Assembly (NCBI RefSeq): GCF_008727925.1
Contig: NZ_VTWT01000007.1
Span: forward strand, 1 to 64,000
Reading direction: 5' to 3'
From: Adhaeribacter soli
GTDB taxonomy: Bacteria; Bacteroidota; Bacteroidia; Cytophagales; Hymenobacteraceae
DNA: 64,000 bases
A model generated the notes under the pieces. It had not been told where the DNA came from. It worked only from the letters and a program-made list of their open reading frames with translations, and searched no databases. Of this stretch, positions 1 to 64,000 are shown one piece after another; positions within the stretch are counted from its first letter, which is position 1, and every line of letters starts with the position of its first letter. The translations under genes were made by a program, and so were the position numbers.

Positions 1-34
1 GCCGTCAAAGGTGGGAGAGTAGGTAGCCGCCAAC
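1..34 (+). rRNA. 5S rRNA, 3' end (partial)
   Basis: The window starts inside the tail of a 5S rRNA. The string gtgggagagtaggt followed by a GCCGCC-type closing stem is the usual end of bacterial 5S rRNA. A strong terminator follows about ten bases later, as expected at the end of an rRNA operon. Only the last ~34 bases are present, so the exact 3' end is approximate. Confidence 0.8.
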
Positions 35-43
35 CCCTTAATC

Positions 44-75
44 AAACCCCCAGCTTAGAAATAGGCTGGGGGTTT
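44..75 (+). terminator. rRNA operon terminator
   Basis: Perfect 11-bp stem (44-54 with 65-75, AAACCCCCAGC / GCTGGGGGTTT) with a 10-base loop, running into T-rich DNA. It follows the 5S rRNA tail directly. Confidence 0.88.
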
Positions 76-461
76 TGTGTTTTTAGGCCTTTACCTTTAC
101 CGAGAAGTCCGGTATTAATATCTTCTATTGCCGACTTTACATATACCCTGCTTCCTTCTCACCTTTCTCAAGAAGGAAATAGAATCCTGCTGATGGAAAA
201 TTAAAAGTTTTCCCAACTCCTCCGGAGTAGCGGAAAGTCATTTCTAGGCTTTTAAGCTTTTGCCGTGGCATTTTTACCCCAAAAGTGAAGTAACTGATAA
301 GGATCAGGATTGGTAAAGAGTTCACTTACCGCATGGTCCGGTTGTCTGTCTTCTAATGTGAAATAGGGATAAATAGAACCGCCAATAAAGGCCTTTGGCG
401 ACTATTGTATAGTTAAACACTATATATTAGTCGCCATAGGCTTTAAAACTCAGCTCAAGAT
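76..461. other. gene-free stretch
   Basis: No convincing gene. A 62-codon open frame on the minus strand (137-325) has no recognisable domain and unconvincing composition. The region separates the rRNA operon from the converging CoA-transferase gene. Confidence 0.5.
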
Positions 462-1748
462 CTATAATTGCCGGTACCGCTTAATGGCTTCAGCTTCGAG
501 GCGTTCCCGGTGATCTGGATGGGCAATATCGATTAGAGCTTTGGCGCGTTGACGCAGGTTTTTGCCGTAGAGGTAAGCTACACCGTATTCAGTTACCACA
601 TAATGCACGTGGGCCCGGGTAGTAGTAATGGCGGCACCTTCATTTATTAAGGGAGTAATGCGGGAAATTCCTTTATTGGTAGTGGAAGGAAGCGCAATGA
701 TCGGTTTTCCACCTTTCGATAAAGCAGCACCCCGTAAAAAGTCCATTTGGCCGCCTATGCCGGAATACTGTTTCGTTCCAATTGTATCAGCAACTACCTG
801 GCCGGATAAATCTATTTCGATGGCACTATTAATAGCAGTTACTTTAGGATTAGAGCGAATTATGTCAACATCGTTTACGTAGTCGGTGCGTTGCATTAGG
901 ATCAGTGGGTTATCATCCACAAAGTCGTAGAGGTTACGGTTGCCTACAATAAAGCCGGTAACCACGCGGCCCGGATGGCGGTATTTGTGCTCGTTCGTTA
1001 TTACTCCTTTTTCTACCAGCGGCATCACACCGTTCGAGAACATTTCAGTATGAATTCCTAACTCTTTGTGGTTTCCTAAAAAACTCAAAACCGCGTCTGG
1101 AATGCCGCCAATACCCATTTGCAGGGTGGCGCCATCTTCGATCATTTCGGCAATGTACCGGCCAATGGTTTTTTCTTTATCGGTAATGCGCAGGCTGTAA
1201 TCCACTTCGGGCAAGGCGTCATCAACTTCAACCATCACATCGAAACGGCTCATTTGGATCAGGCCATCGCCGTGGGTGCGGGGCATTTGCGGGTTAACCT
1301 GGGCGATTACGTGTTTAGCGCTTAATACCGCTTCGCGGGTTACATCCACGGAAACTCCCAAAGAGCAGAACCCATGCTTGTCGGGCGGGGATACGTGCAC
1401 AATGGCTACATCCAATGGCAGAATACCCGACCGGAACAGCTGCGGAATTTCGCTCAGAAAGATCGGTACATAATCCCCACGGCCTCCATTAACCGCCTCC
1501 CGCACATTCTCAGACACAAACAGGGAGTTGATAAAAAAAGAATCTTTAAACTGTTCTTCAGCAAGGGGGAATTGGCCGTAAGTAGTAATGCTTACAATTT
1601 CTACGTTGCGCAGTTCCGGCGCGCGGTCGGCTAGTTTTCGGATAAGGTATTGGGGAGTGGCCGCGCTGCCTTGAATGAAAACGCGGTCGCCGGATTTAAT
1701 TATACTTAAAGCTTCTTCGGCAGTTTTGTAATGGGGTTTGTTGGTCAT
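462..1748 (-). CDS. acetyl-CoA hydrolase/4-hydroxybutyrate CoA-transferase family protein
   Basis: Predicted cytoplasmic CoA-transferase that moves CoA between short-chain carboxylates through a glutamyl-CoA intermediate. The 428 residues match the usual family length. Visible are the N-terminal SGDRVFIQGSAATP (about 19-32), GIGGIPDAV (212-220) and GIHTEMFSNG (231-240), where E235 sits at the family's catalytic glutamate. A second glycine-rich SGIGGQMDF lies in the C-terminal half. It appears to be transcribed alone, with about 490 bp of gene-free DNA upstream. Sequence alone does not separate acetate, butyrate, succinate or 4-hydroxybutyrate as acceptor, so no symbol is given. Confidence 0.9.
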   Translation of the reverse strand: MTNKPHYKTAEEALSIIKSGDRVFIQGSAATPQYLIRKLADRAPELRNVEIVSITTYGQFPLAEEQFKDSFFINSLFVSENVREAVNGGRGDYVPIFLSEIPQLFRSGILPLDVAIVHVSPPDKHGFCSLGVSVDVTREAVLSAKHVIAQVNPQMPRTHGDGLIQMSRFDVMVEVDDALPEVDYSLRITDKEKTIGRYIAEMIEDGATLQMGIGGIPDAVLSFLGNHKELGIHTEMFSNGVMPLVEKGVITNEHKYRHPGRVVTGFIVGNRNLYDFVDDNPLILMQRTDYVNDVDIIRSNPKVTAINSAIEIDLSGQVVADTIGTKQYSGIGGQMDFLRGAALSKGGKPIIALPSTTNKGISRITPLINEGAAITTTRAHVHYVVTEYGVAYLYGKNLRQRAKALIDIAHPDHRERLEAEAIKRYRQL

Positions 1749-2241
1749 AGCGTTCGGGTTTTTGAGTGAAGAAAGATACTGTTTTCAGCAGAAAAGGATA
1801 AGGTAATTTGTCATCGGTTTTATGAAAGTTTGCTTTGCAAAAACCAGCAGATTGAAAGTGGTTACTGAAAATATCGGATTTAAAGGGCTCTTTATTTTAA
1901 ACGATTGGCTTTCTAATTAAATTATAAGAATGCGTATTTAGGCGCCAACCCTAGTGCTTTAGACAAATAACCATTCCCTTTTTTCATTTTAAGGCGGAAA
2001 CAACACCAGGTCAAGCAGGACTAAGTAATAATAGGAGCCTTCTTTTCAGAATGCAGCCCAAAATGGTTAATTTATTTATCGTAACCTCGAATAAATCTTA
2101 TTCTTTCTTTAAAATGGCATTATCCGAAAATTGTTTTTGCCGTATTTGCAGACGCACAGGTGCTTAAGGAAAAAATTCTGGCACACCGATTGCATTATGC
2201 AGATCATAAGAATAAAAATTACAAACTAAAATTAAAGAGTT
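1749..2241. other. divergent intergenic region without a gene
   Basis: This 493-bp gap lies between the leftward CoA-transferase and the rightward glycine-zipper gene. It must hold both promoters. No repeat, RNA gene or credible coding frame was recognised. Confidence 0.5.
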
Positions 2242-2781
2242 ATGAAAAAGGGAAATTATATCTTCAGCCTTGTTTTAATGTTCAGCCTGATCTTAACCAA
2301 CGTACTGCAGGCACAGGATCAGCCAAAGAAGAAATGGAGCCCGGTAGCGAAAGGTGCCGTGATCGGTGCTGGTACCGGAGCTGCAGCGGGTGCTATTATC
2401 AATAAGAAGAACCGCGTAGCCGGAGGTATTGTAGGTGGTGTGGTAGGTGGTGCCGTAGGTGCCGGAGTTGGTAAAGTTATTCAGAATAAACAGGAGAAAA
2501 AGGCTGCCGAAGAACAGCAGCGGATGCAGCAGCTGGAACAGGTTGCGGTAGCTAACAATCCGGAGCCAACTTACAGCAGCGGTTCTACCAGGAGCTATGC
2601 CTCCAGCTCTAAAAAGACCTACAAAGCGAAAAAGGCTCCGGTTACTAACCGCGTAGCTGCTCCTGAAGAGCCGGTTGCCGTACAGCCTGCCTACATGCAG
2701 AATGGCTGGATCCTGAACGATGGCGCCGGTGACCCAAGCGTAGCTTATTCAAATTCTGAATACAAGCGTAAAAGCTGGTAA
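2242..2781 (+). CDS. glycine-zipper envelope protein
   Basis: A 179-residue exported protein of unknown function. Residues 1-25 form a signal peptide ending in LQAQ. Residues about 38-80 are a glycine zipper (GAVIGAGTGAAAGAI, then GGIVGGVVGGAVGAGVGKVI), the pattern of YMGG-like and Gly-zipper outer-membrane proteins, where small residues pack helices in a membrane. A lysine/glutamine-rich helix follows (QNKQEKKAAEEQQRMQQ), then a Ser/Lys-rich low-complexity tail. It is a single-gene unit with a strong terminator 20 bp downstream. The zipper class is clear; the role, perhaps in envelope structure, is inference. Confidence 0.75.
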   Translation: MKKGNYIFSLVLMFSLILTNVLQAQDQPKKKWSPVAKGAVIGAGTGAAAGAIINKKNRVAGGIVGGVVGGAVGAGVGKVIQNKQEKKAAEEQQRMQQLEQVAVANNPEPTYSSGSTRSYASSSKKTYKAKKAPVTNRVAAPEEPVAVQPAYMQNGWILNDGAGDPSVAYSNSEYKRKSW

Positions 2782-2800
2782 TTAACCTATCTGAAACAGT

Positions 2801-2826
2801 AAAACCCAGGCAATTGCCTGGGTTTT
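2801..2826 (+). terminator. intrinsic terminator
   Basis: Perfect 26-base palindrome (arm AAAACCCAGGCAA, 13 bp each side) ending in a T run, 20 bp after the glycine-zipper stop codon. Confidence 0.85.
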
Positions 2827-2897
2827 TCATAAAACGTAAATCTTTTTGAAAAATGGAAAACCTAAATGGGATTAACTCCCGTAAAAACCGAACTCCT

Positions 2898-3356
2898 ATG
2901 AAAGCAATATTTTCCTTCTTATTCGCGCTGCTTTTCCTGGCCTCCTGTGCCAAAAAAGAAACTGAAAAAGTAAACGTATCGGCGCTTAACGGTAAATTTA
3001 TTAATGCCTGGAACAACAAGCAGGTCGATTCGGTAATTGCACTGCTGGCCGACGATGCCCAGTTCCTGCAAGGCGACGTGCGCTACAACGGGAAAGCCGA
3101 AGTGGCCGACAAATGGGTGAAGAAAACCATCAATAATATTAATAATTTAAAAACCAGCGTGGTGAGCTCCGGCGCAGACGAGGCAATGGCTTATGAAGCG
3201 GGTACCTTTTCGGTAGATGTTCCGGCCCAGACCCCTGATGAACCGAATGCTTACGGCGAAGGCAATTTTATGCTCCTCTGGAAAAAAGATGCAAACGGCA
3301 AATGGAAACTCAGCTATGCCCAGCTCGAAGACCATAACCTGCAGGTAAAACAGTAG
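2898..3356 (+). CDS. NTF2-like (SnoaL/DUF4440-type) lipoprotein
   Basis: A small exported lipoprotein of 152 residues. I start it at the ATG at 2898 because that places a textbook lipoprotein signal (MKAIFSFLFALLFLASC, lipobox LASC) at the N-terminus; the ATG at 2853 only adds 15 polar residues. The mature part starts like NTF2-fold proteins: a helix with WNNKQVDSVIALLADDAQFLQ, the usual 'how much, for what' helix of SnoaL/DUF4440 domains, then strands ending in GNFMLLWKKDANGKWKLSYA. Such domains bind small ligands or act as isomerases, but no catalytic residue can be assigned. Terminator downstream. Confidence 0.72.
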   Translation: MKAIFSFLFALLFLASCAKKETEKVNVSALNGKFINAWNNKQVDSVIALLADDAQFLQGDVRYNGKAEVADKWVKKTINNINNLKTSVVSSGADEAMAYEAGTFSVDVPAQTPDEPNAYGEGNFMLLWKKDANGKWKLSYAQLEDHNLQVKQ

Positions 3357-3390
3357 TCCTGTTTTTAGAAACATTAATATGGAATTTACA

Positions 3391-3420
3391 AAAACGGCTA
3401 ACCATTTGGTTAGCCGTTTT
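3391..3420 (+). terminator. intrinsic terminator
   Basis: Perfect 14-bp stem with a 2-base centre (AAAACGGCTAACCA at 3391-3404, its complement at 3407-3420), ending in TTTT. It lies 35 bp after the NTF2-like lipoprotein stop. Confidence 0.85.
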
Positions 3421-3464
3421 TGGTTAAGGAAGGGTTAGGAATGCTATGCGATTGTTCCTGAAAA

Positions 3465-3712
3465 CTATTTAAAGCTTGCCTTGATATAGCTCCAGCCTTT
3501 GCAGCCGGATAATGTGGGCCAACCCAGAAGGGATCACGTTGGCAAAGGGCAACAGCGAGGCCGCGTAATTTTTTTCCTGCAGTGTATTCCGGCAGACCAG
3601 GAAAATTACTACCTGCTGCTATAGCCTTTCCAGGTTATGCTTAACGGTGCTGCTTTGTTGCAGGAAAGTTACGCCGGAGCTGTGCGTTGCCACTTCAATG
3701 GGCGGAGAAGGT
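3465..3712 (-). pseudogene. decayed DsrE-family gene (5'-truncated, stop codon and frameshift)
   Basis: Translating the minus strand gives fragments that read like the C-terminal two thirds of a DsrE-type protein: PPIEVATHSSGVTFLQQ, then an in-frame TAG, then VVIFLVCRNTLQEKNY, LLPFANVIPSGLAHIIRLQ and, after a one-base shift, GWSYIKASFK and a stop at 3465-3467. In intact relatives the matching segments are a VVAHG-like strand, a C-NT-motif, LLPFV..VPSG and a GWSYIK tail. The N-terminal part is missing where the methyltransferase gene begins. No open frame covers it, so it is a remnant. The family call is from memory of the fold's motifs and not from a search. Confidence 0.68.
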
Positions 3713-4522
3713 TTAAAAGGTTTTCTTTACCGCCGTAAGCGCATACACCAGCGGAATTTTATTTTCCAGGTGCGCTACCCTGAATTTGTTTGGAGCAATT
3801 TCCACAGAATTCCGGAAAATATTATAAGGCGAATAATCGAATTCTTCGAAGCTTATAAGCTCCAACCCGTTTTGCAGCAAACTGCTTAGAACTTCGCCCA
3901 AGCCATGATTCCACCAGACAAACTCCTGCTTCAGGTCGGCATGGCGATCGGCGTAGCTGCCGCTTTCGGTTTCTATAATGGGCCCTGCATTGAAATAACT
4001 ATAAGCCACTTTTTCCAGGTCGTCATCGAACATCCAGAGTACCGGGTGAAACTCTGCAAAAATGAAGCGTCCGCCTGGTTTCAGAAAGTGCGCTACAACC
4101 TTTGCCCATTTATCCAGGTCCGGCAACCAGCCAATGGTACCGTAGCTTGTAAAAACCAAGTCGAATTTTTTATGTAAATGCTCGGGCAGCTCGTACAGGT
4201 CGGAGCAGATAAATTCAGCGTTCGTTTCGGTTTGCCGGTCAAGCTCCCGGGCTTTTTCGATGGCTTTATCCGAAAGGTCTACGCCAGTAACGATTGCACC
4301 AAGGCGGGCCAAGGAAATAGAATCCTGCCCGAAGTGGCATTGCAGGTGCAGCACGCTTTTTCCTTGTAGGTCGCCAAGCAGGTTCAGTTCTATATCGTTA
4401 AGCGAAGATCTTCCTCTCAGGAAATTTTCCAGATCATAAAAATTCGATTGCACGTGTACTTCCGTGCGGGCATTCCAGAGTTGGCGGTTCTTTTCCAGGT
4501 AATCGATAGCAGACTTTTCCAT
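3713..4522 (-). CDS. class I SAM-dependent methyltransferase
   Basis: A 269-residue cytoplasmic methyltransferase. Motif I is VLHLQCHFGQDSISLARLGA (about 57-76), followed by VTGVDLSDKAIEKARE with the acidic residue that binds the SAM ribose. FDLVFTSYGTIGWLPD and LKPGGRFIFAEFHPV are the later Rossmann strands of Methyltransf_11/25 proteins. Substrate unknown; proteins of this type act on small molecules. The gene is read leftwards and ends where the DsrE remnant begins. A HEAT-repeat gene lies 38 bp upstream on the same strand, so the two may be co-transcribed. Confidence 0.85.
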   Translation of the reverse strand: MEKSAIDYLEKNRQLWNARTEVHVQSNFYDLENFLRGRSSLNDIELNLLGDLQGKSVLHLQCHFGQDSISLARLGAIVTGVDLSDKAIEKARELDRQTETNAEFICSDLYELPEHLHKKFDLVFTSYGTIGWLPDLDKWAKVVAHFLKPGGRFIFAEFHPVLWMFDDDLEKVAYSYFNAGPIIETESGSYADRHADLKQEFVWWNHGLGEVLSSLLQNGLELISFEEFDYSPYNIFRNSVEIAPNKFRVAHLENKIPLVYALTAVKKTF

Positions 4523-4560
4523 GTACTTACGGTTTTGTTACGGTTTTTAGAAGGTAATTA

Positions 4561-5079
4561 TTACCGTTTTACTTTCTTGATAGCGGCCTGGTAAATTTTC
4601 TTAATGCTGTTCTTTTCTTCTCTTTCGGCAATAGCTTCTAACGTTGGCAGTAATTCAGTGTGTTCTTTTAAATTCAGTTTCAGAATTTCACCTAGTGCAT
4701 AAGCAGCGCTCCAGCGCACCACCGTACCGCTATGTTCGGTATTGGCGAGTAAATTACCAATTGCCTTGTCCAGCTTTTCCGGGAACAGGTGCGCAATATT
4801 GCCGATAACCTTAGCCGACTCCCATTTTATGCGCGGCGCTTTTTCCTGCAGCGTTTCTGCAACAAAGTTCAGGCTGTTGAGGGTTGCTATTCCCGGGCGA
4901 GATTTGGTGGCATATTCGAGGGCTTCTATGCAGGTAACTTTAACCGGATCTTTGGCTTTCGTGGCGAAAAGCACCAGTTCATCTGTGCCCAGCAGGTTTT
5001 CCAGCAGCAGGTTGCTTAGGGTTTCTGTCTTTTCTTTGGGCTTCGTCTGTTTATCGTTCAGAATAAATTTAAGCTCCAT
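4561..5079 (-). CDS. HEAT-repeat protein
   Basis: A 172-residue, all-helical cytoplasmic protein. Helix pairs with HEAT-like spacing are visible: DPVKVTCIEALEYATKSRPG, RIKWESAKVIGNIAHLFPEK and VVRWSAAYALGEILKLN, each with the (W/K)xSAxxxxG pattern. Such solenoids are protein-binding scaffolds; no enzymatic motif is present. It lies 38 bp upstream of the methyltransferase on the same strand. Similar stand-alone HEAT proteins are common in Bacteroidota and mostly uncharacterised. Confidence 0.75.
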   Translation of the reverse strand: MELKFILNDKQTKPKEKTETLSNLLLENLLGTDELVLFATKAKDPVKVTCIEALEYATKSRPGIATLNSLNFVAETLQEKAPRIKWESAKVIGNIAHLFPEKLDKAIGNLLANTEHSGTVVRWSAAYALGEILKLNLKEHTELLPTLEAIAEREEKNSIKKIYQAAIKKVKR

Positions 5080-5230
5080 ACAGTTACGTTTTATTTAGAT
5101 AGAAGAAGGATTCCGCACCTCGGCAAAAGCAGAAAGCCGAAACAAAGATACCAATCAGCAAAAATATATTTGTAGGATCTTTTTTACATTGCTTTTATAT
5201 AATGGTTGAATATAACATAAAACGGTGTGT

Positions 5231-5270
5231 AATGTCTGTAAGTCAGGCTTTTAGCCTGCCAACAGACATT
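5231..5270. repeat. imperfect palindrome
   Basis: Outer arms AATGTCTGT (5231-5239) and ACAGACATT (5262-5270) with an inner CAGGC/GCCTG pair around TTTTA. It lies in the 369-bp divergent gap between the HEAT and histidine-kinase genes. A second small dyad (ACATCC 5350-5355 / GGATGT 5361-5366) follows. No other feature is seen in the gap. Confidence 0.55.
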
Positions 5271-5448
5271 TTAAATAATAGAAATAAATTTTCCGGGTAA
5301 GAATCCAATATAATATTGATAAATACAAAACTTGGTGAATGGGCTTATTACATCCGTGAAGGATGTTATATATTGTGCATAAGGCGGTATCTTTAGATTG
5401 GGACAGTCGCCCTGTTTTCTGAAGCTGATACTTAACTGCCGTCCACCG

Positions 5449-6609
5449 ATGCGAGATACAACAGTAACCCTTCAAGAGGCTTTAGACCTTTTGCCCGATG
5501 CGGTGATTGTGATAAATGATCATTTGAAAATTGTAACTATAAACCAGCATACGGCCAGTGTATTCCGCTACCAGCCGGTGGAGCTCATGGGTCAGGAGCT
5601 TTGTATGTTGCTTCCGGAACGGTTCCGGACAAAATATAATCGCTATTTCAGCAACTATTTCTCTGAACCCCTGAAGCGCCGCCTCAACGTTGGCTCCGAT
5701 CTGTTTGGCATCCGCAAAGACGGCAGAGAGATTGATGTAGACATTGCCATGGCGCCCGTAATGATCGAAGGCATTAAGTACGCCATGGTTACGATCCGGG
5801 ATATTACCAAACTGAAGGATCTGGACCGGGTGCTGCTGCAAAAGAACGAAGAACTATGTTTATCGAATGCCCAGTTGCAGCGTTTTGGCTACGTAATTGC
5901 CCACGACCTGAAAGCCCCGCTCCTGAATGTGCATGCCCTGGTGCGGCTGCTTAACCGGGAACTGTGCAACACGCTCGACCCGCTCGATAAAAACACCAAA
6001 AAGATTGAAGGCTACCTGCAGGCGCTCCGCGACAGCTCCGTGTCTATGATGGATCTGATTACCGGAGTAGCCGATTATTCGAAAGCCTATTTGCAGGAAT
6101 CTTTGGAAGAGGACGTGGACCTGGGGCAGGTTTTGCAGGAGGTGGAACAGATGGTGCAGTTGCCCCCGGATTTTGAATTAACGCACCGCCAGCCGCTTCC
6201 GGTAGTGAAAGGAAATAAAACCAAGCTGCTGCAGGTATTTCTGAACCTGATAAACAACGCCATTAAGTACAACGACAAGCCCCAGGGCAAAATAGAAGTA
6301 CAGGCGCACAAGAACCATAAAGTATGCCTGATAAATATTGCCGATAACGGCCCGGGCGTGCCAGTAGAGCTCCGGCGAAAGATATTCGACTGGTTTAAAC
6401 GGGGAAATATCGATAAAGAAAATTCGCAGGGAATTGGCCTGGCTATTGTTAAAAAAATAATAGAAGACCGGGGCGGTGGAATACTGGTAGATGAAAGTCC
6501 GTGGGGTGGCGCCGATTTTGTGTTTAGCTGGCCTTTAGTAAAGCTAGCTGAAAAATGCCCGCCGGTACCAGGAAAGAAAGAGCGTTTAATTGTTGTGGAT
6601 AAAGTCTGA
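5449..6609 (+). CDS. PAS-domain sensor histidine kinase
   Basis: A soluble hybrid-free sensor kinase of 386 residues from the ATG at 5449; an earlier in-frame ATG at 5398 adds 17 unconvincing residues. A PAS domain spans about 8-120 (DAVIVINDHLKIVTINQ to GIKYAMVTIRDIT). The dimerisation/phosphoacceptor helix holds AHDLKAPL with H152. The ATPase domain has the N box NLINNAIKYND (267-276), G1 box ADNGPGVP and G2 box SQGIGLAIVKKI (326-337). No transmembrane segment, so the signal is cytoplasmic. No response regulator is adjacent, so it is an orphan kinase here. Confidence 0.9.
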   Translation: MRDTTVTLQEALDLLPDAVIVINDHLKIVTINQHTASVFRYQPVELMGQELCMLLPERFRTKYNRYFSNYFSEPLKRRLNVGSDLFGIRKDGREIDVDIAMAPVMIEGIKYAMVTIRDITKLKDLDRVLLQKNEELCLSNAQLQRFGYVIAHDLKAPLLNVHALVRLLNRELCNTLDPLDKNTKKIEGYLQALRDSSVSMMDLITGVADYSKAYLQESLEEDVDLGQVLQEVEQMVQLPPDFELTHRQPLPVVKGNKTKLLQVFLNLINNAIKYNDKPQGKIEVQAHKNHKVCLINIADNGPGVPVELRRKIFDWFKRGNIDKENSQGIGLAIVKKIIEDRGGGILVDESPWGGADFVFSWPLVKLAEKCPPVPGKKERLIVVDKV

Positions 6610-6669
6610 ACCGGTGCCCGGTTTGGGGAGAACTACCTATGCAGGAATAAAATACGGCAGGTAAGGTAA

Positions 6670-6733
6670 GCAACATACATACAACAAAAACGGCCTGCTG
6701 AAAAGCAGGCCGTTTTTGTTGTATGTATGTTGC
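6670..6733. terminator. very long perfect hairpin, probable bidirectional terminator
   Basis: Arms of 30 bp (6670-6699 and 6704-6733) pair without a mismatch around a GAAA tetraloop. The core AACGGCCTGCT/AGCAGGCCGTT is flanked by A5 and T5 runs, so both strands can end in a U-tract. It lies between two converging genes, the + kinase and the - membrane protein at 6789. Confidence 0.85.
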
Positions 6734-6788
6734 TGTACTTTTTCCTTCAGAAATGCTATCGTTTCTAAACGGAAAAGTGGCGGGCAGC

Positions 6789-7388
6789 TTATTTATTATT
6801 GTTAGGTTTGGTCATGTATTTTATCCCAAAGGAAAAGCTTATTAATTTGGGGTAGCCGGGAATGAACGTAGAGGCAAAGCTGAACCTTTCGGTTAACCGG
6901 TAAGCATATTCGAACTCGCCGCCGTACCACAAAAACTTGTATTGCCAGGTAGCATAAGGTTTGCCATCGAAATATGCCGGATCCTGGTAGCCGGGCAAGT
7001 CGTGCCAGTTGCGGCGGTAAACCAGGGTCGGGCCAATGCCGCCGTAAAGGGAATGCTTACCGCTTTTAAAGATTTTACCCCGAAGGCCGATATGCGAAAA
7101 CCCGCCTAAGCGTGCGGCGCAATCCGAATAAAGGCCCTGCACGGCTTTCACCGAAAAGGCATCCTTGTAAAAAAACTTTTCATAAGAGAGCATCCCGCCC
7201 AGGTTTATTACCAGCACGCCTTTTTCATCCAGGCGCCGGGGCATCAGCTTTGCATTTTCGTCGCCCTGAGGATGAATGCTCAGGCCAAAGAACTTCAGCC
7301 CGATATTATCGCTCTGCGCTATTGCTGCCTGCTGAAACAGCATGAAAATTATTACCAGTATACTGCCCTTTAATCCTGCCAATCTCAT
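6789..7388 (-). CDS. exported outer-membrane beta-barrel-like protein
   Basis: A 199-residue protein of unknown function. It has a signal peptide (hydrophobic ILVIIFMLFQQAAIAQ, cleavage after AQ). The remainder alternates polar and aromatic residues in short strands separated by glycines (KHSLYGGIGPTLVYRRNW, WYGGEFEYAYRLTERFSFAS, LISFSFGIKYM), which is how small outer-membrane barrels read. No named family was recognised. It is monocistronic and shares the long hairpin with the converging kinase gene. Confidence 0.6.
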   Translation of the reverse strand: MRLAGLKGSILVIIFMLFQQAAIAQSDNIGLKFFGLSIHPQGDENAKLMPRRLDEKGVLVINLGGMLSYEKFFYKDAFSVKAVQGLYSDCAARLGGFSHIGLRGKIFKSGKHSLYGGIGPTLVYRRNWHDLPGYQDPAYFDGKPYATWQYKFLWYGGEFEYAYRLTERFSFASTFIPGYPKLISFSFGIKYMTKPNNNK

Positions 7389-7592
7389 TTTGTGCGGTAA
7401 ATCCTCCCGTTAGTGGTACGTGTCTCAAAGCCGAAAGTCGGCACAAAAGTAGCAAATCCGATCTTGCGGCTTTAAAAATGCGATGCATTTCAGCTGGAAA
7501 ACAGAAAGGCAACCAATTTCCGTAGAAAGTCTGTAATTCTAAACGAAAGCCACATTTCCCGGTTCGGGCAGAATTCAGTAACTTCACGGCCT

Positions 7593-8324
7593 ATGATTTT
7601 GCGCGCAGAACATCTTTTTAAAAAATACAAATCCCGTACGGTAGTAAACGACGTTTCGGTGGAAGTGAACCAGGGCGAGATCGTGGGTTTGCTAGGCCCG
7701 AACGGCGCCGGCAAAACCACCTCTTTTTACATGATCGTAGGGTTGGTAAAACCCAATTCCGGGCATATTTACCTCGAGAACGAAGATATTACGACACTGC
7801 CCATGTACCGGCGAGCCAAGAAGGGGGTAGGTTACCTGGCCCAGGAGGCTTCCGTTTTCCGCAACCTGTCGGTAGAAGAGAATATTCTGGCGGTGCTGGA
7901 AATGACAGATAAAACCAAACAGGAGCAACAGGAAAAAGTAGAAGAACTCCTTGAAGAATTCAGCTTAACGCACGTGCGCAAAAACAAAGGCATGGTGCTT
8001 TCCGGGGGTGAACGCCGCCGCACCGAAATTGCCCGCGCCCTGGCCGTAGATCCGAAATTCGTGCTTTTGGACGAACCTTTTGCCGGCGTAGACCCTATTG
8101 CGGTAGAAGAAATTCAGACCATTGTAGCCAAGCTAAAAACCAAAAACATCGGTATTCTGATAACCGACCACAACGTAAACGAAACTCTTTCGATCGTAGA
8201 CCGGGCTTATTTATTATTCGAAGGCAAGATCCTGAAATCGGGCAGCGCCGAAGAACTGGCTGCCGACGAACAGGTACGCCGCGTGTACCTGGGCAAGCAC
8301 TTTGAATTGAAAAGGAAAATTTAA
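7593..8324 (+). CDS. lptB: LPS export ABC transporter ATP-binding protein LptB
   Basis: ATPase subunit of the LptB2FG complex, which pulls lipopolysaccharide from the inner membrane toward the outer membrane. The 243 residues match LptB length. Walker A is [10 protein letters not shown] (35-44), the signature LSGGE (136-140) is followed by [10 protein letters not shown], Walker B with its glutamate is [12 protein letters not shown] (157-168), and the switch histidine is H193 in ITDHNV. The LptB-typical Q-loop region [20 protein letters not shown] is present. A GH3 gene follows on the same strand, with an inserted four-helix-bundle cassette between them. Confidence 0.95.
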
Positions 8325-8327
8325 ATG

Positions 8328-8773
8328 GCTTAATTGTTAAATTGTTGAATTGTTAACTGGTGCAGGAAAAGAAATTTTTAAAGCTGAATGATATTGAAGC
8401 TTACCGCATAAGCTTTGCGTTAAGTAATTCAGTTTGGAAAATCATTTCTTCCTGGAATAACTTCGAAAAGGATACTATTGGCAAGCAATATATGCGCGCT
8501 ATCGACAGTATTTCGGCTAACCTTGCTGAAGGCTTCGGCCGGTACTCCAAAAAAGATAAAATAAACTTCTATCGGATTGCCCGTGCTTCAGGCTATGAGT
8601 GTTTCGACTGGAATGAAAAAGCAAAAGTCCGAGGAATCCTTTCTCAGGAACAATATCAGCTTATCTTTCAGGATCTGCAGAAACTGCCAAAAGCTATCAA
8701 CAGCTTAATCAAGTATACAAATGATAGTTTGTCCTTTTAACCATTTAGCCATTAAACAATTTAACAATTAAGC
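8328..8773. mobile_element. four-helix-bundle (S23) cassette with 19-bp inverted repeats
   Basis: The ends GCTTAATTGTTAAATTGTT (8328-8346) and its exact reverse complement (8755-8773) enclose one gene and nothing else. Each end is built from an 8-base period of AATTGTTA-type units. The left end starts 4 bp after the lptB stop and the right end touches the GTG start codon of the GH3 gene, so the cassette fills the lptB-GH3 gap exactly. No transposase is encoded. Treating it as mobile is inference from this structure and from the known sporadic spread of S23 genes. Confidence 0.6.
8360..8740 (+). CDS. four-helix-bundle protein (23S rRNA intervening-sequence/S23 family)
   Basis: A 126-residue helical protein with a GTG start. 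The family hallmark is visible: AYRISFALSNSVWKIIS, then RAIDSISANLAEGFGRYSKKDKINF, where S-ISANLAEG-GR is the recognisable core, then a third helix with ARASGYECFDW. Members occur inside 23S rRNA intervening sequences and at scattered chromosomal sites; the Avd protein of diversity-generating retroelements has the same fold. No reverse transcriptase or template repeat is nearby. Its function is unknown. It is the only gene of the inverted-repeat cassette. Confidence 0.85.
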   Translation: MQEKKFLKLNDIEAYRISFALSNSVWKIISSWNNFEKDTIGKQYMRAIDSISANLAEGFGRYSKKDKINFYRIARASGYECFDWNEKAKVRGILSQEQYQLIFQDLQKLPKAINSLIKYTNDSLSF

Positions 8774-10297
8774 GTGGAACTCCTTAACAGCATAATGACC
8801 TGGGTAATGAAAAAGCGGATCCACCAGATCGAGCTTTTCCGGCAGTACCCGCATGATGTGCAGCACGAAACGTTTCAGAGCCTGCTCAGTACGGCTAAAA
8901 ATACTGAGTGGGGCAAACGCTATGCTTTTGAGGAAATAAAGTCCTGGGAAACGTTTGCGCAGCGCGTACCCGTTTCTTCTTACGAAGATCTTTTCCCGGA
9001 AATCGACCGGATGATGAAAGGGGAACAGAACATTCTCTGGCCCACCACAGTAACCTGGTTTGCCAAATCTTCGGGTACGACCAACGCGCGCAGCAAATTC
9101 ATTCCGGTTTCCCCCGAATCTTTGGAAGATTGTCATTACAAAGGCGGCAAAGACATGCTTGCCATTTACGTAAATAACCGCCCCGATACCAAGCTCTTTA
9201 CCGGTAAAGGCCTGAGCATTGGCGGCAGCTTCCGGACAAATGAGCACAACCCGAAATCTTTCTACGGCGACGTTTCGGCTGTAATCATGCAGAACCTGCC
9301 GTTCTGGGCCGAATACATCCGCACGCCCCCGTTAAAAGTAGCCTTAATGGACAAGTGGGAAGAGAAGATCGAGCGCATGGTAGCGGAAACGGTAAACGCA
9401 AACGTGACCAGCCTGGCCGGCGTACCCACCTGGACCTGCGTGCTTCTGAACCGCATTATGGAGAAAACCGGCAAAACCATTCCGGAAGTTTGGCCGAATC
9501 TGGAGTTGTTTGCCCACGGTGCTGTAGCCTTCGGACCTTACCGGGAATTGTTTAAAAACATAATTCTAACGGAAAAGATGCGCTACCTGGAACTATACAA
9601 CGCTTCGGAAGGTTTCTTCGGCATTCAGGATCAAACTGATTCGGAAGACCTGTTGCTGATGCTGGATTACGGCGTATTTTACGAGTTCATTCCATCCGGC
9701 CATTTCGACGATGAGAACCCGGTTACCATTCCGCTTTCGGAAGTAGAAATTGGTAAGAACTACGCAATGGTAATTTCGACGAACGGTGGTTTATGGCGCT
9801 ACAAAATTGGCGATACGGTAAAATTTACCTCTATTAGTCCGTACCGTTTCCGGATAAGCGGACGCACCAAGCATTTTATGAATGCTTTTGGCGAAGAAGT
9901 AATTATTGAGAATGCCGAAGTGGCCATAACCGAAGCCTGTGAACAAACCAATGCGGTAATCAGTAACTTTACGGCGGCACCGGTTTATTTTGAAGGCAAA
10001 AAACAGGGCGGGCACGAGTGGATCGTGGAATTTAACCGGCAGCCGGATAACCTCCAGCGGTTCTCGGCGGTTTTAGATGAAAAGCTCCGGGAAATAAATT
10101 CGGACTATGATGCCAAGCGGTACCAGAACATTGCTTTGGTTGCTCCTAAAATACATCATGCGCCCGAAGGTACCTTTCTGGAATGGCTGCGCCGCAGGAA
10201 TAAATTAGGCGGGCAGAATAAAGTGCCGCGGCTTTCTAATTCGCGGGAATATGTAGAAGAGATTCTGACGATAATGGAAGATAAAGATGCAAACTAA
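8774..10297 (+). CDS. GH3 auxin-responsive-promoter family protein (acyl-acid-amido synthetase fold)
   Basis: Full-length (507 residues) bacterial member of the GH3 family, ANL-fold enzymes that in plants adenylate jasmonate or auxin and join them to amino acids. Seen: FAKSSGTTNARSKFIPVS (P-loop-like AMP-binding motif near 98-115), YNASEGFFGIQ (second ATP motif), NGGLWRYKIGDTVKF (third motif) and a mobile C-terminal domain with LDEKLREINSDYDAKR. I use the GTG at 8774; it directly follows the inverted repeat. The physiological substrate in Bacteroidota is not known. The next gene overlaps its last 11 bp. Confidence 0.88.
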   Translation: MELLNSIMTWVMKKRIHQIELFRQYPHDVQHETFQSLLSTAKNTEWGKRYAFEEIKSWETFAQRVPVSSYEDLFPEIDRMMKGEQNILWPTTVTWFAKSSGTTNARSKFIPVSPESLEDCHYKGGKDMLAIYVNNRPDTKLFTGKGLSIGGSFRTNEHNPKSFYGDVSAVIMQNLPFWAEYIRTPPLKVALMDKWEEKIERMVAETVNANVTSLAGVPTWTCVLLNRIMEKTGKTIPEVWPNLELFAHGAVAFGPYRELFKNIILTEKMRYLELYNASEGFFGIQDQTDSEDLLLMLDYGVFYEFIPSGHFDDENPVTIPLSEVEIGKNYAMVISTNGGLWRYKIGDTVKFTSISPYRFRISGRTKHFMNAFGEEVIIENAEVAITEACEQTNAVISNFTAAPVYFEGKKQGGHEWIVEFNRQPDNLQRFSAVLDEKLREINSDYDAKRYQNIALVAPKIHHAPEGTFLEWLRRRNKLGGQNKVPRLSNSREYVEEILTIMEDKDAN

Positions 10298-10559
10298 GCA
10301 AGTGGAAAATCAGCACAGTAGCGAACATAAGCGGGAACGCAAACGCATCAGGATCAAAAAGAAAGTGCGTATCCGGGTGCCTCTGGATGAACGGAAGAAG
10401 AAGAAACAGAAACAGCGTATCATGCTGATCACTTTTTTCTGGCTCCTGATCTTGTTTGTGCTATCGTCTTTCCTGGCGTTCTATTATTTCGGGGCTAATC
10501 AAAAACGGCGCTTAGACTATGAGCATTACCTCTGGGATAATGGCGTTATTGTGTATTGA
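10287..10559 (+). CDS. small basic single-pass membrane protein
   Basis: A 90-residue protein whose start overlaps the end of the GH3 gene by 11 bp, so the two are probably translated together. The first 45 residues are strongly basic (runs such as KRERKRIRIKKKVRIRVP and ERKKKKQKQR). A single transmembrane helix follows (IMLITFFWLLILFVLSSFLAFYYFG, read in two parts: 46-58 and 59-70), with a short tail outside. No family recognised. The basic half would lie in the cytoplasm, where it could bind nucleic acid or acidic lipids; that is inference. Confidence 0.65.
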   Translation: MQTKQVENQHSSEHKRERKRIRIKKKVRIRVPLDERKKKKQKQRIMLITFFWLLILFVLSSFLAFYYFGANQKRRLDYEHYLWDNGVIVY

Positions 10560-10691
10560 GGCTTGGTATAAGCTTGGATATGCGGAAATATTAACAGCCA
10601 AATTTTAATAGTTAGTAGCTGCTGATTAGACTGATCGATTAATAGTAAAAGCCTGATTCAGTTACATTAAGGCGCAACTTTAATTCATTTA

Positions 10692-10734
10692 ATAACAAAA
10701 ATGCCTTCTGGATATCAGAAGGCATTTTTGTTAT
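10692..10734. terminator. bidirectional intrinsic terminator
   Basis: Perfect 19-bp stem (10692-10710 with 10716-10734, core AAAATGCCTTCTG) and a 5-base loop, with A and T runs on both sides. It separates the + GH3 unit from the converging AIM24 gene. Confidence 0.88.
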
Positions 10735-10749
10735 AGGTAGTCCAATTTT

Positions 10750-11514
10750 CTACTCTAAAAAGCTGCTTAGCATGCCGCCTTCTTTGTTCTGATTCCCACC
10801 GTTCGGCATCAGCGCCTGAATCAGTTTTTTCACCGGCATCGATTGCAGCCATACCCGGCCGGTACCGGAAAGGGTAGCCAGAAAAAGGCCTTCGCCCCCG
10901 AAAACCATCGATTTCAGCCCGCCGGAACGTTGAATATCAAAACTGATGCCTTGTTCAAAAGCAACAACGCAGCCGGTATCTACGCGCAAGGTTTCGTTAT
11001 TCAGTTGCTTCTCGATTACGGTACCGCCGGCATGGATAAATGCCAGACCATCGCCCGTAAGGCGCTGCAGGATAAAGCCCTCACCTCCAAAGAAGCCGGC
11101 ACCCAGCCGCTGGTTGAAATGAATGTTGATCTTGGTGCCTAAAGCCGCGGCCAGGAAACCATCTTTCTGCACAATTAAGCCCTGCGGAATGGTTGCCAGG
11201 TCCACCGGTAATATGGTGCCCGGATATGGCGCCGAAAAAGCTACCCGGCTTTTTGCGCTCCGGCCCCGGTGGGTAAAGTGGGTCATGAACAGCGATTCGC
11301 CGGTAAGCATGCGACTACCGGCTGAGAATAGCTTGCCCAGCAGGCCCTGGTCGGCGTTGGAGCCATCGCCCATTTTGGTTTCGAACTGAATGCCGTCTTC
11401 CATGTAAACCATGGCGCCGGCTTCGGCAATAACCGTTTCGTTCTGGTCAAGCTCCACCTCCAGCACCTGGATGTCGTTGCCAAAAATGCGATAATCAATT
11501 TCGTGCGATCTCAT
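10750..11514 (-). CDS. TIGR00266/AIM24 family protein
   Basis: A 254-residue protein of the AIM24 family (mitochondrial biogenesis in yeast; tryptophan RNA-binding attenuator-like fold in bacteria), of unknown biochemical role. I start at the ATG complementing 11512-11514 ([16 protein letters not shown]), where the family's conserved N-terminus begins; an upstream ATG at 11562 adds 16 residues. Typical segments: [40 protein letters not shown], the second [20 protein letters not shown], and a LIQALMP tail. The gene for an acidic protein follows upstream on the same strand, 34 bp from the longer start. Confidence 0.85.
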
Positions 11515-11596
11515 AGAAAAGTAAGTAGGTTTTAAAGCCTTAAATTGCGGAATTTCCGGCAAAACCCTATGCTTTTCCGTTTAAAAAGTAAGCACC

Positions 11597-11950
11597 TTAT
11601 TTTATGGGAAGTGTTTCGCCCTCATCTTTTTCGTCTTCCTCATCTTCCTCATTTTCTTCCTGACCGCCTTTCGCCCGCTTTGCTTTCGGAATAAAATCCT
11701 CCGGGTTCTCCTCTTCTTCCTGCGATTCCTCTATATGGAAATCATCGTCATCCTCCTTCATTTTTCCCGGGCCTTTGTCGGTCAGTTTTTTATCGTGCAC
11801 GTTCTTGTCCAGGAATTCGTTTAACTGGTCGATGCTGTAGCTGGAGGTAATTTCGCCCAGCGGATTAATCTTTATTTCGAAGCCTTCGAGTTCTTTATGT
11901 ACCCGGGCCTTCTTCTCACTTTTATCGGTTTTCTTTTTCTTTTTGCTCAT
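11597..11950 (-). CDS. hypothetical highly charged protein
   Basis: A 117-residue soluble protein with no recognised domain. It begins with a lysine block (MSKKKKKTDKSEKKAR), has a short ordered middle (GFEIKINPLGEITSSYSIDQ, DQLNEFLDKNV) and ends with glutamate/aspartate tracts. The middle resembles small Bacteroidota proteins that carry a conserved EIxxNxxGEI strand, but I cannot name them. It lies upstream of the AIM24 gene on the same strand and has its own start close to a terminator from the next gene. Confidence 0.6.
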   Translation of the reverse strand: MSKKKKKTDKSEKKARVHKELEGFEIKINPLGEITSSYSIDQLNEFLDKNVHDKKLTDKGPGKMKEDDDDFHIEESQEEEENPEDFIPKAKRAKGGQEENEEDEEDEKDEGETLPIK

Positions 11951-11991
11951 GGCTGTAACGTTTAAAAATCAGCTTTACGTCCATACGCAAA

Positions 11992-12025
11992 AAAAGCGGC
12001 AGGGTATAGTTCCGCTGCCGCTTTT
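11992..12025 (-). terminator. intrinsic terminator of the T9SS repeat-protein gene
   Basis: Stem AAAAGCGGCAG (11992-12002) with CTGCCGCTTTT (12015-12025), 12-base loop. It lies 70 bp beyond the stop codon at 12096 on the minus strand and runs into a T tract on that strand. Confidence 0.75.
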
Positions 12026-12095
12026 GGCTTTTTAGCTTCTAAAGCTACCGTTTCGAAGGTTCTCTTTTCAGTAGCTGGGTTTATTCCTAATGGCT

Positions 12096-13739
12096 TTATT
12101 CAACAACAATTTTTCGGGTGCTGGTCTGGTTTCCGGCTTTCACCTGAACCAGGTACATGCCTTTAACGGCCGGTATTTCCAGCTCCCGTAAACCCTGACT
12201 CCGGGTATTTACCAATTGTTGCAAAACCACGCGGCCTAAAAGATCGGTAATTATAACCTCGGCAGCTGGTGCGTTTATGTTGCTGAACTGCAGGTTGAAT
12301 TTGCCCTGGTTTGGGTTGGGGAAAATGGAAATGTTGAAATCGGGTTTATTTTCTGCTGTGGCAAGGACCTCAGGACCTAATTTTACGATCCAAAAGTCAT
12401 AACCTCCCTGAGAAGCCTGAGTTTTATCTCTGCTGGCAGCAGACCATGAAAAGCCTCCCAAAATGTAATTTCCGTCCGAAGTCTGCTGCAGCGATTGAAG
12501 GCCATCTTCGCCATTTCCGCCTATGGTTTGTTCCCAAATTTTATTTCCGGCGCTATCCAGCTTTAAAACCCAATAATCTGTATTTCTGAAAGATTGATTA
12601 AATACGGAATCAGCTGAGCCACCCAGAATATAACCCCCATCCGAAGTCTGTTGCAGCGCGCTGAGCTCATCATGACCAGGGCCGCCAAAAGTTTTATCCC
12701 AGGTTTTGTTTCCAGCCCCATCCAGCTTTACTACCCAGTAATCCTTGCCTCCAAAACCTGCCTGCGATTTATCGCCATTCAGCCCGGAATCAGAATAACC
12801 GCCCAGAATGTACCCTCCGTCTGAAGTCTGTTGCAAAGAAGTAAGTATCTCCGTATTGCTGCCTCCCAAAGTCTTATCCCAGAGTTTGTTGCCAGCTGGA
12901 TCAATTTTTACTACCCAATAATCAGCTCCTCCTCGCGATGGTTGGGTTTTATCTGCACCGATGTCATCACTGGAAGACCCACCCAAAATATAGCCGCCAT
13001 CTGAGGTTTGCTCAATTTTGGAAAAGTTATAAGTGCCAGCTCCTAAATTTCCACCAAAGGTTTTATCCCATATTTTATTTCCATTGGCATCTAGTTTTAC
13101 TATCCAGTAATCTACGGCTCCCTTACGGGCCTGGCTTTTATCACCACTAATTCCCGAAATAGAGGTCCCGCCCAGAATATAACCCCCGTCCGATGTTTGT
13201 TGCAGGGAAGCAAACGCTTCAGTATCACTGCCTCCAAAGGTCTTGTCCCAGAGTTTATTGCCGTTGGAATTCAGCTTTATTATCCAGTAATCAAAAAGTC
13301 CTTGGGAAGCCTGACTTTTATCTCCGCCGATACCGGAATAAGTGCCTCCACCCAGAATATACCCTCCATCCGAGGTTTGCTGCAGGGAACGAAGCCAGTC
13401 ATCGCTACCGCCGCCAAAAGTTTTATCCCAGGTTTTGTTTCCGCTGGCGTCTACTTTTACTACCCAGAAATCATAGGTGGTATAAGCTACAGTTCCTTGG
13501 TTGCCCTGGCTTTTATCGCCGCTTATGCCTGAACTGGAATATCCGCCCAGGATATACCCGCCTTCAGTGGTCTGCTTTACAGAGGAAAGGACATCCCCAC
13601 TGCTTCCGCCAAAAGTTTTATCCCATTGAATAGGTAGACCGTTTTGCGCTGAAGCACCTACGGGAAAAGCTGCCGTAAAAGCTGCAACGCAACTAATACG
13701 AAGCCAGTTTTTAAGCAGGAAAGTGTATCGTTTTTTCAT
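12096..13739 (-). CDS. secreted repeat protein with type IX (type A) sorting domain
   Basis: A 547-residue secreted protein. The signal peptide ends in VGASAQ (about 32). Seven tandem repeats of about 57-65 residues follow, each reading WDKTFGG-x-LxSLQQ-TSDGGYILGG-GDKSQ-DYWVVKLD-x-GNK, probably blades of a beta-propeller. The C-terminal ~75 residues are a type A sorting domain (ISIFPNPNQGKFNLQF, then VIITDLLGRVV, then MYLVQVKAG and a basic KIVVE end), which directs export through PorU-type machinery and cell-surface attachment. The repeats are unusually alike, which suggests recent internal duplication. Ligand unknown. Confidence 0.88.
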   Translation of the reverse strand: MKKRYTFLLKNWLRISCVAAFTAAFPVGASAQNGLPIQWDKTFGGSSGDVLSSVKQTTEGGYILGGYSSSGISGDKSQGNQGTVAYTTYDFWVVKVDASGNKTWDKTFGGGSDDWLRSLQQTSDGGYILGGGTYSGIGGDKSQASQGLFDYWIIKLNSNGNKLWDKTFGGSDTEAFASLQQTSDGGYILGGTSISGISGDKSQARKGAVDYWIVKLDANGNKIWDKTFGGNLGAGTYNFSKIEQTSDGGYILGGSSSDDIGADKTQPSRGGADYWVVKIDPAGNKLWDKTLGGSNTEILTSLQQTSDGGYILGGYSDSGLNGDKSQAGFGGKDYWVVKLDGAGNKTWDKTFGGPGHDELSALQQTSDGGYILGGSADSVFNQSFRNTDYWVLKLDSAGNKIWEQTIGGNGEDGLQSLQQTSDGNYILGGFSWSAASRDKTQASQGGYDFWIVKLGPEVLATAENKPDFNISIFPNPNQGKFNLQFSNINAPAAEVIITDLLGRVVLQQLVNTRSQGLRELEIPAVKGMYLVQVKAGNQTSTRKIVVE

Positions 13740-13993
13740 AGGGAATTAACACAAGTGATTTCAAAGCTAACAACTTGTGCCAAATATTAAAACTATTCTG
13801 TTATCTAATTCTGCAGAAACAGCTGAACAACCATTCAGGCACACCTATAAAGAAAATTTTCAGCTACTCACTAGGGGAGGGGCTTACGCGCCTTGTCTAC
13901 TCCTCTGAAACCGCCGGAATAAAGCAAGCCGCTTAGGCGAATTTCCGCTTTTTCCGCTTCCGCCTTACGTGTTCCACTAAATTTTAAACTGTC

Positions 13994-16288
13994 GTGAAAA
14001 ACAGCCTGGCCATACTTTGTCTTATTTTTCTGGTAAACGGTAGCCTTCTGGCGCAAAAAGTAACCCTGAGCGGCATTATTCGCGATGCGGTTACCGGAGA
14101 ACCGTTACCGGGCGCTTCGGTTTACCTGCCGGAGCAAAAAGCCGGTACGGCCACCGATCTGGAAGGGAAATATGAACTTAGCTTAGCGGTTGGTAAAGTC
14201 ACGGTGGTTTATTCGCTTGTCGGGTACGGGAAACAGGAGAAAGAACTGAATCTGACCGACCATGCCACTTTCAATATTGAGCTGAAACCGCAGGAAGAAA
14301 CGCTGAAAGAAGTGGTGGTGCTGGCGTCGAAGAACGATTTGCAGGAGCAGGTAGCTTCGCCGCAGATGGGTATGGTGAAGCTATCGCCGAAGCAAATTAA
14401 AAATATGCCCAGCCTGGGCGGGGAAGTGGATATTATTAAAGTAGCCCAGCTGCTGCCCGGCGTAAAACGCGGCGGCGAAGGCCAGACTGGTATGTTCGTG
14501 CGCGGCGGCGCTTCCGACCAAAATTTAATCCTGCTGGACGATGCGCCGGTTTACAACGTGAGCCATTTATTCGGGTTCTTTTCCATTTTCAACAACGATG
14601 CCCTGAAAGAAGTAACCCTGATAAAGGGCAGCTTCCCGGCGCAGTACGGTGGCCGCATTTCTTCGGTAATGGACATCAAAACGCAGGAAGGCAATAACGA
14701 AAAAATAAAAGCCAACGGCGGCATTGGGTTACTATCTTCGCGCATTACGGTGCAGGGCCCGATCCAGAAAGACAAGCTCACGTTCCTGGTTTCCGCCCGC
14801 CGTTCCTATCTCGATAAAGTACTGGCAGTATCGGGATTAAAAGTGCCGTATTATTTCTACGATGCCAACCTGAAACTCAATTACAAGCTCAGCGAAAAAG
14901 ACCGGCTAACGTACAGTAGCTACTACGGAAACGATATTCTTTCAGAGCCCAAACCCGGTTCCAAAGGAACGGACGACGTGCCCACGAGCCTGGATTTCGG
15001 TTTTCAGCTCGGCAACTATACCAACACCCTGAAATGGACGCACCAGTACTCCGGCAACCTGGTTTCTAACCTGACTTTGCTGCACACTCGTTTCCGCTAC
15101 CAGATCAACGGGCAATTCGATGAAAATGCCGTGCACATCGGTTCGTTCATCGAAGATGTTGGCGTTAAACTCGATTACGATTATGCCCCGAATGCAAAGA
15201 ACCAGCTCCGGTATGGAATATCGGTTATCAATCATTCCTTCCGGCCGAATATCGTGGCAGCTGAAGGGGAAATTACGGACCTGTTAAAATCGCAGGAAGG
15301 CCGGCAACTGAACCCGCAGGAAATGGGCGTGTATGCGCAGAACCAGTTCAACATGAACCGGCACCTTACGGTAGATTACGGCCTTCGCGTTTCGGGTATG
15401 CTCACGCAAGGGAAAACCTACACCGGGCTGGAACCACGACTTTCAGCCAGTTATCAACTTTCCGAAAACAGCTCCATCAAAGCCGGTTATTCGCGCATGT
15501 ACCAGTATCTGCACCTGGTTTCCAGCTCTTCGGTAATGCTGCCCACCGACCTGTGGTACCCGGTAACCCGGAACGTAAAGCCGCAGTTTGCCGATCAGTT
15601 TGCTGCCGGTTATACCCGGAACTTCAGCCAGGTAAATACCCTTTTCAGCGCCGAAGTGTATTACAAAAAACTGAACCGCCTGATAGAATACAAAGAGGGC
15701 GCGGTGCTGCTGCTGAACGACGATTACGAAAAGGAACTGCTGCACGGGAAAGGAGAAGCCTACGGCGCGGAATTCTTTCTGCACAAAACCGAAGGCCGCT
15801 TTAACGGCTGGGCCAGCTATTCGCTTTCCTGGGCTACCCGCCAGTTCGACGGCCTGAACCAGGGCAAAACGTTCTTCGCCAAATACGACCGCCGCCACGA
15901 TTTCTCCCTGGCCCTGAATTATGAGATCTCGAAGCGCCTGAGCATCTCCGCCGTCTGGGTTTACGCCACCGGCCAACGCTTCACCGGCCGTTTAGGCCAG
16001 TACGTGGCGCCCAAACCTTCTTATTCCGGAGCCGATGTCCTGCCAATTTACACGGGTCGCAACGAACTGAAATTCTCGCCTTCGCACCGCCTCGACCTGA
16101 ACCTGGTACTGAAAAATAAACCGGCCAAGAAATTCCAGAGCGAATGGTGCTTTGGCGCTTACAACGTGTACAACCAGACGCAGCCTTACCGGGTGAAAGT
16201 GGTAGAAAACGGCAAAGGTGGTTACAAGTATTCGCAGACTGGTTTGTTTGGCTTTATTCCTTCGGTGGCTTATAATTTTAAGTTTTAA
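13994..16288 (+). CDS. TonB-dependent outer-membrane receptor with carboxypeptidase-like domain
   Basis: Outer-membrane active transporter of 764 residues, GTG start followed by a clean signal peptide (LAILCLIFLVNGSLLAQ). Residues about 24-95 are a carboxypeptidase-regulatory-like beta-sandwich (LSGIIRDAVTGEPLPGASVY). The plug follows with LLPGVKRGGEGQTGMFVRGG and QNLILLDDAPVYN, then the barrel, ending in SVAYNFKF with the C-terminal aromatic typical of barrels. It lacks the STN domain found in its neighbour on the opposite strand. A DUF4249 lipoprotein gene lies 330 bp downstream, the usual partner order. Ligand unknown. Confidence 0.92.
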   Translation: MKNSLAILCLIFLVNGSLLAQKVTLSGIIRDAVTGEPLPGASVYLPEQKAGTATDLEGKYELSLAVGKVTVVYSLVGYGKQEKELNLTDHATFNIELKPQEETLKEVVVLASKNDLQEQVASPQMGMVKLSPKQIKNMPSLGGEVDIIKVAQLLPGVKRGGEGQTGMFVRGGASDQNLILLDDAPVYNVSHLFGFFSIFNNDALKEVTLIKGSFPAQYGGRISSVMDIKTQEGNNEKIKANGGIGLLSSRITVQGPIQKDKLTFLVSARRSYLDKVLAVSGLKVPYYFYDANLKLNYKLSEKDRLTYSSYYGNDILSEPKPGSKGTDDVPTSLDFGFQLGNYTNTLKWTHQYSGNLVSNLTLLHTRFRYQINGQFDENAVHIGSFIEDVGVKLDYDYAPNAKNQLRYGISVINHSFRPNIVAAEGEITDLLKSQEGRQLNPQEMGVYAQNQFNMNRHLTVDYGLRVSGMLTQGKTYTGLEPRLSASYQLSENSSIKAGYSRMYQYLHLVSSSSVMLPTDLWYPVTRNVKPQFADQFAAGYTRNFSQVNTLFSAEVYYKKLNRLIEYKEGAVLLLNDDYEKELLHGKGEAYGAEFFLHKTEGRFNGWASYSLSWATRQFDGLNQGKTFFAKYDRRHDFSLALNYEISKRLSISAVWVYATGQRFTGRLGQYVAPKPSYSGADVLPIYTGRNELKFSPSHRLDLNLVLKNKPAKKFQSEWCFGAYNVYNQTQPYRVKVVENGKGGYKYSQTGLFGFIPSVAYNFKF

Positions 16289-16380
16289 ACGGATGTTTTG
16301 CAGGTGGCCGACTTAGAAAGAAAACCAGAGCCACAATTTCTGACAACAGTTTGTTTTTAGGCTGTAAGGCCATTGTCCCC

Positions 16381-16478
16381 GTCATCTCGACGCCAGGAGA
16401 GATCCCCGGAATAAGGTAGTAAAGCCAGAATAAGAGGTAGTGCCAACTTGATGAGATCTCTCCTAACGTCGAGATGAC
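16381..16478. repeat. REP-like element A, copy 1
   Basis: A 98-bp element with 24-bp ends (16381-16404 and 16455-16478) that pair with two mismatches, in the receptor-DUF4249 gap. The interior with ccggaataaggtag recurs in the element at 53985-54083. The ends resemble the GTCATC..GACG repeats common in this phylum. The rest of this 330-bp gap holds nothing recognisable. Confidence 0.75.
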
Positions 16479-16618
16479 GATTCAGTGTTTCTACCCTTCA
16501 ATATTCTCCAACTACTGGTAATAATTTCCACTGTAAATCTTCTGCAACAATAAGGGTACGCCGACTTATTCCTGTCTTCATATCAAAAGAAATTAGAAAA
16601 TTAACGGACAACAACAAA

Positions 16619-17506
16619 ATGAAAACGATAAGCTTCTTAATAAAAAAACTATACTTCGTATTGCTTTGGCTGCTGCTCGGTTTGGGCTTGTTCAGTTGCG
16701 AACCCGACCCGATCGAAATTGACCTGCCGGCGCATCAGCCCAAACTGGTAATTGCCACCCAGGTTGCTCCGGAAAAATACATGCTCGTACAAGTTTCCAA
16801 AAGCTTCAGTTCCCTGGCCAGCAATTCCGACAGCCTTGCTACCGATACTACTTTTATGAAAAGCCTGGTAGTGGAACATGCGCTGGTGCAGGTAACCTTT
16901 AACGGCCGCACCGAAACCCTGCAGCATTTACGCAACGGTCTTTACATGGGCGCCAACATCGTTCAGTATTACGGGCTAACCTACACCTTATTTGTGCGCG
17001 ATTCGGTTTCGGAGCTTGAATGCACGGCCGTTACCGAGATGCAGGCGCCGACAACGTTCGAAAAGCTGGAGCCGGAAGTAATCCGAACCGCGAAGGACAC
17101 TACCGTAAACCTGCATTTTACCATTGCCGACCAAAGGCCGGAAAAGAACTTTTACCTGATCAGCCTGACCGGCGCGAGCCGCAAAAATGTAATTCCCTGG
17201 AAAGGCACCAGATCGGTGAAAAGCATTCAGGAGCAGATCATTCTGGTAAACGACGACGCGATGCAACAGGGCCGGTATTCGGCGAAAGAAAAGCTCACGC
17301 TGGGCACTTCCGATAGTTTGGTCGTGACACTTACCAACATCAGCGAACCGTATTACCGCTACCTGGAGCTTTACCGGAAATCGGGCAATTTAATGAACCA
17401 GCTTACCGGCGAACCCATAAACCTGCCCACCAATATTCAGAACGGCTACGGCTACTTTTCGGCGCACAACCCTACCGGAGAGGTTTTCAACCTGAGAGAA
17501 TGGTAG
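16619..17506 (+). CDS. DUF4249 family lipoprotein
   Basis: A 295-residue outer-membrane lipoprotein, signal LLWLLLGLGLFSC with the lipid cysteine at 27, followed by EPDPIEIDLPAHQPKLVIAT, the usual DUF4249 opening. The family consists of two Ig-like beta-domains (here HALVQVTFNGRTETL and a second half ending NPTGEVFNLREW). DUF4249 genes nearly always follow a TonB-dependent receptor in Bacteroidota, and this one follows the 13994-16288 receptor on the same strand, so it probably acts as the receptor's surface partner. Its ligand is unknown. Confidence 0.85.
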   Translation: MKTISFLIKKLYFVLLWLLLGLGLFSCEPDPIEIDLPAHQPKLVIATQVAPEKYMLVQVSKSFSSLASNSDSLATDTTFMKSLVVEHALVQVTFNGRTETLQHLRNGLYMGANIVQYYGLTYTLFVRDSVSELECTAVTEMQAPTTFEKLEPEVIRTAKDTTVNLHFTIADQRPEKNFYLISLTGASRKNVIPWKGTRSVKSIQEQIILVNDDAMQQGRYSAKEKLTLGTSDSLVVTLTNISEPYYRYLELYRKSGNLMNQLTGEPINLPTNIQNGYGYFSAHNPTGEVFNLREW

Positions 17507-17588
17507 GCAAAACCCGGAAAAACTAATGCTCGACCAAACTAATTATTAGCATTTGCTTGATTTATAGAATTTGCTTGACGGGATTTGT

Positions 17589-17815
17589 AATCACTACTGT
17601 ACGAAAAGCTATCAAATATACTGATAATCAATATGTTGCGATTAATAATTTAAATCGTTGAATGTTGATTTAGAGTCTCTTAGGGCAGTTTTTAGTAATA
17701 GCATACAACTTTTTTATGTTCATAAAGGGATAATAATAAGTAATATATAATTTTTCAATATAAATTAACTTGTTGATAATCAGTTAGATTGGTACCTTTT
17801 CGTACAGTAGTGATT
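17589..17815. mobile_element. AT-rich MITE with 20-bp terminal inverted repeats
   Basis: The ends aatcactactgtacgaaaag (17589-17608) and the exact reverse complement (17796-17815) enclose about 187 bp of very AT-rich DNA with no gene. TGT is duplicated on both sides (17586-17588, 17816-17818). Removing the element and one TGT rebuilds a palindrome with arms GACGGGATT and AATCCCGTC around TGT; a close uninterrupted relative sits at 17839-17857. The boundary is ambiguous: a 16-bp repeat with an 11-bp duplication (gatttgtaatc) fits the same bases. No transposase here, so it must be moved in trans. Confidence 0.8.
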
Positions 17816-17838
17816 TGTAATCCCGTCTTAACCGAGCC

Positions 17839-17857
17839 GTGGGATTTGTAATCCCAC
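17839..17857. repeat. short palindrome, intact relative of the MITE target
   Basis: Arms GTGGGATT (17839-17846) and AATCCCAC (17850-17857) around TGT. It shares the GGGATT-TGT-AATCCC core with the palindrome that the MITE split 20 bp to the left, so two copies of this small repeat stood in tandem in the convergent gap. Confidence 0.75.
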
Positions 17858-17883
17858 TTACTGAAAATTAACTTGATCATGCT

Positions 17884-18789
17884 CTACCTGAGCGGCAGCG
17901 TAACTTTATAAGACCGGTAGGCTGCAAAGATGCCAAGGCCGCCTTCTACGTTGCTGTAAATTTTTACCGGGTCCAGAAAATTATCGGTAGTATGGAAACG
18001 CTTAAGGGAAGTGTGGTATTCGTAATAGGCGCGGTCGGTAGTGAACAGATAACCGTTTAAAGCCTTTAACCGGCCTTCCTGCTGATCCTGCTGATAATTA
18101 AAAATGGTGCCGCTTACGGTTTCCCAGTTTCGCCCATCGGCCTGGTAATCCCGCACGTAGGGCGCTTCGTACATATCGAGGGGCTGTTCGAAGGGGAAGC
18201 CCGGGAAATCCGGTTCTTCCAGTACCAAGCCGCCGTCGGCCTTGTAAAAGTCGCCTTCGCCCGGCAGGTCTTCCCAGCTGAATTGAGCGGAGTATAGCCT
18301 TTCGGAAGCAGAACCGGTGCCGGAAGAATCGATGCGGACGGTAAGCGACTGGTTGAGCTTTGTGGGCACGGTACAGAAAGCCCGCGCCGCAAAGCCCCCG
18401 GGAGCCGTTACCCGCAAGGTGTATTTCTTGCCGGGCAATATAGCCAGATCGGTAGTAACGTAAACCCCGTTGGGATCAAATACTAGTTGCACCGAATCTG
18501 CTCCGTCTGATAGCCACACAGTAGCGTCGGGAACCGGGGTATAGTTAGAGTAGCTGCCGGCCGTAAGCAAAGGAATTGTTTTACTCACCGAAACCAGTAC
18601 GCCTTCGGCTTCCGGCGAAATAAACGACGAAATTACCAGCTTGGGCGGCACGTCCGGCAAGGGAATCTCTACGTCCGTAAAGCAGCCCTGCAGGGCAAAA
18701 AAGCTAAACCCAATCAGACCAAACCGTAGGATTTTCGCCTGAAAACCGGCCTTCATTGCTTTAAATTTTTTCCGGAATTTCTTTACCAT
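17884..18789 (-). CDS. DUF4249 family lipoprotein
   Basis: A 301-residue outer-membrane lipoprotein with lipobox ALQGC (cysteine 36 from the ATG at 18789; a later ATG at 18756 gives a more usual signal length). The family opening FTDVEIPLPDVPPKLVISSF is clear, and the domain order matches the 16619-17506 paralogue. It starts 3 bp after the stop of the upstream TonB-dependent receptor, so the two are one operon, controlled by the sigma/FecR pair further upstream. It is the last gene of that operon. Probable surface partner of the receptor. Confidence 0.85.
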   Translation of the reverse strand: MVKKFRKKFKAMKAGFQAKILRFGLIGFSFFALQGCFTDVEIPLPDVPPKLVISSFISPEAEGVLVSVSKTIPLLTAGSYSNYTPVPDATVWLSDGADSVQLVFDPNGVYVTTDLAILPGKKYTLRVTAPGGFAARAFCTVPTKLNQSLTVRIDSSGTGSASERLYSAQFSWEDLPGEGDFYKADGGLVLEEPDFPGFPFEQPLDMYEAPYVRDYQADGRNWETVSGTIFNYQQDQQEGRLKALNGYLFTTDRAYYEYHTSLKRFHTTDNFLDPVKIYSNVEGGLGIFAAYRSYKVTLPLR

Positions 18790-18792
18790 GGC

Positions 18793-21423
18793 TTAAAATT
18801 TAAAGCTGTAATTAACCGACGGAATAAACGGAAAAAAAGAAACCTGACGCAAAACCCGGCGGTCTTCGGTGGAAGAAAGATAATAGTAATACGGGTTTTT
18901 CCGGTTGTAGAAATTGTAAACGCTCAGCTCCCAGGTTCTTTCGCCCCAGCTTAATTTTTTCCGGAACTGCATCCCGATATCGAGGCGGTGGTAGGCCGGC
19001 ATCCGGAAATTATTGCGTTCCCCGAATTCGGAAACCAGGTTAGCCGGGAACATGCCGCCATCGAAGGGACTATGCGTAGGTAAATAATATTCGGAAGAAG
19101 GCAGGGTGATGGCGTTGCCGGTACCGTACACCCAGTTTGCCGATAGTTTGATGGTAGGGGAAATATCGTAGGAAGCAATAATGGAAAAGTCGTAGCGGCG
19201 GTCGTAGCGGGCATCGAAGCGCCGGCCGCCGTTAATGGAATCGAACTGGTGCTGAATGCGGGAAAGCGTATAGCCGATCCAACCCGTAAACCGCCCCGTT
19301 TTCTTTTGCAGCAAAAACTCCACGCCGTACGACCAGCCCTGGCCCGAAGTAACGTTTTCTTCCCAGTCCCTTTCGTCCTGAGCCGTTGCCGGATCATCGA
19401 TGGCTATAAAAGTGGCATTGTCGTTATAAGCAATTATCCGCTTCATTTTTTTGTAGTACCCTTCTATTTCGAGCACTGCTTTTTTCTGGAACAGATCCTG
19501 GGCTATCCCTAAAGCTACCTGGTTGGCGCGCTGCGGCTTTACGCGGGGCGTGGCCGGCACCCAGAGATCGATCGGCAAACCCGTACCGGTGCTGCTGAGC
19601 AAGTGCACGTACTGGTTCATGGCCGCGAAAGAAGTTTTAAGAGCCGTGTTTTCCCGCAGGCGGTACGCAGCCGAAAGCCTTGGTTCGGGGTTGAAGTAAC
19701 TGCGTTCGGATGTAAGGAAATGGCTCAGGCGGATGCCGGCATTTACCAGTAATTTCGGCAGCGGCGAAAAGAAGTCTTCGGCATACAGGGCGCTTTCCAG
19801 GCTATACAAACGCTGGGTGGTTCTTAGGGAATAATTCGAATTAAGGTCGAAGGCCCGCACGGCGTTTGGCGTGAAATAATGGAAGGTGGTAATGCCGCCG
19901 AACTTGATGTAATGGGCCGGGGAAGGATAAAAATCGAAATCCGATTTCAAACTCACATCCTGAATGCCGGAAAAATAATCGAGGTTGTAGTTCAGGTAAG
20001 AAGAACTGGCTTTATCGGCTACGGCAAAGCGGTACTGGCTGTAAATTAAAGAAGTGTTGGCAAACAGCCGGTCATGAAAAAGATGGTTCCAGCGGACCGT
20101 ACCGGTAGCATTGCCCCATTGCAGCCGCGAACTCTGCTCCATTTCAGCGTCCAGCAGATCGATGTAAAACTTGTCGCGCCCGAAATAGCCGCTCACGTAA
20201 ACTTTGTCTTTCCGTCCGAAGTCGTAATTGAATTTAATGTTGCTGTCGAAAAAGTAGTAACCCACTTTCATATCTTCCGGCATAAAACCATACAGCAGGG
20301 CATCGAGGTAAGTGCGGCGCGCCGAGATCAGGAACGAAGATTTCTCTTTCTTTATGGGGCCTTCCAGCAGCAGCCGGGTTGCAATAAGCCCGATACCGCC
20401 TTCGCCGTGAATTTTTTCCTTGTTGCCCTCTTTCAGGTTCATCTCCAGTACCGAAGAAAGCCGGCCGCCGTACCGCGCCGGGAACCCGCCTTTGGTTACA
20501 TCGATGCTTTTCAGGGCATCGCCGTTAAAGAGGGAAAAAAGCCCGAACAGGTGGTTGGAATTGTAAACCGTTGCGTCGTCGAGAATGATCAGGTTCTGGT
20601 CGGGGCCCCCGCCGCGCACGTGTAACCCCACGCTGCCTTCGATACCTTTCTGCACCCCCGGCATTAACTGCACTACTTTCAATACGTCTTTTTCGCCCAG
20701 CAAGGCCGGAATATCCTTTACCTGCTCTACCGGGATCTGCATTTTACTGGTCTGGGTGGTTTGCGTGCTCCGGAGCTCCCGGTCGGCGGTTACCACTACT
20801 TCCTGCAGTTCGGCGGCCGGCTGCAGGTCAATGTTCAGGTTCAGTTCCCGGTTCAGGAAAATCTGCCGGGAAACGGGTTGGTAACCCACATAACTGAATT
20901 GCAGCAGAAACGAATCTGGAGGCAGTGTGAGGGAGTAGAAACCGTAATTGTTCGTTACGATGCCGGCTTTTCGTTCCGGTGCGTACACTGTAACGCCAAT
21001 CAAGGGTTCGCCGCTGCCGGCTTCGCGCACGTAGCCGCTGATGGTGTAGCGGTCACTTTTTTTACCGGCTTCACTACCATTTTTCGAAAGGCTTTCTGGC
21101 TTTTTATTGAACAATAAGATCTGATCTTCGCGGTAAAGCCAGGCAATGGTGGTGCCCCGGAAAAGCGTTTGCAGAATTTCTTCCAGGGTTTGTTCTTTTC
21201 CCGAAAGGGTTACTTTTTTGGTTAGGGGCAGGGCATCGCTGCTGTAGGAAAAGGTAAGGTGGGTTTTCTCCTGAAGTTCTTTTAAAAAAACTTCGATGGT
21301 AGCAACTTTATACGAAAGCGAAACTACCTGGCTGCCGTTGGGTGCGGTTTGCTGAGCGAAAACCTTTCCAGGAAACGCTAAGAAAAGAGCCAGAAAAAGC
21401 AAGGCAACCGCGCGAAACAGCAC
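18793..21423 (-). CDS. TonB-dependent receptor with STN and carboxypeptidase-like domains (FecA-type transducer)
   Basis: An 876-residue outer-membrane transporter and signal transducer, GTG start with signal peptide ending in VFAQ. Residues about 33-105 are an STN domain (VSLSYKVATIEVFLKELQ to YREDQILLF), which contacts FecR in the periplasm. A carboxypeptidase-like domain follows (ISGYVREAGSGEPLIGVTVY), then the plug (VVQLMPGVQKGIEGSVGLHV, QNLIILDDATVYN) and the barrel ending in SVNYSFKF. The STN domain with the adjacent fecR and sigma genes indicates FecA-like cell-surface signalling in which ligand binding induces the operon. The ligand is unknown; SusD is absent, which argues against a glycan system. 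Confidence 0.93.
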   Translation of the reverse strand: MLFRAVALLFLALFLAFPGKVFAQQTAPNGSQVVSLSYKVATIEVFLKELQEKTHLTFSYSSDALPLTKKVTLSGKEQTLEEILQTLFRGTTIAWLYREDQILLFNKKPESLSKNGSEAGKKSDRYTISGYVREAGSGEPLIGVTVYAPERKAGIVTNNYGFYSLTLPPDSFLLQFSYVGYQPVSRQIFLNRELNLNIDLQPAAELQEVVVTADRELRSTQTTQTSKMQIPVEQVKDIPALLGEKDVLKVVQLMPGVQKGIEGSVGLHVRGGGPDQNLIILDDATVYNSNHLFGLFSLFNGDALKSIDVTKGGFPARYGGRLSSVLEMNLKEGNKEKIHGEGGIGLIATRLLLEGPIKKEKSSFLISARRTYLDALLYGFMPEDMKVGYYFFDSNIKFNYDFGRKDKVYVSGYFGRDKFYIDLLDAEMEQSSRLQWGNATGTVRWNHLFHDRLFANTSLIYSQYRFAVADKASSSYLNYNLDYFSGIQDVSLKSDFDFYPSPAHYIKFGGITTFHYFTPNAVRAFDLNSNYSLRTTQRLYSLESALYAEDFFSPLPKLLVNAGIRLSHFLTSERSYFNPEPRLSAAYRLRENTALKTSFAAMNQYVHLLSSTGTGLPIDLWVPATPRVKPQRANQVALGIAQDLFQKKAVLEIEGYYKKMKRIIAYNDNATFIAIDDPATAQDERDWEENVTSGQGWSYGVEFLLQKKTGRFTGWIGYTLSRIQHQFDSINGGRRFDARYDRRYDFSIIASYDISPTIKLSANWVYGTGNAITLPSSEYYLPTHSPFDGGMFPANLVSEFGERNNFRMPAYHRLDIGMQFRKKLSWGERTWELSVYNFYNRKNPYYYYLSSTEDRRVLRQVSFFPFIPSVNYSFKF

Positions 21424-21470
21424 AAAGACTATCAGTTAATTAAGTATTATTTTACAAAATTAACGAATAA

Positions 21471-22490
21471 TCAACAACCTGTACCATCTACATAAACAGT
21501 ATCTTTTTCCACGGAAAAAGTAAGGCCCAGCGTAAGACGCAACACTTCCAGTACTTCCTCCAAATCCTGATGATCGAAGGTGGAAGTAAGGTGGCAGTTT
21601 TTGAGTTGTTCGTTGCGGAAAACCACTTTTTTGCCGTAGAATCTCTCCAGGTCATGCGCTACGGTGCTCAGCTCAGCATCCTGAAAACGCAGCACGCCAG
21701 TTTGCCAGGCCATAAAGTTCAGGTCAGCAGTAGCTTCGGCGGTCACTTTGTGGGCAGCAGCGTTAAAGCGGCCGGTCTGGTTAGGCGTGAGCAGTACCCG
21801 GTTTTCCGGTTTGTCTTCTTCCCGCAATTCCACTTTTCCGGTCACCACCGAAACAATTATTTCCTCGCCGGCAGTAGCATCTACGTTAAAGGAAGTACCT
21901 TTTACTTCGGTAACCGTTTCGCCGGCGCTTATCCGGAAAGGTTTGCTGGCATCTTTGGCTACTTCGAAAAATGCTTCGCCTTCCAGTTCTACTTCGCGGG
22001 AATTAGCCGCAAATTGTTTCGGGTAGCGCAGGGAACTGTTACCGTTCAACCAAACGGTGGAGCCATCCGGTAAAGAAATTTTGGAGCGTTTGCCGGCAGG
22101 TGTTTCGTACTTGATGTAAGCCAGACCGGGACTCAGCATATTGGTTTTATTGCGGAAAAGCACCAGTGCCGTACCTAAAATAAGCACCAGGCCGGCTGCA
22201 ACTTTCCATACCCAGCTGTAGTCTTTGGCTTGTGGTTCCGGCGTAATGGTTGTGGTTTCCGGCTGAACTGAAATTTTGCGGTTTATTTTTTCCCAGGCAG
22301 CCGCTTCATCGGTTTCGGGAGCCTCGGCCGGGCTGCCGGCTACCGACCAGATCTGGCGCAACTGGGCCAGCTGGCGCCGGTTGGCAGCGCTGGAGGCCTC
22401 CCAGAGCTCCACGTCGCGGTTTTCCTCCTCCGACGTTTCTCCGGCCAGGTACCTGGTTAATACTTCCCAATCGATGGTTGGCGGCAACAT
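21471..22490 (-). CDS. FecR family anti-sigma factor
   Basis: A 339-residue inner-membrane regulator that holds the ECF sigma factor and releases it when the STN receptor signals. The cytoplasmic N-terminal part (about 1-90) has the typical RYLAGETSEEE and W(E)KI segments. One membrane helix lies near 92-112 (WVWKVAAGLVLILGTALVLF). The periplasmic FecR domain reads YETPAGKRSKISLPDGSTVW, NGNSSLRYP and ELEGEAFFEVAKD. The C-terminal DUF4974-like domain has TVAHDLERFYGKKVVF and FDHQDLEEVLEVLRLTLGL. It lies between the sigma and receptor genes on the same strand. Confidence 0.93.
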   Translation of the reverse strand: MLPPTIDWEVLTRYLAGETSEEENRDVELWEASSAANRRQLAQLRQIWSVAGSPAEAPETDEAAAWEKINRKISVQPETTTITPEPQAKDYSWVWKVAAGLVLILGTALVLFRNKTNMLSPGLAYIKYETPAGKRSKISLPDGSTVWLNGNSSLRYPKQFAANSREVELEGEAFFEVAKDASKPFRISAGETVTEVKGTSFNVDATAGEEIIVSVVTGKVELREEDKPENRVLLTPNQTGRFNAAAHKVTAEATADLNFMAWQTGVLRFQDAELSTVAHDLERFYGKKVVFRNEQLKNCHLTSTFDHQDLEEVLEVLRLTLGLTFSVEKDTVYVDGTGC

Positions 22491-22604
22491 GCTGGTTAAA
22501 TTTTATTCCCGTTTCTTTTAAGACAATTTCCGGAAGCGCTACCCTTAGTGCCGGCTGCAAAATTTCTTATACTTTTCAGGCTGTGCTGCATACGGTTTTC
22601 CGGG

Positions 22605-23204
22605 TTAGCTAATGAACATGTAAAGTAATACCAGCACGGCGTCTGCCCAAACGGTTTTCAGGAAAGTGCGCAATTTTTTCAGGGCCGTGCTCATGTGCGC
22701 TTCCACCGTTTTAGGCGAGATCTGCAGTTCGTCGGCAATCTGCTGGTACGAAAGACCTTCCTGACGGCTCAGGTTGAATACAATGCGGCATTTCTCCGGC
22801 AGCTGTTCAATGCCCTCGCTTACCAGTTTTTCCAGTTCCTGTTGTGAAAGTTCTTCTTCCGGCGTCTGGCTTAAAGCCGCATACGTTTCCGGCACCTCAT
22901 CCGAAACCACGCTCATGCGCGCCACGCGGCTTTTCAGGTAATTGAAAGCCCGGTTCCGCGCCATGGTGTACAGATAAGCTTTCACGGCCGAATTAATCTG
23001 CAGCGTTTCGCGGTTTTCCCAAAGATAAATGAAAATGTCCTGGGTAAGTTCTTCGGCTACTTCCTGGTTGCGCACGAATTTCCAGGTGAACTTGTAGAGA
23101 TCGTTGTAAAAGGTTTTGAAAAGCAGCTGCAGCGTAGCCTGATCGCCGGCGGCTAGCTGGCGGCAGAGTTGCTCAGGAGTAAGAAGGGCAGCTGAAACAG
23201 ACAT
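22605..23204 (-). CDS. ECF RNA polymerase sigma factor (FecI-type)
   Basis: A 199-residue extracytoplasmic-function sigma factor. Region 2 spans about 20-95, with LYKFTWKFVRNQEVAEELTQ and DIFIYLWENRETLQ for core and -10 recognition. Region 4 spans about 125-185 with LPEKCRIVFNLSRQEGLSYQ followed by QIADELQISPKTVEAHM, the helix-turn-helix for the -35 element. A short hydrophobic tail (AVLVLLYMFI) ends the protein, which is common in Bacteroidota FecI homologues. It heads the sigma-FecR-receptor-DUF4249 operon and probably activates it. Confidence 0.93.
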   Translation of the reverse strand: MSVSAALLTPEQLCRQLAAGDQATLQLLFKTFYNDLYKFTWKFVRNQEVAEELTQDIFIYLWENRETLQINSAVKAYLYTMARNRAFNYLKSRVARMSVVSDEVPETYAALSQTPEEELSQQELEKLVSEGIEQLPEKCRIVFNLSRQEGLSYQQIADELQISPKTVEAHMSTALKKLRTFLKTVWADAVLVLLYMFIS

Positions 23205-23407
23205 AAAACACTTTTCCGGAAAGTAAATTTACAATTATTCCGCCGAAATGTTATTGCATGTTCCCGGTTTTTAATGGCGTTCTTCTAAAAATCGTCGCAA
23301 AAAAAGCCCTCGAAGTTTTTAGGTGAGGACCGTTTCATGCTGGCGAATTCTCCTTTGAGCATTCAGCGAAGTGTTTATTACAGGTTGTTCCTTGCAGAAA
23401 ACGCTCC

Positions 23408-23447
23408 TTTTGAGGCTGTCGCCTCACTGAAGTTGAAAACTTCAGAT
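23408..23447. repeat. repeat F, copy 1
   Basis: Forty bases containing GAGGCTGTCGCCTC and CTGAAGTTGAAAACTTCAG dyads. The exact reverse complement lies at 42983-43022, and weaker similarity extends about 35 bp further (left here, right there). It lies upstream of the sigma-factor gene. Confidence 0.75.
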
Positions 23448-23497
23448 CATTTGTAGGTCCAAGTTGAAAACTTGAACCAGCAATATTGAAAAAAAAG

Positions 23498-23520
23498 CCC
23501 TCCCCTGATTTAGGGGAGGG
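23498..23520 (-). terminator. terminator of gltX, repeat family E
   Basis: Stem CCCTCCCCT (23498-23506) with AGGGGAGGG (23512-23520), followed on the minus strand by a long T run. It lies 10 bp past the gltX stop. Nearly the same sequence, including the flanking TTGGGTGGGG, ends the response-regulator gene at 62646-62668. Confidence 0.8.
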
Positions 23521-23530
23521 TTGGGTGGGG

Positions 23531-25078
23531 TTAAGCCGTTTTCAGTGCGTAAGGCTGCAGCTTCTCAATGGCAGTTTCCAGGCGTTTAACCGTCTCTTCC
23601 TTGCCGATAATTTCGATAATAGCCATCAGGTCCGGGCCGGCTTCTACGCCGGTAATGGCTAAGCGCAAGGCCTGCATTACTGCGCCGAGCTTCATGCCGT
23701 TACGTTCCAGGATGCTGTTAAGCAAATGCTTGATTTCTTCGGCCATGAACACTTCGATGCCCGGCAACTCGTTCTTGAACTGCTCAAAAATGTTTACCGC
23801 CTGGGAATTCCATTTCTTAGCTGCTACCTGCTCGTTATACGTTTCCGGAGCAATGAACATGTATTTGGCTTCGCGCCAGAAATCCTGCGGGAAGGTAACG
23901 CGCTCTTTCATGACCGAAGCAATTTTAGCGGCTTTCTCCGGCGAACATTCAATATTGTGCTCTTTCAGGGCATCGAGTAAGTACACGGCCAGTTCCTCGT
24001 CCGGTTTGGCGCGGAGGTATTGCTCGTTGTACCACTTTACTTTATTCTGATCGAAACGGGTGCCGGATTTGCCGATGCGCTCGATCGAGAACGCTTCGAT
24101 CAGTTCGTCCATAGAGAAGATTTCCTGTTGCGTGCCCGGGTTCCAGCCTAAGAAAGCAAGGAAGTTTACGAACGCTTCCGGCAGGTAACCGTTTTCGCGG
24201 TAGCCGCTCGATTTCTCGCCGGTAAACGGATCTACCCAGTTCAGGGGGAATACTGGGAAGCCTAATTTGTCGCCATCGCGTTTGCTCAGTTTGCCGTTAC
24301 CGTCTGGTTTCAGCAGAAGTGGCAAGTGCGCGAATTCCGGCATGGTGCTTTCCCAGCCTAAATAACGGTACAGTAACACGTGCAACGGGGCGCTTGGCAA
24401 CCACTCTTCGCCCCGAATTACGTGTGTGATCTCCATTAAATGGTCGTCCACGATGTTGGCTAAATGGTATGTTGGCATGCCATCGGATTTCATCAAAACC
24501 TTATCGTCGATGGCGGAAGAATGTACCATTACCCAACCGCGGATCATGTCTTTCAGGCGAATCTCTTCCTTGCGCGGCACTTTTAAACGGATCACGTACG
24601 GGTCGCCGTTCGCTAAACGCTGTTTCACTTCGTCTTCCGGAAGCGTCAGCGAGTTTTTCATGGTGTTGCGGGTAATGGAATTGTATTGCGGCGTGGCCAC
24701 TTTGGCAGCTTTCAGGCGCTCGCGCATGGCGTCCAGTTCTTCGGCCGTATCGAAAGCATAATAAGCGTTGCCTTCGTTTACCAGTTTCATGGCGTATTCC
24801 ATGTACATCGGTTTACGCTCGCTCTGGCGGTAAGGCGCATGCGGACCGCCTACTACCGGGCTTTCGTCCAGCTTAATGCCGCACCATTCCAGGGCTTCGA
24901 AAATGTAGTTCTCGGCGCCGGGAATAAAACGGTTCTGGTCGGTATCTTCGATGCGGAGCAGCATTTTGCCGCCCATCTTTTTGGCAAACAGGTAATTGTA
25001 CAAAGCGGTGCGAACGCCGCCAATATGTAAAGGCCCGGTCGGGCTGGGAGCAAAGCGTACTCTAACTTCTCTTTCCAT
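23531..25078 (-). CDS. gltX: glutamate--tRNA ligase
   Basis: Class I aminoacyl-tRNA synthetase that charges tRNA-Glu, an essential cytoplasmic enzyme. The 515 residues match Bacteroidota GltX. The ATP-binding signature is APSPTGPLHIGG (10-21) and the second signature is KLSKR (263-267), the KMSKS equivalent. The glutamate-binding RIEDTDQNR (42-50) is intact, and the C-terminal anticodon-binding helical domain is present. Nothing in the neighbouring genes suggests an operon; upstream lies a 220-bp divergent gap toward the YihY gene. Confidence 0.97.
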   Translation of the reverse strand: MEREVRVRFAPSPTGPLHIGGVRTALYNYLFAKKMGGKMLLRIEDTDQNRFIPGAENYIFEALEWCGIKLDESPVVGGPHAPYRQSERKPMYMEYAMKLVNEGNAYYAFDTAEELDAMRERLKAAKVATPQYNSITRNTMKNSLTLPEDEVKQRLANGDPYVIRLKVPRKEEIRLKDMIRGWVMVHSSAIDDKVLMKSDGMPTYHLANIVDDHLMEITHVIRGEEWLPSAPLHVLLYRYLGWESTMPEFAHLPLLLKPDGNGKLSKRDGDKLGFPVFPLNWVDPFTGEKSSGYRENGYLPEAFVNFLAFLGWNPGTQQEIFSMDELIEAFSIERIGKSGTRFDQNKVKWYNEQYLRAKPDEELAVYLLDALKEHNIECSPEKAAKIASVMKERVTFPQDFWREAKYMFIAPETYNEQVAAKKWNSQAVNIFEQFKNELPGIEVFMAEEIKHLLNSILERNGMKLGAVMQALRLAITGVEAGPDLMAIIEIIGKEETVKRLETAIEKLQPYALKTA

Positions 25079-25299
25079 GAATGTGCTCTTAGAAAAAATG
25101 GTATTTAAAACGGGCGCAAGTTACAAAAATCTACGGCCAATGGCACGTTTAAATTGTGCAGAAACCAAGGCGGTACGCATTTATACGCTGAAAGGTGGCC
25201 GTAAATAAGTATTAACTTTTAAAATGCGCTGCCGTTCAACAACGGGCTGTAACCTCCGGTGCCTTTTTACAAACCAGCCCGTAATAATTCTTCCTTAAA

Positions 25300-26289
25300 A
25301 TGCTATCGAAATCGCTTGATAAAGTATGGTGCCTGGTCCGGGAATCGTGGCTCGAATTTCTGGATATAAACCCCTTCCAGTTGGGAGCAGCGCTGGCTTA
25401 TTATGCCGTTTTTTCGCTGCCGCCCATGATCATCATTATCGTAAATGCGGCGGGTCTTTTTTACGGCCGGAAAGCGGTAGAAGGGCAGATCTACGTTTAT
25501 ATGAAAGATTATATTGGCGTGGAAGGCGCGCTGGAGGTGCAGAAAATGGTTGCCAACCTAAGCCAATACTCCGGCCTGACGCTTGCAACTATTATCGGTA
25601 TCGCCGCCTTACTGATTGCCGCTACCGGTGCCTTTATTTCCCTGCAGGATTCGCTCAATTTTATCTGGGGGGTGAAGCCGAAACCCAAACAGGCCTTTAT
25701 GAAACTGGTGCGCGACCGCTTCATGTCTTTCCTGATGATCTTGGGCATTACCTCGCTGTTGCTGGCGCTGGTGCTGGTTCAATCGGCGTTTTCATGGCTC
25801 AATAACCACCTGATTTTAAACATTGAAGGTTCCCAGGTTTTTATTGCCAATGCCGTTAACCTGATTTTGTCCACCCTGGTTATTGCTTTCCTTTTTGCCG
25901 CGGTTTACAAGTTTCTGCCCGATGCCGATATAAAATGGCGTGATGTACGCGTTGGGGCAGGCGTTACGGCGGGTTTATTCACCATCGGTAAAATTTTAAT
26001 TGCCACGTATATCGGCAAAACGGATGTGGCTTCGGTGTATGGCGCGGCCGGTATTATGGCTATTCTGCTGGTCTGGGTTTTTTACTCTTCCCAGATACTG
26101 TTTTTCGGGGCCGTTTTTACGTTGGTATATTCCCGGAAGTATGGCTCCAACATTTACCCGAAGCAGTATGCGGTGCGCGTGGCGTACAAAGAAGTGGAAA
26201 TGGGGCACCGGGCCGTAAATAAAGATAAGGGCAAATACGAAGAAAAAGAAAACGTACCGAAAGACGAAGATGAAGCCTTACGCGAATAA
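25300..26289 (+). CDS. YihY/BrkB family inner-membrane protein
   Basis: A 329-residue polytopic inner-membrane protein of the family once called RNase BN and virulence factor BrkB; the RNase assignment was withdrawn for E. coli YihY. Family signature: FQLGAALAYYAVFSLPPMII near the N-terminus, then six hydrophobic stretches including LTLATIIGIAALLIAATGAF, LILSTLVIAFLFAAVYKFLP and ASVYGAAGIMAILLVWVFYS. A charged tail follows (KDKGKYEEKENVPKDEDE). Function unknown. Monocistronic, with a terminator palindrome just downstream. Confidence 0.9.
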   Translation: MLSKSLDKVWCLVRESWLEFLDINPFQLGAALAYYAVFSLPPMIIIIVNAAGLFYGRKAVEGQIYVYMKDYIGVEGALEVQKMVANLSQYSGLTLATIIGIAALLIAATGAFISLQDSLNFIWGVKPKPKQAFMKLVRDRFMSFLMILGITSLLLALVLVQSAFSWLNNHLILNIEGSQVFIANAVNLILSTLVIAFLFAAVYKFLPDADIKWRDVRVGAGVTAGLFTIGKILIATYIGKTDVASVYGAAGIMAILLVWVFYSSQILFFGAVFTLVYSRKYGSNIYPKQYAVRVAYKEVEMGHRAVNKDKGKYEEKENVPKDEDEALRE

Positions 26290-26299
26290 AACGTAAAAA

Positions 26300-26326
26300 C
26301 CTCACAGGTTTCAAAAACCTGTGAGG
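26300..26326. terminator. terminator palindrome, family C copy 1
   Basis: Arms CCTCACAGGTTT (26300-26311) and AAACCTGTGAGG (26315-26326). It lies between the converging YihY and RidA genes. The same stem recurs at 36561, 44548 and 50307. Confidence 0.75.
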
Positions 26327-26388
26327 CTTGATTTCAAAATAGAAGGTCTGCATCTTTTCAGGCCTTCCGTATAGCGTTTATATTCCTG

Positions 26389-26769
26389 CTATTTTACCGC
26401 AATAGCCGAAATTTCTACATTCACATCTTTAGGTAAACGGCTCACTTCCACGGTTTCGCGGGCCGGCGGGTTGAAAGCAAAGTAGCTGCCGTAGATCTCG
26501 TTTATCCGGGCGAAGTTGTTCATGTCTTTCACGAAGATGGTGCACTTTACAACGTCGGCAAAACCCATTTCCGCTTCCTGTAAAATAGCCTGCAGGTTTT
26601 TCATTACCTGGTGGGTTTCCGCTTCAATGCTCTCGCTGATCAGGTTACCGGTTTGGGCATCCAGCGCGATTTGGCCGGAAATATAAAGCGTGTTGCCTGC
26701 TAAAACGGAGTGGCTGTACGGCCCGATTGGCGCCGGTGCGTTTGGTGAATTTACAATAGTATTTGCCAT
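26389..26769 (-). CDS. RidA family enamine/imine deaminase
   Basis: A 126-residue trimeric cytoplasmic enzyme that hydrolyses reactive enamines and imines released by PLP enzymes such as threonine dehydratase, sparing other enzymes from damage. Signature elements: APAPIGPYSHSVLAGNTLYI near the N-terminus, ISGQIALD, KNLQAILQEAEMGFADVVKC and the C-terminal RETVEVSRLPKDVNVEISAI, where the arginine binds the substrate carboxylate. Length is typical. The gene is alone on its strand; its upstream gap has a T/C-rich stretch of CAAATCTCC-type repeats. Confidence 0.93.
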   Translation of the reverse strand: MANTIVNSPNAPAPIGPYSHSVLAGNTLYISGQIALDAQTGNLISESIEAETHQVMKNLQAILQEAEMGFADVVKCTIFVKDMNNFARINEIYGSYFAFNPPARETVEVSRLPKDVNVEISAIAVK

Positions 26770-26923
26770 AAGAATGAATATTTTAGAAGTTATATTTCAG
26801 GTGGTTGTTAAAGAAAAGGCAGCTTTTTAAATCGTAATTTTCAATTTCCACATCTTCAAATCTCCACATTTTCAGAATTTCCTCATTTAAAACCTATCTT
26901 TACGGCCAAATATACAGAGAAAT

Positions 26924-27598
26924 ATGCAGGTACTTGTTTTAAGCACGCCGGAAATTGCCGCCGAATTCCAACAGAAATTTACCGCTTCGCACCAATATAC
27001 TTTCATCCAAAGCTACGACGAACTGGAAAAGCACCTGCCCCAAACCGAGGTAGTTTTCGATTTTCTACTGCAGGATGAACCGGTCCGCCTGAGCCATTAT
27101 GCCGGTAAAGAGCATTTAACGGTATTCTGCAGCGCGGTAAAAGTGCAACTGGCGGTTTTAGCCCTAAGCGCTGAAAAGGTAACCTGCAATCTGATCGGTT
27201 TTAACGGGTTGCCTACCATGATCAACCGGCAGTACCTGGAAGTTTCTTTGCTGCATGCCCACGGAATAACCAGACTGGAAGAAATCTGTAAGGAACTGGG
27301 TACGGAATATTTAGTAGTGGAAGACCGGGTTGGTCTCGTTACGCCGCGCATTGTCTGCATGATCATTAACGAAGCCTGCTATACTCTGCAGGAAGGTACG
27401 GCCACCGTGCGGGATATCGATCTGGGGATGAAGCTCGGTACCAACTATCCGTTCGGACCGTTTGAATGGGCAAACAAATTAGGCGTACGTAACGTGTACG
27501 AAACCCTGCAGGCCGTTTATGAAGATACCAAAGACGAACGCTACAAGATCTGTCCGCTGCTGAAAACCAAATTCCTGAAGAACGAAGCGTTTGCTTAA
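26924..27598 (+). CDS. 3-hydroxyacyl-CoA dehydrogenase C-terminal-domain protein with degenerate N-domain
   Basis: A 224-residue protein. From about 130 on it reads as the 3HCDH C-terminal domain: GLVTPRIVCMIINEACYTLQ and DIDLGMKLGTNYPFGPFEWA. The first ~125 residues are where the NAD-binding Rossmann domain should be, but no GxGxxG turn is visible and the domain is much shorter than the usual 180 residues. It may still fold like a Rossmann remnant (VLVLSTPEIAAEFQ, EVVFDFLL). Dehydrogenase activity is therefore doubtful; substrate binding or a changed reaction is possible. Monocistronic with its own terminator. Confidence 0.75.
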   Translation: MQVLVLSTPEIAAEFQQKFTASHQYTFIQSYDELEKHLPQTEVVFDFLLQDEPVRLSHYAGKEHLTVFCSAVKVQLAVLALSAEKVTCNLIGFNGLPTMINRQYLEVSLLHAHGITRLEEICKELGTEYLVVEDRVGLVTPRIVCMIINEACYTLQEGTATVRDIDLGMKLGTNYPFGPFEWANKLGVRNVYETLQAVYEDTKDERYKICPLLKTKFLKNEAFA

Positions 27599-27646
27599 GT
27601 TTTTAGATAAAAAGGAATAGCGTATTCGCAAGGAAATGATTTAAAG

Positions 27647-27673
27647 AAAGGCAAGCTGATAGGGCTTGCCTTT
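27647..27673 (+). terminator. intrinsic terminator
   Basis: Stem AAAGGCAAGC (27647-27656) with GCTTGCCTTT (27664-27673), followed by T's, 50 bp after the 3HCDH-type gene. Confidence 0.85.
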
Positions 27674-27727
27674 TTTATGCCTGAACAATAGCGTTTCCCG
27701 GCAGTTAAATAACTAAACCCGGAAGTT

Positions 27728-28492
27728 ATGATGCTACTTATTAGTTTGGGAGTTTTAATATTTTTGCTGCTGACCGGATTTCGGATTGCGCAGGAATACG
27801 AACGGGGCATCATCTTCCGCCTGGGTAGGTATCGCGGCATAAAAGGGCCCGGACTTTATTGGCTTATTCCGTTTTTTGAATGGCAGCAAAAGATCGATAC
27901 CCGCACCCGAACCGTAGATTTGGAACGCCAGGAAACTATAACCAAAGACAGCGTAACCATAAAAGTAAATGCGGTATTGTGGTTCCGGGTGGTGGAGCCA
28001 TCCAGCGCCATTCTGAAGGTAGCCAATTATAATCAGGCGGTTTACCAGCTTTCTATAACCACGTTGCGCAATATTATCGGGCAGCATGTTCTGGACGAAG
28101 TGCTGAAAGAGCGTGAAGAAATTAACCGCAACCTCCAGCGGCTGGTAGACGAAGCCACTTATCCCTGGGGAATTAAAATTGAGATGGTGGAAATGAAAGA
28201 TGTGGAAATTCCGGAATCTATGCAGCGGGCCATGGCGCGGGAGGCAGAAGCCATTCGCGAGAAACGGGCACGCATTATTAAAGCCGAAGCTGAACTGGCC
28301 GCGGCAGAAAAATTGGCAGAAAGTGCCCGGATCATGTCCGAGAGTGCAATTGCTTTGGAATTACGCCGCTTGCAAATGATTTCTGAGATCGGAATCGATA
28401 ATAATACTACCACCGTTATTCTTATGCCTTCCGAATTTTCGAATGCTGCTAAAAGCTTAACGGATCTGGTTAAAGCTCCAAAAACCACATAA
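27728..28492 (+). CDS. SPFH-domain slipin (stomatin-like) membrane protein
   Basis: A 254-residue membrane-anchored scaffold protein. An N-terminal hydrophobic anchor (MMLLISLGVLIFLLLTGFRI) leads into EYERGIIFRLGRYRGIKGPG, the start of the stomatin/prohibitin SPFH domain. The following TVDLERQETITKDSVTIKVN and NAVLWFRVV strands and the coiled-coil helix EAEAIREKRARIIKAEAELA are typical of slipins. Such proteins form ring-like oligomers on membranes. Prokaryotic slipins are often paired with an NfeD protease partner; none is adjacent here. Confidence 0.92.
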   Translation: MMLLISLGVLIFLLLTGFRIAQEYERGIIFRLGRYRGIKGPGLYWLIPFFEWQQKIDTRTRTVDLERQETITKDSVTIKVNAVLWFRVVEPSSAILKVANYNQAVYQLSITTLRNIIGQHVLDEVLKEREEINRNLQRLVDEATYPWGIKIEMVEMKDVEIPESMQRAMAREAEAIREKRARIIKAEAELAAAEKLAESARIMSESAIALELRRLQMISEIGIDNNTTTVILMPSEFSNAAKSLTDLVKAPKTT

Positions 28493-28537
28493 GCTTCAGG
28501 GGATTTTATACAAATTTTATACGAAGCTTAGAAAAAC

Positions 28538-28569
28538 AAAAAGGCAAACCGCTTAAGGTTTGCCTTTTT
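28538..28569. terminator. bidirectional terminator between the slipin gene and glmS
   Basis: Perfect stem AAAAAGGCAAACC (28538-28550) with GGTTTGCCTTTTT (28557-28569), A and T runs at the base on both strands, between converging genes. Confidence 0.88.
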
Positions 28570-28588
28570 ATACTTGAACAATAGCGTT

Positions 28589-30424
28589 TTATTCTACCGT
28601 TACCGATTTTGCCAGGTTACGTGGCTGGTCTACGTTGCAACCGCGCATTACAGCAATGTGGTACGATAATAACTGCAGCGGAATTACCGAGATCAACGGA
28701 ACCAGGGCTTCGTCTACTGCCGGAACCTCGATCACGAACTCAGCCATTTCCGGAATTACATCGTCGCCTTCGGTTACGATGGCAATAATGCGGCCTTTGC
28801 GGGCTTTTACTTCCTGAATGTTGGAAACGATTTTTTCGTAAGAGCTGTCTTTGGTAGCAATTACTACCACCGGCATGTTCTCATCGATCAGCGCGATCGG
28901 GCCGTGCTTCATTTCTGCTGCCGGGTAACCTTCCGCGTGAATGTAAGAGATCTCTTTCAGTTTCAGAGCGCCTTCCAGGGCAACCGGGAAGTTGTAACCA
29001 CGGCCTAAATACAGGAAGTTCGGAACATCTTTGAAAACGTCGGCGATGTGCTGGATCTGGGCATCTAATTTTAATGCTTGTTCTACTTTGGCCGGGATGT
29101 TCTCCATTTCAACCATTAACTGGCGCAAGCGGCTGTTTTCGATCATGCCGCGTTTCTCGGCAACCATCATGGCCATTAAGGTAAGCACCGTTACCTGGGC
29201 CGTGAAGGCTTTGGTTGAGGCTACCCCGATCTCCGGACCGGCGTGGGTGTAAGCACCGGCATCGGAAGCGCGCGCGATAGAAGAACCTACCACGTTGCAA
29301 ACGCCAAAAATAGTAGCGCCTTTCGACTTTGCCAGTTCGATTGCCGCCAGCGTATCGGCTGTTTCGCCGGACTGGGAAATAGCAATTACAATGTCCGTTT
29401 CGCGGATAACCGGGTTCCGGTAACGGAACTCAGAAGCGTATTCCACTTCAACCGGGATCCGGGCAAATTCTTCGAATAAATATTCTGCTACTAAACCCGC
29501 ATGCCAGGAAGTACCGCAAGCTACTACCAGAATGCGGTCGGCAGCAACGAATTTATTAACATACTCCCGGATACCGCCCATCATCAGGTGGTTCTGGTCG
29601 GCAATTAAGCGGCCGCGCATGCTGTCCATGATGGAACGTGGCTGCTCAAAGATCTCTTTCAGCATGAAGTGCTCATAACCGCCTTTTTCAATGGCTTCGA
29701 GCTTCAATTCCAGTTTCTGAATATATGGAGTGGTCTGAACGGCTTCTTTTGTATGGATATCGAGCTTGCCGTCTTTAATAACCGCGATCTCGTAATCGTT
29801 CAGGTAAATAACTTCGTTGGTGTACTCCACGATCGGGGTAGCATCGGAAGCCAGGAAGTATTCGTCTTTGCCTACGCCAATTACCAGCGGGCTGCCTTTA
29901 CGGGCCGCAATTAGTTTATCCGGATCTTCGGCCGATAAAACTACAATGGCATAAGCGCCCACCACTTCGTGTAAAGCAAGGCGAACGGCTTCTTCCAGGG
30001 TGCAGTTGTTATTCTGGTGAATATCTTCGATCAGGTTGATGAATACTTCAGAATCGGTATCGCTGAAAAACTGGTGGCCTCTACCTTGCAGAACCGTTTT
30101 CAGGGCCGCGTAGTTTTCAATAATCCCGTTGTGAATAATAGCGATCCGCTTGGAAGTGGAATAGTGCGGGTGCGCATTGGAGTCGTTTGGTTCGCCGTGC
30201 GTTGCCCAGCGGGTGTGGCCCATACCTACATGCGCGTGGGTATTGCTGTCGCCGATAAATTTTTCTAAGTCGCTTACTTTGCCTTTTTTCTTATAAACGT
30301 TTAAATCTCCGTTTAACAAAGCAATACCGGCGCTGTCGTAACCCCGGTATTCCAATCTTTTCAATCCTTTCAGGATGATCGGGCATGCTTCACGATGCCC
30401 AATGTATGCTACGATTCCGCACAT
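28589..30424 (-). CDS. glmS: glutamine--fructose-6-phosphate aminotransferase (isomerizing)
   Basis: Makes glucosamine-6-phosphate from fructose-6-phosphate and glutamine, the first step to UDP-GlcNAc for peptidoglycan and LPS. The 611 residues match the family. The N-terminal glutaminase begins MCGIVAYIG with the catalytic Cys2, and has the GHTRWATHGEPNDSNAHPH loop. Two SIS domains follow (VACGTSWHAGLVAEYL, AISQSGETADTLAAI; LYLGRGYNFPVALEGALKLK), and the C-terminus DQPRNLAKSVTVE is the conserved tail. A DUF4270 gene lies just upstream, so it may share a transcript. No glmS ribozyme was seen. Confidence 0.97.
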   Translation of the reverse strand: MCGIVAYIGHREACPIILKGLKRLEYRGYDSAGIALLNGDLNVYKKKGKVSDLEKFIGDSNTHAHVGMGHTRWATHGEPNDSNAHPHYSTSKRIAIIHNGIIENYAALKTVLQGRGHQFFSDTDSEVFINLIEDIHQNNNCTLEEAVRLALHEVVGAYAIVVLSAEDPDKLIAARKGSPLVIGVGKDEYFLASDATPIVEYTNEVIYLNDYEIAVIKDGKLDIHTKEAVQTTPYIQKLELKLEAIEKGGYEHFMLKEIFEQPRSIMDSMRGRLIADQNHLMMGGIREYVNKFVAADRILVVACGTSWHAGLVAEYLFEEFARIPVEVEYASEFRYRNPVIRETDIVIAISQSGETADTLAAIELAKSKGATIFGVCNVVGSSIARASDAGAYTHAGPEIGVASTKAFTAQVTVLTLMAMMVAEKRGMIENSRLRQLMVEMENIPAKVEQALKLDAQIQHIADVFKDVPNFLYLGRGYNFPVALEGALKLKEISYIHAEGYPAAEMKHGPIALIDENMPVVVIATKDSSYEKIVSNIQEVKARKGRIIAIVTEGDDVIPEMAEFVIEVPAVDEALVPLISVIPLQLLSYHIAVMRGCNVDQPRNLAKSVTVE

Positions 30425-30472
30425 ATAGTTTTTTCAGTTTAAATGGTGCTGGTTGCACCTTTTATAAAACTC

Positions 30473-31867
30473 CTATTGGTTTAATGTTGAGTAATAAATT
30501 CTGAGTTGGATGCCTTTGCCGGCGGTGCTTATAATGCTTCTGTTTACCGTAATAGTTCCCGGAAAAGCAAGTCCGGCTGCTGTTGCAGTAAAGGAATCTT
30601 CCGGTACCGGCGAAACAATTACGCCATTGTTGGGTTTTTGTTTATCTACCAGCGCCTGCACGTAAGAAGTAATATCGGCTTTGTAGAAAGAGCTGTCGGT
30701 ATTGTAAAGGGCTCTTAACGGGCGGGTAATGCCCAGCGCCGGCGCATCGCCCCGCTGTACGGCATACGCTACCCCGCCGGAGGTTTTAGCCACCCGTTTG
30801 CCGGGCGTGCTTTCATACAGGAAAATACCCGAGGAAGGCCTGGTTACGGTACCAATGGAACCAATGGTGCCGGCTTTTACCGGCAGAATAAGTTCGGCAT
30901 AATTAATATACACATTCCCTTTTCCATCTTTAAAGTTCTCGAGGCCAGGAAACGTAATGCGGGTTTTTACGCCGGTATTTTCCTGGATATACGTGACGTC
31001 GCCGGTCTCGGCAGACGGTACTTCCATGGCCGGTGCAATCTTTAATTTACCCTGACGGTCGGCTTTTATGCCGTTAAAATAGGCATCGGGGCTTAAAGTG
31101 AAATTATGGGATTTGGTTTTTCCAGCCTGGTCTTTGAAATACAGGTTAAGCCCTGCTATACTTAGCTGGGTTCCGGCGCTATCGGGAGAAGTATTCAGCC
31201 CTATAATGCTACCGGATGCAGAGTTGGCAGCAGGAGCAATGGCTATGCCTTTCAGGTAATTGCGGAAGGCCTCCTGGGTAGAAAAATCAGCCGTGCCGGA
31301 TTTGCTCATCAGTTCGTTGGCAAAGTTCTGGTCCAGCTTAATGCGCAGCAGGCGGCTGTATTCTTTCCCATTGCTGCTTAGTCGGTTCTTCCGTGGTTTA
31401 AACGTAATACTTCCCAGGGTTGCATCGGTGGCCAATACATCCGTAGAGAAATACGTTTTAGCGTCGATAAAAGGCTCGCTCAGCCTTTTTACATCCAGGG
31501 TAATGCTGATCGTAGTGTCGCCGTAGTAATAGCCACTATAAGACAGCACCAATACGGCGGAGTCAGCAGTTCTGGAGGGAGCATCGAAGGTAACGTTTGT
31601 GCCGTTAAGGTTTACGCGGGTATAATGCGTAGCCGTAATCGTGCCCAGTTCTCCATCGGTAGTTTTACCAACCACAATTGGTTTTCCTTTAAATGCTAAT
31701 ATTGAGTCGGGCTCAACAATGGTGGCGGCCGAAACGGCGTTGGTGCCGAAAGTTGTGCCTAAGGTGTTGCCTTGCAGGTTAAGCCCGATATCTGATGGTT
31801 TTTCGCAGGATGCTAGAGTAATTAGAGAAAGAAGGAATAAATATACGCTGCTAGTTCGCAAGTTCAT
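30473..31867 (-). CDS. DUF4270 family lipoprotein
   Basis: A 464-residue outer-membrane lipoprotein of unknown function. I start at the ATG complementing 31865-31867, which gives a normal lipoprotein signal (LFLLSLITLASC); a start at 31912 only adds residues before the signal. The DUF4270 opening EKPSDIGLNLQGNTLGTTFG and the middle YINYAELILPVKAG are typical. The start overlaps the end of the GT5-domain gene by 17 bp, so translation is likely coupled. The same order (glmS, DUF4270, GT5 domain, panC divergent) is, as I recall, widely kept in this phylum. Confidence 0.85.
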   Translation of the reverse strand: MNLRTSSVYLFLLSLITLASCEKPSDIGLNLQGNTLGTTFGTNAVSAATIVEPDSILAFKGKPIVVGKTTDGELGTITATHYTRVNLNGTNVTFDAPSRTADSAVLVLSYSGYYYGDTTISITLDVKRLSEPFIDAKTYFSTDVLATDATLGSITFKPRKNRLSSNGKEYSRLLRIKLDQNFANELMSKSGTADFSTQEAFRNYLKGIAIAPAANSASGSIIGLNTSPDSAGTQLSIAGLNLYFKDQAGKTKSHNFTLSPDAYFNGIKADRQGKLKIAPAMEVPSAETGDVTYIQENTGVKTRITFPGLENFKDGKGNVYINYAELILPVKAGTIGSIGTVTRPSSGIFLYESTPGKRVAKTSGGVAYAVQRGDAPALGITRPLRALYNTDSSFYKADITSYVQALVDKQKPNNGVIVSPVPEDSFTATAAGLAFPGTITVNRSIISTAGKGIQLRIYYSTLNQ

Positions 31868-32663
31868 TATACAGGTTGTAGTAAGAGTCGAGCTGGTTTT
31901 CGTCCTGCTCAATTTCGTTAATGGTTTTCGTTTTTCTGAACTCGTTGAAGAGCACGTTCATGTTGTCGCTGAAATCGTCGTCGGACTTAATAACGGTGTC
32001 CGCATATTCCATACCAACTTTCACGAACGCATCGTAGTCTGCCGATTTCAGGCTGCCCAGCATGCTGTCTTCAATGTCGAGCATTTTTACTTTTTCAAGT
32101 AAATCGCCCTCAAATTTATAGGAAAATTCGTTGTTGCAAACAGTAAACACAGATTTTGCATCTTTGAAGATCGGATCTTTTTTATAGGTCGACTTCAGGT
32201 ACATCGGAATCAGGCCGGTCATCCAGTCGTAGCAGTGTACAATATCCGGCGACCAACCCAGTTTTTTAACGGTTTCGAGTACGCCTTTGCAGAAGAAAAT
32301 GGCGCGTTCGTCGTTATCGGCGTGAAATTTATTGTCTTTATCTACCAGCGCAGACTTGCGGTGGAAATAATCGTCGTTGTCGATAAAATAAACCTGTAAC
32401 TTGGCGTTCGGAATGGAAGCAACCTTAATTACCAGCGGTTTTTCTTCTTCGCCTACGGCAATGTTAATACCCGACAGGCGCACTACTTCGTGTAACCGGT
32501 TCTTGCGTTCGTTAATTAAACCGAAGCGCGGCACAAAAATACGGATTTCCATCCCTCTTTCCTGCATTGCCTGAGGCAACATTCTCAGAAAGTCTGCTAC
32601 TTTTGTGGTTTGTAAGAAAGGGTTAATTTCAGTGGCGACATAAAGGATTCTGAGTTTCGACAT
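31851..32663 (-). CDS. glycogen/starch synthase GT5 catalytic-domain protein (single-domain)
   Basis: A 270-residue protein matching only the N-terminal GT5 half of glycogen synthase; the C-terminal GT1 half with the ADP-glucose site is absent. I use the ATG complementing 32661-32663 (MSKLRILYVATEINPFLQ), since the upstream ATG at 32711 adds residues before the conserved first strand. Visible: KVADFLRMLPQAMQERGMEI, IVHCYDWMTGLIPMYLK (the HxxDW segment) and VFTVCNNEFSYKFEGD. The family's KxGGL ADP-glucose motif is altered to KTTKVADF. Synthase activity on its own is doubtful. It lies divergent from panC. Confidence 0.85.
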   Translation of the reverse strand: MSKLRILYVATEINPFLQTTKVADFLRMLPQAMQERGMEIRIFVPRFGLINERKNRLHEVVRLSGINIAVGEEEKPLVIKVASIPNAKLQVYFIDNDDYFHRKSALVDKDNKFHADNDERAIFFCKGVLETVKKLGWSPDIVHCYDWMTGLIPMYLKSTYKKDPIFKDAKSVFTVCNNEFSYKFEGDLLEKVKMLDIEDSMLGSLKSADYDAFVKVGMEYADTVIKSDDDFSDNMNVLFNEFRKTKTINEIEQDENQLDSYYNLYNELAN

Positions 32664-32806
32664 AGGATAGGAAAGTTTATTTTCGTTTGGGCAAAGGTAT
32701 TGGTAATGCAAAATTACAAAAAATATCTCTAATTTTCAAATTTTTATCTGGTAACAGTAGAAGCGTTTGCTTTTTTGGTGCTTTTAAGTACCGTTTTATA
32801 TATTAA

Positions 32807-33652
32807 ATGAAACAAATAACCACCATTAGTGAAATGCGCGCCGAGGCGGAGAAGTTGCGCATTTCCGGAAAAACGATCGGGTTTGTGCCTACCATGGGCG
32901 CTTTGCACGAAGGCCATTTGCACCTGATCCGGGCTTCGGTATCGGAAAATGATATTACGGTTTGCAGTATATTCGTGAACCCCACTCAATTCAACAACGC
33001 GGAAGATTTCCGGCTTTACCCCCGCATCGAGGAGCAGGATGCCCTGATGCTGGAAGCGGCCAATTGTGATATTCTATTTATGCCTTCTGCCGCAGAAATG
33101 TATCCGGCCACGGCCAGAGTGCATTTTAATTTCGGCGAGCTGGAAACGGTTATGGAAGGCGCTCACCGGCCCGGTCATTTTAACGGCGTAGCCTTAATTG
33201 TAAGCAAGCTTTTCCATATCGTGCAGCCGCATCGGGCTTATTTTGGGCAGAAGGACCTGCAGCAATACGCAATTATCCGGCAAATGGTTACAGATCTCAA
33301 TTTTAATCTGGAAGTGGTCCGCTATCCGATTGTTAGAGAGGAAGATGGCCTGGCCATGAGCAGCCGGAACCGCCGCCTGACTGCTGAGCAACGGGAAATT
33401 GCGCCGCAACTGCATCATGCCTTGGTGCTGGCCAAAAACATGCTGCCAAACTATAGCCTGCTGCAGATCAAAAATGCGGTAGCCGATTACCTGAACGATT
33501 ATCCGGAAATAAGATTAGAGTATTTCGAAATAGTTGATTCCGTTTCGCTGCAGCCCATAAATGAACCGGAAGGGCCTCAGGAAGTGGCCTTGTGCCTAGC
33601 AGCTTTTTTAGGTGAAATCAGGCTGATCGATAATATTGTAACGGTAGTTTAA
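32807..33652 (+). CDS. panC: pantothenate synthetase (pantoate--beta-alanine ligase)
   Basis: ATP-dependent ligase joining pantoate and beta-alanine in the last step of vitamin B5 synthesis. The 281 residues match the family. The HIGH-type nucleotide motif is PTMGALHEGH (28-37), the pantoate site includes NPTQF (58-62), and the KMSKS-like loop is MSSRNRR (184-190). GQKDLQQYAIIRQMV is also typical. It starts 143 bp from the divergent GT5 gene. panD, which often follows panC in this phylum, is not found here; two palindromic elements fill the downstream gap instead. Confidence 0.96.
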   Translation: MKQITTISEMRAEAEKLRISGKTIGFVPTMGALHEGHLHLIRASVSENDITVCSIFVNPTQFNNAEDFRLYPRIEEQDALMLEAANCDILFMPSAAEMYPATARVHFNFGELETVMEGAHRPGHFNGVALIVSKLFHIVQPHRAYFGQKDLQQYAIIRQMVTDLNFNLEVVRYPIVREEDGLAMSSRNRRLTAEQREIAPQLHHALVLAKNMLPNYSLLQIKNAVADYLNDYPEIRLEYFEIVDSVSLQPINEPEGPQEVALCLAAFLGEIRLIDNIVTVV

Positions 33653-33700
33653 GTTGCTGAAAAAGTAAGGCCGGGAAAAAAGGAGCGTGTCTGGAGTTTT

Positions 33701-33894
33701 GGCCATAGCCGTCAAGCCAGGCTAACTTATTGAGTCATTCTGAGCTTGTCGAAGAAACTTATGGAAATTACAATGACAAAGCGAGCGTAGCAAGATTTGT
33801 CTTACTATTAAATTTTAGATATACGGCTCCATAAGTTCCCTCGACTGGCGCTCGGGATGACCAAATAAAGTGGCTTAGCCTGAAGGCTATGGAG
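33701..33894. repeat. 194-bp imperfect palindromic element
   Basis: Arms of about 65 bp (33701-33764 and 33829-33894) pair imperfectly around an AT-rich centre. Recognisable paired pieces are GGCCATAGCC with GGCTATGG, GTCATTCTGAGC with GCTCGGGATGAC, and AACTTATGG with CCATAAGTT. The GTCAT..GAGC part is the repeat type common between Bacteroidota genes. It lies in the gene-free stretch after panC. Confidence 0.7.
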
Positions 33895-33939
33895 TTTTGG
33901 TATTAATTTCTTCCCGGCTGAATTCTTTATTTGAATTTT

Positions 33940-34067
33940 CATTGCCGTCTGCTTTAGCTGACGGATGCAGGCTGCCAAAATTCAGCATTATCTCTTCCTG
34001 TTATGTCGTTTTGGCTAAAGCCGAAATTGAAAATCTTTTAAACCGTCAGCTAAAGCAGACGGCAATG
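33940..34067. repeat. palindromic element B, copy 1
   Basis: Perfect 25-bp ends (33940-33964 and 34043-34067), core GCCGTCTGCTTTAGCTGACG, around a 78-bp interior that itself holds a weaker dyad. A second copy lies at 53751-53892 and a half copy at 50448-50472. Together with the 194-bp element it accounts for most of the 656-bp gap between panC and the flippase gene. Confidence 0.8.
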
Positions 34068-34308
34068 AAGCCGGCAAATGGAGTGATAAACCTGATTGGT
34101 TTGAAATAAGGATAACGATTAGGCTTGTGCTGGGCTTGGTCAGATCGGGTGATAAGGCATTGAAAGCCAGTGTGTATTTTCGTTTGCAGGATCAGGGAGT
34201 AAACTGTTCCGGGGAAAATGTTTACTTTTGTAAGTTCAGGACTGAAACGGTGGCACATAGCCGGCTTTTTTGCCTGAAAAGATACCGTTTTCATTTTCTT
34301 TTGCCTTC

Positions 34309-35364
34309 ATGAAGAAGCTGCTTAACATTTTAAAATACTTCCTGCTGTTTGCCCTTTCCATGTTCCTGATGTGGTACGCCCTGAAAGGAATCGATTTTCA
34401 ATTGGTTTTAAAGCAGCTTCAGAAGGCCAATTATTTCTGGATCTTTGTTTCGTTAACCATTGCGGCAACCGGTTATTTCAGCCGGGCCTACCGCTGGAAA
34501 ATGCAGATCGACCCTACCGGCCATAAGGCAAGTTTTTGGGCGGTTTACAATGCCATGATGGTGGGCTACCTGGCCAATCTGGTGCTGCCCCGCGCCGGCG
34601 AAGTGATCCGCTGCAGCGTTTTAAAACGGACCGATGCCATTCCGGTTAAAGTTTCTTTGGGAACAGTAATTACGGAGCGGGTAATAGATCTGGTTATTCT
34701 GCTAAGTTTAATCACGCTTACCTTTTTTGTGGAATTCGACCGCCTGCACGAATTTTTCCTCGGCTTCTTTAACGACAAGTACAATTCCTTTCAGGAAAAC
34801 AGCTTTCTGATCTATAGTATTGTCGGCACGATGCTGCTGCTTACGCTGGTTGGGGTGATATTGCTGATCATTTACCTGAACCGCCTTCGGGAGAACGTCT
34901 ATTTTGTGAAGCTGGTAACATTTATCCGGGGTATCCTGGACGGCGTTTTCAGTATCATGAAGCTCGAAAAGAAAGGTGTATTCGTTTTTCATACGCTTTT
35001 TGTGTGGTTCACCTATTATATAATGGGCTACATTGCCTTTTTTGCCATTCCGGCAACCAATGGTCTGGGATTGAATGTGGCGCTGGCCGTGTTCGTGATC
35101 GGTGGTCTGGGAATGGCGGCGCCGGTGCAGGGCGGGATCGGTATTTTTCACCTGATGGTACAAGCCGCTTTGCTGCTTTACGGGCTTTCGAAAGAATCCG
35201 GAATGGCTTATGCGCTCATCGTACATACTTCGCAGACCTTGTTGGTAGTTATAATGGGTGGAATTAGTTTTGTAATGAGCATGCTGAAAAGCCGCCGGCA
35301 GCCGGAAGAAGCCTTGCTGTCCGAAGAAAATGAAATAAACGTAGCCCATGACTTCAGCCGATAA
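34309..35364 (+). CDS. lysylphosphatidylglycerol synthase TM-region family protein (YbhN/UPF0104)
   Basis: A 351-residue polytopic inner-membrane protein, flippase-like. I start at the ATG at 34309 (MKKLLNILKYFLLFALSMFL); the ATG at 34270 adds 13 non-hydrophobic residues. Family signs: GYFSRAYRWKMQID, YNAMMVGYLANLVLPRAGEV (the conserved N-LP-R-GE motif), VITERVIDLVIL and GGLGMAAPVQGGIGIFHLMV. The catalytic lysyl-transferase domain of MprF is absent, so it is a stand-alone membrane part; its lipid substrate is unknown. Its end overlaps rfaE2 by 17 bp, which suggests an envelope-related operon with the next two genes. Confidence 0.88.
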   Translation: MKKLLNILKYFLLFALSMFLMWYALKGIDFQLVLKQLQKANYFWIFVSLTIAATGYFSRAYRWKMQIDPTGHKASFWAVYNAMMVGYLANLVLPRAGEVIRCSVLKRTDAIPVKVSLGTVITERVIDLVILLSLITLTFFVEFDRLHEFFLGFFNDKYNSFQENSFLIYSIVGTMLLLTLVGVILLIIYLNRLRENVYFVKLVTFIRGILDGVFSIMKLEKKGVFVFHTLFVWFTYYIMGYIAFFAIPATNGLGLNVALAVFVIGGLGMAAPVQGGIGIFHLMVQAALLLYGLSKESGMAYALIVHTSQTLLVVIMGGISFVMSMLKSRRQPEEALLSEENEINVAHDFSR

Positions 35365-35839
35365 GATCTATACCCTGCAAAATTTACAGCCCGTACTGCA
35401 AAAATGGCGGGAAGAAAACCAACAGATCGTGTTTACCAACGGCTGCTTCGATCTGTTGCATCTGGGGCATGTAGATTACCTGGAAAAAGCCCGCGCTTTA
35501 GGCGATAAAATGGTGGTTGGTTTGAATACCGATGCTTCGGTAAGGCGTTTGAAAGGCGAGGAAAGGCCTTTGCAGGACGAATTGGCACGTGCCCGCATCA
35601 TGGCAAGCTTATTGTTCGTAGATGCGGTAGTGCTTTTCGACGAAGAAACCCCATACGAACTTATAAAAGCAATTCAGCCCGATATTCTGGTAAAAGGCGA
35701 CGATTACCAGATAGCGAACATTGTAGGCGCGGATATTGTTTTGGAAAAGGGCGGAGAAGTGAAAACCGTTTCGCTCGTGAAAGGCTATTCTACAACCAAC
35801 ATTGTAGAAAAAGTAAAAAAACAATTAAACAATAAATAA
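35348..35839 (+). CDS. rfaE2: D-glycero-beta-D-manno-heptose 1-phosphate adenylyltransferase
   Basis: Nucleotidyltransferase that activates heptose-1-phosphate to ADP-heptose for the LPS inner core. The 163-residue stand-alone form corresponds to the C-terminal domain of E. coli HldE. The nucleotide-binding motif is TNGCFDLLHLGH (30-41), followed by GLNTDASVRRLKGEERPLQ and the C-terminal YSTTNIVEKV (ISTT-type loop). The ATG overlaps the preceding flippase-like gene by 17 bp, and the zinc peptidase starts 2 bp after its stop, so all three are likely one transcript. Confidence 0.93.
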   Translation: MTSADKIYTLQNLQPVLQKWREENQQIVFTNGCFDLLHLGHVDYLEKARALGDKMVVGLNTDASVRRLKGEERPLQDELARARIMASLLFVDAVVLFDEETPYELIKAIQPDILVKGDDYQIANIVGADIVLEKGGEVKTVSLVKGYSTTNIVEKVKKQLNNK

Positions 35840-35841
35840 CG

Positions 35842-36522
35842 ATGGCAATTATTTTAATGATCGTGATTTTTGCTGCCAGTGCCCTGGTGCAGTGGCGTTT
35901 GCGCAGCAAATTCAGACAATATTCCGAAGTAGGCTTGCGGAACGGCATGAGTGGCCGCGAAGTAGCCGAACACATGCTCGCCGATTATGGCATTACCGAT
36001 GTGCGCGTAATTTCCACCGAAGGCCAGCTGACTGACCACTACAACCCGGCCGATAAAACCGTTAACTTAAGCGAAGGCGTTTATGCTTCCAGAAGTGTGG
36101 CCGCCGCTGCCGTGGCCGCCCACGAATGCGGGCACGCCGTGCAGCACGCTACAGCTTACAGCATGCTGAAATTCCGTTCGGCTATGGTGCCTGCCCTGAG
36201 TGTAGCTTCCCGTTACATGCAGTGGATCATCCTGATCGGTATTCTTATGATGCAGACTACCCCGGTTCCGTTGGCAGTTGGCGTAGGTTTATTTGCCTTA
36301 ACTACTCTGTTCAGCTTTATAACCCTGCCGGTTGAGTTCGATGCCAGCCGCCGCGCGCTTGCCTGGATCGACCAGAAAGGCATTGCAACGCAGCAGGAAC
36401 ACGGTATGGCCAAAGACGCTTTGAAATGGGCAGCTTTAACCTACGTGGTAGCCGCTTTAGGTTCTTTGGCAACCCTGCTTTACTACGTTTCTATTTTAAT
36501 GGGCGGCCGCCGCAGCGAATAA
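35842..36522 (+). CDS. YugP-type zinc metallopeptidase
   Basis: A 226-residue inner-membrane metallopeptidase of the Zn_peptidase_2 (YugP) family. An N-terminal membrane helix (MAIILMIVIFAASALVQW) precedes the zinc motif HECGH at 94-98, with E95 as the catalytic base; two more hydrophobic segments follow, and PVEFDASRRAL near the C-terminus probably gives the third ligand. Substrates are unknown. It is the last gene of the flippase-rfaE2-peptidase run, closed by a perfect 30-base palindrome. Confidence 0.9.
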   Translation: MAIILMIVIFAASALVQWRLRSKFRQYSEVGLRNGMSGREVAEHMLADYGITDVRVISTEGQLTDHYNPADKTVNLSEGVYASRSVAAAAVAAHECGHAVQHATAYSMLKFRSAMVPALSVASRYMQWIILIGILMMQTTPVPLAVGVGLFALTTLFSFITLPVEFDASRRALAWIDQKGIATQQEHGMAKDALKWAALTYVVAALGSLATLLYYVSILMGGRRSE

Positions 36523-36533
36523 TACTTTTTAAG

Positions 36534-36556
36534 CCGGAAACGGTAGCGTTTCCCGG
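36534..36556. repeat. short palindromic border motif, best copy
   Basis: CCGGAAACGGTAGCGTTTCCCGG is centred here, with arms GGAAACG and CGTTTCC. Weaker relatives lie at gene borders at 6750, 26370, 27683, 28576, 41778, 43136, 49182, 51247 and 54157. Confidence 0.55.
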
Positions 36557-36560
36557 TGCA

Positions 36561-36590
36561 AACCTCACAGGTTTTAAAACCTGTGAGGTT
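36561..36590. terminator. terminator palindrome, family C copy 2
   Basis: Perfect 30-base palindrome, arm AACCTCACAGGTTTT, followed by a T run. It closes the zinc-peptidase operon and faces the lipoprotein remnant read from the other side, so it can act on both strands. Confidence 0.82.
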
Positions 36591-36613
36591 TTTTGCTTTT
36601 TAAAGCAACAGAA

Positions 36614-37156
36614 TCAATAGCCATATTTTACATCGAACCGGCCATCGGTAATATGCACGGTTCCGCAACCTGGTTTGGTAACAGAAAAGCTAAACCGGCC
36701 GGAAACGATGTAATTGATAGAGTCGAGGCGGGTAATTTCCAACGTTCCGGTATTTAAACTGTCGGTCTCGTATTCGCAATTGTTATCTATGGCAAAACTG
36801 CCGTATTGCTTCTGGTACATCGACAATTTATAGGTGCCGGGTGAAATTACCCCTCCAAAAACCCGGACAGCAATTCTTTCATCATTTTCCAGGTCCAGCT
36901 TGGCTCCAACTACCCAAAATTGTCCCCTCATATAGCTTGCATCCAGATTACTTTGCATGAAACCCCCACTTCCGGAATTCACCCAAGCTTTGCCGTTAAC
37001 CAGGCAGCCAAACGTGTTTTTGCCTTCTTGGGTTTCTTTCGGAAGTTGCTCCAGCGGCGGGATGTCTTTCTACTTACAAGCCTGAACCCAGATGAAAATC
37101 GAAAGCAGTATTAGAATTGAAGCAAACTTTAGCGGGGGTTTATAGAGGAAGGGCAT
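36614..37156 (-). pseudogene. DUF6252-like lipoprotein gene interrupted by an in-frame TAG
   Basis: From the ATG complementing 37154-37156 the minus strand encodes a lipoprotein signal (ASILILLSIFIWVQAC, K), then TAG at codon 29 (37070-37072), then in the same frame KDIPPLEQLPKETQEGKNTF, GCLVNGKAW and the rest to the stop at 36614. The downstream 122-residue open frame alone has no signal and starts mid-domain. The mature part has the NGKAW opening and the GRFSF..TDGRFDVKY ending of DUF6252-like surface lipoproteins; a paralogue is at 61043-61540. Only one base change separates it from an intact 180-codon gene, so it is a recent lesion or a sequencing error. Confidence 0.78.
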
Positions 37157-37321
37157 ATAGTAAAAATTGGTTGGTGGTATAACGAGAATGCAGGTTTAAA
37201 TTACCGCTTATATTTTGTTGTATCCAAGAAGGCGAAGAGAAAAACGATAGGAAAAACCGGCCGAAAAAGTACCCTTCCTGGCAGAACAATTAATTCCTGC
37301 TTTCTTGTAAAGGAAAATTTC

Positions 37322-37329
37322 TATTTTTG
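37322..37329 (+). promoter_or_regulatory. -7 box of the acyl-CoA dehydrogenase gene
   Basis: TATTTTTG is a perfect match to the Bacteroidota -7 consensus TAnnTTTG and lies 41 bp before the ATG. No good -33 TTTG is found at the normal spacing (TTTC at 37301-37304 is the nearest). Confidence 0.5.
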
Positions 37330-37369
37330 CACATCGAACCTAATTCTGCAAATTTATAAAAGCTGAAAT

Positions 37370-38512
37370 ATGAATTTTGAACTTACCGAAGAACAATTGG
37401 CGGTACAGGCGGCTGCCCGCGATTTTGCTCAAACCGAATTGCTGCCAGGCGTAATCGAGCGCGACGAGCACCAGAAGTTTCCGGCCGAACAAATTAAGAA
37501 GCTGGGCGAACTGGGCTTTTTAGGCATGATGGTGGACCCGAAATATGGCGGCAGCGGCATGGATACCATTTCGTACGTACTGGCCATGGAAGAAATTTCC
37601 AAAGTAGATGCGTCGGCTTCGGTAGTAATGTCGGTGAATAACTCGCTGGTTTGCTGGGGCCTGGAAAAATACGGAAACGAAGAGCAGAAACAGAAATACC
37701 TGACCAAACTTGCCACCGGCGAAATTATCGGCGCGTTCTGTCTTTCTGAGCCGGAAGCCGGTTCGGATGCTACGAGCCAGCGCACCACTGCCGAAGATAA
37801 AGGCGATTACTACCTGCTGAACGGTACCAAAAACTGGATCACCAACGGCAGCACCGCTTCTGTATATATAGTAATTGCCCAGACCGACGTAGCGAAAGGT
37901 CACCGCGGCATTAACGCCCTGATCGTAGAGCGGGGCATGGAAGGCTTTGTAGTTGGCCCGAAAGAAAATAAACTGGGTATCCGCGGTTCCGATACGCACT
38001 CTTTAATGTTTACCGACGTGAAAGTGCCGAAAGAAAACCGGATCGGCGAAGATGGCTTCGGTTTTAAATTTGCCATGAGCACACTGGCTGGCGGCCGTAT
38101 CGGTATTGCTGCCCAAGCCTTGGGTATTGCTTCCGGCGCTTACGAACTGGCGCTGAAATATTCAAAAGAAAGAAAGGCATTCGGCGTAGAGATTTCCAAG
38201 CACCAGGCCATTCAGTTCAAACTGGCCGATATGGCTACCAACATTGATGCCGCCCGTCTGTTATGCTTACAGGCTGCTTCGGATAAAGACAACCACCGCG
38301 ATTACGGTAAATCCGGCGCGATGGCAAAATTATTCGCTTCCAAAACCGCTATGGATACTACTGTTGAAGCGGTGCAGGTACACGGCGGTTATGGTTTTGT
38401 GAAAGAATACCACGTAGAGCGTTTAATGCGCGATGCCAAAATAACCCAAATTTACGAAGGTACTTCCGAGATACAGAAAATAGTAATTTCGAGAGAGTTG
38501 CTTCGCGGCTAA
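37370..38512 (+). CDS. acyl-CoA dehydrogenase (short/medium-chain type)
   Basis: FAD flavoenzyme that introduces the alpha-beta double bond of acyl-CoA in beta-oxidation. The 380 residues match the short-chain/butyryl-CoA dehydrogenase group. Visible: AFCLSEPEAGSDA and WITNG (FAD and substrate loops, central domain), GGRIGIAAQALGIA and ERKAFG, the C-terminal QVHGGYGFVKEYHVERLMRD and the catalytic-region KITQIYEGTSEIQ, where the glutamate of YEGTSEIQ is the family's catalytic base. Monocistronic. A perfect -7 box lies upstream. Confidence 0.95.
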   Translation: MNFELTEEQLAVQAAARDFAQTELLPGVIERDEHQKFPAEQIKKLGELGFLGMMVDPKYGGSGMDTISYVLAMEEISKVDASASVVMSVNNSLVCWGLEKYGNEEQKQKYLTKLATGEIIGAFCLSEPEAGSDATSQRTTAEDKGDYYLLNGTKNWITNGSTASVYIVIAQTDVAKGHRGINALIVERGMEGFVVGPKENKLGIRGSDTHSLMFTDVKVPKENRIGEDGFGFKFAMSTLAGGRIGIAAQALGIASGAYELALKYSKERKAFGVEISKHQAIQFKLADMATNIDAARLLCLQAASDKDNHRDYGKSGAMAKLFASKTAMDTTVEAVQVHGGYGFVKEYHVERLMRDAKITQIYEGTSEIQKIVISRELLRG

Positions 38513-38598
38513 ATTAATAATTTCAGAAGAAAAATCAGGGAATCTGCCATTTAACACCAATATAACCAGTTTGCTATTATAATTATTTTCTAGTGCAT

Positions 38599-38630
38599 TT
38601 TGGATTGTATAAAAGATATTGTTAGTTTTA
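38599..38630 (+). promoter_or_regulatory. candidate promoter of the AraC-type regulator
   Basis: TTTG (38599-38602), 20 bp, then TAGTTTTA (38623-38630), seven of eight matches to TAnnTTTG. This fits Bacteroidota sigma-A spacing and gives a 5' leader of about 40 bases. Confidence 0.5.
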
Positions 38631-38677
38631 TGGCAGATTTTTATAATTGCTGATTTTCTACTTAACTCTTCAGAATC

Positions 38678-39604
38678 ATGGAAGATTACAATAAGGTGAT
38701 CGAATCGCTGGGCGTTCGTTTCATAAAAGCTAAAAACCAGGTACTGCAGCAGCCATTTGCCGTTCGCAATTTTTATGATGTTGGCAACAACCTCATTTTA
38801 TTGCACAACGGTACCTTAGCCTTCGGCGACGAGCAACAGGTAGTGGAAGAAGGCGAACTGCTCTTCATTCCGGGTGGTCGTAGTACCAAGATCTTTTACG
38901 GAAACGCGGAAACTACCAAGCCGATCTCCAACGACGACCTGATCAATAACCGGGATAAATTCTTCCGGAACAACAACGACCTCGATGCCATTGGGGAAGC
39001 CGACGAAAGTCACTCCTTTGTAAGCTTCGAAGCCAAGGTTTTTGATTCGGTTAACTTCTTTGCTTCCCTGGATGTACCGGCGTTCCTGATCTCGAACAAT
39101 TCGAAACTGGCGAACCTGGTAATTAAGGTAGTAGAAGAAAGTATGCAGGACCTGCCGGGCAAAGAGCGCGTGATCAGCCTTTACACCGAACAGATCGTGG
39201 TAGAAATTATCCGCTACATCCTGAAAAACAAGATGTTCGTGGAGCAATTGGCTACCAACTCTACGTACTTCAAAGATCCGCGTCTGATCGACCTGTTCAA
39301 CTACATCAAGGAAAACCTGGGCGGCGACCTGTCGAACAAGGTGCTTTCCAACGTAGCGAACGTGTCGGAAGATTACGTAGGCCAGTACTTCAAAATGCTG
39401 ACCGGCATTAACCCACAGGACTACATCGAGTACCAGCGCATGGAACGTGCCGTATTCCTGTTGCGCACTACGAAGAAAAGCATCCGCGAAATCGGTAAAG
39501 ATGTGGGTTACAAAGATACCGCTTACTTCTGCCGTCGCTTTAAAATGATGTTCGGTATTCCGGCCGGTAAAATGCGCCGCCGCGAATCTGCTATGAATAA
39601 CTAA
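38678..39604 (+). CDS. AraC family transcriptional regulator
   Basis: A 308-residue DNA-binding regulator. The C-terminal ~100 residues contain the two helix-turn-helix motifs: GGDLSNKVLSNVANVSEDYV and GQYFKMLTGINPQDYIEYQR, followed by KKSIREIGKDVGYKDTAYFC and RRFKMMFGIPAGKMR. The N-terminal ~190 residues have a cupin-like start (NLILLHNGTLAFGDEQQVVE, GELLFIPGGRSTKIFYG), perhaps a ligand pocket. No signal or kinase part is seen. It lies downstream of, but separate from, the acyl-CoA dehydrogenase; its target is unknown. Confidence 0.92.
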   Translation: MEDYNKVIESLGVRFIKAKNQVLQQPFAVRNFYDVGNNLILLHNGTLAFGDEQQVVEEGELLFIPGGRSTKIFYGNAETTKPISNDDLINNRDKFFRNNNDLDAIGEADESHSFVSFEAKVFDSVNFFASLDVPAFLISNNSKLANLVIKVVEESMQDLPGKERVISLYTEQIVVEIIRYILKNKMFVEQLATNSTYFKDPRLIDLFNYIKENLGGDLSNKVLSNVANVSEDYVGQYFKMLTGINPQDYIEYQRMERAVFLLRTTKKSIREIGKDVGYKDTAYFCRRFKMMFGIPAGKMRRRESAMNN

Positions 39605-39625
39605 GCGAAACGCTTATAAAATAGG

Positions 39626-39657
39626 AAAGCCCTGAAGCCGGAAGGTTTCAGGGCTTT
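39626..39657 (+). terminator. intrinsic terminator
   Basis: Stem AAAGCCCTGAA (39626-39636) with TTCAGGGCTTT (39647-39657), then a T run, 21 bp after the AraC-type gene. Confidence 0.87.
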
Positions 39658-39714
39658 TTTGTTTGAAATTAAACCGGAAAGAAATTCAATGTAATCCTGT
39701 ATTCACACGTCTTC

Positions 39715-39846
39715 GTAGGGACATTTCGCGACCCAATGCCGTCAACTTAAGCATTTTTATTAACTGGTATCGCTGTTTCGGACATAGATGTCTGAAAGAG
39801 CAATAATTCCTTAAGTTGACGGCATTGGGTCGCGAAATGTCCCTAC
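39715..39846. mobile_element. 132-bp element with perfect 37-bp terminal inverted repeats
   Basis: Ends 39715-39751 and 39810-39846 are exact reverse complements over 37 bp, opening GTAGGGACATTTCGCGACCC. The 58-bp centre holds a small dyad (TTCGGACAT..ATGTCTGAA). No coding capacity. The right end overlaps the TAG stop codon of the pcrB gene. No target duplication was recognised. It is too long and too exact for an ordinary terminator; I class it as a MITE/REP-like element. Confidence 0.68.
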
Positions 39847-40601
39847 ACCAACTCCTGATTAAAACTTTTCAATACTTCCGAAACCTCGGGCAGAAAACCG
39901 GCATTCTTTTCAATTTCGTTACCGATTACAATTATATCGGCGCCGGCGGTTAGGGCGGCTTCGGCTTTTTCTTTGGTATTGATGCCGCCGCCAATAATTA
40001 AGGGAATATCGATAGAATTTTTAACGGCGCGGATCATTTCGGGGCTTACAGGCTTCATGGCGCCGCTGCCGCCGTCTACGTAAATGAATTTCATGCCTAA
40101 GAGTTCGCCGGCCATGGCGGTGCATGCGGCAATGGCGGGTTTGTCGTAGGGTAGTGGGGTGGTGCCGCTCATGTAGGAGGCCGTAGTCTGGCGGCCGGTA
40201 TCTACGAGCATGTAGCCGGTAGGTATTACTTCCAGGTTGCTGGCTTTTAATATAGGCGCGGCTAAAACGTGCTGGCCGATTAAGAGGTCGGGGTTGCGGC
40301 CCGAAATAAGGGAGAGCAGCAGAATGCCGTCGGCCTGGGAATCGATGTGAAGGCTGTTGCTGGGGAAAAGGATAACCGGAATGGTAGAGTTCTCTTTAAT
40401 TAACTGAATGAGAGCAGCCTGGTTGGATGTGGTAACCAGGCTGCCGCCCATAAAAAAGTAATCTACGTGGTGGGCTTCGCTTAAAGCCAGAATTTTTAAA
40501 CAGCTTTCCCGGGTCAAATTATCGGGGTCCAGCAATACGGCGAAAGCCTTTTGGTTGGTTTCGGTTTTTAAAAGCTGATTTTTATAAATGCTTGCCCGCA
40601 T
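39843..40601 (-). CDS. geranylgeranylglyceryl/heptaprenylglyceryl phosphate synthase (PcrB family)
   Basis: TIM-barrel prenyltransferase joining a polyprenyl diphosphate to glycerol-1-phosphate, giving archaeal-type ether lipid precursors; Bacteroidota carry the group II enzyme. The 252 residues fit. Motifs: FAVLLDPDNL (metal-binding aspartate region), DYFFMGGSLVT, PVILFPSNS, FIYVDGGSGA and PLIIGGGINTKEKAEAALTA plus GADIIVIGNEIEK (phosphate-binding loops). The start overlaps the upstream hypothetical gene by 20 bp, so the three leftward genes (41669-39843) form one unit. The stop lies within a palindromic element. Confidence 0.9.
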   Translation of the reverse strand: MRASIYKNQLLKTETNQKAFAVLLDPDNLTRESCLKILALSEAHHVDYFFMGGSLVTTSNQAALIQLIKENSTIPVILFPSNSLHIDSQADGILLLSLISGRNPDLLIGQHVLAAPILKASNLEVIPTGYMLVDTGRQTTASYMSGTTPLPYDKPAIAACTAMAGELLGMKFIYVDGGSGAMKPVSPEMIRAVKNSIDIPLIIGGGINTKEKAEAALTAGADIIVIGNEIEKNAGFLPEVSEVLKSFNQELV

Positions 40602-41280
40602 CCGTGTTCAGGTAAGTGAAGTCTACATCGTGGGTTTCAGAACCCTTATCCGTAGCAATATCGTAATTTTTAACCACATATTCTTCGGCTTTTTTGCTCA
40701 GGTAAACCAGCAGGAAAGCCATGGCCTGGGTAGCCAGCGACCGTACAAATTCGGACTCAAAGAAAGACTTGTGCTGTTCGGGTTCGCTGGCCGCGTGGTA
40801 ATGCTGGTGCAGGGAATATTTGCCCGGCAGGTTGCGTTGCGGTTCGAACACCTTGGCCGGCGTGTTGTAAAACGAACTGCTGCCTTCTTCGGAAACCGGC
40901 TGGTTAAAATCGAGCGGCGATCCAAAATTCACTTCATCGTCGTAACGGGGCTGGTGCTCCGGGTAAACCTGGTTGCTGCCGGCAGGTTGCACGCCGCCGT
41001 TTTTCAGGTAGAAGCCTGAATTCGGGTTGGTGCTCTGGCTTTGCAGGAGCTTCATTTTCGCTTTTTTCTTCTTCCGCTTTTTAGTGCCGCCAATAATCAG
41101 TTTGCTCACCATCCAGACGCCGGCCATGGCGCCGCCCAGCAGCAAAGCGCCCTTGCCTATCTGGGTAGTCTGGTCTTTCAGGCCGGCAACGTCGCTCATC
41201 AGGGCATTTTTGTATTCCAGTTTCTGGCGTTCCAGAAATTCTCTTTCATCATCGAAGATCGGGTTTTGCACGTCGCTCAT
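40582..41280 (-). CDS. hypothetical single-pass membrane protein
   Basis: A 232-residue protein. An N-terminal charged helix (DDEREFLERQKLEYKNALMS) leads to one membrane segment (GALLLGGAMAGVWMVSKLII, about 44-63) and a lysine cluster (GTKKRKKKKAKMK), the positive-inside pattern. A long polar middle (about 80-170) is probably disordered, and a second weak hydrophobic stretch (SLATQAMAFLLVYL) lies near 185. No family recognised. It sits between the holin-family gene (2 bp away) and the prenyltransferase gene (20-bp overlap), so it is probably co-expressed with both. Confidence 0.7.
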   Translation of the reverse strand: MSDVQNPIFDDEREFLERQKLEYKNALMSDVAGLKDQTTQIGKGALLLGGAMAGVWMVSKLIIGGTKKRKKKKAKMKLLQSQSTNPNSGFYLKNGGVQPAGSNQVYPEHQPRYDDEVNFGSPLDFNQPVSEEGSSSFYNTPAKVFEPQRNLPGKYSLHQHYHAASEPEQHKSFFESEFVRSLATQAMAFLLVYLSKKAEEYVVKNYDIATDKGSETHDVDFTYLNTDAGKHL

Positions 41281-41282
41281 AT

Positions 41283-41669
41283 TTATTTTGCAGTTTTATC
41301 GTTTTTGTAGATCGTATTTTCAAACGTTTTATCGGCCAGACCCTGGAAGGTTTTTTTATCGAGGCCAAAGAAGAAAATCAGGAACAGAATAAGGTAGAAA
41401 GCGGTTATAATGCCGAAGCCCCAGAACCGGCTGTCGAGCAGGTCGTTTAAAAGCAGGCCCAGGAAAACGTTCAGGAAGATGAGCGCCATAAAAGCGGTAA
41501 AGCCGAGCATGGTTGCGTGCAGAATTCCTACAAAACCGGCCTTCATCTTGTTCTGGATCTCGAGCCGGATCAGGTCGATGCGGGTGTCGATGTAACCCAT
41601 CAGGTTGGTCATGATGTCGCCGGGCCGGCCTGTTTTGGACGGATCGTTATGGTTGTCAGCGTTGGTCAT
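41283..41669 (-). CDS. phage holin family protein (DUF1469/Phage_holin_3_6 type)
   Basis: A 128-residue inner-membrane protein. An amphipathic helix (YIDTRIDLIRLEIQNKMKAG) precedes two membrane segments (ILHATMLGFTAFMALIFLNV and GFGIITAFYLILFLIFFFGL). This is the DUF1469 layout, called phage holin superfamily III by databases, but such genes are chromosomal and no phage genes are near. It is the first gene of the three-gene unit ending with the prenyltransferase. Role unknown. Confidence 0.8.
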   Translation of the reverse strand: MTNADNHNDPSKTGRPGDIMTNLMGYIDTRIDLIRLEIQNKMKAGFVGILHATMLGFTAFMALIFLNVFLGLLLNDLLDSRFWGFGIITAFYLILFLIFFFGLDKKTFQGLADKTFENTIYKNDKTAK

Positions 41670-41822
41670 AGAGGCTTCATAGTTTTAGTTGAGAAAAGTA
41701 TACGGTTTCGGGTAAAAAAATGATAACCTGAAATTGGTTCGTTCGGGAGGAATTACGAAGTTTAACCTTTTAGGGCTGAAACAATACCGTTTTTGTTAAA
41801 TTAAATATTAGAGAGGAACCTG

Positions 41823-42908
41823 GTGCAGTTAAACTACTATTCGGTTTTAGGGTTGAAACGAACGGCTACGACGCCGGAAATTAAAGCCGCGTACAAAAAA
41901 CTGGCCGTACAATATCACCCCGACAAGCACCGCGGCGACGTTTCCTACGAAGAAAAATTCAAGCAGGTAAGCGAGGCCTATCAGGTTTTAGCGAACCCCC
42001 AGAAGCGCCGGATCTACGACCTGAAGCTCGATTATGCTGCTCAGCAGCAGCGAACCCAGCAATATAACCAGCAGGCCTACCAGGCGGCGCGGCAACGCCG
42101 TCCGGCCTCGGTGCACGAGCGGCATTACCGCCCCATTCCCAAACGCCGCTTCTCCAAACGCGACTGGCAGATAACGGTTGGGTTCTTGGTGGCCATTATC
42201 CTGTTCAGCCTGGTGGTGAAAACGGTAATGGATTTTGTGACGGCTCAGAACCGCTTCCGCAACGCCACTACGTTTATGGAGCAGCAGCAATGGAGCAGTG
42301 CCCACAGTCTGCTTTCCGAAGCCATCGATTTTGAGCCCCGTTTTTCGGAAGCTTATCAGAAGCGCGGTTTTATTAACCAGAACGTGTACAAAGATTACCG
42401 GGCCGCCATAGAAGATTACAACATGGCTATAAGGCTGAACGAAACGCCGCTGGCCGAAACTTATTTTAACCGCGGGCAATGCCACGTACAACTCCGGAAT
42501 TACCAGCAGGCCGAAGCAGATTTTTCTACCGCCATCGACTACGATCATAATTTCAGAAGGGCTTATTTATACCGTGGCGAGCTTCGTTTGCTGGAACTCA
42601 ATGCCTGGAGCGGTGCCATTTCCGACCTGACCGATTACCTGAAAAAGCCGCTGGAAGAAAAAGAAAAGAACAAAGCCCTGCTGTACCGCGGCTTCGGCTT
42701 TTACCTGACCGATAAATACGACCTGGCCATAAAAGATTACACCACCGCCCTGAAAACCGACACGAAAAACGGCCGGCTTTATTACCTGTTGGGCAAAGCC
42801 GAATATTCCCTAGATCAGCATGCCAAAGCCTGCCGGCATTTTACCCTGGCCTATAATTTAGGCTACGAACCGGCTATTCTGGATTGGGAATCGTTGTGCG
42901 CGAGATAA
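41823..42908 (+). CDS. DnaJ-domain/TPR membrane protein
   Basis: A 361-residue co-chaperone-like protein, GTG start. The J-domain spans about 4-66 with the DnaK-stimulating HPD tripeptide at 32-34 (AVQYHPDKHRGD). A basic, glutamine-rich linker is followed by one membrane helix near 115-137 (ITVGFLVAIILFSLVVKTVM). The rest is five or so tetratricopeptide repeats (AYQKRGFINQNVYKDYRAAI, ETYFNRGQCHVQLRNYQQAE, GRLYYLLGKAEYSLDQHAKA). With the J-domain inside the cell and TPRs across the membrane, it could link the Hsp70 system to the envelope; that is inference. Monocistronic. Confidence 0.88.
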   Translation: MQLNYYSVLGLKRTATTPEIKAAYKKLAVQYHPDKHRGDVSYEEKFKQVSEAYQVLANPQKRRIYDLKLDYAAQQQRTQQYNQQAYQAARQRRPASVHERHYRPIPKRRFSKRDWQITVGFLVAIILFSLVVKTVMDFVTAQNRFRNATTFMEQQQWSSAHSLLSEAIDFEPRFSEAYQKRGFINQNVYKDYRAAIEDYNMAIRLNETPLAETYFNRGQCHVQLRNYQQAEADFSTAIDYDHNFRRAYLYRGELRLLELNAWSGAISDLTDYLKKPLEEKEKNKALLYRGFGFYLTDKYDLAIKDYTTALKTDTKNGRLYYLLGKAEYSLDQHAKACRHFTLAYNLGYEPAILDWESLCAR

Positions 42909-42982
42909 TAAGCTTGTCTGAAGCCGTGGTAGCTTCATTCACAAGAAATGCTGGTCTAAATTTAAATTTTGACCTATATATA

Positions 42983-43022
42983 ATCTGAAGTTTTCAACTT
43001 CAGTGAGGCGACAGCCTCAAAA
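42983..43022. repeat. repeat F, copy 2 (inverted)
   Basis: Exact 40-base reverse complement of 23408-23447, with weaker similarity running on to about 43050. It lies between the converging DnaJ-TPR and HTTM genes. Confidence 0.75.
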
Positions 43023-43056
43023 AGGCTGTTTCTGAAAGGAGCAATGGTAATTAATA

Positions 43057-43069
43057 CCCCCCCCCCCCC
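43057..43069. repeat. C13 homopolymer
   Basis: Thirteen consecutive C's in the convergent gap between the DnaJ-TPR and HTTM genes, partly enclosed by GAGCAA..TTAATTGCTC. The length may vary between cells or be misread in sequencing. It is outside any coding frame. Confidence 0.85.
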
Positions 43070-43149
43070 TTAATTGCTCATGGGGAGGCTTTGCAGGAAT
43101 GAAACAGCCTTGCGCCTGAAACCGGTTTTTAGCAGGAAAAACTACCGTT

Positions 43150-44502
43150 TTATTCTGCTTGTTTTTCTTCTTCCTTAAGAGGCAAGATCCAGACATACGA
43201 TTTCAAGCTTCTTTTCTCGGCGGCTAAATTCACGTCGGGGTTTATAAAAACCTGTCCGCTCCGGCCGTTCAAGCTGTTCTGACTGCCTACATACACCTGC
43301 ACATGTTTATGGCCTTTCCGTTCGTATTCTTCCGCCAGAAAATGCGCAAATTGTAATATCAGATCGGGCTGGTCGGCCATTTTGCGGATCTGGTTTTCGG
43401 TAAGGTAATCGGAAGTATTTATGGAAAAGCGCTGCTGCTGCGGCCCGGGAACAATAACCAGGAAATTGGTGAAGCCGGATTTGGCGCGAAGCATCATGTG
43501 CCACGAGAATTTGTGCCCTTCTTCGGTCCAGTTTACTTTGCCGGGGTAAAGGAAATGCCGGAACGGAATGAAGAGCTGCAAGGCCGCATACGTCAGCAGG
43601 CTGTAAGTAAGCAGGTTTTTATAACGGAAAGCATACGGTTTCGGCGTAATTTCACCCTTAAAGGCCGGAATGAATTTGCAGAAGAACGGCAGTTTGCGTG
43701 GCCACGACGGGCTGAAATAAAGGCTCGTAAGCGTAAGCGAAAACCAGGGGAACGTGGCCAAGCCGAAGATCAGGACATTCGACAAATGGAACATGGCCGC
43801 CAGAGTGAAGCCCAGCCAGCGGGTGCGGCGGTACAAGAGTAAGGGCGCAAACAGCAGATCGAATACCAAGCCGGCATAACTCATGATCCAGGGTGTGACT
43901 TCGTGCGCCAGCACTCCGCCAATTACCGGTTTGTCTGCTTTGTAGCTCATCCAGAGTTTTAATGGCCGGGCTAAAAGCCAGTCTTCGTGCAGTTTGGCCA
44001 GGCCGGCATAAAAGTAAACCACGCTTATCTGGAACAAAAGCAGGTATACGGTCCAGGCGGGTGTCCAGCTTCGTTTCAATTCTGGTTTACGCCAGACATC
44101 TACGGAAAAAGCGCGGTGCGCCGGCAAAAACATGAGCCAGAAGCAAAGCAGGCAATACAGGTAGAAGTGGTTTACGAATTCGGTTTCCTCCATTAAAAAC
44201 AGTAAGGAATACCCGATAAAAAGTACCACCGTGGAAATGCGGTAAAAGGCCCCCGCGGCTACAAAGAATCCGGCTAAAATAGTAACCGCCCAGAGCGCAT
44301 ACATGCCCGTTTCCGGAAAAGGCTTCAGCCAGGGAAAGAACAAGTACGAAAAATTGAATCTGGGCTGAATGTAATTCAGGTAATCGCCGGTGAAGAACTG
44401 GTTTATTTGTTCGGCAGAAAGCAACATGCCCGCCACGATCCGGAAAAAGGCCAGCGAAGCAATGTCTATGGGTTTAAAAAGAATTTCTTTCAGGCGCTGC
44501 AT
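43150..44502 (-). CDS. HTTM-domain protein (vitamin K-dependent gamma-carboxylase-like)
   Basis: A 450-residue polytopic inner-membrane protein. About 1-290 is the HTTM domain of the VKGC superfamily: PIDIASLAFFRIVAGMLLSA, then several helices including YLLLFQISVVYFYAGLAKLH (the conserved YF.AGLAK motif) and AAMFHLSNVLIFGLATFPWF. The C-terminal ~150 residues are soluble, probably periplasmic (NWTEEGHKFSWHMMLRAKSG). Animal relatives carboxylate glutamates; bacterial members are mostly uncharacterised. Monocistronic. Confidence 0.85.
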   Translation of the reverse strand: MQRLKEILFKPIDIASLAFFRIVAGMLLSAEQINQFFTGDYLNYIQPRFNFSYLFFPWLKPFPETGMYALWAVTILAGFFVAAGAFYRISTVVLFIGYSLLFLMEETEFVNHFYLYCLLCFWLMFLPAHRAFSVDVWRKPELKRSWTPAWTVYLLLFQISVVYFYAGLAKLHEDWLLARPLKLWMSYKADKPVIGGVLAHEVTPWIMSYAGLVFDLLFAPLLLYRRTRWLGFTLAAMFHLSNVLIFGLATFPWFSLTLTSLYFSPSWPRKLPFFCKFIPAFKGEITPKPYAFRYKNLLTYSLLTYAALQLFIPFRHFLYPGKVNWTEEGHKFSWHMMLRAKSGFTNFLVIVPGPQQQRFSINTSDYLTENQIRKMADQPDLILQFAHFLAEEYERKGHKHVQVYVGSQNSLNGRSGQVFINPDVNLAAEKRSLKSYVWILPLKEEEKQAE

Positions 44503-44547
44503 ACGTGGCCGAAGTTACGGGTTTTACGCGGAAGTTTCGATTGTGCT

Positions 44548-44580
44548 AAACCTCACAGGTTTTGGAAACCTGTGAGGTTT
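44548..44580. terminator. terminator palindrome, family C copy 3
   Basis: Arms AAACCTCACAGGTTT (44548-44562) and their complement (44566-44580) around a TGG loop. It ends the leftward gene at 44591 and stands before the start of the HTTM gene. Confidence 0.8.
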
Positions 44581-44590
44581 TCCATGTGAA

Positions 44591-45094
44591 CTATTGCGCT
44601 ACCGGCCAAGCTTGCTTTAACGCTTCGGCGGCAGCTTCCGGCTTTTGCGTGCCGATAAGCAGTTTTTTGCCGCTTTTGAATACGATCTGCATGCCCATGT
44701 CTCCGGTAACGTTGTACGCTTTTCCACCGAAACCATAGCGCCAGCCCCAACCGCCGAATTCACTAACCGGACTATATTGACGCACGTAGATCTGCTCTAT
44801 TTCCGGCCAGGAAAATTGCCGGAATTTTAAGTGAAGCGGAAATAATTTTACGGCAATGCCGCCTTCCGTTATCCGGGTTTCGAGCCGGAGAAGCATGAAC
44901 AAAGCCACCGTCGGAATAATCACGACCAGGGCAAGCACCAGTCCGGTACTGGTGGCGGCGTCCGCAAAAGGTTCGGGTTTCTGTAATTCGTGGTATAACC
45001 CAAAAAATGGGATGAATGCTGAAAAGATCAGAAGCAGCCAGAGCCACCATTGTTTAAAGCGTTGCGTTTCGGAAAAAAGGATCTTTGCTGCCAT
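44591..45094 (-). CDS. hypothetical membrane protein with PH-like domain
   Basis: A 167-residue protein with two membrane helices near the N-terminus (WWLWLLLIFSAFIPFFGLYH and GLVLALVVIIPTVALFMLL). The following ~95 residues look like a bacterial PH-type sandwich: LETRITEGGIAVKLFPLHLK, FSWPEIEQIYVRQYSPVSEF, a glycine/aromatic loop and GMQIVFKSGKKLLIGTQKPE, ending in a helix (AAAEALKQAW). Such membrane PH-like proteins are of unknown role. It is monocistronic on the minus strand. Confidence 0.7.
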   Translation of the reverse strand: MAAKILFSETQRFKQWWLWLLLIFSAFIPFFGLYHELQKPEPFADAATSTGLVLALVVIIPTVALFMLLRLETRITEGGIAVKLFPLHLKFRQFSWPEIEQIYVRQYSPVSEFGGWGWRYGFGGKAYNVTGDMGMQIVFKSGKKLLIGTQKPEAAAEALKQAWPVAQ

Positions 45095-45436
45095 GCTTTC
45101 AAGATAACAATTCCCGGCTTTCTGTACAAATCACTTGATGTTTTCTGGCCTGTTTTATTCCTGCAGGGTAATTCCAGCGTTTCGGCTTTTTGCTGTTTCG
45201 GACATCTCTGGCCGAAACCATTTTTGTTGCGGATATCCTCTTCCGCGTGCTAAAAATACGGCGACAAGGATGTCCCCGGCAGGATTCTTCCGGACAGAGA
45301 TGTCCGGAAGAGCGGGAGCGGTTAGGATGTCCCGAAGAGTTTTTTAAGAGCTTTTTAAATTGGTGGCACCTGGATATAATCCCTCTTTTCGTTAAAATAA
45401 CGGGTTTAGCGGCATGGTTACAGGAACAGCATTGCA
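45095..45436. other. gene-free stretch with small dyads
   Basis: No credible coding frame. It holds several fragments built from TTCGGACAT/ATGTCCG-type sequence, the best being the 45287-45310 palindrome, and resembles the centre of the 39715-39846 element. Confidence 0.5.
45287..45310. repeat. short palindrome
   Basis: Arms CTTCCGGACA (45287-45296) and TGTCCGGAAG (45301-45310) around GAGA, within the gap between the PH-like and DUF6929-like genes. Confidence 0.65.
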
Positions 45437-46435
45437 TTAAAACCTTAATCGAATTTCCAGGATCTTGGAGCCGCCTTTATCATCGTCGGTCAGCGCAAAC
45501 GCGCGTATAGTACCGTCCGTTTCCGTACCGGCGTATTCGATCGATTCCACTTTTTCGATAACCGCCTTTCCTTTAGAGTCAGTTAGTAAGGCTACTGCCT
45601 GTACCGGCTCCGTTTCTAATTTATCCAGATTCAGGATGCCGATAAAGCTGCCCAGAATTTCACCGTCGGCGATCCAGTTTTGGGTATTTTCTACTGAAGC
45701 GGTGAACAATAGTTTGTTCTCATTTCCTAACTGGCAAGCGCCGGAAAGCCCGGGAACTACGCCTTGAATATTGGGAAGCTGAAGTCGATAAGTTTTCATT
45801 TGCGGATTCTGGCCGGTGGGTTTTTCCGTTATAAAGGCTATCGTTTCCCGCCAGTTCAGTTGTACCAATACGTTGTGCCCGCGGTTAAACAAGTAAAGGT
45901 ATTCGCCGGCCAGTGCACTGGCTTCCACGTTCATGTCGGCATTCGTTAGCTTAGCAGTAGTTTTTATTAATTCGTATAAAGGTTTTAAAGAATAGGTTTT
46001 CGGATTTTGCAGGTTATCCAGTGCCACTACCAGTAGCGAATCCCGCTCCGGCGATTTGCTGCCCGAACCGAAAGCCACCAGACACTTTTTGCCGGCAATT
46101 TCTCCAATTAGGGCGCTTTCATAATCCGGTTTCAGGGCTTTGGGGATCCGGAAATCGGTAAAACCGGTGGTATTGCTGATTGGAAATTTCTGCCCCTGGT
46201 CGAACCTCCGCGACAAACGGAAAAAGTAAGGCGAATCGTCGGTAATGATAAAGGCATGTTCGCCGTAAAATACGAGTCCCGAACCCGAAGGAATGGAATC
46301 GAGCACGGTTTCTTTTTGAACGATGGCGGTAAACTTAGCGGACATTTTTTCTTCGGGCGCTTTCTTTTCGTTGGCCGATTTGCAGCCGGAAAACAGTAGA
46401 GAACTAAAGCAGAAAACTAAAAGCAACTGTTTCAT
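45437..46435 (-). CDS. hypothetical lipoprotein (DUF6929-like)
   Basis: A 332-residue lipoprotein (signal LLVFCFSSLLFSGC, lipid cysteine 18). The mature protein is beta-rich with blade-like segments (GSGLVFYGEHAFIITDDSPY, KKCLVAFGSGSKSPERDSLL, ASALAGEYLYLFNRGHNVLV, VESIEYAGTETDGTIRAFAL), suggesting a beta-propeller. I associate it with DUF6929, from memory and with limited certainty. It is transcribed alone, and its promoter lies next to the terminator of the AhpD-like gene. Confidence 0.7.
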   Translation of the reverse strand: MKQLLLVFCFSSLLFSGCKSANEKKAPEEKMSAKFTAIVQKETVLDSIPSGSGLVFYGEHAFIITDDSPYFFRLSRRFDQGQKFPISNTTGFTDFRIPKALKPDYESALIGEIAGKKCLVAFGSGSKSPERDSLLVVALDNLQNPKTYSLKPLYELIKTTAKLTNADMNVEASALAGEYLYLFNRGHNVLVQLNWRETIAFITEKPTGQNPQMKTYRLQLPNIQGVVPGLSGACQLGNENKLLFTASVENTQNWIADGEILGSFIGILNLDKLETEPVQAVALLTDSKGKAVIEKVESIEYAGTETDGTIRAFALTDDDKGGSKILEIRLRF

Positions 46436-46501
46436 TTAATAGCATTTTTAAGAATAGTATTAACTGCCGTTTACGGAATTAAGTTAGCCTGAAACAAAAA
46501 A

Positions 46502-46525
46502 CACCCTGCCGGTTCTGGCAGGGTG
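46502..46525 (-). terminator. terminator of the AhpD-like gene
   Basis: Stem CACCCTGCC (46502-46510) with GGCAGGGTG (46517-46525); on the minus strand it is followed by six T's. It lies 40 bp past the stop of the AhpD-like gene. Confidence 0.83.
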
Positions 46526-46565
46526 CTTCGCTTGTACTTAACGATTCAGGTGAGAGGCCGAATGG

Positions 46566-47150
46566 TTAGAACAGGTTAATAAAGCCTTTTACCACCGCCG
46601 TCAGGCGAATGGCATCGTAAATGCGGGCTTCGGTGGCGCCGTGCTGCATTACGCTTTGCTCGTGAGCATTCACGCACATTTCGCAACCGTTCACCGCCGA
46701 GATAGCCAGACTAGTGAGCTCAAAGAATTCCTTGCCCAGTACCGGGTTCATCATGATGCTCATTTTGATGCCGGCCGGCGTCTGGTTGTAATATTCTTTG
46801 TTCGTGAAGTGGCGGAAACGGTAGAAAATGTTGTTCACGTTCATGAGCGAAACCAGGGCAAACAACTCGGTAATCTCTTCCGAAGTAGCGCCCTCGCCGG
46901 CGGCAAGCTGGCTGAAAGTAAGCTTCAGGTTTTCGTGTTTCTCGTTTATAGCCACCGCCAGCGCCAGCAGATAGCTTTCTTTTTTCGTCAGGTTGGCATA
47001 GGAAAGCGCATTGTTCAGGTTAATGCGTAAATCTCTCAGGTAACGGTGGTCTTTATCGGCCAGTAATTGTACGCCGTCGTTTAGCGGAGCTTCGGTCAGG
47101 TTATAGTCCTGCAGCAAACGCTCCAGCGTTTCATTTTTTATATCGAGCAT
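46566..47150 (-). CDS. AhpD-like carboxymuconolactone decarboxylase family protein
   Basis: A 194-residue AhpD-fold protein that probably reduces the adjacent peroxiredoxin. The redox motif is CEMC (C156, C159) with H163 in NGCEMCVNAHEQSV, the CxxC..H arrangement of AhpD. The fold is two copies of a helical domain. Its gene follows the peroxiredoxin on the same strand after about 105 bp, and OxyR is divergent upstream, so a peroxide-inducible unit is likely. The AhpF flavoprotein is not nearby, which fits reduction through AhpD. Confidence 0.9.
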   Translation of the reverse strand: MLDIKNETLERLLQDYNLTEAPLNDGVQLLADKDHRYLRDLRINLNNALSYANLTKKESYLLALAVAINEKHENLKLTFSQLAAGEGATSEEITELFALVSLMNVNNIFYRFRHFTNKEYYNQTPAGIKMSIMMNPVLGKEFFELTSLAISAVNGCEMCVNAHEQSVMQHGATEARIYDAIRLTAVVKGFINLF

Positions 47151-47160
47151 GATGTTAATT

Positions 47161-47250
47161 TGAAGATTTGAAAATTTGGAAATTTGAAGATGAAGCTGGT
47201 TTTGAAATCTGGAGATGGAAGAATCATTTGCAAATCTTCACATCTCCAAA
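47161..47250. repeat. AATTTG-rich imperfect inverted repeat
   Basis: Successive GATTTGAAAATTTGG units face CAAATCTTCACATCTCC units in the AhpD-peroxiredoxin gap. Similar one-sided runs occur at about 26840-26885 before the 3HCDH-type gene. Their role is unknown. Confidence 0.5.
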
Positions 47251-47255
47251 TCAGA

Positions 47256-47810
47256 TTAAGCTTCTATCGTTGCTTCGCCTTTTTGCCAGTTGCATGGGCA
47301 GAGCTCGTCGGTTTGCAGGGCGTCGAGCACGCGGAGCACTTCGTTCACGTTACGGCCTACGTTCAGGTCGTTTACGCTCACCCACCGGATAATGCCTTGC
47401 GGGTCAACAATGAAGGTTGCGCGTAAAGCAACTTTCTCGTGCTGCTCCAGAATGCCCAGCTCTTCGGCTAAAGATTTGGAAGTGTCGGCCAGCATCGGGA
47501 AACGTAGGTCGCGTAGGTCGTCGTGGTCTTTACGCCAGGCTACGTGCACAAATTCGTTGTCGGTAGAAGCGCCGATCAGTTGCGCATCGCGGTCTACAAA
47601 ATCCAGGTAATGCTTGTTGAACTCGGCAATTTCGGTAGGACAAACAAACGTAAAGTCTTTCGGCCACCAGAACATTACGAGCCACTTGCCTGAAGCTTTA
47701 ATTTCTTCGGAGTTCAGTTCATAAAATTCCTTGCCGTTCTCGATAGAAACTGCTGCCGTTTTTTTGAAATCAGGAAAGGTAGAGCCGATGGATAAGATTC
47801 TGTTTTGCAT
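47256..47810 (-). CDS. AhpC-like peroxiredoxin
   Basis: A 184-residue 2-Cys-type peroxidase reducing hydrogen and organic peroxides. The peroxidatic cysteine is C57 in DFTFVCPTEI; C171 and C173 in ELCPCNW are candidates for resolution. Other family marks: GASTDNEFVHVAWRKDH and ALRATFIVDPQGIIRW. The AhpD-like gene follows it, and oxyR is divergent, 431 bp away. A candidate promoter and an OxyR-like dyad lie upstream. The gene is alkyl hydroperoxide reductase C-like, but I give no symbol because several related subfamilies exist. Confidence 0.93.
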   Translation of the reverse strand: MQNRILSIGSTFPDFKKTAAVSIENGKEFYELNSEEIKASGKWLVMFWWPKDFTFVCPTEIAEFNKHYLDFVDRDAQLIGASTDNEFVHVAWRKDHDDLRDLRFPMLADTSKSLAEELGILEQHEKVALRATFIVDPQGIIRWVSVNDLNVGRNVNEVLRVLDALQTDELCPCNWQKGEATIEA

Positions 47811-47842
47811 GGTTTATATATGTTTTTTGGTTTCTGATGATG

Positions 47843-47874
47843 CAAAATTGCAGCCTTTCCGTTTATCAATCAAA
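47843..47874 (-). promoter_or_regulatory. candidate peroxiredoxin promoter
   Basis: On the minus strand TTTG (47871-47874) is followed after 20 bp by CAATTTTG (47843-47850), close to the -33/-7 pair TTTG and TAnnTTTG. It lies 33 bp before the start codon. Confidence 0.45.
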
Positions 47875-47884
47875 CTGATATTTT

Positions 47885-47898
47885 CTATCTTTGTATAG
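47885..47898. promoter_or_regulatory. possible OxyR half-site dyad
   Basis: CTAT-N6-ATAG (47885-47898), upstream of the candidate peroxiredoxin -33 box. OxyR sites in other bacteria are built from ATAG/CTAT elements, with one spacing base more. It overlaps a TATCTTTG box on the plus strand that could serve oxyR. Confidence 0.4.
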
Positions 47899-47930
47899 AT
47901 GGAATTTATGATGTATGACCCCACCCTAAC

Positions 47931-47951
47931 CCTCCCCTAATTCAGGGGAGG
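47931..47951. repeat. repeat family E, copy 3, in the ahpC-oxyR gap
   Basis: Stem CCTCCCCT (47931-47938) with AGGGGAGG (47944-47951), the same sequence type as the terminators at 23498 and 62646 but standing between divergent genes, where no transcript needs to end. Confidence 0.65.
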
Positions 47952-47976
47952 ACTTTTGATCGGGAATGCGTGAGAA

Positions 47977-48153
47977 AACCACCCCCGGCCCCTCCTTGGA
48001 AAGGAGGGGAGCTATTTTTCTGCAAAATCTTAACTTTTGTAGTTTTATTCCGGCTTTTCCGGAAAGCAAAACGCCAGGTCTAAGGTTAAAAAGTTAATTA
48101 GGAACAGTACCGAAAAGCTCCCCTCCTTTTCAAGGAGGGGTTCGGGGGTGGTT
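47977..48153. mobile_element. 177-bp inverted-repeat element D, copy 1
   Basis: Ends of about 40 bp: AACCACCCCCGGCCCCTCC at left, its counterpart GGAGGGGTTCGGGGGTGGTT at right, each with an inner CTCC..GGAGGGGAGCT hairpin. The interior has no gene but resembles copies 2 and 3 (60790-60971, 62373-62559): ttttctgc, then tagttttattcc, then ggcttttccggaaag. Copy 1 is the most diverged and lies between the peroxiredoxin and oxyR genes. Confidence 0.75.
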
Positions 48154-48241
48154 GCCCACGTAAGCCAATCAAAGGTCCTCCACCTAAGTTCTGGGAGGCG
48201 GGCCAACAATTTAACAATTCAGCTTTGTAGCAATTTAAAAT

Positions 48242-49174
48242 ATGAACCTGCAACAATTAGAATACATCGTAGCCGTAGACCGGTACCGGCATTTTGCCCG
48301 GGCGGCGGAGAACAGCTTTGTCACCCAGCCTACGCTTAGCATGATGATCCAGAAGCTGGAAGAGGAACTGGGAATCAAGATCTTCGACCGGAAAAAACAA
48401 CCCGTGGTGCCAACCCGAGAGGGCGAGGAAATTATTATGCGGGCGAAACAGGTACTGGCGGAAGTGGCACATTTAAAGGAATATGCCGCCGAGCTGAAGG
48501 GCGAAGTTACCGGCGAACTGCATCTGGGTATTATCCCGACGCTGGCGCCTTATTTACTGCCTTTGTTTTTAAGAAGCTTTTCGCAACGCCACCCAAACCT
48601 GAAGATCTACATCAAGGAAATGGTAACCAACGATATCATTTTAAAGCTGAAAACAGGGGAGCTGGACATGGGCATTCTGGCAACGCCACTGCACGAAGAA
48701 CAATTAAAGGAGCACCCGTTATTTTACGAGGAGTTCTTTGCTTATGCCTCTAAAAGCGAGAAGCTGAGCGCGAAAAAGTACCTGGCACCGAAAGAAATAA
48801 ACCTGGAGAATCTGTGGTTGCTGGAGGAAGGGCATTGTCTCCGGAACCAGGTATTCAACTTATGCGAACTGAAGAAACAGGAAGCGGAACGCGATAACTT
48901 GCACTACGAAGCCGGGAGTATTGAAACGCTGATAAACCTGGTAGATAAATACGAAGGCCTGACCATTATTCCGCATTTTGCCATCCTGAATTTAACGCCC
49001 GGCCAGAAAGAAAAAGTGCGTGAATTTGCCGAGCCGAAACCAGTGCGCGAAATCAGTTTGGTGGTGTCGGAATCGTACCCGCGGCGGAAACTGGTGCAGG
49101 AATTACAGGCGGTTATTAAGCAGGTGGTGCCGTTCGGGCAGGACTCTCAGAAACGGAGCGTGCTGGATATTTAA
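48242..49174 (+). CDS. oxyR: hydrogen-peroxide-sensing LysR-type regulator OxyR
   Basis: A 310-residue LysR-type activator. The N-terminal helix-turn-helix is at about 3-60 (QQLEYIVAVDRYRHFARAAE, TQPTLSMMIQKLEEELG). The sensor domain carries EEGHCLRNQVFNLCEL with cysteines at exactly 199 and 208, the positions of the redox pair in E. coli OxyR. GDM-like EELDMGILATP and the effector core follow the family. It is divergent from the AhpC-like peroxiredoxin, its expected target. A 177-bp mobile-type element separates the two. Confidence 0.93.
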   Translation: MNLQQLEYIVAVDRYRHFARAAENSFVTQPTLSMMIQKLEEELGIKIFDRKKQPVVPTREGEEIIMRAKQVLAEVAHLKEYAAELKGEVTGELHLGIIPTLAPYLLPLFLRSFSQRHPNLKIYIKEMVTNDIILKLKTGELDMGILATPLHEEQLKEHPLFYEEFFAYASKSEKLSAKKYLAPKEINLENLWLLEEGHCLRNQVFNLCELKKQEAERDNLHYEAGSIETLINLVDKYEGLTIIPHFAILNLTPGQKEKVREFAEPKPVREISLVVSESYPRRKLVQELQAVIKQVVPFGQDSQKRSVLDI

Positions 49175-49378
49175 TTTTCCTCCGGAAACGCTACGGTTTT
49201 GCCCGAAAAAACCATCAGGCGGCAACAAACCAGAAAAAGCAGGGTTTCCTTAAGAGAAGGAGGAATGAATAGTAAGTTGGTGAACTAAAATGACCGTATA
49301 ACCTGAAGGCAAAAGGGTAATTCCCTGAAGCGTAGTCATTTATAGATTTTCAGCCCAGATGCTAATATCCAGATACCA

Positions 49379-50065
49379 ATGTCTTCATACTTAAAACAGA
49401 TCTTCAGGGTATTAGGGAAAACCATTGGTTTTCTATCAGCTTTCCTGCTATTGGTTTTCATGATCGTTACGGCTATCGGGCTTATTCCGGTAAATACTTC
49501 TTTTGCCCAGGCACCGGAAGGGATCGAGATTTACGTGATCGATAATGGTGCGCATACGGATCTGGTGCTGCCGGTAAAAACGCCCGTTATTGACTGGCGA
49601 AACCGTCTGCCCGTTTCCGATTACCGCGCTGTAGACAGCACCTGGCAGTATGTGGCGTTTGGTTGGGGCGACCGCCTTTTTTACATGGAAACTCCGCAGT
49701 GGAAGAACCTGAGGCCGTATGTAGCGCTGCAGGCTGTACTCTGGCCTACGCCCAGCGCAATGCACGTCAATTATATTCGCCGGCGCTTGCAGCCGGATAA
49801 AGATCAGCGGCCGGTTATTTTATCGGAAGCCCAATACGAAAAACTGGTAAACTACATCCTGCATTCGTTTCAGCAACAGGATGGCAGTTTTTTACTTATT
49901 CCTGGCGGCGGCTATTCCGGCGACGATAATTTTTACGAAGCGCACGGCCATTTCTCCTTCCTTAAAACCTGCAACACCTGGACCAACAACGGCTTAAAAG
50001 CCGCCGGCATAGAAACCGCATACTGGGCCATTTTCCCCTGGACGGTGATGAAATACCGGCGGTAG
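49379..50065 (+). CDS. TIGR02117/DUF2459 family protein
   Basis: A 228-residue protein with one N-terminal membrane helix (TIGFLSAFLLLVFMIVTAIG). The soluble part matches DUF2459: EIYVIDNGAHTDLVLPV, VAFGWGDRLFYMETPQW, SAMHVNYIR, YVNYILHSF-like region and HFSFLKTCNTWTNNGLKAAG, where H (in GAHTD) and C (in KTCNTW) look like a papain-fold or NlpC-like pair. In other bacteria these proteins sit near urease or stress genes; function is unestablished. No operon partner. Confidence 0.85.
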   Translation: MSSYLKQIFRVLGKTIGFLSAFLLLVFMIVTAIGLIPVNTSFAQAPEGIEIYVIDNGAHTDLVLPVKTPVIDWRNRLPVSDYRAVDSTWQYVAFGWGDRLFYMETPQWKNLRPYVALQAVLWPTPSAMHVNYIRRRLQPDKDQRPVILSEAQYEKLVNYILHSFQQQDGSFLLIPGGGYSGDDNFYEAHGHFSFLKTCNTWTNNGLKAAGIETAYWAIFPWTVMKYRR

Positions 50066-50306
50066 CTCAATACAGGAATCCGCTTTGCTATTGAATTAGG
50101 AGCTATTTCATAAATAAGAAGCTATCTCATAGCCAGGTGTCATGTTTCGCTGGCGCTACCCATGGCATAATTAGAAACTGCATAAAATATTGCGTCATCC
50201 TGAGCACAGCGAAGGACCTCGTTGGCTCCCGGTAGAGGGTTTACCACTAAATTCCGGCAAGGTCATTCGCTATCGTTACCCATGACATGTTAAAGCAGCA
50301 CGTTCC

Positions 50307-50339
50307 AAACCTGTGAGGTCTCCGAGACCTCACAGGTTT
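50307..50339. terminator. terminator-like palindrome, family C copy 4
   Basis: Arms AAACCTGTGAGGTCTC (50307-50322) and GAGACCTCACAGGTTT (50324-50339). It is about 240 bp past the DUF2459 gene within a 412-bp convergent gap that also holds diverged direct repeats (50147-50168 and 50267-50288, TCGCTxxCGxTACCCATGxCAT). Confidence 0.6.
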
Positions 50340-50447
50340 CTTCCAGCACAGGCCATAGTGAACTTCAGCTGTCATCGCAACTTTAAGAAATTTCTACCCA
50401 AAATTTTCCTAACTCAGGATGACTGCTTTTTTGACTGAATTACTATT

Positions 50448-50472
50448 CATTGCCGTCTGCTTTAGATGACGG
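50448..50472. repeat. element B half-copy
   Basis: One 25-base end of the element at 33940-34067 with one changed base (TTTAGATGACGG for TTTAGCTGACGG). No facing copy is found, so it is a solitary half next to the stop codon of the 50478 gene. Confidence 0.7.
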
Positions 50473-50477
50473 AAAGG

Positions 50478-51245
50478 TTACAAATCCCGGGCCTGCAGCA
50501 GCAAGGCCGCACAGGCATTGGCTAACAGGAATTTCTCGGCCGGCGGCACTTCCTTCAGGTAAACCGTGCCCCGGTCGATTAACGAAACGGCCGCCACCGG
50601 CTCATTTTGCTTGTTGCGGATCTCGTACCCAACCGACCCGATGGGGAAAGCAACCGGACCGTTTTTACCCTGCACTTTATTTACCGGCACAATGGTATAA
50701 TAATTCTCCGGCGACTGCATTAACGAACCGGCATAATTCCGGGAGATCTGGATGGCGCGGTTGTCGAGGATCAGTTGCCAGGGTTGCGTTTCCGGAGCAG
50801 CCAGGATCTGAGCGTAGAACTGGTTGTCGGTATCGATGCCGATGCTGAGAAAATCGAGCATGGTGTTGAGGCCGGAATTGGGGTTGCCGATTACCAGGTC
50901 TTTTATCCGGATGTTGGTGGCGCAGTTTACTTCGGAGGTTTGGTTCTGGTCGCCTTGCAGCTTGAAATGGAACTTCTGCTTTTTGGTGATGTGGTTAAAA
51001 CCCACGCCGGAATCGCCGATAAAAACGCCCGAAAGCCCCTGGGTGCCCTTCGTCCAGGAACGTTTTACTTCCCGGGTCTGGAAATCGCCGAAAGCCAGTT
51101 GCTGCTGCTTAAACAAGGGCTTTTTATTCGTAACGGCGTATTCTTTTTTCTCCGGCCACTGGCTGTCGTTCAGGGCAATTTTTACGGGCGTGCAGCCGGC
51201 GAAAAGCGCGGCAAAAAGGAGGGAGGCAAGCAATACTTTTTTCAT
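50478..51245 (-). CDS. hypothetical lipoprotein
   Basis: A 255-residue lipoprotein. I start at the ATG complementing 51243-51245, giving MKKVLLASLLFAALFAGC with the lipid cysteine at 18; an ATG at 51260 adds five residues. Features: basic KKPLFKQQQLAFGDFQTREV, a middle predicted beta-rich (KQKFHFKLQGDQNQTSEVN), and a C-terminal part with IGSVGYEIRNKQNEPVAAVS followed by LIDRGTVYLKEV, and an alanine/leucine helix. No family recognised. Monocistronic. Confidence 0.6.
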   Translation of the reverse strand: MKKVLLASLLFAALFAGCTPVKIALNDSQWPEKKEYAVTNKKPLFKQQQLAFGDFQTREVKRSWTKGTQGLSGVFIGDSGVGFNHITKKQKFHFKLQGDQNQTSEVNCATNIRIKDLVIGNPNSGLNTMLDFLSIGIDTDNQFYAQILAAPETQPWQLILDNRAIQISRNYAGSLMQSPENYYTIVPVNKVQGKNGPVAFPIGSVGYEIRNKQNEPVAAVSLIDRGTVYLKEVPPAEKFLLANACAALLLQARDL

Positions 51246-51324
51246 CGGAAACAGTAGCATTTCTTAGGTATTTAACGCTGAGACAATATCTGAAGGCTGT
51301 ACCCTTAAAGCTGAAAGGAAGAAT

Positions 51325-51999
51325 TTACCTTTTCTGAATCAAATCTTCAACCGAAGAGGCTTTTGAAGAAATAGAAAGCAGGCCCAGAATCTCTTCCGGC
51401 GAATGGACAATGAAATCGGGGTTTTCGGATTGAACCAGTTCCTGCGAATCGAAGCCCCAGCTTACCCAGCTTATTTTTATGCCGCACTTTTTACAGGCTA
51501 TTACGTCGCGCACTTCGTCGCCTGCATACAGTACGTTTTGGGGTTGCAGTTGGTGGGTTTTCAGGAATTTCCGGAGCATTTTATCTTTCCCGAAGATCCG
51601 GTTCGAGCAGATCACGTGTTGCACAAATTCCAGATTATTCGCCTGCAGAAAAGTACGGATGTTCTGCTCGGAATTGGAGGAAAGAATGGCTACCTGTATG
51701 TTGTTGCGCTGCAGTTCGGTGAGCAGTTCCCGGATGCCGGGAAACAGGTTTATTTCGTGGAGGGAATGTTTGTAGAGCTGGTATAATTCGGCAGCTAAAA
51801 AGGGAAGTTTATACACCGGCCAGCCCAGCAAGCGGCAGCGCTCCGCAATAGACAGCTTCCGCAATTGTTCCAGTGCTTCAGGCCGGATAGGTTTGTAATG
51901 ATGACGGTCCGCCAGCTGATTTATGGCCGAAATAGCCACGTGTTTAGAATCAGCCAGCGTACCGTCAAAATCAAAAACTACAAACTTTATAGCTTGCAT
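51325..51999 (-). CDS. HAD family hydrolase (phosphoglycolate phosphatase-like)
   Basis: A 224-residue cytoplasmic phosphatase of the haloacid dehalogenase superfamily. Motif I is VVFDFDGTLADS with nucleophile D10 and D12. Motif II is NIQVAILSSNSE (Ser). Motif III/IV reads LYAGDEVRDVIACKKCGIK with the acidic pair GDE-RD. The alpha-helical cap between motifs I and II fits the PGP/beta-phosphoglucomutase type (DFDGTLADSKHVAISAINQL). Substrate unknown. It lies 21 bp downstream of the carbonic anhydrase gene on the same strand, so co-transcription is likely. Confidence 0.9.
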   Translation of the reverse strand: MQAIKFVVFDFDGTLADSKHVAISAINQLADRHHYKPIRPEALEQLRKLSIAERCRLLGWPVYKLPFLAAELYQLYKHSLHEINLFPGIRELLTELQRNNIQVAILSSNSEQNIRTFLQANNLEFVQHVICSNRIFGKDKMLRKFLKTHQLQPQNVLYAGDEVRDVIACKKCGIKISWVSWGFDSQELVQSENPDFIVHSPEEILGLLSISSKASSVEDLIQKR

Positions 52000-52020
52000 G
52001 AAGGGTGAAGTTAAACGCTA

Positions 52021-52650
52021 TTAATCCTGCAGGTAAAAGTCTACCTTGCCGGTTTCTACGTTGTACACGCCGCCGATTATCCGGATCTGGCCGTCTTTTT
52101 CCATTTCCGCTAAAATAGGGCTTTCTTTCCGGACGCGGGCCATGGTCAGGTGCACATTATTTTCGGTTACCTGGTTCACGAATGCCGGATTGCTGCCGGT
52201 GCGGTTTTCGGTTGTCCGGGTTTCCTGTTCTATAGCTGGTTTTACCTTATTCAGCATAGCAGTAATGTTGCCGAGCTCTACCTGGTTGCAGGCCCCGATA
52301 ATGGCGCCGCATTTGGTATGGCCTAAAACCACCACCAGTTTGGAGCCGGCCACTTTACAGGCGTATTCCATGCTGCCCAGAATATCGTCGTTCAATACGT
52401 TGCCGGCAATCCGGATGCTGAAAATATCGCCCAGGCCTTGGTCGAAGACCAGTTCGGCGGAGGTGCGGGAGTCCATGCAGCTTAAAATGGCGGCGAAAGG
52501 AAATTGCCCGGCAGCAGTTTCGTTTACCTGCTGCAGCAAATTGCGGTTGGCTTTCAGGTTTTTAATAAAGCGGTCGTTGCCTTCCTGCAGAATGGTAATG
52601 GCCATTTCGGGCGTCAGGCTTTGCTGGGTTTCCTGGGTATGTGTTCTCAT
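52021..52650 (-). CDS. beta-class carbonic anhydrase
   Basis: A 209-residue zinc enzyme interconverting CO2 and bicarbonate. The zinc ligands are visible: C58 in AAILSCMDSRT with the catalytic D60/R62 pair, and H111 plus C114 in VVLGHTKCGAII. No signal peptide, so cytoplasmic. It lies between the HAD gene (21 bp) and the bestrophin gene (52 bp), all leftward, suggesting one transcript in the order bestrophin, carbonic anhydrase, HAD. Pairing with a bestrophin channel would supply or remove bicarbonate. Confidence 0.95.
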   Translation of the reverse strand: MRTHTQETQQSLTPEMAITILQEGNDRFIKNLKANRNLLQQVNETAAGQFPFAAILSCMDSRTSAELVFDQGLGDIFSIRIAGNVLNDDILGSMEYACKVAGSKLVVVLGHTKCGAIIGACNQVELGNITAMLNKVKPAIEQETRTTENRTGSNPAFVNQVTENNVHLTMARVRKESPILAEMEKDGQIRIIGGVYNVETGKVDFYLQD

Positions 52651-52702
52651 TTGGTGAAAGAAGTTGTTTGTTTTCCCGCAAGGTAAAAACCCAACATTAA
52701 AA

Positions 52703-53614
52703 TCACATTAAATAGAAACTTTTTGGCGCAAAAGGTTCGGGAACATCGGTTTCTTCCAGGAGTTGCTTCAGGTTTATTTCAATGTTGCGGGCAATAGAGG
52801 TAACCGGCGTATCGGTGGGCCGGTCTACAAACGGGTCCTGTAAATAGGTGGCCGTTTTTTCCAGCAGAAAGAAGGTAGAAGAAATCAGGATCAGGATCGG
52901 GATTTCCAGCGGCCCCAGGGTTTCTACCAGGCCTAAGGAAAGAATGATGAGGAACAGGTAAATGAAAAAGTGCACCAACAGGCGGTAGGTAACCGGAAAA
53001 ACGGTGGTGTTAATGCGTTCGGCCATGCCCATCGAATCGATCAGGCGGGTAATGGTATCGCTTATTTTTATTTGCTGAAACGCGTTCAGGGCCTCCTGTT
53101 CGTATAATTTTTTAAGGTCCTGCAGGTGCAGGTCCATGATGGCGTAATTCTTATTGCGTTGCGGTAATACAAAACCGGCCTCCGCCGGCACCAGGTACTT
53201 CAGAATAGAAGCCCGCGAATCCTGGCCGCGCAACGATTCGCCCAGCGCATAGCACCAGCCAATTTGCCGGTAAGCAATTTTCCGGAGCAGCTCTTTGATT
53301 TCGGTTGTGCCCAGTTTGTCCGGCCGTATAAAATTCTTTAATTCCGTAATCAGGGTGCGCGAATCGTTGGTAATAGCGCCCCAAACCCGCCGCGCTTCCC
53401 ACCAGCGGTCGTACGACTGGTTCAGGTTAAACGCCAGCACCAGCGAAATGGCCGTACCCAGAATAGTAGGCAGCTGGGCAGGCATGGAAGGCAGGTAATC
53501 GTTGAAAAAGAATTTGAAAAAATTGAAGGTAAGCGAAAATAACAAAACACGGATTACGTCTACCCGGATCATGTTGTAAAGGTAGCGAAGAGGCAGTTTC
53601 TGGGTTATGAGCAT
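52703..53614 (-). CDS. bestrophin family ion channel
   Basis: A 303-residue inner-membrane protein of the bestrophin/RFP-TM family, pentameric anion (or cation) channels. Family marks: LSGTAISLVLAFNLNQSYDR-type TM1/TM2 region (LGTAISLVLAFNLNQSYDRW, then WEARRVWGAITNDSR), the helix EIKELLRKIAYRQIGWCYAL, LLVHFFIYLFLIILSLGLVE, and the C-terminal motif EKTATYLQDPFVDRPTDTPV with PVTSIARNIEINLKQLL. Carbonic anhydrase is the next gene on the same strand. Eukaryotic and some bacterial bestrophins conduct bicarbonate and chloride; the ion here is inferred. Confidence 0.93.
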   Translation of the reverse strand: MLITQKLPLRYLYNMIRVDVIRVLLFSLTFNFFKFFFNDYLPSMPAQLPTILGTAISLVLAFNLNQSYDRWWEARRVWGAITNDSRTLITELKNFIRPDKLGTTEIKELLRKIAYRQIGWCYALGESLRGQDSRASILKYLVPAEAGFVLPQRNKNYAIMDLHLQDLKKLYEQEALNAFQQIKISDTITRLIDSMGMAERINTTVFPVTYRLLVHFFIYLFLIILSLGLVETLGPLEIPILILISSTFFLLEKTATYLQDPFVDRPTDTPVTSIARNIEINLKQLLEETDVPEPFAPKSFYLM

Positions 53615-53750
53615 AAAGAGCCGGAGGTTCTACGAATAAACAGGCCTATAAAACGCAACCGGCCGGGTAATGTTTATTTTAAATCCGGGTTGATGGAAGG
53701 TTTTTCAGGATAGCCTTTCTTTCGGATTACTGCTGGTGAATTGTTTTTTT

Positions 53751-53892
53751 CTTGCTGTCTGCTTTAACTAACGGTTTTAAAATGTTGGAAATACGGCTTA
53801 AGCCAAATTTCTGGGTTGAACAATAATCAAAACTAAGACTAGAGCCAATGAAGGGAATGCCTGCTATCCGTCAGCTAAAGCAGACGGCAATG
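53751..53892. repeat. palindromic element B, copy 2
   Basis: The right end (53868-53892) matches the 33940-34067 element exactly; the left end (53751-53774) has drifted at several bases. It lies in the 571-bp gap between the converging-tail bestrophin start and the YdeI gene end, which holds no gene. Confidence 0.75.
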
Positions 53893-53984
53893 ATGATTGC
53901 ACCGGGCAATTAATCCTTCCTTGTGCAAACCTAGCAGGGGAAAGGCACGATTATGCCCTTGAATAGGATGTAAAACAGCTTTTT

Positions 53985-54083
53985 GTCATCGCGACCAGAG
54001 GAAGAGATATCCGGAATAAGGTAGCAAAGCAGGAATAGAAGGTAGTATCAACTTGATGAAATCCCTCCTGACGTCGGGATGAC
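53985..54083. repeat. REP-like element A, copy 2
   Basis: A 99-bp relative of 16381-16478: conserved interior ccggaataaggtagcaaagc, then ggtagtatcaacttgatg, with ends GTCATC.. and ..GGGATGAC. Its left arm is more diverged than copy 1. Confidence 0.75.
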
Positions 54084-54185
54084 CCGATAAATTTCTTTCC
54101 CCTGCTAAGTTAGCTTCCGGAGTGGTAAGAGAAAGAATAGAAGTATTTCCTCAACCAAAAAACGCTACCAAACTGGACCAAAAAC

Positions 54186-54785
54186 TCACAACTTAATCGA
54201 ATCCGAAAGAGCTTTCTTGCCATCGGCAAAAGGCTTCAGTTCCCGCTCGCAAAGCGCAATGATCCGTTGCAGGCGTTCGGCCCGCAGCGCAGGGTTCTTG
54301 ATCTTTTCGAGTTGCCGGATGTAGATGAACTGGTTCGTGTTGCTCAGGCTCCGGAAAAAGATGAGCGCGGCTTCGTTCGCTTCCAGGGCGTCGTCCAGGT
54401 CTTTGGGAATTTCCTGTTTGGCTTTCAGGTGATAAGCGGCCTCCCACTGACCGTTCTGCTTCGCAATTTCTACCAGCTTCAGGCCGGCTTCGGTCATTTT
54501 TCCGGCGGCAATGAGTTTTTCTATGCGCTCCTGATTCACCACGCTCCACATGCTTTTAGGTTTTCGGGGCGTGAATCGCGTCATGTAGCTTTCTTCGTTA
54601 ATGCCGTGGCGGATGCCGTCTATCCAGCCAAAGCATAACGCTTCTTCTACCGATTCTTCGTAGGTTATGGTGGGCTTTTTGGTGCTCAGCTTGTAATAGA
54701 CCAGCCGGATCTCTTTGGCCGTTTCGTGGTTTTGCTCAAGCCAGTTGCGCCATTCCTGGCGGTTTTTTGCAAAGATTTTTTCCAT
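54186..54785 (-). CDS. YdeI/OmpD-associated family protein
   Basis: A 199-residue soluble protein of the YdeI family, whose E. coli member is tied to resistance to antimicrobial peptides and whose biochemistry is unknown. Characteristic: EWRNWLEQNHETAKEIRLVY, TITYEESVEEALCFGWIDGI, RFTPRKPKSMWSVVNQERIE (the family's RxTPRKxxSxWS) and IRQLEKIKNPALRAERLQRI. Start and stop codons overlap (TAATG) with the preceding DUF1697 gene, so the two are translationally coupled. Confidence 0.9.
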   Translation of the reverse strand: MEKIFAKNRQEWRNWLEQNHETAKEIRLVYYKLSTKKPTITYEESVEEALCFGWIDGIRHGINEESYMTRFTPRKPKSMWSVVNQERIEKLIAAGKMTEAGLKLVEIAKQNGQWEAAYHLKAKQEIPKDLDDALEANEAALIFFRSLSNTNQFIYIRQLEKIKNPALRAERLQRIIALCERELKPFADGKKALSDSIKL

Positions 54786-55336
54786 TATTTGGCTACGGTT
54801 TCGGGTTGGCTCATTTCCACCAGTTTGTTTACTGTGCGCCAGTTGCGGGTGGTACAGGTAACTTTCAGCTTTTTCTCGAAGAACAGGTTTTCCAGTTTGG
54901 TGTTGCCATAGCCGTTGAAGCAGTACACGTACACTTCTCTGCCCAGAATGGTATACATTTCCGGTTCAAAAGTAAAGGCCTTAATAGCTTCCAGTTTATC
55001 GGGTTGCGGTTCTTCGGCCAGGAAGGTAACGTAGAGTTTTTCCGGGTCGAACTCTGCCATTTCCGCATAGGGGTTGCGCCTGAGTACCTCTTCCATTTCC
55101 TGCTTATTCCGGCAAATTACCGGTACCTCAAAACCGAATTGCTCCCGGATCTTTGCCGAAATTTTACTTTCCAGGTCTTCCGAAGTTTCGCTATCGAAAA
55201 CCACGTTGCCGCTCTGGATGTAGGTGCGCACGTTCGTAAAGCCCAGATTCTCGAACAGGGCTTTCAGGTCGGGCATTTTAATTTTCTTGTGGCCGCTTAC
55301 GTTTATGCCGCGAAGCAGGGCAGTATAAGTTTGCAT
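54785..55336 (-). CDS. DUF1697 family protein
   Basis: A 183-residue cytoplasmic protein. The DUF1697 opening is clear: YTALLRGINVSGHKKIKMPD, LKALFENLGFTNVRTYIQSG and NVVFDSETS. The middle VPVICRNKQEMEEVLRRNPY-type helix and the end KLKVTCTTRNWRTVNKLVEM are also typical. Function unknown; structures of relatives show a tandem ferredoxin-like fold. It overlaps the YdeI-family gene by one base, and such pairs of small orphan genes often occur together in soil Bacteroidota. A 226-codon opposite-strand open frame is a shadow. Confidence 0.88.
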   Translation of the reverse strand: MQTYTALLRGINVSGHKKIKMPDLKALFENLGFTNVRTYIQSGNVVFDSETSEDLESKISAKIREQFGFEVPVICRNKQEMEEVLRRNPYAEMAEFDPEKLYVTFLAEEPQPDKLEAIKAFTFEPEMYTILGREVYVYCFNGYGNTKLENLFFEKKLKVTCTTRNWRTVNKLVEMSQPETVAK

Positions 55337-55561
55337 GGTTCCGGATCAGGGTTTTCAGGCGCTGAAATTGCCGAAACAAAACCTGAAACGCAAATGAAAA
55401 CCGGGAAGCGTATTGCGTTATTTGAAATTTTTGACTTTTATGTGTAAGAGTTTGATAATTAATTTATTACAACTTGTAAACGGTATTGGATTTGCTCCGG
55501 AAATTAAAATGGATTAGCCAAGGCGATCTCATAAATCGGTGTTTCTTTTCGTTTGAACAGT

Positions 55562-56341
55562 ATGGAGTATTTTGTAAAGGAGGGTTCGGTGGTGCGGCAG
55601 ATATGGAGTACTTCCGACATTATTTTGTTCATTTTTGCCGGGGCGGCGGCAGAGTTTACCTTAAACAAGACAGCCGATTGGCTTTATTTTACCGGGAAAC
55701 TCCCCGGCGACCCGCTGGAACAACTTTTTTCTACCATAGAATACGCGCGGGAAATCGTTTTTTCGGAAAAGAGAGCAGCAGAAAGGGTGCTTGATGCGCT
55801 GGCAAAAAAACAGGCCCAGGCGGCGTATAAGTCCGGTGAAGCGCTGCCCGACCAGGCTTACCGCGATGTGCTTTTTATGCTGACCGATTACTCGATCCGG
55901 AGCTTTGCGTTGCTGGAGCGTCCGCTTACCCCTGCCGAAAAGGAGGAAGTTTTTGAAGTTTTTAAGTGCATCGGTTTACGCCTGGGCTTGCCGGACTTGC
56001 CGAACACCTTTCCGCAATGGCAGGCTATGCGGGCCGAACACCTGCTCCAGAGCCTCGGAAAAAGCCGCTTTACCACCGATCTTTGTAAGCAATATAAAAA
56101 GCACCTGGGCAATACCCGCTACCGCATTTTGCTGCAGGCGCAATTACTGGTTATCCCGAAACGCGTGCGTAAACTACTGAAAATTGGAAAAGCTTCGGTG
56201 TTGCAACCGGCCGTGCCACTTTACCGGTTAAGCCGCAAACTACGCCTCGATTGGGTTTTGAAAGTATTGCTGCTGCCGGCGAAGTATAAAGTGCAGGTTC
56301 AGGCGTTGAACCGGGCGCCGGGCAGGTTTAGTCTGGCTTAG
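55562..56341 (+). CDS. MpaB-type oxygenase family protein (DUF2236)
   Basis: A 259-residue protein of the rubber-oxygenase/MpaB catalytic-domain family, heme proteins proposed to cleave or oxidise hydrocarbon chains. I use the ATG at 55562; a TTG at 55553 would add three residues. Family elements: RQIWSTSDIILFIFAGAAAE, NKTADWLYFTGKLPGDPLEQ and LFSTIEYAREIVF, then VLFMLTDYSIRSFALLERPL with TPAEKEEVFEVFKCIGLRLG and a C-terminal helical part. No signal peptide, and substrate unknown. Monocistronic with a hairpin terminator just downstream. Confidence 0.85.
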   Translation: MEYFVKEGSVVRQIWSTSDIILFIFAGAAAEFTLNKTADWLYFTGKLPGDPLEQLFSTIEYAREIVFSEKRAAERVLDALAKKQAQAAYKSGEALPDQAYRDVLFMLTDYSIRSFALLERPLTPAEKEEVFEVFKCIGLRLGLPDLPNTFPQWQAMRAEHLLQSLGKSRFTTDLCKQYKKHLGNTRYRILLQAQLLVIPKRVRKLLKIGKASVLQPAVPLYRLSRKLRLDWVLKVLLLPAKYKVQVQALNRAPGRFSLA

Positions 56342-56359
56342 GGCGCTGGTTAAAGGAAA

Positions 56360-56389
56360 GCTGCAGGCTGCTTCTCCGGAGCCTGCAGC
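56360..56389 (+). terminator. intrinsic terminator
   Basis: Stem GCTGCAGGCT (56360-56369) with AGCCTGCAGC (56380-56389), then ATTTTATTT, 19 bp past the oxygenase stop. Confidence 0.83.
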
Positions 56390-56558
56390 ATTTTATTTCG
56401 GGGTTTTGTGCGGTGCAAAATAATGGCTGCTGAACGTGTTACCTGGCCGATACGGGATTTTACTAAGCGCTACAGGCTATTAACTTTTTTCGGGTTGTCT
56501 GAACAAGTGATCCTTTGTTGTGGTGCGTAAGAAGTAAGGACAACTTAAAAGCCGATTT

Positions 56559-57176
56559 ATGAAAATGATCTTACTTCTTTTTTTCAGCCTGGCCCTGTTC
56601 AGCTTTGTGCAAACCAAGCCGCAGGCTAAATCCCAAACCCAATCGCAAACCCTGAAGAACCTGCAGCAGGCCTATCAGGCCGAAGCCAATGCTTCCCGCA
56701 AATACGAAATGTTCGCGAAGAAAGCTGCTGAAGAAAAATACGACCAGGTAGCCAAACTTTTCCGGGCCATTTCCAAATCCGAAAGCATCCATATGGCTAA
56801 CCACAAGGCAGCCATCCAGAAAATGGGAGGCAGGCCCGCCGAGGTAGTTTACGACAAAGTGGAAGTGCTTACCACCCGCGAAAACCTGCGCGGCCCCATT
56901 GGCGGCGAGAAAAAAGAAACCGAAGACCTTTACCCCGCCTTTGTAGAAACCGCCAAACAGGAAAAAGCCACCCAGGCCGCCAACTCGTTTACCTACGCCA
57001 TGGAGGCCGAAGCCCAGCACGAAAAACTCTTTGAAGAAGCCCTGGCGCAGTTAGGCAAAAACCAGCCCGCCGACTATTACGTGAGCACCCTAACCGGCTC
57101 CACCATAAAAGTGCAGCCCGGCGGCAAGGCTCCCTCCGGCACCCTGCCCAACGAAAAATTTCAGAAAGTAGAATAA
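56559..57176 (+). CDS. exported rubrerythrin/ferritin-like protein
   Basis: A 205-residue ferritin-like diiron protein. An N-terminal hydrophobic signal (MILLLFFSLALFSFVQTKPQ) indicates export, unusual for rubrerythrins. The helices carry iron-ligand patterns: AYQAEANASRKYEMFAKKAA (glutamate, helix A), ISKSESIHMANHKAA (ExxH, helix B), and AMEAEAQHEKLFEEAL (ExxH-like, helix D). The rubredoxin FeS4 domain is replaced by a C-terminal YYVSTLTGSTIKVQPGGKAP-type tail without cysteines, so it is the sulerythrin/Dps-like or rubrerythrin-domain-only type. Probable peroxide or iron handling in the periplasm. Confidence 0.85.
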   Translation: MKMILLLFFSLALFSFVQTKPQAKSQTQSQTLKNLQQAYQAEANASRKYEMFAKKAAEEKYDQVAKLFRAISKSESIHMANHKAAIQKMGGRPAEVVYDKVEVLTTRENLRGPIGGEKKETEDLYPAFVETAKQEKATQAANSFTYAMEAEAQHEKLFEEALAQLGKNQPADYYVSTLTGSTIKVQPGGKAPSGTLPNEKFQKVE

Positions 57177-57221
57177 CCCTTTAAAAACATAGTCCTGCTC
57201 ACTCGCAGGCATTACAGAAAG

Positions 57222-57251
57222 CCGCAGGCCGATCCGGAGCTGGTCCTGCGG
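57222..57251 (+). terminator. probable intrinsic terminator
   Basis: Stem CCGCAGG (57222-57228) with CCTGCGG (57245-57251) followed by TTTT, 45 bp after the rubrerythrin-like gene. Confidence 0.7.
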
Positions 57252-57341
57252 TTTTACTGTTTTGGGGTTTTGCCGTAGAAAGAATTTTTCTGTAAAAACA
57301 AATCTTAAAACATAGCAGCATACAATGAAACCGGACTGGCA

Positions 57342-57731
57342 ATGCTTACGGGCGTAGCCGCTTTAACGGCAGTATGCGGATTATTAATGGACTGGGATAA
57401 AACCTGCCTTTTTAACCCGAAATGCACCCCGAACACCAAATTTTACGATGCTTTGTCAATCATGCTCGGCTCTTTCGTGAGCGCGAGTAGTTTGTGCCTT
57501 TCCCGCGCCAAACGCGGCCACCGTCAGCAGCAACTAAAACTCCGCGCTGCTCTGCCTGCCTTTTTCTGGACCGCCATGGCCGGCAGCTTTGCTTTCCCCT
57601 GCTCCAAAAGCCTGGATTCCGAACTTCCGGAACTGGTACCTAATGTCGGCCCGATCAGAATGATTGAAGGTCCGGCCGCGGTGATGATGCTGGCGGCTAT
57701 CGAGTATGCGTTGGCGCCGAGGACAGATTAA
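57342..57731 (+). CDS. small integral-membrane protein, possibly DUF6640-like
   Basis: A 129-residue hydrophobic protein. MLTGVAALTAVCGLLMDWDK is an N-terminal membrane helix, followed by TCLFNPKCTPNTKFYDALSI, which recalls the DW-KTH-FNP-W-PH-KFH signature of DUF6640 proteins with the histidines and tryptophan replaced. Two more hydrophobic stretches follow (LPAFFWTAMAGSFAFPC, GPAAVMMLAAIEYALAP). An ATG at 57325 lies out of frame 17 bp upstream, so the true N-terminus may be lost to a frameshift. A functional assignment is not possible. Confidence 0.5.
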   Translation: MLTGVAALTAVCGLLMDWDKTCLFNPKCTPNTKFYDALSIMLGSFVSASSLCLSRAKRGHRQQQLKLRAALPAFFWTAMAGSFAFPCSKSLDSELPELVPNVGPIRMIEGPAAVMMLAAIEYALAPRTD

Positions 57732-57838
57732 CGAGGCAAGATTAATAAATATGTTTTTGCATAGAATAGCTTATTAATTATTTGCTGTTTTGTTATTAGA
57801 TTTACCTTTATAATTCATGTTCATTAAGATGCATATTT

Positions 57839-59104
57839 ATGAAAAGGAAAATTTTATTCTTATTTAGCTTTCTCTCCATTTCTGTAGCTGAAGCACAATA
57901 CATAGATCAACCACTCACTACTGTTAGCAGTTACCCAATAAGTAATATTTCAGTTGTAGATGAAAATATTGTTTGGGCAAAATTAGCAACTTTTGGCTTG
58001 TTTAAGACTGTAGACGGCGGCCAGAACTGGCAGTACTATGGTAATCTGGGAAGTAATTATAACAGGCCTGTTGAACTTTTCGCAAAAGATGGCAATACTG
58101 CTTTCTACATAGATACCTATACTGGGCCAGGCGGCGGGGGCGGAAAGTCCTATTCTATGACAACAGATGGTGGAGCAACTTGGGGACAGGCAATTTTTAA
58201 TACAGGAAGCGGCACATTTAATACTTTTAACTACATCCATTTTTTCGATCCGAATAATGGTTACTTGCATAGTCCGCAGGGCTCTTACATTACTACTAAT
58301 GGTGGAGCACTCTGGACGAATCTTACGTCAGCAAATTTTACAGGAAGTCAAACACCGGTTTCTGCAGCGTCTGTATTAACAGTATTAAACAATACCATGT
58401 GGGGCTTAGTTAGCGGAGGCAGAATGGCTAAATCAACCGATAAAGGTCAGAATTGGTCTGTTTTTACTCCAAGTGGAATTAATTCCACCTCTTTTATCAG
58501 CGCAACGGCTTTCACAGATACAAATAATGGCATTCTGGTAGAAGGAACACAGCTAAAAGGTACTTCAGATGGTGGTTTAACCTGGATAAATATTCCTCAT
58601 ACAGGTGAGTTCCGGTCAAAAATTGCAGGTATTCCCGGAACATCAAGTTATATAAGTACGGGTACGTTCTGGGGAAATGGCCCCTCAAACAACATCGGGG
58701 GTTTTGCCTTTAGCAATGATAATGGCTATACCTGGATGGTGCTTGATAGTTTTAACATTCACTCTGATGTAGGTTTTGCAAGTAGTAATGCAGGCTGGAC
58801 AGGAGGCCACTATAAGATGCATAAATTTATTGGAAGTGCATTAGGGATCTCTGGAACTGATTTTAAAGAGGGTGATTTTCTCGTTTACCCAAATCCTGGT
58901 ACCGGCATATTTAAAATTGAAAGCCAGGTAAAAGGAAATATTTCTTTTAAAGTAATGAATGCTCTCGGCAAAGAGATTCTGAAGCAAGAAATGACCAGCC
59001 TTAATAAATTGACTCTTGATTTTACAAACCAGCCAAAAGGGATTTATCTGCTGCAAATCTCAAATGAAAAGCAGCAGATTGTAAAGAAACTGGTTCTTAA
59101 ATAA
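57839..59104 (+). CDS. YCF48/BNR-repeat protein with type IX (type A) sorting domain
   Basis: A 421-residue secreted protein. Signal peptide ends in VAEAQ. Six Asp-box-like repeats are visible (TVDGGQNWQYYG, TTDGGATWGQAI, TTNGGALWTNLT, STDKGQNWSVFT, TSDGGLTWINIP, SNDNGYTWMVLD), the sialidase/YCF48 beta-propeller pattern. The C-terminal ~70 residues are a type A sorting domain (FLVYPNPGTGIFKIES, VMNALGKEIL, KGIYLLQISNEKQQIVKKLV). The gene is clearly more AT-rich than its neighbours, perhaps a sign of transfer. Ligand unknown; terminator downstream. Confidence 0.9.
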   Translation: MKRKILFLFSFLSISVAEAQYIDQPLTTVSSYPISNISVVDENIVWAKLATFGLFKTVDGGQNWQYYGNLGSNYNRPVELFAKDGNTAFYIDTYTGPGGGGGKSYSMTTDGGATWGQAIFNTGSGTFNTFNYIHFFDPNNGYLHSPQGSYITTNGGALWTNLTSANFTGSQTPVSAASVLTVLNNTMWGLVSGGRMAKSTDKGQNWSVFTPSGINSTSFISATAFTDTNNGILVEGTQLKGTSDGGLTWINIPHTGEFRSKIAGIPGTSSYISTGTFWGNGPSNNIGGFAFSNDNGYTWMVLDSFNIHSDVGFASSNAGWTGGHYKMHKFIGSALGISGTDFKEGDFLVYPNPGTGIFKIESQVKGNISFKVMNALGKEILKQEMTSLNKLTLDFTNQPKGIYLLQISNEKQQIVKKLVLK

Positions 59105-59134
59105 TTCGTGGCTGATAATGTTTAATTCCAGATG

Positions 59135-59176
59135 AATAAGAAAGCCCTCTTTGTAGACAAGGAAGGCTTTCTTATT
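59135..59176 (+). terminator. intrinsic terminator
   Basis: Stem AATAAGAAAGCC (59135-59146) with GGCTTTCTTATT (59165-59176), 18-base loop, between the converging T9SS and POT genes. Confidence 0.8.
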
Positions 59177-59193
59177 TACCCAAAAGCCAAAAC

Positions 59194-60684
59194 TCACCGC
59201 ACATCCGCCATCCACTTCCGGATAACCGGCACGCATAAGATCAGCAGCACGCCGATGCCGATGGAGTAGAGTGCAATCTGGTTCAGGATGTCGGCGTAGT
59301 AAGGCAGCGATTGCACCGGGTTGTTTACCACGTTTGCCGGTACGCTCATGCGGGCACCGATCTTAGCAGCCAGGAACTCGCCGATGGCGCTGGCGAAAAA
59401 CCAGATCCCCATCATCATGGCCACAATTTTAGCCGGGCTCAGCTTCGTGATCATGCTCAGCCCGATCGGCGAAATGCACATCTCCCCGCAAATAATAAAG
59501 AGGTAGCCCAGTACAAAAGTCAGCAGCGGCACCAGGCCACCGTCGGCGGTCTGGCAGCCCCAGTAAAACACGTAAAAGCCCAGGCCCATAAACAGGAACG
59601 AGATACCGAATTTCAGCGGCGTGCCCGGTTCCAGGCCTTTGCGGTTGAGAGCAGGCCAGAGCCAGGCAAAAAAGAAACTGAGCACAATTACCCAGGCCGG
59701 CGGTAGAAAATTGTTCACCGCCAAAGCCGGAAGCTCCGTGCCGAACACATGCATGTCCACGTTGCGCATCGCAAAGAGGTTCAGCGAGCCGGCATTCTGT
59801 TCGTAAAAGGCCCAGAACAAAGTCGAGAAAACGATCATCGTAAGGGCGGCAAACAGCTTGTAGCGCGCTTCAGCTTCCATCCGGAAAGCGATGTACAAAA
59901 TGTAACTCACCGAAACTGCACCTAAACCAAACATGATGTAATCCATGAGGTGGTAGCGGTGGAACAAGGCCACAATTACCGGGATAAGGAGCAGGGTAGC
60001 CCCGTAAATAACCACTTCTTTGCTGATGCCGGCAAATACCGGTTTCTTCAGCGCTTCGGCATCCGGCGGAGCTCCGTGCTTCAGGCCTTTTTTACCCAGG
60101 GAAAATACCGTTAAACCCAGGATCATGAAAAGCCCGGCCAGCCCGAAACCGTAGTGCCAGTTTATCTGCTGCCCCACGTAGCCGCAAAGCAAACCGCCCA
60201 GCGCCGCGCCAATGTTTATGCCCATGTAAAAAATGGAAAAAGCGCTGTCTTTGCGCGGGTCGTTGTCGGCGTAAAGCGTACCTACCAGGCTGGAAATATT
60301 GGGCTTGAAAAAACCGTTGCCGCAAATAATAAAAGCCATGCCGTAAAAGAAACTCCAGTCCTCCGGCACCGCCAGCACCAAATGCCCGATGGTCATGAGA
60401 ATGCCGCCAAACATCACCGCCTTCTTCCCGCCCAGAAACCTGTCGGACATAATGCCGCCGAACATGGGCATGGTGTACACCAGCGCCGCATAGGAGCCCA
60501 GAATGGCATAGCCTTTCGGTTCGTCGAATTTGAGTTGGGTAACCATGTAAGCCAGCAGCAACGCCTTCATGCCGTAGAAAGAAAAACGTTCCCACATTTC
60601 GGCAAAGAAGAGCATGTAAAGTTGCTTCGGGTGTTTATTGGTAGCGACAGGCGCTTCGGGTATTTTCGTTTCGGTCAAGTCCAT
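59194..60684 (-). CDS. POT family proton-coupled peptide transporter
   Basis: A 496-residue major-facilitator-type importer of di- and tripeptides. POT signatures are intact: AEMWERFSFYGMKALLLAYM in helix 1 (ExxERFxYY-type proton site), the PTR2 motif GNGFFKPNISSLVGTLYA, and later KLSPAKIVAMMMGIWFFASA with GEFLAAKIGA. About fourteen hydrophobic segments. It lies alone on the minus strand, converging on the T9SS gene, with element D copy 2 upstream. Probably imports peptides from protein breakdown. Confidence 0.95.
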   Translation of the reverse strand: MDLTETKIPEAPVATNKHPKQLYMLFFAEMWERFSFYGMKALLLAYMVTQLKFDEPKGYAILGSYAALVYTMPMFGGIMSDRFLGGKKAVMFGGILMTIGHLVLAVPEDWSFFYGMAFIICGNGFFKPNISSLVGTLYADNDPRKDSAFSIFYMGINIGAALGGLLCGYVGQQINWHYGFGLAGLFMILGLTVFSLGKKGLKHGAPPDAEALKKPVFAGISKEVVIYGATLLLIPVIVALFHRYHLMDYIMFGLGAVSVSYILYIAFRMEAEARYKLFAALTMIVFSTLFWAFYEQNAGSLNLFAMRNVDMHVFGTELPALAVNNFLPPAWVIVLSFFFAWLWPALNRKGLEPGTPLKFGISFLFMGLGFYVFYWGCQTADGGLVPLLTFVLGYLFIICGEMCISPIGLSMITKLSPAKIVAMMMGIWFFASAIGEFLAAKIGARMSVPANVVNNPVQSLPYYADILNQIALYSIGIGVLLILCVPVIRKWMADVR

Positions 60685-60789
60685 TTAACGTTTTGGAATG
60701 TTGATTTTGGGGATGTAAGATAGGAGAGTTTTTTGAGGTTTTTTCATAGGGTTTTGCAGTTCGTGTTCAGGCAGCTCCGCGCGGAAATC

Positions 60790-60971
60790 AACCACCCCCG
60801 AACCCCTCCTTGAAAAGGAGGGGAGCTGCTTTTCTGCTGAATTTTAGCTGTGGTAGTTTTTATTCCAGCTTTTCTGAAAAGAAGAAACGATATGCTTTAA
60901 GCGCAAAAAGCCAATGGAAAGCATTACCGCAAAGCTCCCCTCCTTTTTTCAAGGAGGGGTTGGGGGTGGTT
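60790..60971. mobile_element. 182-bp inverted-repeat element D, copy 2
   Basis: Ends AACCACCCCCGAACCCCTCC and GGAGGGGTTGGGGGTGGTT pair over about 40 bp with inner CTCCTT..AAGGAGG hairpins. The interior matches copy 3 closely (ttttctgctga, tagtttttattccagc, gaaacgatatgctttaag, aaaaagccaatggaaagc) and copy 1 loosely. The 50 bp to the right, including ACACCTGAGAGCAAAAACAA and a GGTAG/CTACC terminator, also match the right flank of copy 3. Confidence 0.8.
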
Positions 60972-60994
60972 ATTCACACCTGAGAGCAAAAACA

Positions 60995-61024
60995 AAAAAA
61001 GCTACCGGTTCTGGTAGCTTTTTT
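60995..61024 (-). terminator. terminator of the 61043 lipoprotein gene
   Basis: Stem AAAAAAGCTACC (60995-61006) with GGTAGCTTTTTT (61013-61024). On the minus strand it ends in a T run 20 bp past the stop at 61043. Confidence 0.85.
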
Positions 61025-61042
61025 CAATATCAGGCACACTGG

Positions 61043-61540
61043 CTATTGAGGGAGTTTTATATCGGTAAACGTACCGTTGGTAACCATTATAGAATCCGGT
61101 TCGGTGCTGGCGCCGAAAACTCTGAGTCCGGTAAAACGGAAGGTGCCGGAAATTTTCTTCGTGGCGGCGTCGTAGCTGGTAATGTTGAGCTGGTTTTTGG
61201 TACTGTCGCTTAAGAGGCCAGTCCAACGGGAGGAGCTGCCACCCGCATGCGTTAATTCATAGGAAAGGCTGCCGGAAGTATAAGCGCCGGTTTTGGTAGG
61301 GGTATTCATGCTGATCGTGATCTGCTTGCCAGCGCCATCGTCGCCGTAAATTCCCAGTAAGCCGCCGGAAGCTGCCGTATTCTGGTTTTTGGCCTGCCAG
61401 CTAGCCCCGGCAATGGTAGCCTTGAAAGTTGTTTGCGCTGCCGGTTCCGGCTTTGGTTTATCCGAATCGTCGTCTTTACTGCAACTGAATAGAAAGCAAA
61501 GCACGGCCAACCAGGCGAAGGGTAAACGTTTTAATTTCAT
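61043..61540 (-). CDS. DUF6252-like lipoprotein
   Basis: A 165-residue outer-membrane lipoprotein (signal WLAVLCFLFSC, lipid cysteine 20, followed by SKDDDSDKPKPEP linker). The mature domain opens with FKATIAGASWQAKNQNT, has a middle ITISMNTPTKTGAYTSGSLS, and ends KISGTFRFTGLRVFGASTEP followed by IMVTNGTFTDIKL, matching the DUF6252-like pattern (KISGTF-F..TNGTFTDI). It is an intact paralogue of the interrupted gene at 36614-37156. Function unknown; such small beta-sandwiches are common surface lipoproteins in this phylum. Confidence 0.75.
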   Translation of the reverse strand: MKLKRLPFAWLAVLCFLFSCSKDDDSDKPKPEPAAQTTFKATIAGASWQAKNQNTAASGGLLGIYGDDGAGKQITISMNTPTKTGAYTSGSLSYELTHAGGSSSRWTGLLSDSTKNQLNITSYDAATKKISGTFRFTGLRVFGASTEPDSIMVTNGTFTDIKLPQ

Positions 61541-61677
61541 AAGTATGGGGAATGAGTTTTAGTTATCCTAAAGATACTAAAATAATAACGCCCGCCTGTC
61601 TGAGTCATAAGATAGTAAACAACTTCCTCCCCTGAATCAGCTACCGGGTGGGTCAAATAAAAACGGTATCTTGTAGC

Positions 61678-61983
61678 ATGGAAAACATGATCTGGATCAC
61701 TGGAAACATCGAGTTGCTGAAAGCTTCCGATTACATTATTTACAACACCACCAAATACCGTTCCGCTCAGGAAACCGAAGTGCACGACCCGGTTATTATT
61801 TCGGGCGACAACCTGATCATGGACGAAGAAAAAAGCAATACCAGCGACGACGATACGGGAAATAACGGGCAGCTTTATTACGAATTTCATGTTTTAAGCG
61901 AGGGCGAACCCACCGACCGGGTTTTAATAGTTTACCACGACACCATAAAAAACGAATACACCGGCTGGTGCGCCGAAGACTAA
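61678..61983 (+). CDS. hypothetical acidic protein
   Basis: A 101-residue soluble protein with no recognised family. I use the ATG at 61678 (MENMIWITGNIELLKASDYI); an upstream ATG at 61648 is possible. The sequence has a short beta start, a disordered acidic middle (MDEEKSNTSDDDTGNNG) and two strands (QLYYEFHVL, RVLIVYHDT). The next gene begins 13 bp after its stop, so the two form a small operon, flanked on either side by element D copies. A 117-codon opposite-strand frame over the same bases looks less protein-like. Confidence 0.55.
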   Translation: MENMIWITGNIELLKASDYIIYNTTKYRSAQETEVHDPVIISGDNLIMDEEKSNTSDDDTGNNGQLYYEFHVLSEGEPTDRVLIVYHDTIKNEYTGWCAED

Positions 61984-61996
61984 CCGGAAGAACAAC

Positions 61997-62329
61997 ATGG
62001 AAATACAAGGCACCTGGACCAAAGACGAAGAAGGCTTCATGGAATTCGAAACCTCGCAACTGCAGCGATTATACGAAGCCGTAACCGATAAATACCACCA
62101 GGTTTACAACCGCTACGCCGAAGAACTCGATGACGAGGATGAAGCTTATTACAAAGCCCTGGAAGCAGGCTACGAAATGATAACGGATTACAAAGAAATT
62201 GACGGGGTAACCGAATTCGTAACCACCTACAAAACGCCGTCCTACGTAGCCGATATCTGGTACGTAACCGATGCATACACCGGCAAAAGGATTTACGACA
62301 GGGGTTTTCTCCGGATCAAAAGTAAATAG
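61997..62329 (+). CDS. hypothetical acidic, tyrosine-rich protein
   Basis: A 110-residue soluble protein, not recognised. The N-terminal half is helical (ETSQLQRLYEAVTDKYHQVY, NRYAEELDDEDEAYYKALEA), the C-terminal half strand-rich (VTEFVTTYKTPSYVADIWYV, YTGKRIYDRGFLRI). It follows the previous small gene after 13 bp on the same strand. Element D copy 3 begins 44 bp after its stop. Confidence 0.58.
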   Translation: MEIQGTWTKDEEGFMEFETSQLQRLYEAVTDKYHQVYNRYAEELDDEDEAYYKALEAGYEMITDYKEIDGVTEFVTTYKTPSYVADIWYVTDAYTGKRIYDRGFLRIKSK

Positions 62330-62372
62330 GCCTCAGGAGTTTCAAGGGGGCTTTTGTTGTAAAGTGTAAAAC

Positions 62373-62559
62373 AACCACCCCCTAACCCCCTCCTTGAAAA
62401 AAGGAGGGGAGCTTTTTTTCTGCTAAGTTTTAATTGTAGTAGCTTTTATTCTAACCAGCTTTTCTGAAAAGAAAAACGATATGCTTTAAGCTCAAAAAGC
62501 CAATAGAAAGCAGCAAAGGAAAGCTCCCCTCCTTTCCAAGGAGGGGTTCGGGGGTGGTT
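62373..62559. mobile_element. 187-bp inverted-repeat element D, copy 3
   Basis: Ends AACCACCCCCTAACCCCCTC and GGAGGGGTTCGGGGGTGGTT, same orientation and closest relative of copy 2 (60790-60971), including the interior agcttttctgaaaagaaaaa and gatatgctttaag. The matching right flank continues about 50 bp with ACACCTGAGAGCAAAAACAA. Together with the two hairpins that follow it fills the 349-bp gap before the response regulator. Confidence 0.8.
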
Positions 62560-62584
62560 ATTTTACACCTGAGAGCAAAAACAA

Positions 62585-62610
62585 AAAGACTACCGCAACC
62601 GGTAGTCTTT
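62585..62610. terminator. hairpin in the copy 3 flank
   Basis: Stem AAAGACTACCG (62585-62595) with CGGTAGTCTTT (62600-62610) around CAAC. It is the counterpart of the 60995-61024 terminator in the duplicated flank but has no gene ending directly before it on the minus strand; it may back up the response-regulator terminator. Confidence 0.7.
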
Positions 62611-62645
62611 CCAATTATAAACCCTATCATCTTCGAGAAAAAAAG

Positions 62646-62668
62646 CCCTCCCCTGAATTAGGGGAGGG
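62646..62668 (-). terminator. terminator of the response regulator gene, repeat family E
   Basis: Stem CCCTCCCCT (62646-62654) with AGGGGAGGG (62660-62668), followed on the minus strand by CTTTTTTT, 10 bp past the stop at 62679. Same sequence and distance as at gltX. Confidence 0.82.
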
Positions 62669-62678
62669 TTGGGTGGGG

Positions 62679-63104
62679 TCAAAACACGTAAACGTTTATA
62701 GCTTTTTCGAGCTTTTCCTCCGTGAGCGGTTTATGGATAAAGCCCTTTACTTCCGGAATGTTTACGGCCCGCTTTTCTTCGTCGGGGTTATTGCTGGTGG
62801 TCAGCATCAGGATCTTGATCCGGCGGGTCTGTTCGTCGGGTAATTGTTTGTAGGCTTCCAGGAATTCCCAGCCGTTCATGCCCGGCATGTTTATATCCAG
62901 GAAAATAAGGCCGGCATGCGGTACGCTTCCGGTGCCGTTATTTCTTCCGCCGTTTGTCAGGTAATCCAGAGCTTCTTTTCCATCATGGGCAACATGTACA
63001 TTCGTAAGGATATTTGCCTTCCGAATAACCCGCTGATTCAGGTAGTTGGTTGCTTCGTCGTCATCCACTAACAGGATGAAATCAAGGCCGTTTATCTTTC
63101 TCAA
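62679..63104 (-). CDS. single-domain response regulator
   Basis: A 141-residue CheY-like receiver. I place the start at the TTG complementing 63102-63104 (reading (M)RKINGLDFILLVDDDEATNY), which begins 2 bp after the kinase stop; the longer open frame would add about 35 residues that do not look like a receiver. The acidic pair is in LLVDDDEA, the phosphorylated aspartate in IFLDINMPGMNGWEF, the switch threonine in ILMLTTSNN and the lysine in IHKPL. It has no output domain, so it acts through protein contact. Co-transcribed with the upstream kinase. Confidence 0.85.
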   Translation of the reverse strand: MRKINGLDFILLVDDDEATNYLNQRVIRKANILTNVHVAHDGKEALDYLTNGGRNNGTGSVPHAGLIFLDINMPGMNGWEFLEAYKQLPDEQTRRIKILMLTTSNNPDEEKRAVNIPEVKGFIHKPLTEEKLEKAINVYVF

Positions 63105-63106
63105 AA

Positions 63107-64000
63107 TTATAAGCTGTTTGTATTGATGGTAAAATAGAACGTGCTGCCTTTCCCGGGCTCCGAAACAGCCCAGATTTTGCCGTGGTGCAGTTCTACAATG
63201 CGCTTGCAATGAGCCAGCCCGATGCCGTTGCCGGCAAAATGCTGACGGTTGTGCAGGCGCTGAAAAATTAGGAAGATCCGGTCCAGGTACTGTGGCTCGA
63301 TGCCAATACCGTTATCTTTCACACAGAATTTGTATTGGCCGTCGGTTTCTTCCGCACTTATCCGGATGTGCGGCTTTTCGTCCGGTGTCCGGAATTTAAT
63401 GGCATTCCCAATCAGGTTCTGTAGCAGCAGCCGGAATTCAGTGGCATAACCCTTAATAACCGGCAGCGGCCCGACTTCTATTTCAGCCCCGGTTTCCTTT
63501 ATCAGCGTGCTGAAATCGGCGCATACGTCTTTTACGATCTCGTTCACATCTATTTCCGAAACCTGGGCATTGCGGCCTAAACGGCCATAATCGAGCAGGC
63601 CGTTTATAAGCTGGCTCATGCGCCCGGTGGCTTCCTTAATGAAACGCAACGCTTCGGTGCCTTCTGCATTCAGGTTCGTGCCATGGTCTTCAATAAAAAT
63701 ATCGATGAAGCTGGAGATATTCCGGAGCGGCTCCTGCAGGTCGTGCGAGGTAATGTAGGTGATCTGTTCCAGTTCGTCGTTGCGCACTTCCAGGCGCTGC
63801 ATGTGCAGCAGGGTGGCTTCCGCCTTTTTCAGTTCCGTCAGGTCGCGGGTAACTTTTGAGAAGCCAATTACTTTGCCGTCATCGGCGTGCAGGGCCGTAA
63901 TGGTAACGCTGCTCCAGAAACGGGAACCGTCTTTACGCACGCGCCAGCCTTCGTCCTGGGCACGGCCCTCTCTTTTGGCTCTTTCCAGTAAGCGTTCCGG
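63107..64000 (-). CDS. PAS-domain sensor histidine kinase (partial, continues off the window)
   Basis: C-terminal part of a PAS histidine kinase; the reading frame stays open to position 64000, beyond the GTG (63940) that might be taken as a start. Upstream in-frame residues (AQDEGWRVRKDGSRFWSSVT) continue as PAS sequence to FSKVTRDLTEL. A coiled linker leads to the phosphoacceptor YITSHDLQEPLRNISSF, and the ATPase domain has NLIGNAIKFRTPDEK (N box), VKDNGIGIEPQ (G1) and FAGNGIGLAHCKRIVE (G2). It is paired with the single-domain response regulator downstream, 2 bp away. The N-terminal domains are not in the window. Confidence 0.93.
   Translation of the reverse strand, partial: PERLLERAKREGRAQDEGWRVRKDGSRFWSSVTITALHADDGKVIGFSKVTRDLTELKKAEATLLHMQRLEVRNDELEQITYITSHDLQEPLRNISSFIDIFIEDHGTNLNAEGTEALRFIKEATGRMSQLINGLLDYGRLGRNAQVSEIDVNEIVKDVCADFSTLIKETGAEIEVGPLPVIKGYATEFRLLLQNLIGNAIKFRTPDEKPHIRISAEETDGQYKFCVKDNGIGIEPQYLDRIFLIFQRLHNRQHFAGNGIGLAHCKRIVELHHGKIWAVSEPGKGSTFYFTINTNSL

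Follow-up and report, generated by a model that had tools for sequence, protein, structure and literature searches.

A probable IS4-type MITE at the centre of a REP-type hairpin in Adhaeribacter soli

The locus and its AT-rich insert

The window (the whole stretch of DNA analysed, 64,000 nucleotides of the forward strand of contig NZ_VTWT01000007.1) belongs to an Adhaeribacter soli genome of 4.97 Mb in 16 contigs. Between two convergent DUF4249 genes, each of which adjoins a TonB-dependent-receptor-type gene, positions 17577-17827 read in order GACGGG, ATTTGTAAT, 221 bp of insert, ATTTGTAAT again and CCCGTC, followed by 11 bases and then by the hairpin GTGGGATTTGTAATCCCAC (Table 1). The insert has 17-bp perfect terminal inverted repeats and, as a sequence-only reading of this locus had stated, lacks coding capacity, no ORF of at least 60 aa in the ORF list of the window overlapping it. 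Its AT-richness relative to the surroundings, part of the same reading, is borne out by a G+C content of 25.6% in the 227-bp span then delimited against 47.8% in the whole window, and only 0.07% of all 227-bp windows reach a value as low. The region 17577-17827 folds better than shuffled sequence (z -8.2; 0/200 shuffles equally good), and an Rfam search of 17400-18000 gave no match.

That reading rested on perfect inverted repeats of 20 bp (17589-17608 and 17796-17815), which are present, as are TGT on both sides and the palindrome arms GACGGGATT and AATCCCGTC; such repeats, perfect over 20 bp and no more than 400 bp apart, occur at three further places in the window. As a definition of the element ends, however, they are three bases too long, the outermost AAT/ATT being target sequence, so that the element proper occupies 17592-17812 and its perfect ends measure 17 bp. 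The second copy of the palindrome claimed at 17839-17857 is an intact hairpin with a common 15-bp core, but with GTG/CAC arms, and both hairpins of the window are parts of one dispersed repeat that, including the insert, covers 17523-17887.

Table 1. Coordinates of the element, its copies, its host repeat and REP-associated-type genes (window positions unless a contig is given)
Feature	Position	Strand	Remarks
MITE proper (copy 1)	17592..17812	.	221 bp, about 26% G+C, no ORF of at least 60 aa
Left terminal inverted repeat CACTACTGTACGAAAAG	17592..17608	+	pairing extends, imperfectly, to about 50 bp
Right terminal inverted repeat	17796..17812	-	
Left copy of 9-bp target duplication ATTTGTAAT	17583..17591	+	boundary from related Pontibacter IS
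Right copy of 9-bp target duplication ATTTGTAAT	17813..17821	+	
Left stem GACGGG of interrupted hairpin	17577..17582	+	
Right stem CCCGTC of interrupted hairpin	17822..17827	+	
Second, intact hairpin GTGGGATTTGTAATCCCAC of same host repeat	17839..17857	+	
Host repeat, interrupted by the MITE	17523..17887	+	consensus 117 bp, CTAG ends, two hairpins; left arm about 18 bases longer
Copy 2	C8:376994-377244		221 bp, 85% identical to window copy; opposite orientation relative to host repeat
Copy 3	C3:23509-23659		121 bp; ends CATTACTGTTCGAAA, 2/15 bases unlike the window's
Copy 4	C8:139021-139817		767 bp
Copy 5	C11:122531-123339		779 bp
Five REP-associated-type tyrosine transposase genes	C2:40346, C12:56474, C12:58371, C2:52804, C5:92437		open frames of 182-191 aa

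Copies of the element and the dispersed host repeat

The genome was searched with the element as query (40 of 52 candidates scored) and with a pattern of its ends, a search that copies with two badly decayed ends would escape. The sequence-only reading had named a lack of other copies, or relatives in which the AT-rich sequence is ancestral and no intact palindrome exists, as what would speak against an insertion; five copies with such ends were found (two of 221 bp and one each of 121, 767 and 779 bp), 5/5 in a hairpin loop, and intact palindromes abound. The exact end pattern occurs eight times genome-wide, always within these five copies, and the six one-mismatch matches are at chance level (a reversed control allowing up to one mismatch gave 10, as 5+5). 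All five insertions sit at the identical point of the hairpin and duplicate nine bases with a 9/9 match, the duplicated sequence being ATTTGTAAT except at C3, where it is ATTACAAAT. The interior of the 221-bp element has little sequence in common with the copies of about 770 bp, and no sharing was detected between it and the 121-bp copy. The opposite orientations of the two 221-bp copies, together with inserts of 221, 121 and 767-779 bp at the site, indicate separate insertions. A length of 221 bp free of ORFs of at least 60 aa, 17-bp perfect repeats, a 9/9 duplication and a second full copy 85% identical are the features of a MITE, and candidates for the parental IS with common ends exist in the decayed 767- and 779-bp copies, whose left 15 bases are those of the MITE except for the first, and in a 1.2-kb Pontibacter IS, with one difference in the first 15 end bases.

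The loop that received all five found insertions is that of GACGGG-N9-CCCGTC, a REP-type hairpin. Uninterrupted GGGATTTGTAATCCC has 71 exact copies in the genome and none in the reversed control, as expected of a REP, a short palindrome in many dispersed copies; when all 71 were located, 29 had GAC/GTC arms, 40 GTG/CAC and 2 other arms. Most of these hairpins belong to the dispersed repeat with CTAG ends and two hairpins, whose 117-bp consensus derives from 27 aligned copies, chosen for a length of 110-122 bp from 41 end pairs that include some spurious long ones, and whose end pattern has 77 genome matches against 2 in the reversed control. Five copies that share one hairpin loop and an identical duplication of 9 bp, next to 71 hairpins free of inserts, thus uphold the claim that a MITE was inserted into the loop of such a palindrome. 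The two-hairpin repeat is recognisable around four of the five inserts, the C8:139021 copy lying in a single-hairpin or truncated repeat. The inserts occupy the GAC hairpin in 5/5 cases, which is only suggestive of a preference over the GTG hairpin ((34/76)^5 = 0.018).

Among 204 genomes of the family, the palindrome was present in 21 including this one (reversed control: one match) and absent from the sister genome G001. By eye, exact or imperfect GGATT-N3-AATCC-like hairpins lie near 11 loci from relatives. A partial parallel to the Bacteroidota systems of REPs and REP-associated tyrosine transposases (subclass 2.6, PMC6006769) is that one such gene of this genome, L116, is bordered by the 13-bp core GGATTTGTAATCC of the hairpin, present there as CGGATTTGTAATCCG. 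All three REP-associated tyrosine transposase genes tested score above the NCBIfam REP_Tyr_transpos cut-off, and distinct hairpin types lie near L116, L117 and L118. L116 and L118 carry NHLH and YIHQNP, both tabulated for subclass 2.6 in PMC6006769, and L115 differs (SHVH, YTHQNP). Exact GACGGG/GTGGG hairpins were seen flanking none of the seven above-cut-off loci. The host hairpin is REP-type, and its cognate gene was not found in this genome.

Its CTAG ends and its long closing stem set the host repeat apart from the Bacteroidota systems of REPs and REP-associated transposases. The predicted fold of the repeat (for example C1:127666-127782 of this genome) consists of this closing stem and two hairpins. 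Ten of 21 copies have A-T and nine have G-C at position pair 6-112, which is paired in 20/21 and equalled by 0/500 shuffles, so that the ends of the repeat co-vary there; covariation at most other pairs is not above shuffles. When matches to the ends were inspected by eye for a parent IS, no pair spaced to enclose a transposase gene was seen beyond the inserted elements, and the repeat is possibly a REPIN-like mobile repeat for which no parent was found. The window holds further inverted repeats: a 132-bp element at 39715-39846 whose perfect inverted ends of 37 bp enclose TTTCGGACATAGATGTCTGAAA, a sequence similar to hairpins found beside REP-associated transposase genes of this genome; another 132-bp element at 33938-34069 with 27-bp perfect inverted ends, containing CCGTCTGCTTTAGCTGACGG; and, at 6669-6734, a hairpin whose perfect arms of 31 bp enclose a loop of 4 bases.

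Transposase relatives and the length of the duplication

In the 767- and 779-bp copies a transposase frame persists in decayed, internally deleted form; it keeps the first and second catalytic D and has lost the E/YREK region. The remnant shows 31-35% identity to the open homologues aligned, and had no match in Pfam or NCBIfam, nor among plasmid records at E 1e-3; a search for a solved structure matching the transposase found none at E up to 10. A search through 98 genomes pointed to G045; its copies correspond to those of Pontibacter sp. HSC-14F20 (identical flanks, by eye). The Pontibacter IS is 1233 bp long with ends CACTACTGTTCGAAACC and a 382-aa open transposase gene, the product of which matches the profiles DDE_Tnp_1 and NF033592 (IS4 family; 154 bits, cut-off 115). 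IS4-family membership was judged by a DDE triad spaced D(60-110)D(100-150)E with the signature Y(2)R(3)E(6)K, and the Pontibacter homologue L076 has D-73-D-105-E and YREK (YQERWQIEVLIKFLK). A duplication of about one helix turn also agrees with this family, nine bases being repeated 9/9 in 16 of 25 two-ended loci. The sequence-only reading had pointed to a transposase gene with the same ends as a check: an open IS4-family gene lies within such ends in the Pontibacter IS, but only decayed remnants were found in this genome. The element family is of IS4 type, since the open frame of IS with ends of this kind codes for an IS4-family transposase; because the MITE encodes no protein, its own link to IS4 rests on ends, target and remnants.

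Within the family, the IS4Sa subgroup is defined by ends CA------T, a length of 1150-1750 bp and a duplication of 8-10 bp (PMC2266710 Table 1). The relatives have ends CACTACTGT, lengths of 1233-1236 bp in seven G045 copies and 1211 bp in one G496 copy, and a 9-bp duplication, which fit this subgroup and suggest an IS4Sa-like element. Relatives at E 1e-30 or better occur in 5 of 390 genomes of the order, and neither that search nor the one of 98 genomes found an intact transposase gene of this type in the present genome. As two copies of about 770 bp carry a decayed one, the element family is probably immobile here.

The end pattern occurs in 14 of 204 family genomes, and single hits are at chance level, as the reversed control gave 21 matches in 18 genomes. 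Six single-hit genomes (G408, G424, G429, G452, G506, G507) were therefore set aside; a search for a partner end in their loci paired none. Beyond this genome and G045, paired ends led to the acceptance of G496, G509, G514 and G485, while G489 and G498, for which no convincing partner end was found, were accepted more weakly and only because the end match continues as CGAAACCTG. Accepted genomes with the genus label of G045 are termed Pontibacter-type. G045 has 28 end matches, of which 19 were listed and 15 loci were examined, and G509, G514 and G485 contain MITEs of 247-282 bp. Five Pontibacter sites (G045 C11:186098-186826 and similar) hold IS derivatives of 729-744 bp; the one compared lacks an internal part of the 1233-bp IS, which parallels the copies of about 770 bp here. 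More distant IS4 relatives do not conform to loop targeting: the four copies of G154 show duplications of about 6-10 bp and, by eye, no hairpin, and L099 has inverted flanks with no direct duplication. A further distant IS4-type element, in an uncultured Microscilla record (L098, about 3578-4866) and with ends TAGGAGTGTACGAAG, also duplicates ATTTGTAAT, possibly by coincidence, as a single copy in a GTAATTCGTAATTTGTAATT context.

The sequence-only reading had left the duplication at 3 or 11 bp; the relatives make 9 bp, ATTTGTAAT, the most likely length. ISPsy8 and IS1397 are REP-targeting IS of the IS3 family. A 3-bp TGT duplication around 20-bp ends (AATCACTACTG), in the manner of these two, would account for the TGT at both ends and the perfect 20-bp repeat, and ISPsy8 is described as duplicating three bases at the REP symmetry axis (PMC1525189). 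It is nevertheless highly unlikely and was rejected, because the Pontibacter IS ends carry no AAT/ATT, which once assigned to the element must hence be target bases; the associated transposase, moreover, is IS4-type. Distinguishing 9 from 11 bp is harder: most copies agree with either length, since G and C border the site and the terminal bases of the element are C...G. Counting the terminal C/G as target makes both flanks read GATTTGTAATC, and among the 20 sites with at least seven matching bases the nine are preceded by G in 20/20 and followed by C in 19/20. Against an 11-bp duplication by the same IS4-type element, which we consider unlikely, L034 and L037, two different sites, have T at the first position of the element with a matching A at the other end only in L034, as for an element-borne base; L153 has T, not C, after the nine bases; and IS4Sa ends start with CA and go with duplications of 8-10 bp (PMC2266710 Table 1).

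Insertion into a symmetric site or into a hairpin

Segment 17592-17812 is very probably a non-autonomous MITE of an IS4-family, IS4Sa-like IS that was inserted into the centre of a REP-type hairpin with a 9-bp duplication. An IS4-type DDE transposase would have recognised its ends and moved it in trans, presumably by 9-bp staggered cuts at the hairpin centre GGG-ATTTGTAAT-CCC that duplicated ATTTGTAAT. The preferred site of this enzyme seems to have an approximate two-fold symmetry, GG(G)-N9-CC(C), and the dispersed GACGGGATTTGTAATCCCGTC hairpin, the site of all five found insertions, would thereby keep the elements in intergenic repeats.

The wider target frame was derived from 29 loci, 25 two-ended and 4 with one end only. 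Of the two-ended loci, 16 repeat the nine bases with a 9/9 match and 4 with 7-8/9, and the remaining 5 reach no more than 4/9. Recombination between copies, which has been proposed for the imperfect repeats of ISRm22 (PMC1525189), may account for loci whose nine bases do not match, one of which, L140, probably has a false partner end. At the 20 sites with at least 7/9 matches, the nine bases are preceded by GG in 19/20 and followed by CC in 18/20 (both in 17/20). In Pontibacter-type genomes the duplicated sequence is usually GGTAGGGGC, although many of these sites are not independent, being copies of a single repeat. A fixed position within REPs, as known from ISRm22, was seen in 5/5 copies here; Pontibacter-type sites are mostly fixed in sequence and partly hairpin.

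That five copies have an insert at exactly one place could also mean that the dispersed repeat originally contained the AT-rich segment and that most copies lost it. This is barely credible, as the inserts differ in length and interior, the 221-bp pair is oppositely oriented and each insert has a 9-bp duplication; with 71 intact hairpins, precise losses leaving one nine-base copy would have to be repeated dozens of times. More serious is the possibility that hairpin structure (a cruciform or single-stranded loop), and not the symmetric GGG-N9-CCC sequence, guides insertion. All five insertions here are in a hairpin loop despite 524 occurrences of GGG-N9-CCC in this genome; five of five in hairpins would arise by chance with a probability of about (76/529)^5 = 6e-5 (71 intact plus 5 occupied hairpins), a figure that overstates the preference because it takes the insertions as independent and ignores selection against gene insertions. 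Loss of gene-hitting insertions would exaggerate an apparent preference of these five for intergenic hairpins. In a fold test of the 20 loci with at least seven matching bases, 5/5 reconstructed sites of this genome fold with the target in the loop, but 5 of the 15 reconstructed Pontibacter-type sites reach z values of -2.9 to -10, the other 10 having -1.6 to +0.5, and the usual Pontibacter-type target GGTAGGGGC is not self-complementary. Guidance by structure is rather unlikely. Loop insertion was likewise rejected as a rule of the wider IS group, since only 5/15 related sites fold clearly better than shuffles: it is perfect here but not general, which makes the symmetric frame the better common denominator.

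Insertion of IS into REPs, including by the IS4-family ISRm22, is already established (PMC1525189). ISRm22 of Sinorhizobium meliloti, with 9/9 copies inside REP elements (PMC1525189) and placed in the IS4Sa subgroup (PMC2266710), is the closest precedent: it too is an IS4-family element at the axis of a REP palindrome with conserved target arms. However, it is a complete IS of a proteobacterium with a reported 6-bp direct repeat (perfect in 6/9 copies; PMC1525189), whereas the elements described here are non-autonomous, belong to Bacteroidota, have a 9-bp duplication and use another target sequence. ISPpu9, ISPpu10 and ISPa11 are related to IS110 and have direct repeats of 2 bp or none, and ISPsy8 has 3 bp (PMC1525189). 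These elements, like IS1397/ISKpn1 and IS621, share with those here a fixed point in dispersed extragenic palindromes but are not MITEs. In the literature available to a full-text search, no description of MITEs in REPs, or of such elements in Hymenobacteraceae, was found.

IS231A is an IS4-family element with a symmetric GGG-N5-CCC target in the ends of Tn4430. Its target and the one here are both of the form GGG...CCC, although the spacing is 5 in IS231A and 9 here, and the site is a transposon end there and a REP-type hairpin here. The insertion described here can be read against 71 uninterrupted hairpins of the same genome. With it, IS4-type elements that target REPs are extended to Bacteroidota and to MITEs, and a simple target frame is suggested, GG(G)-N9-CC(C) with nine bases duplicated, common to hosts with differing target sequences. 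This makes it directly testable whether such transposases read symmetry, sequence or hairpin structure. More tentatively, a Hymenobacteraceae IS4-type lineage may use dispersed palindromic repeats as a landing ground, its transposase reading GGG-N9-CCC with the help of hairpin extrusion and its host repeats (GGGATTTGTAATCCC here, GGGGGTAGGGGCCC in Pontibacter-type genomes) being colonised by IS, deleted IS and MITEs; although possible, this falls well short of even odds. If true, mobile DNA would here be nested, in two layers, within REP-type mobile DNA and restricted to intergenic space. In this genome the frame GGGNNNNNNNNNCCC is found less often than in its reversed control (524 versus 839); the window contains it 5 times, against 18.8 expected from shuffles.
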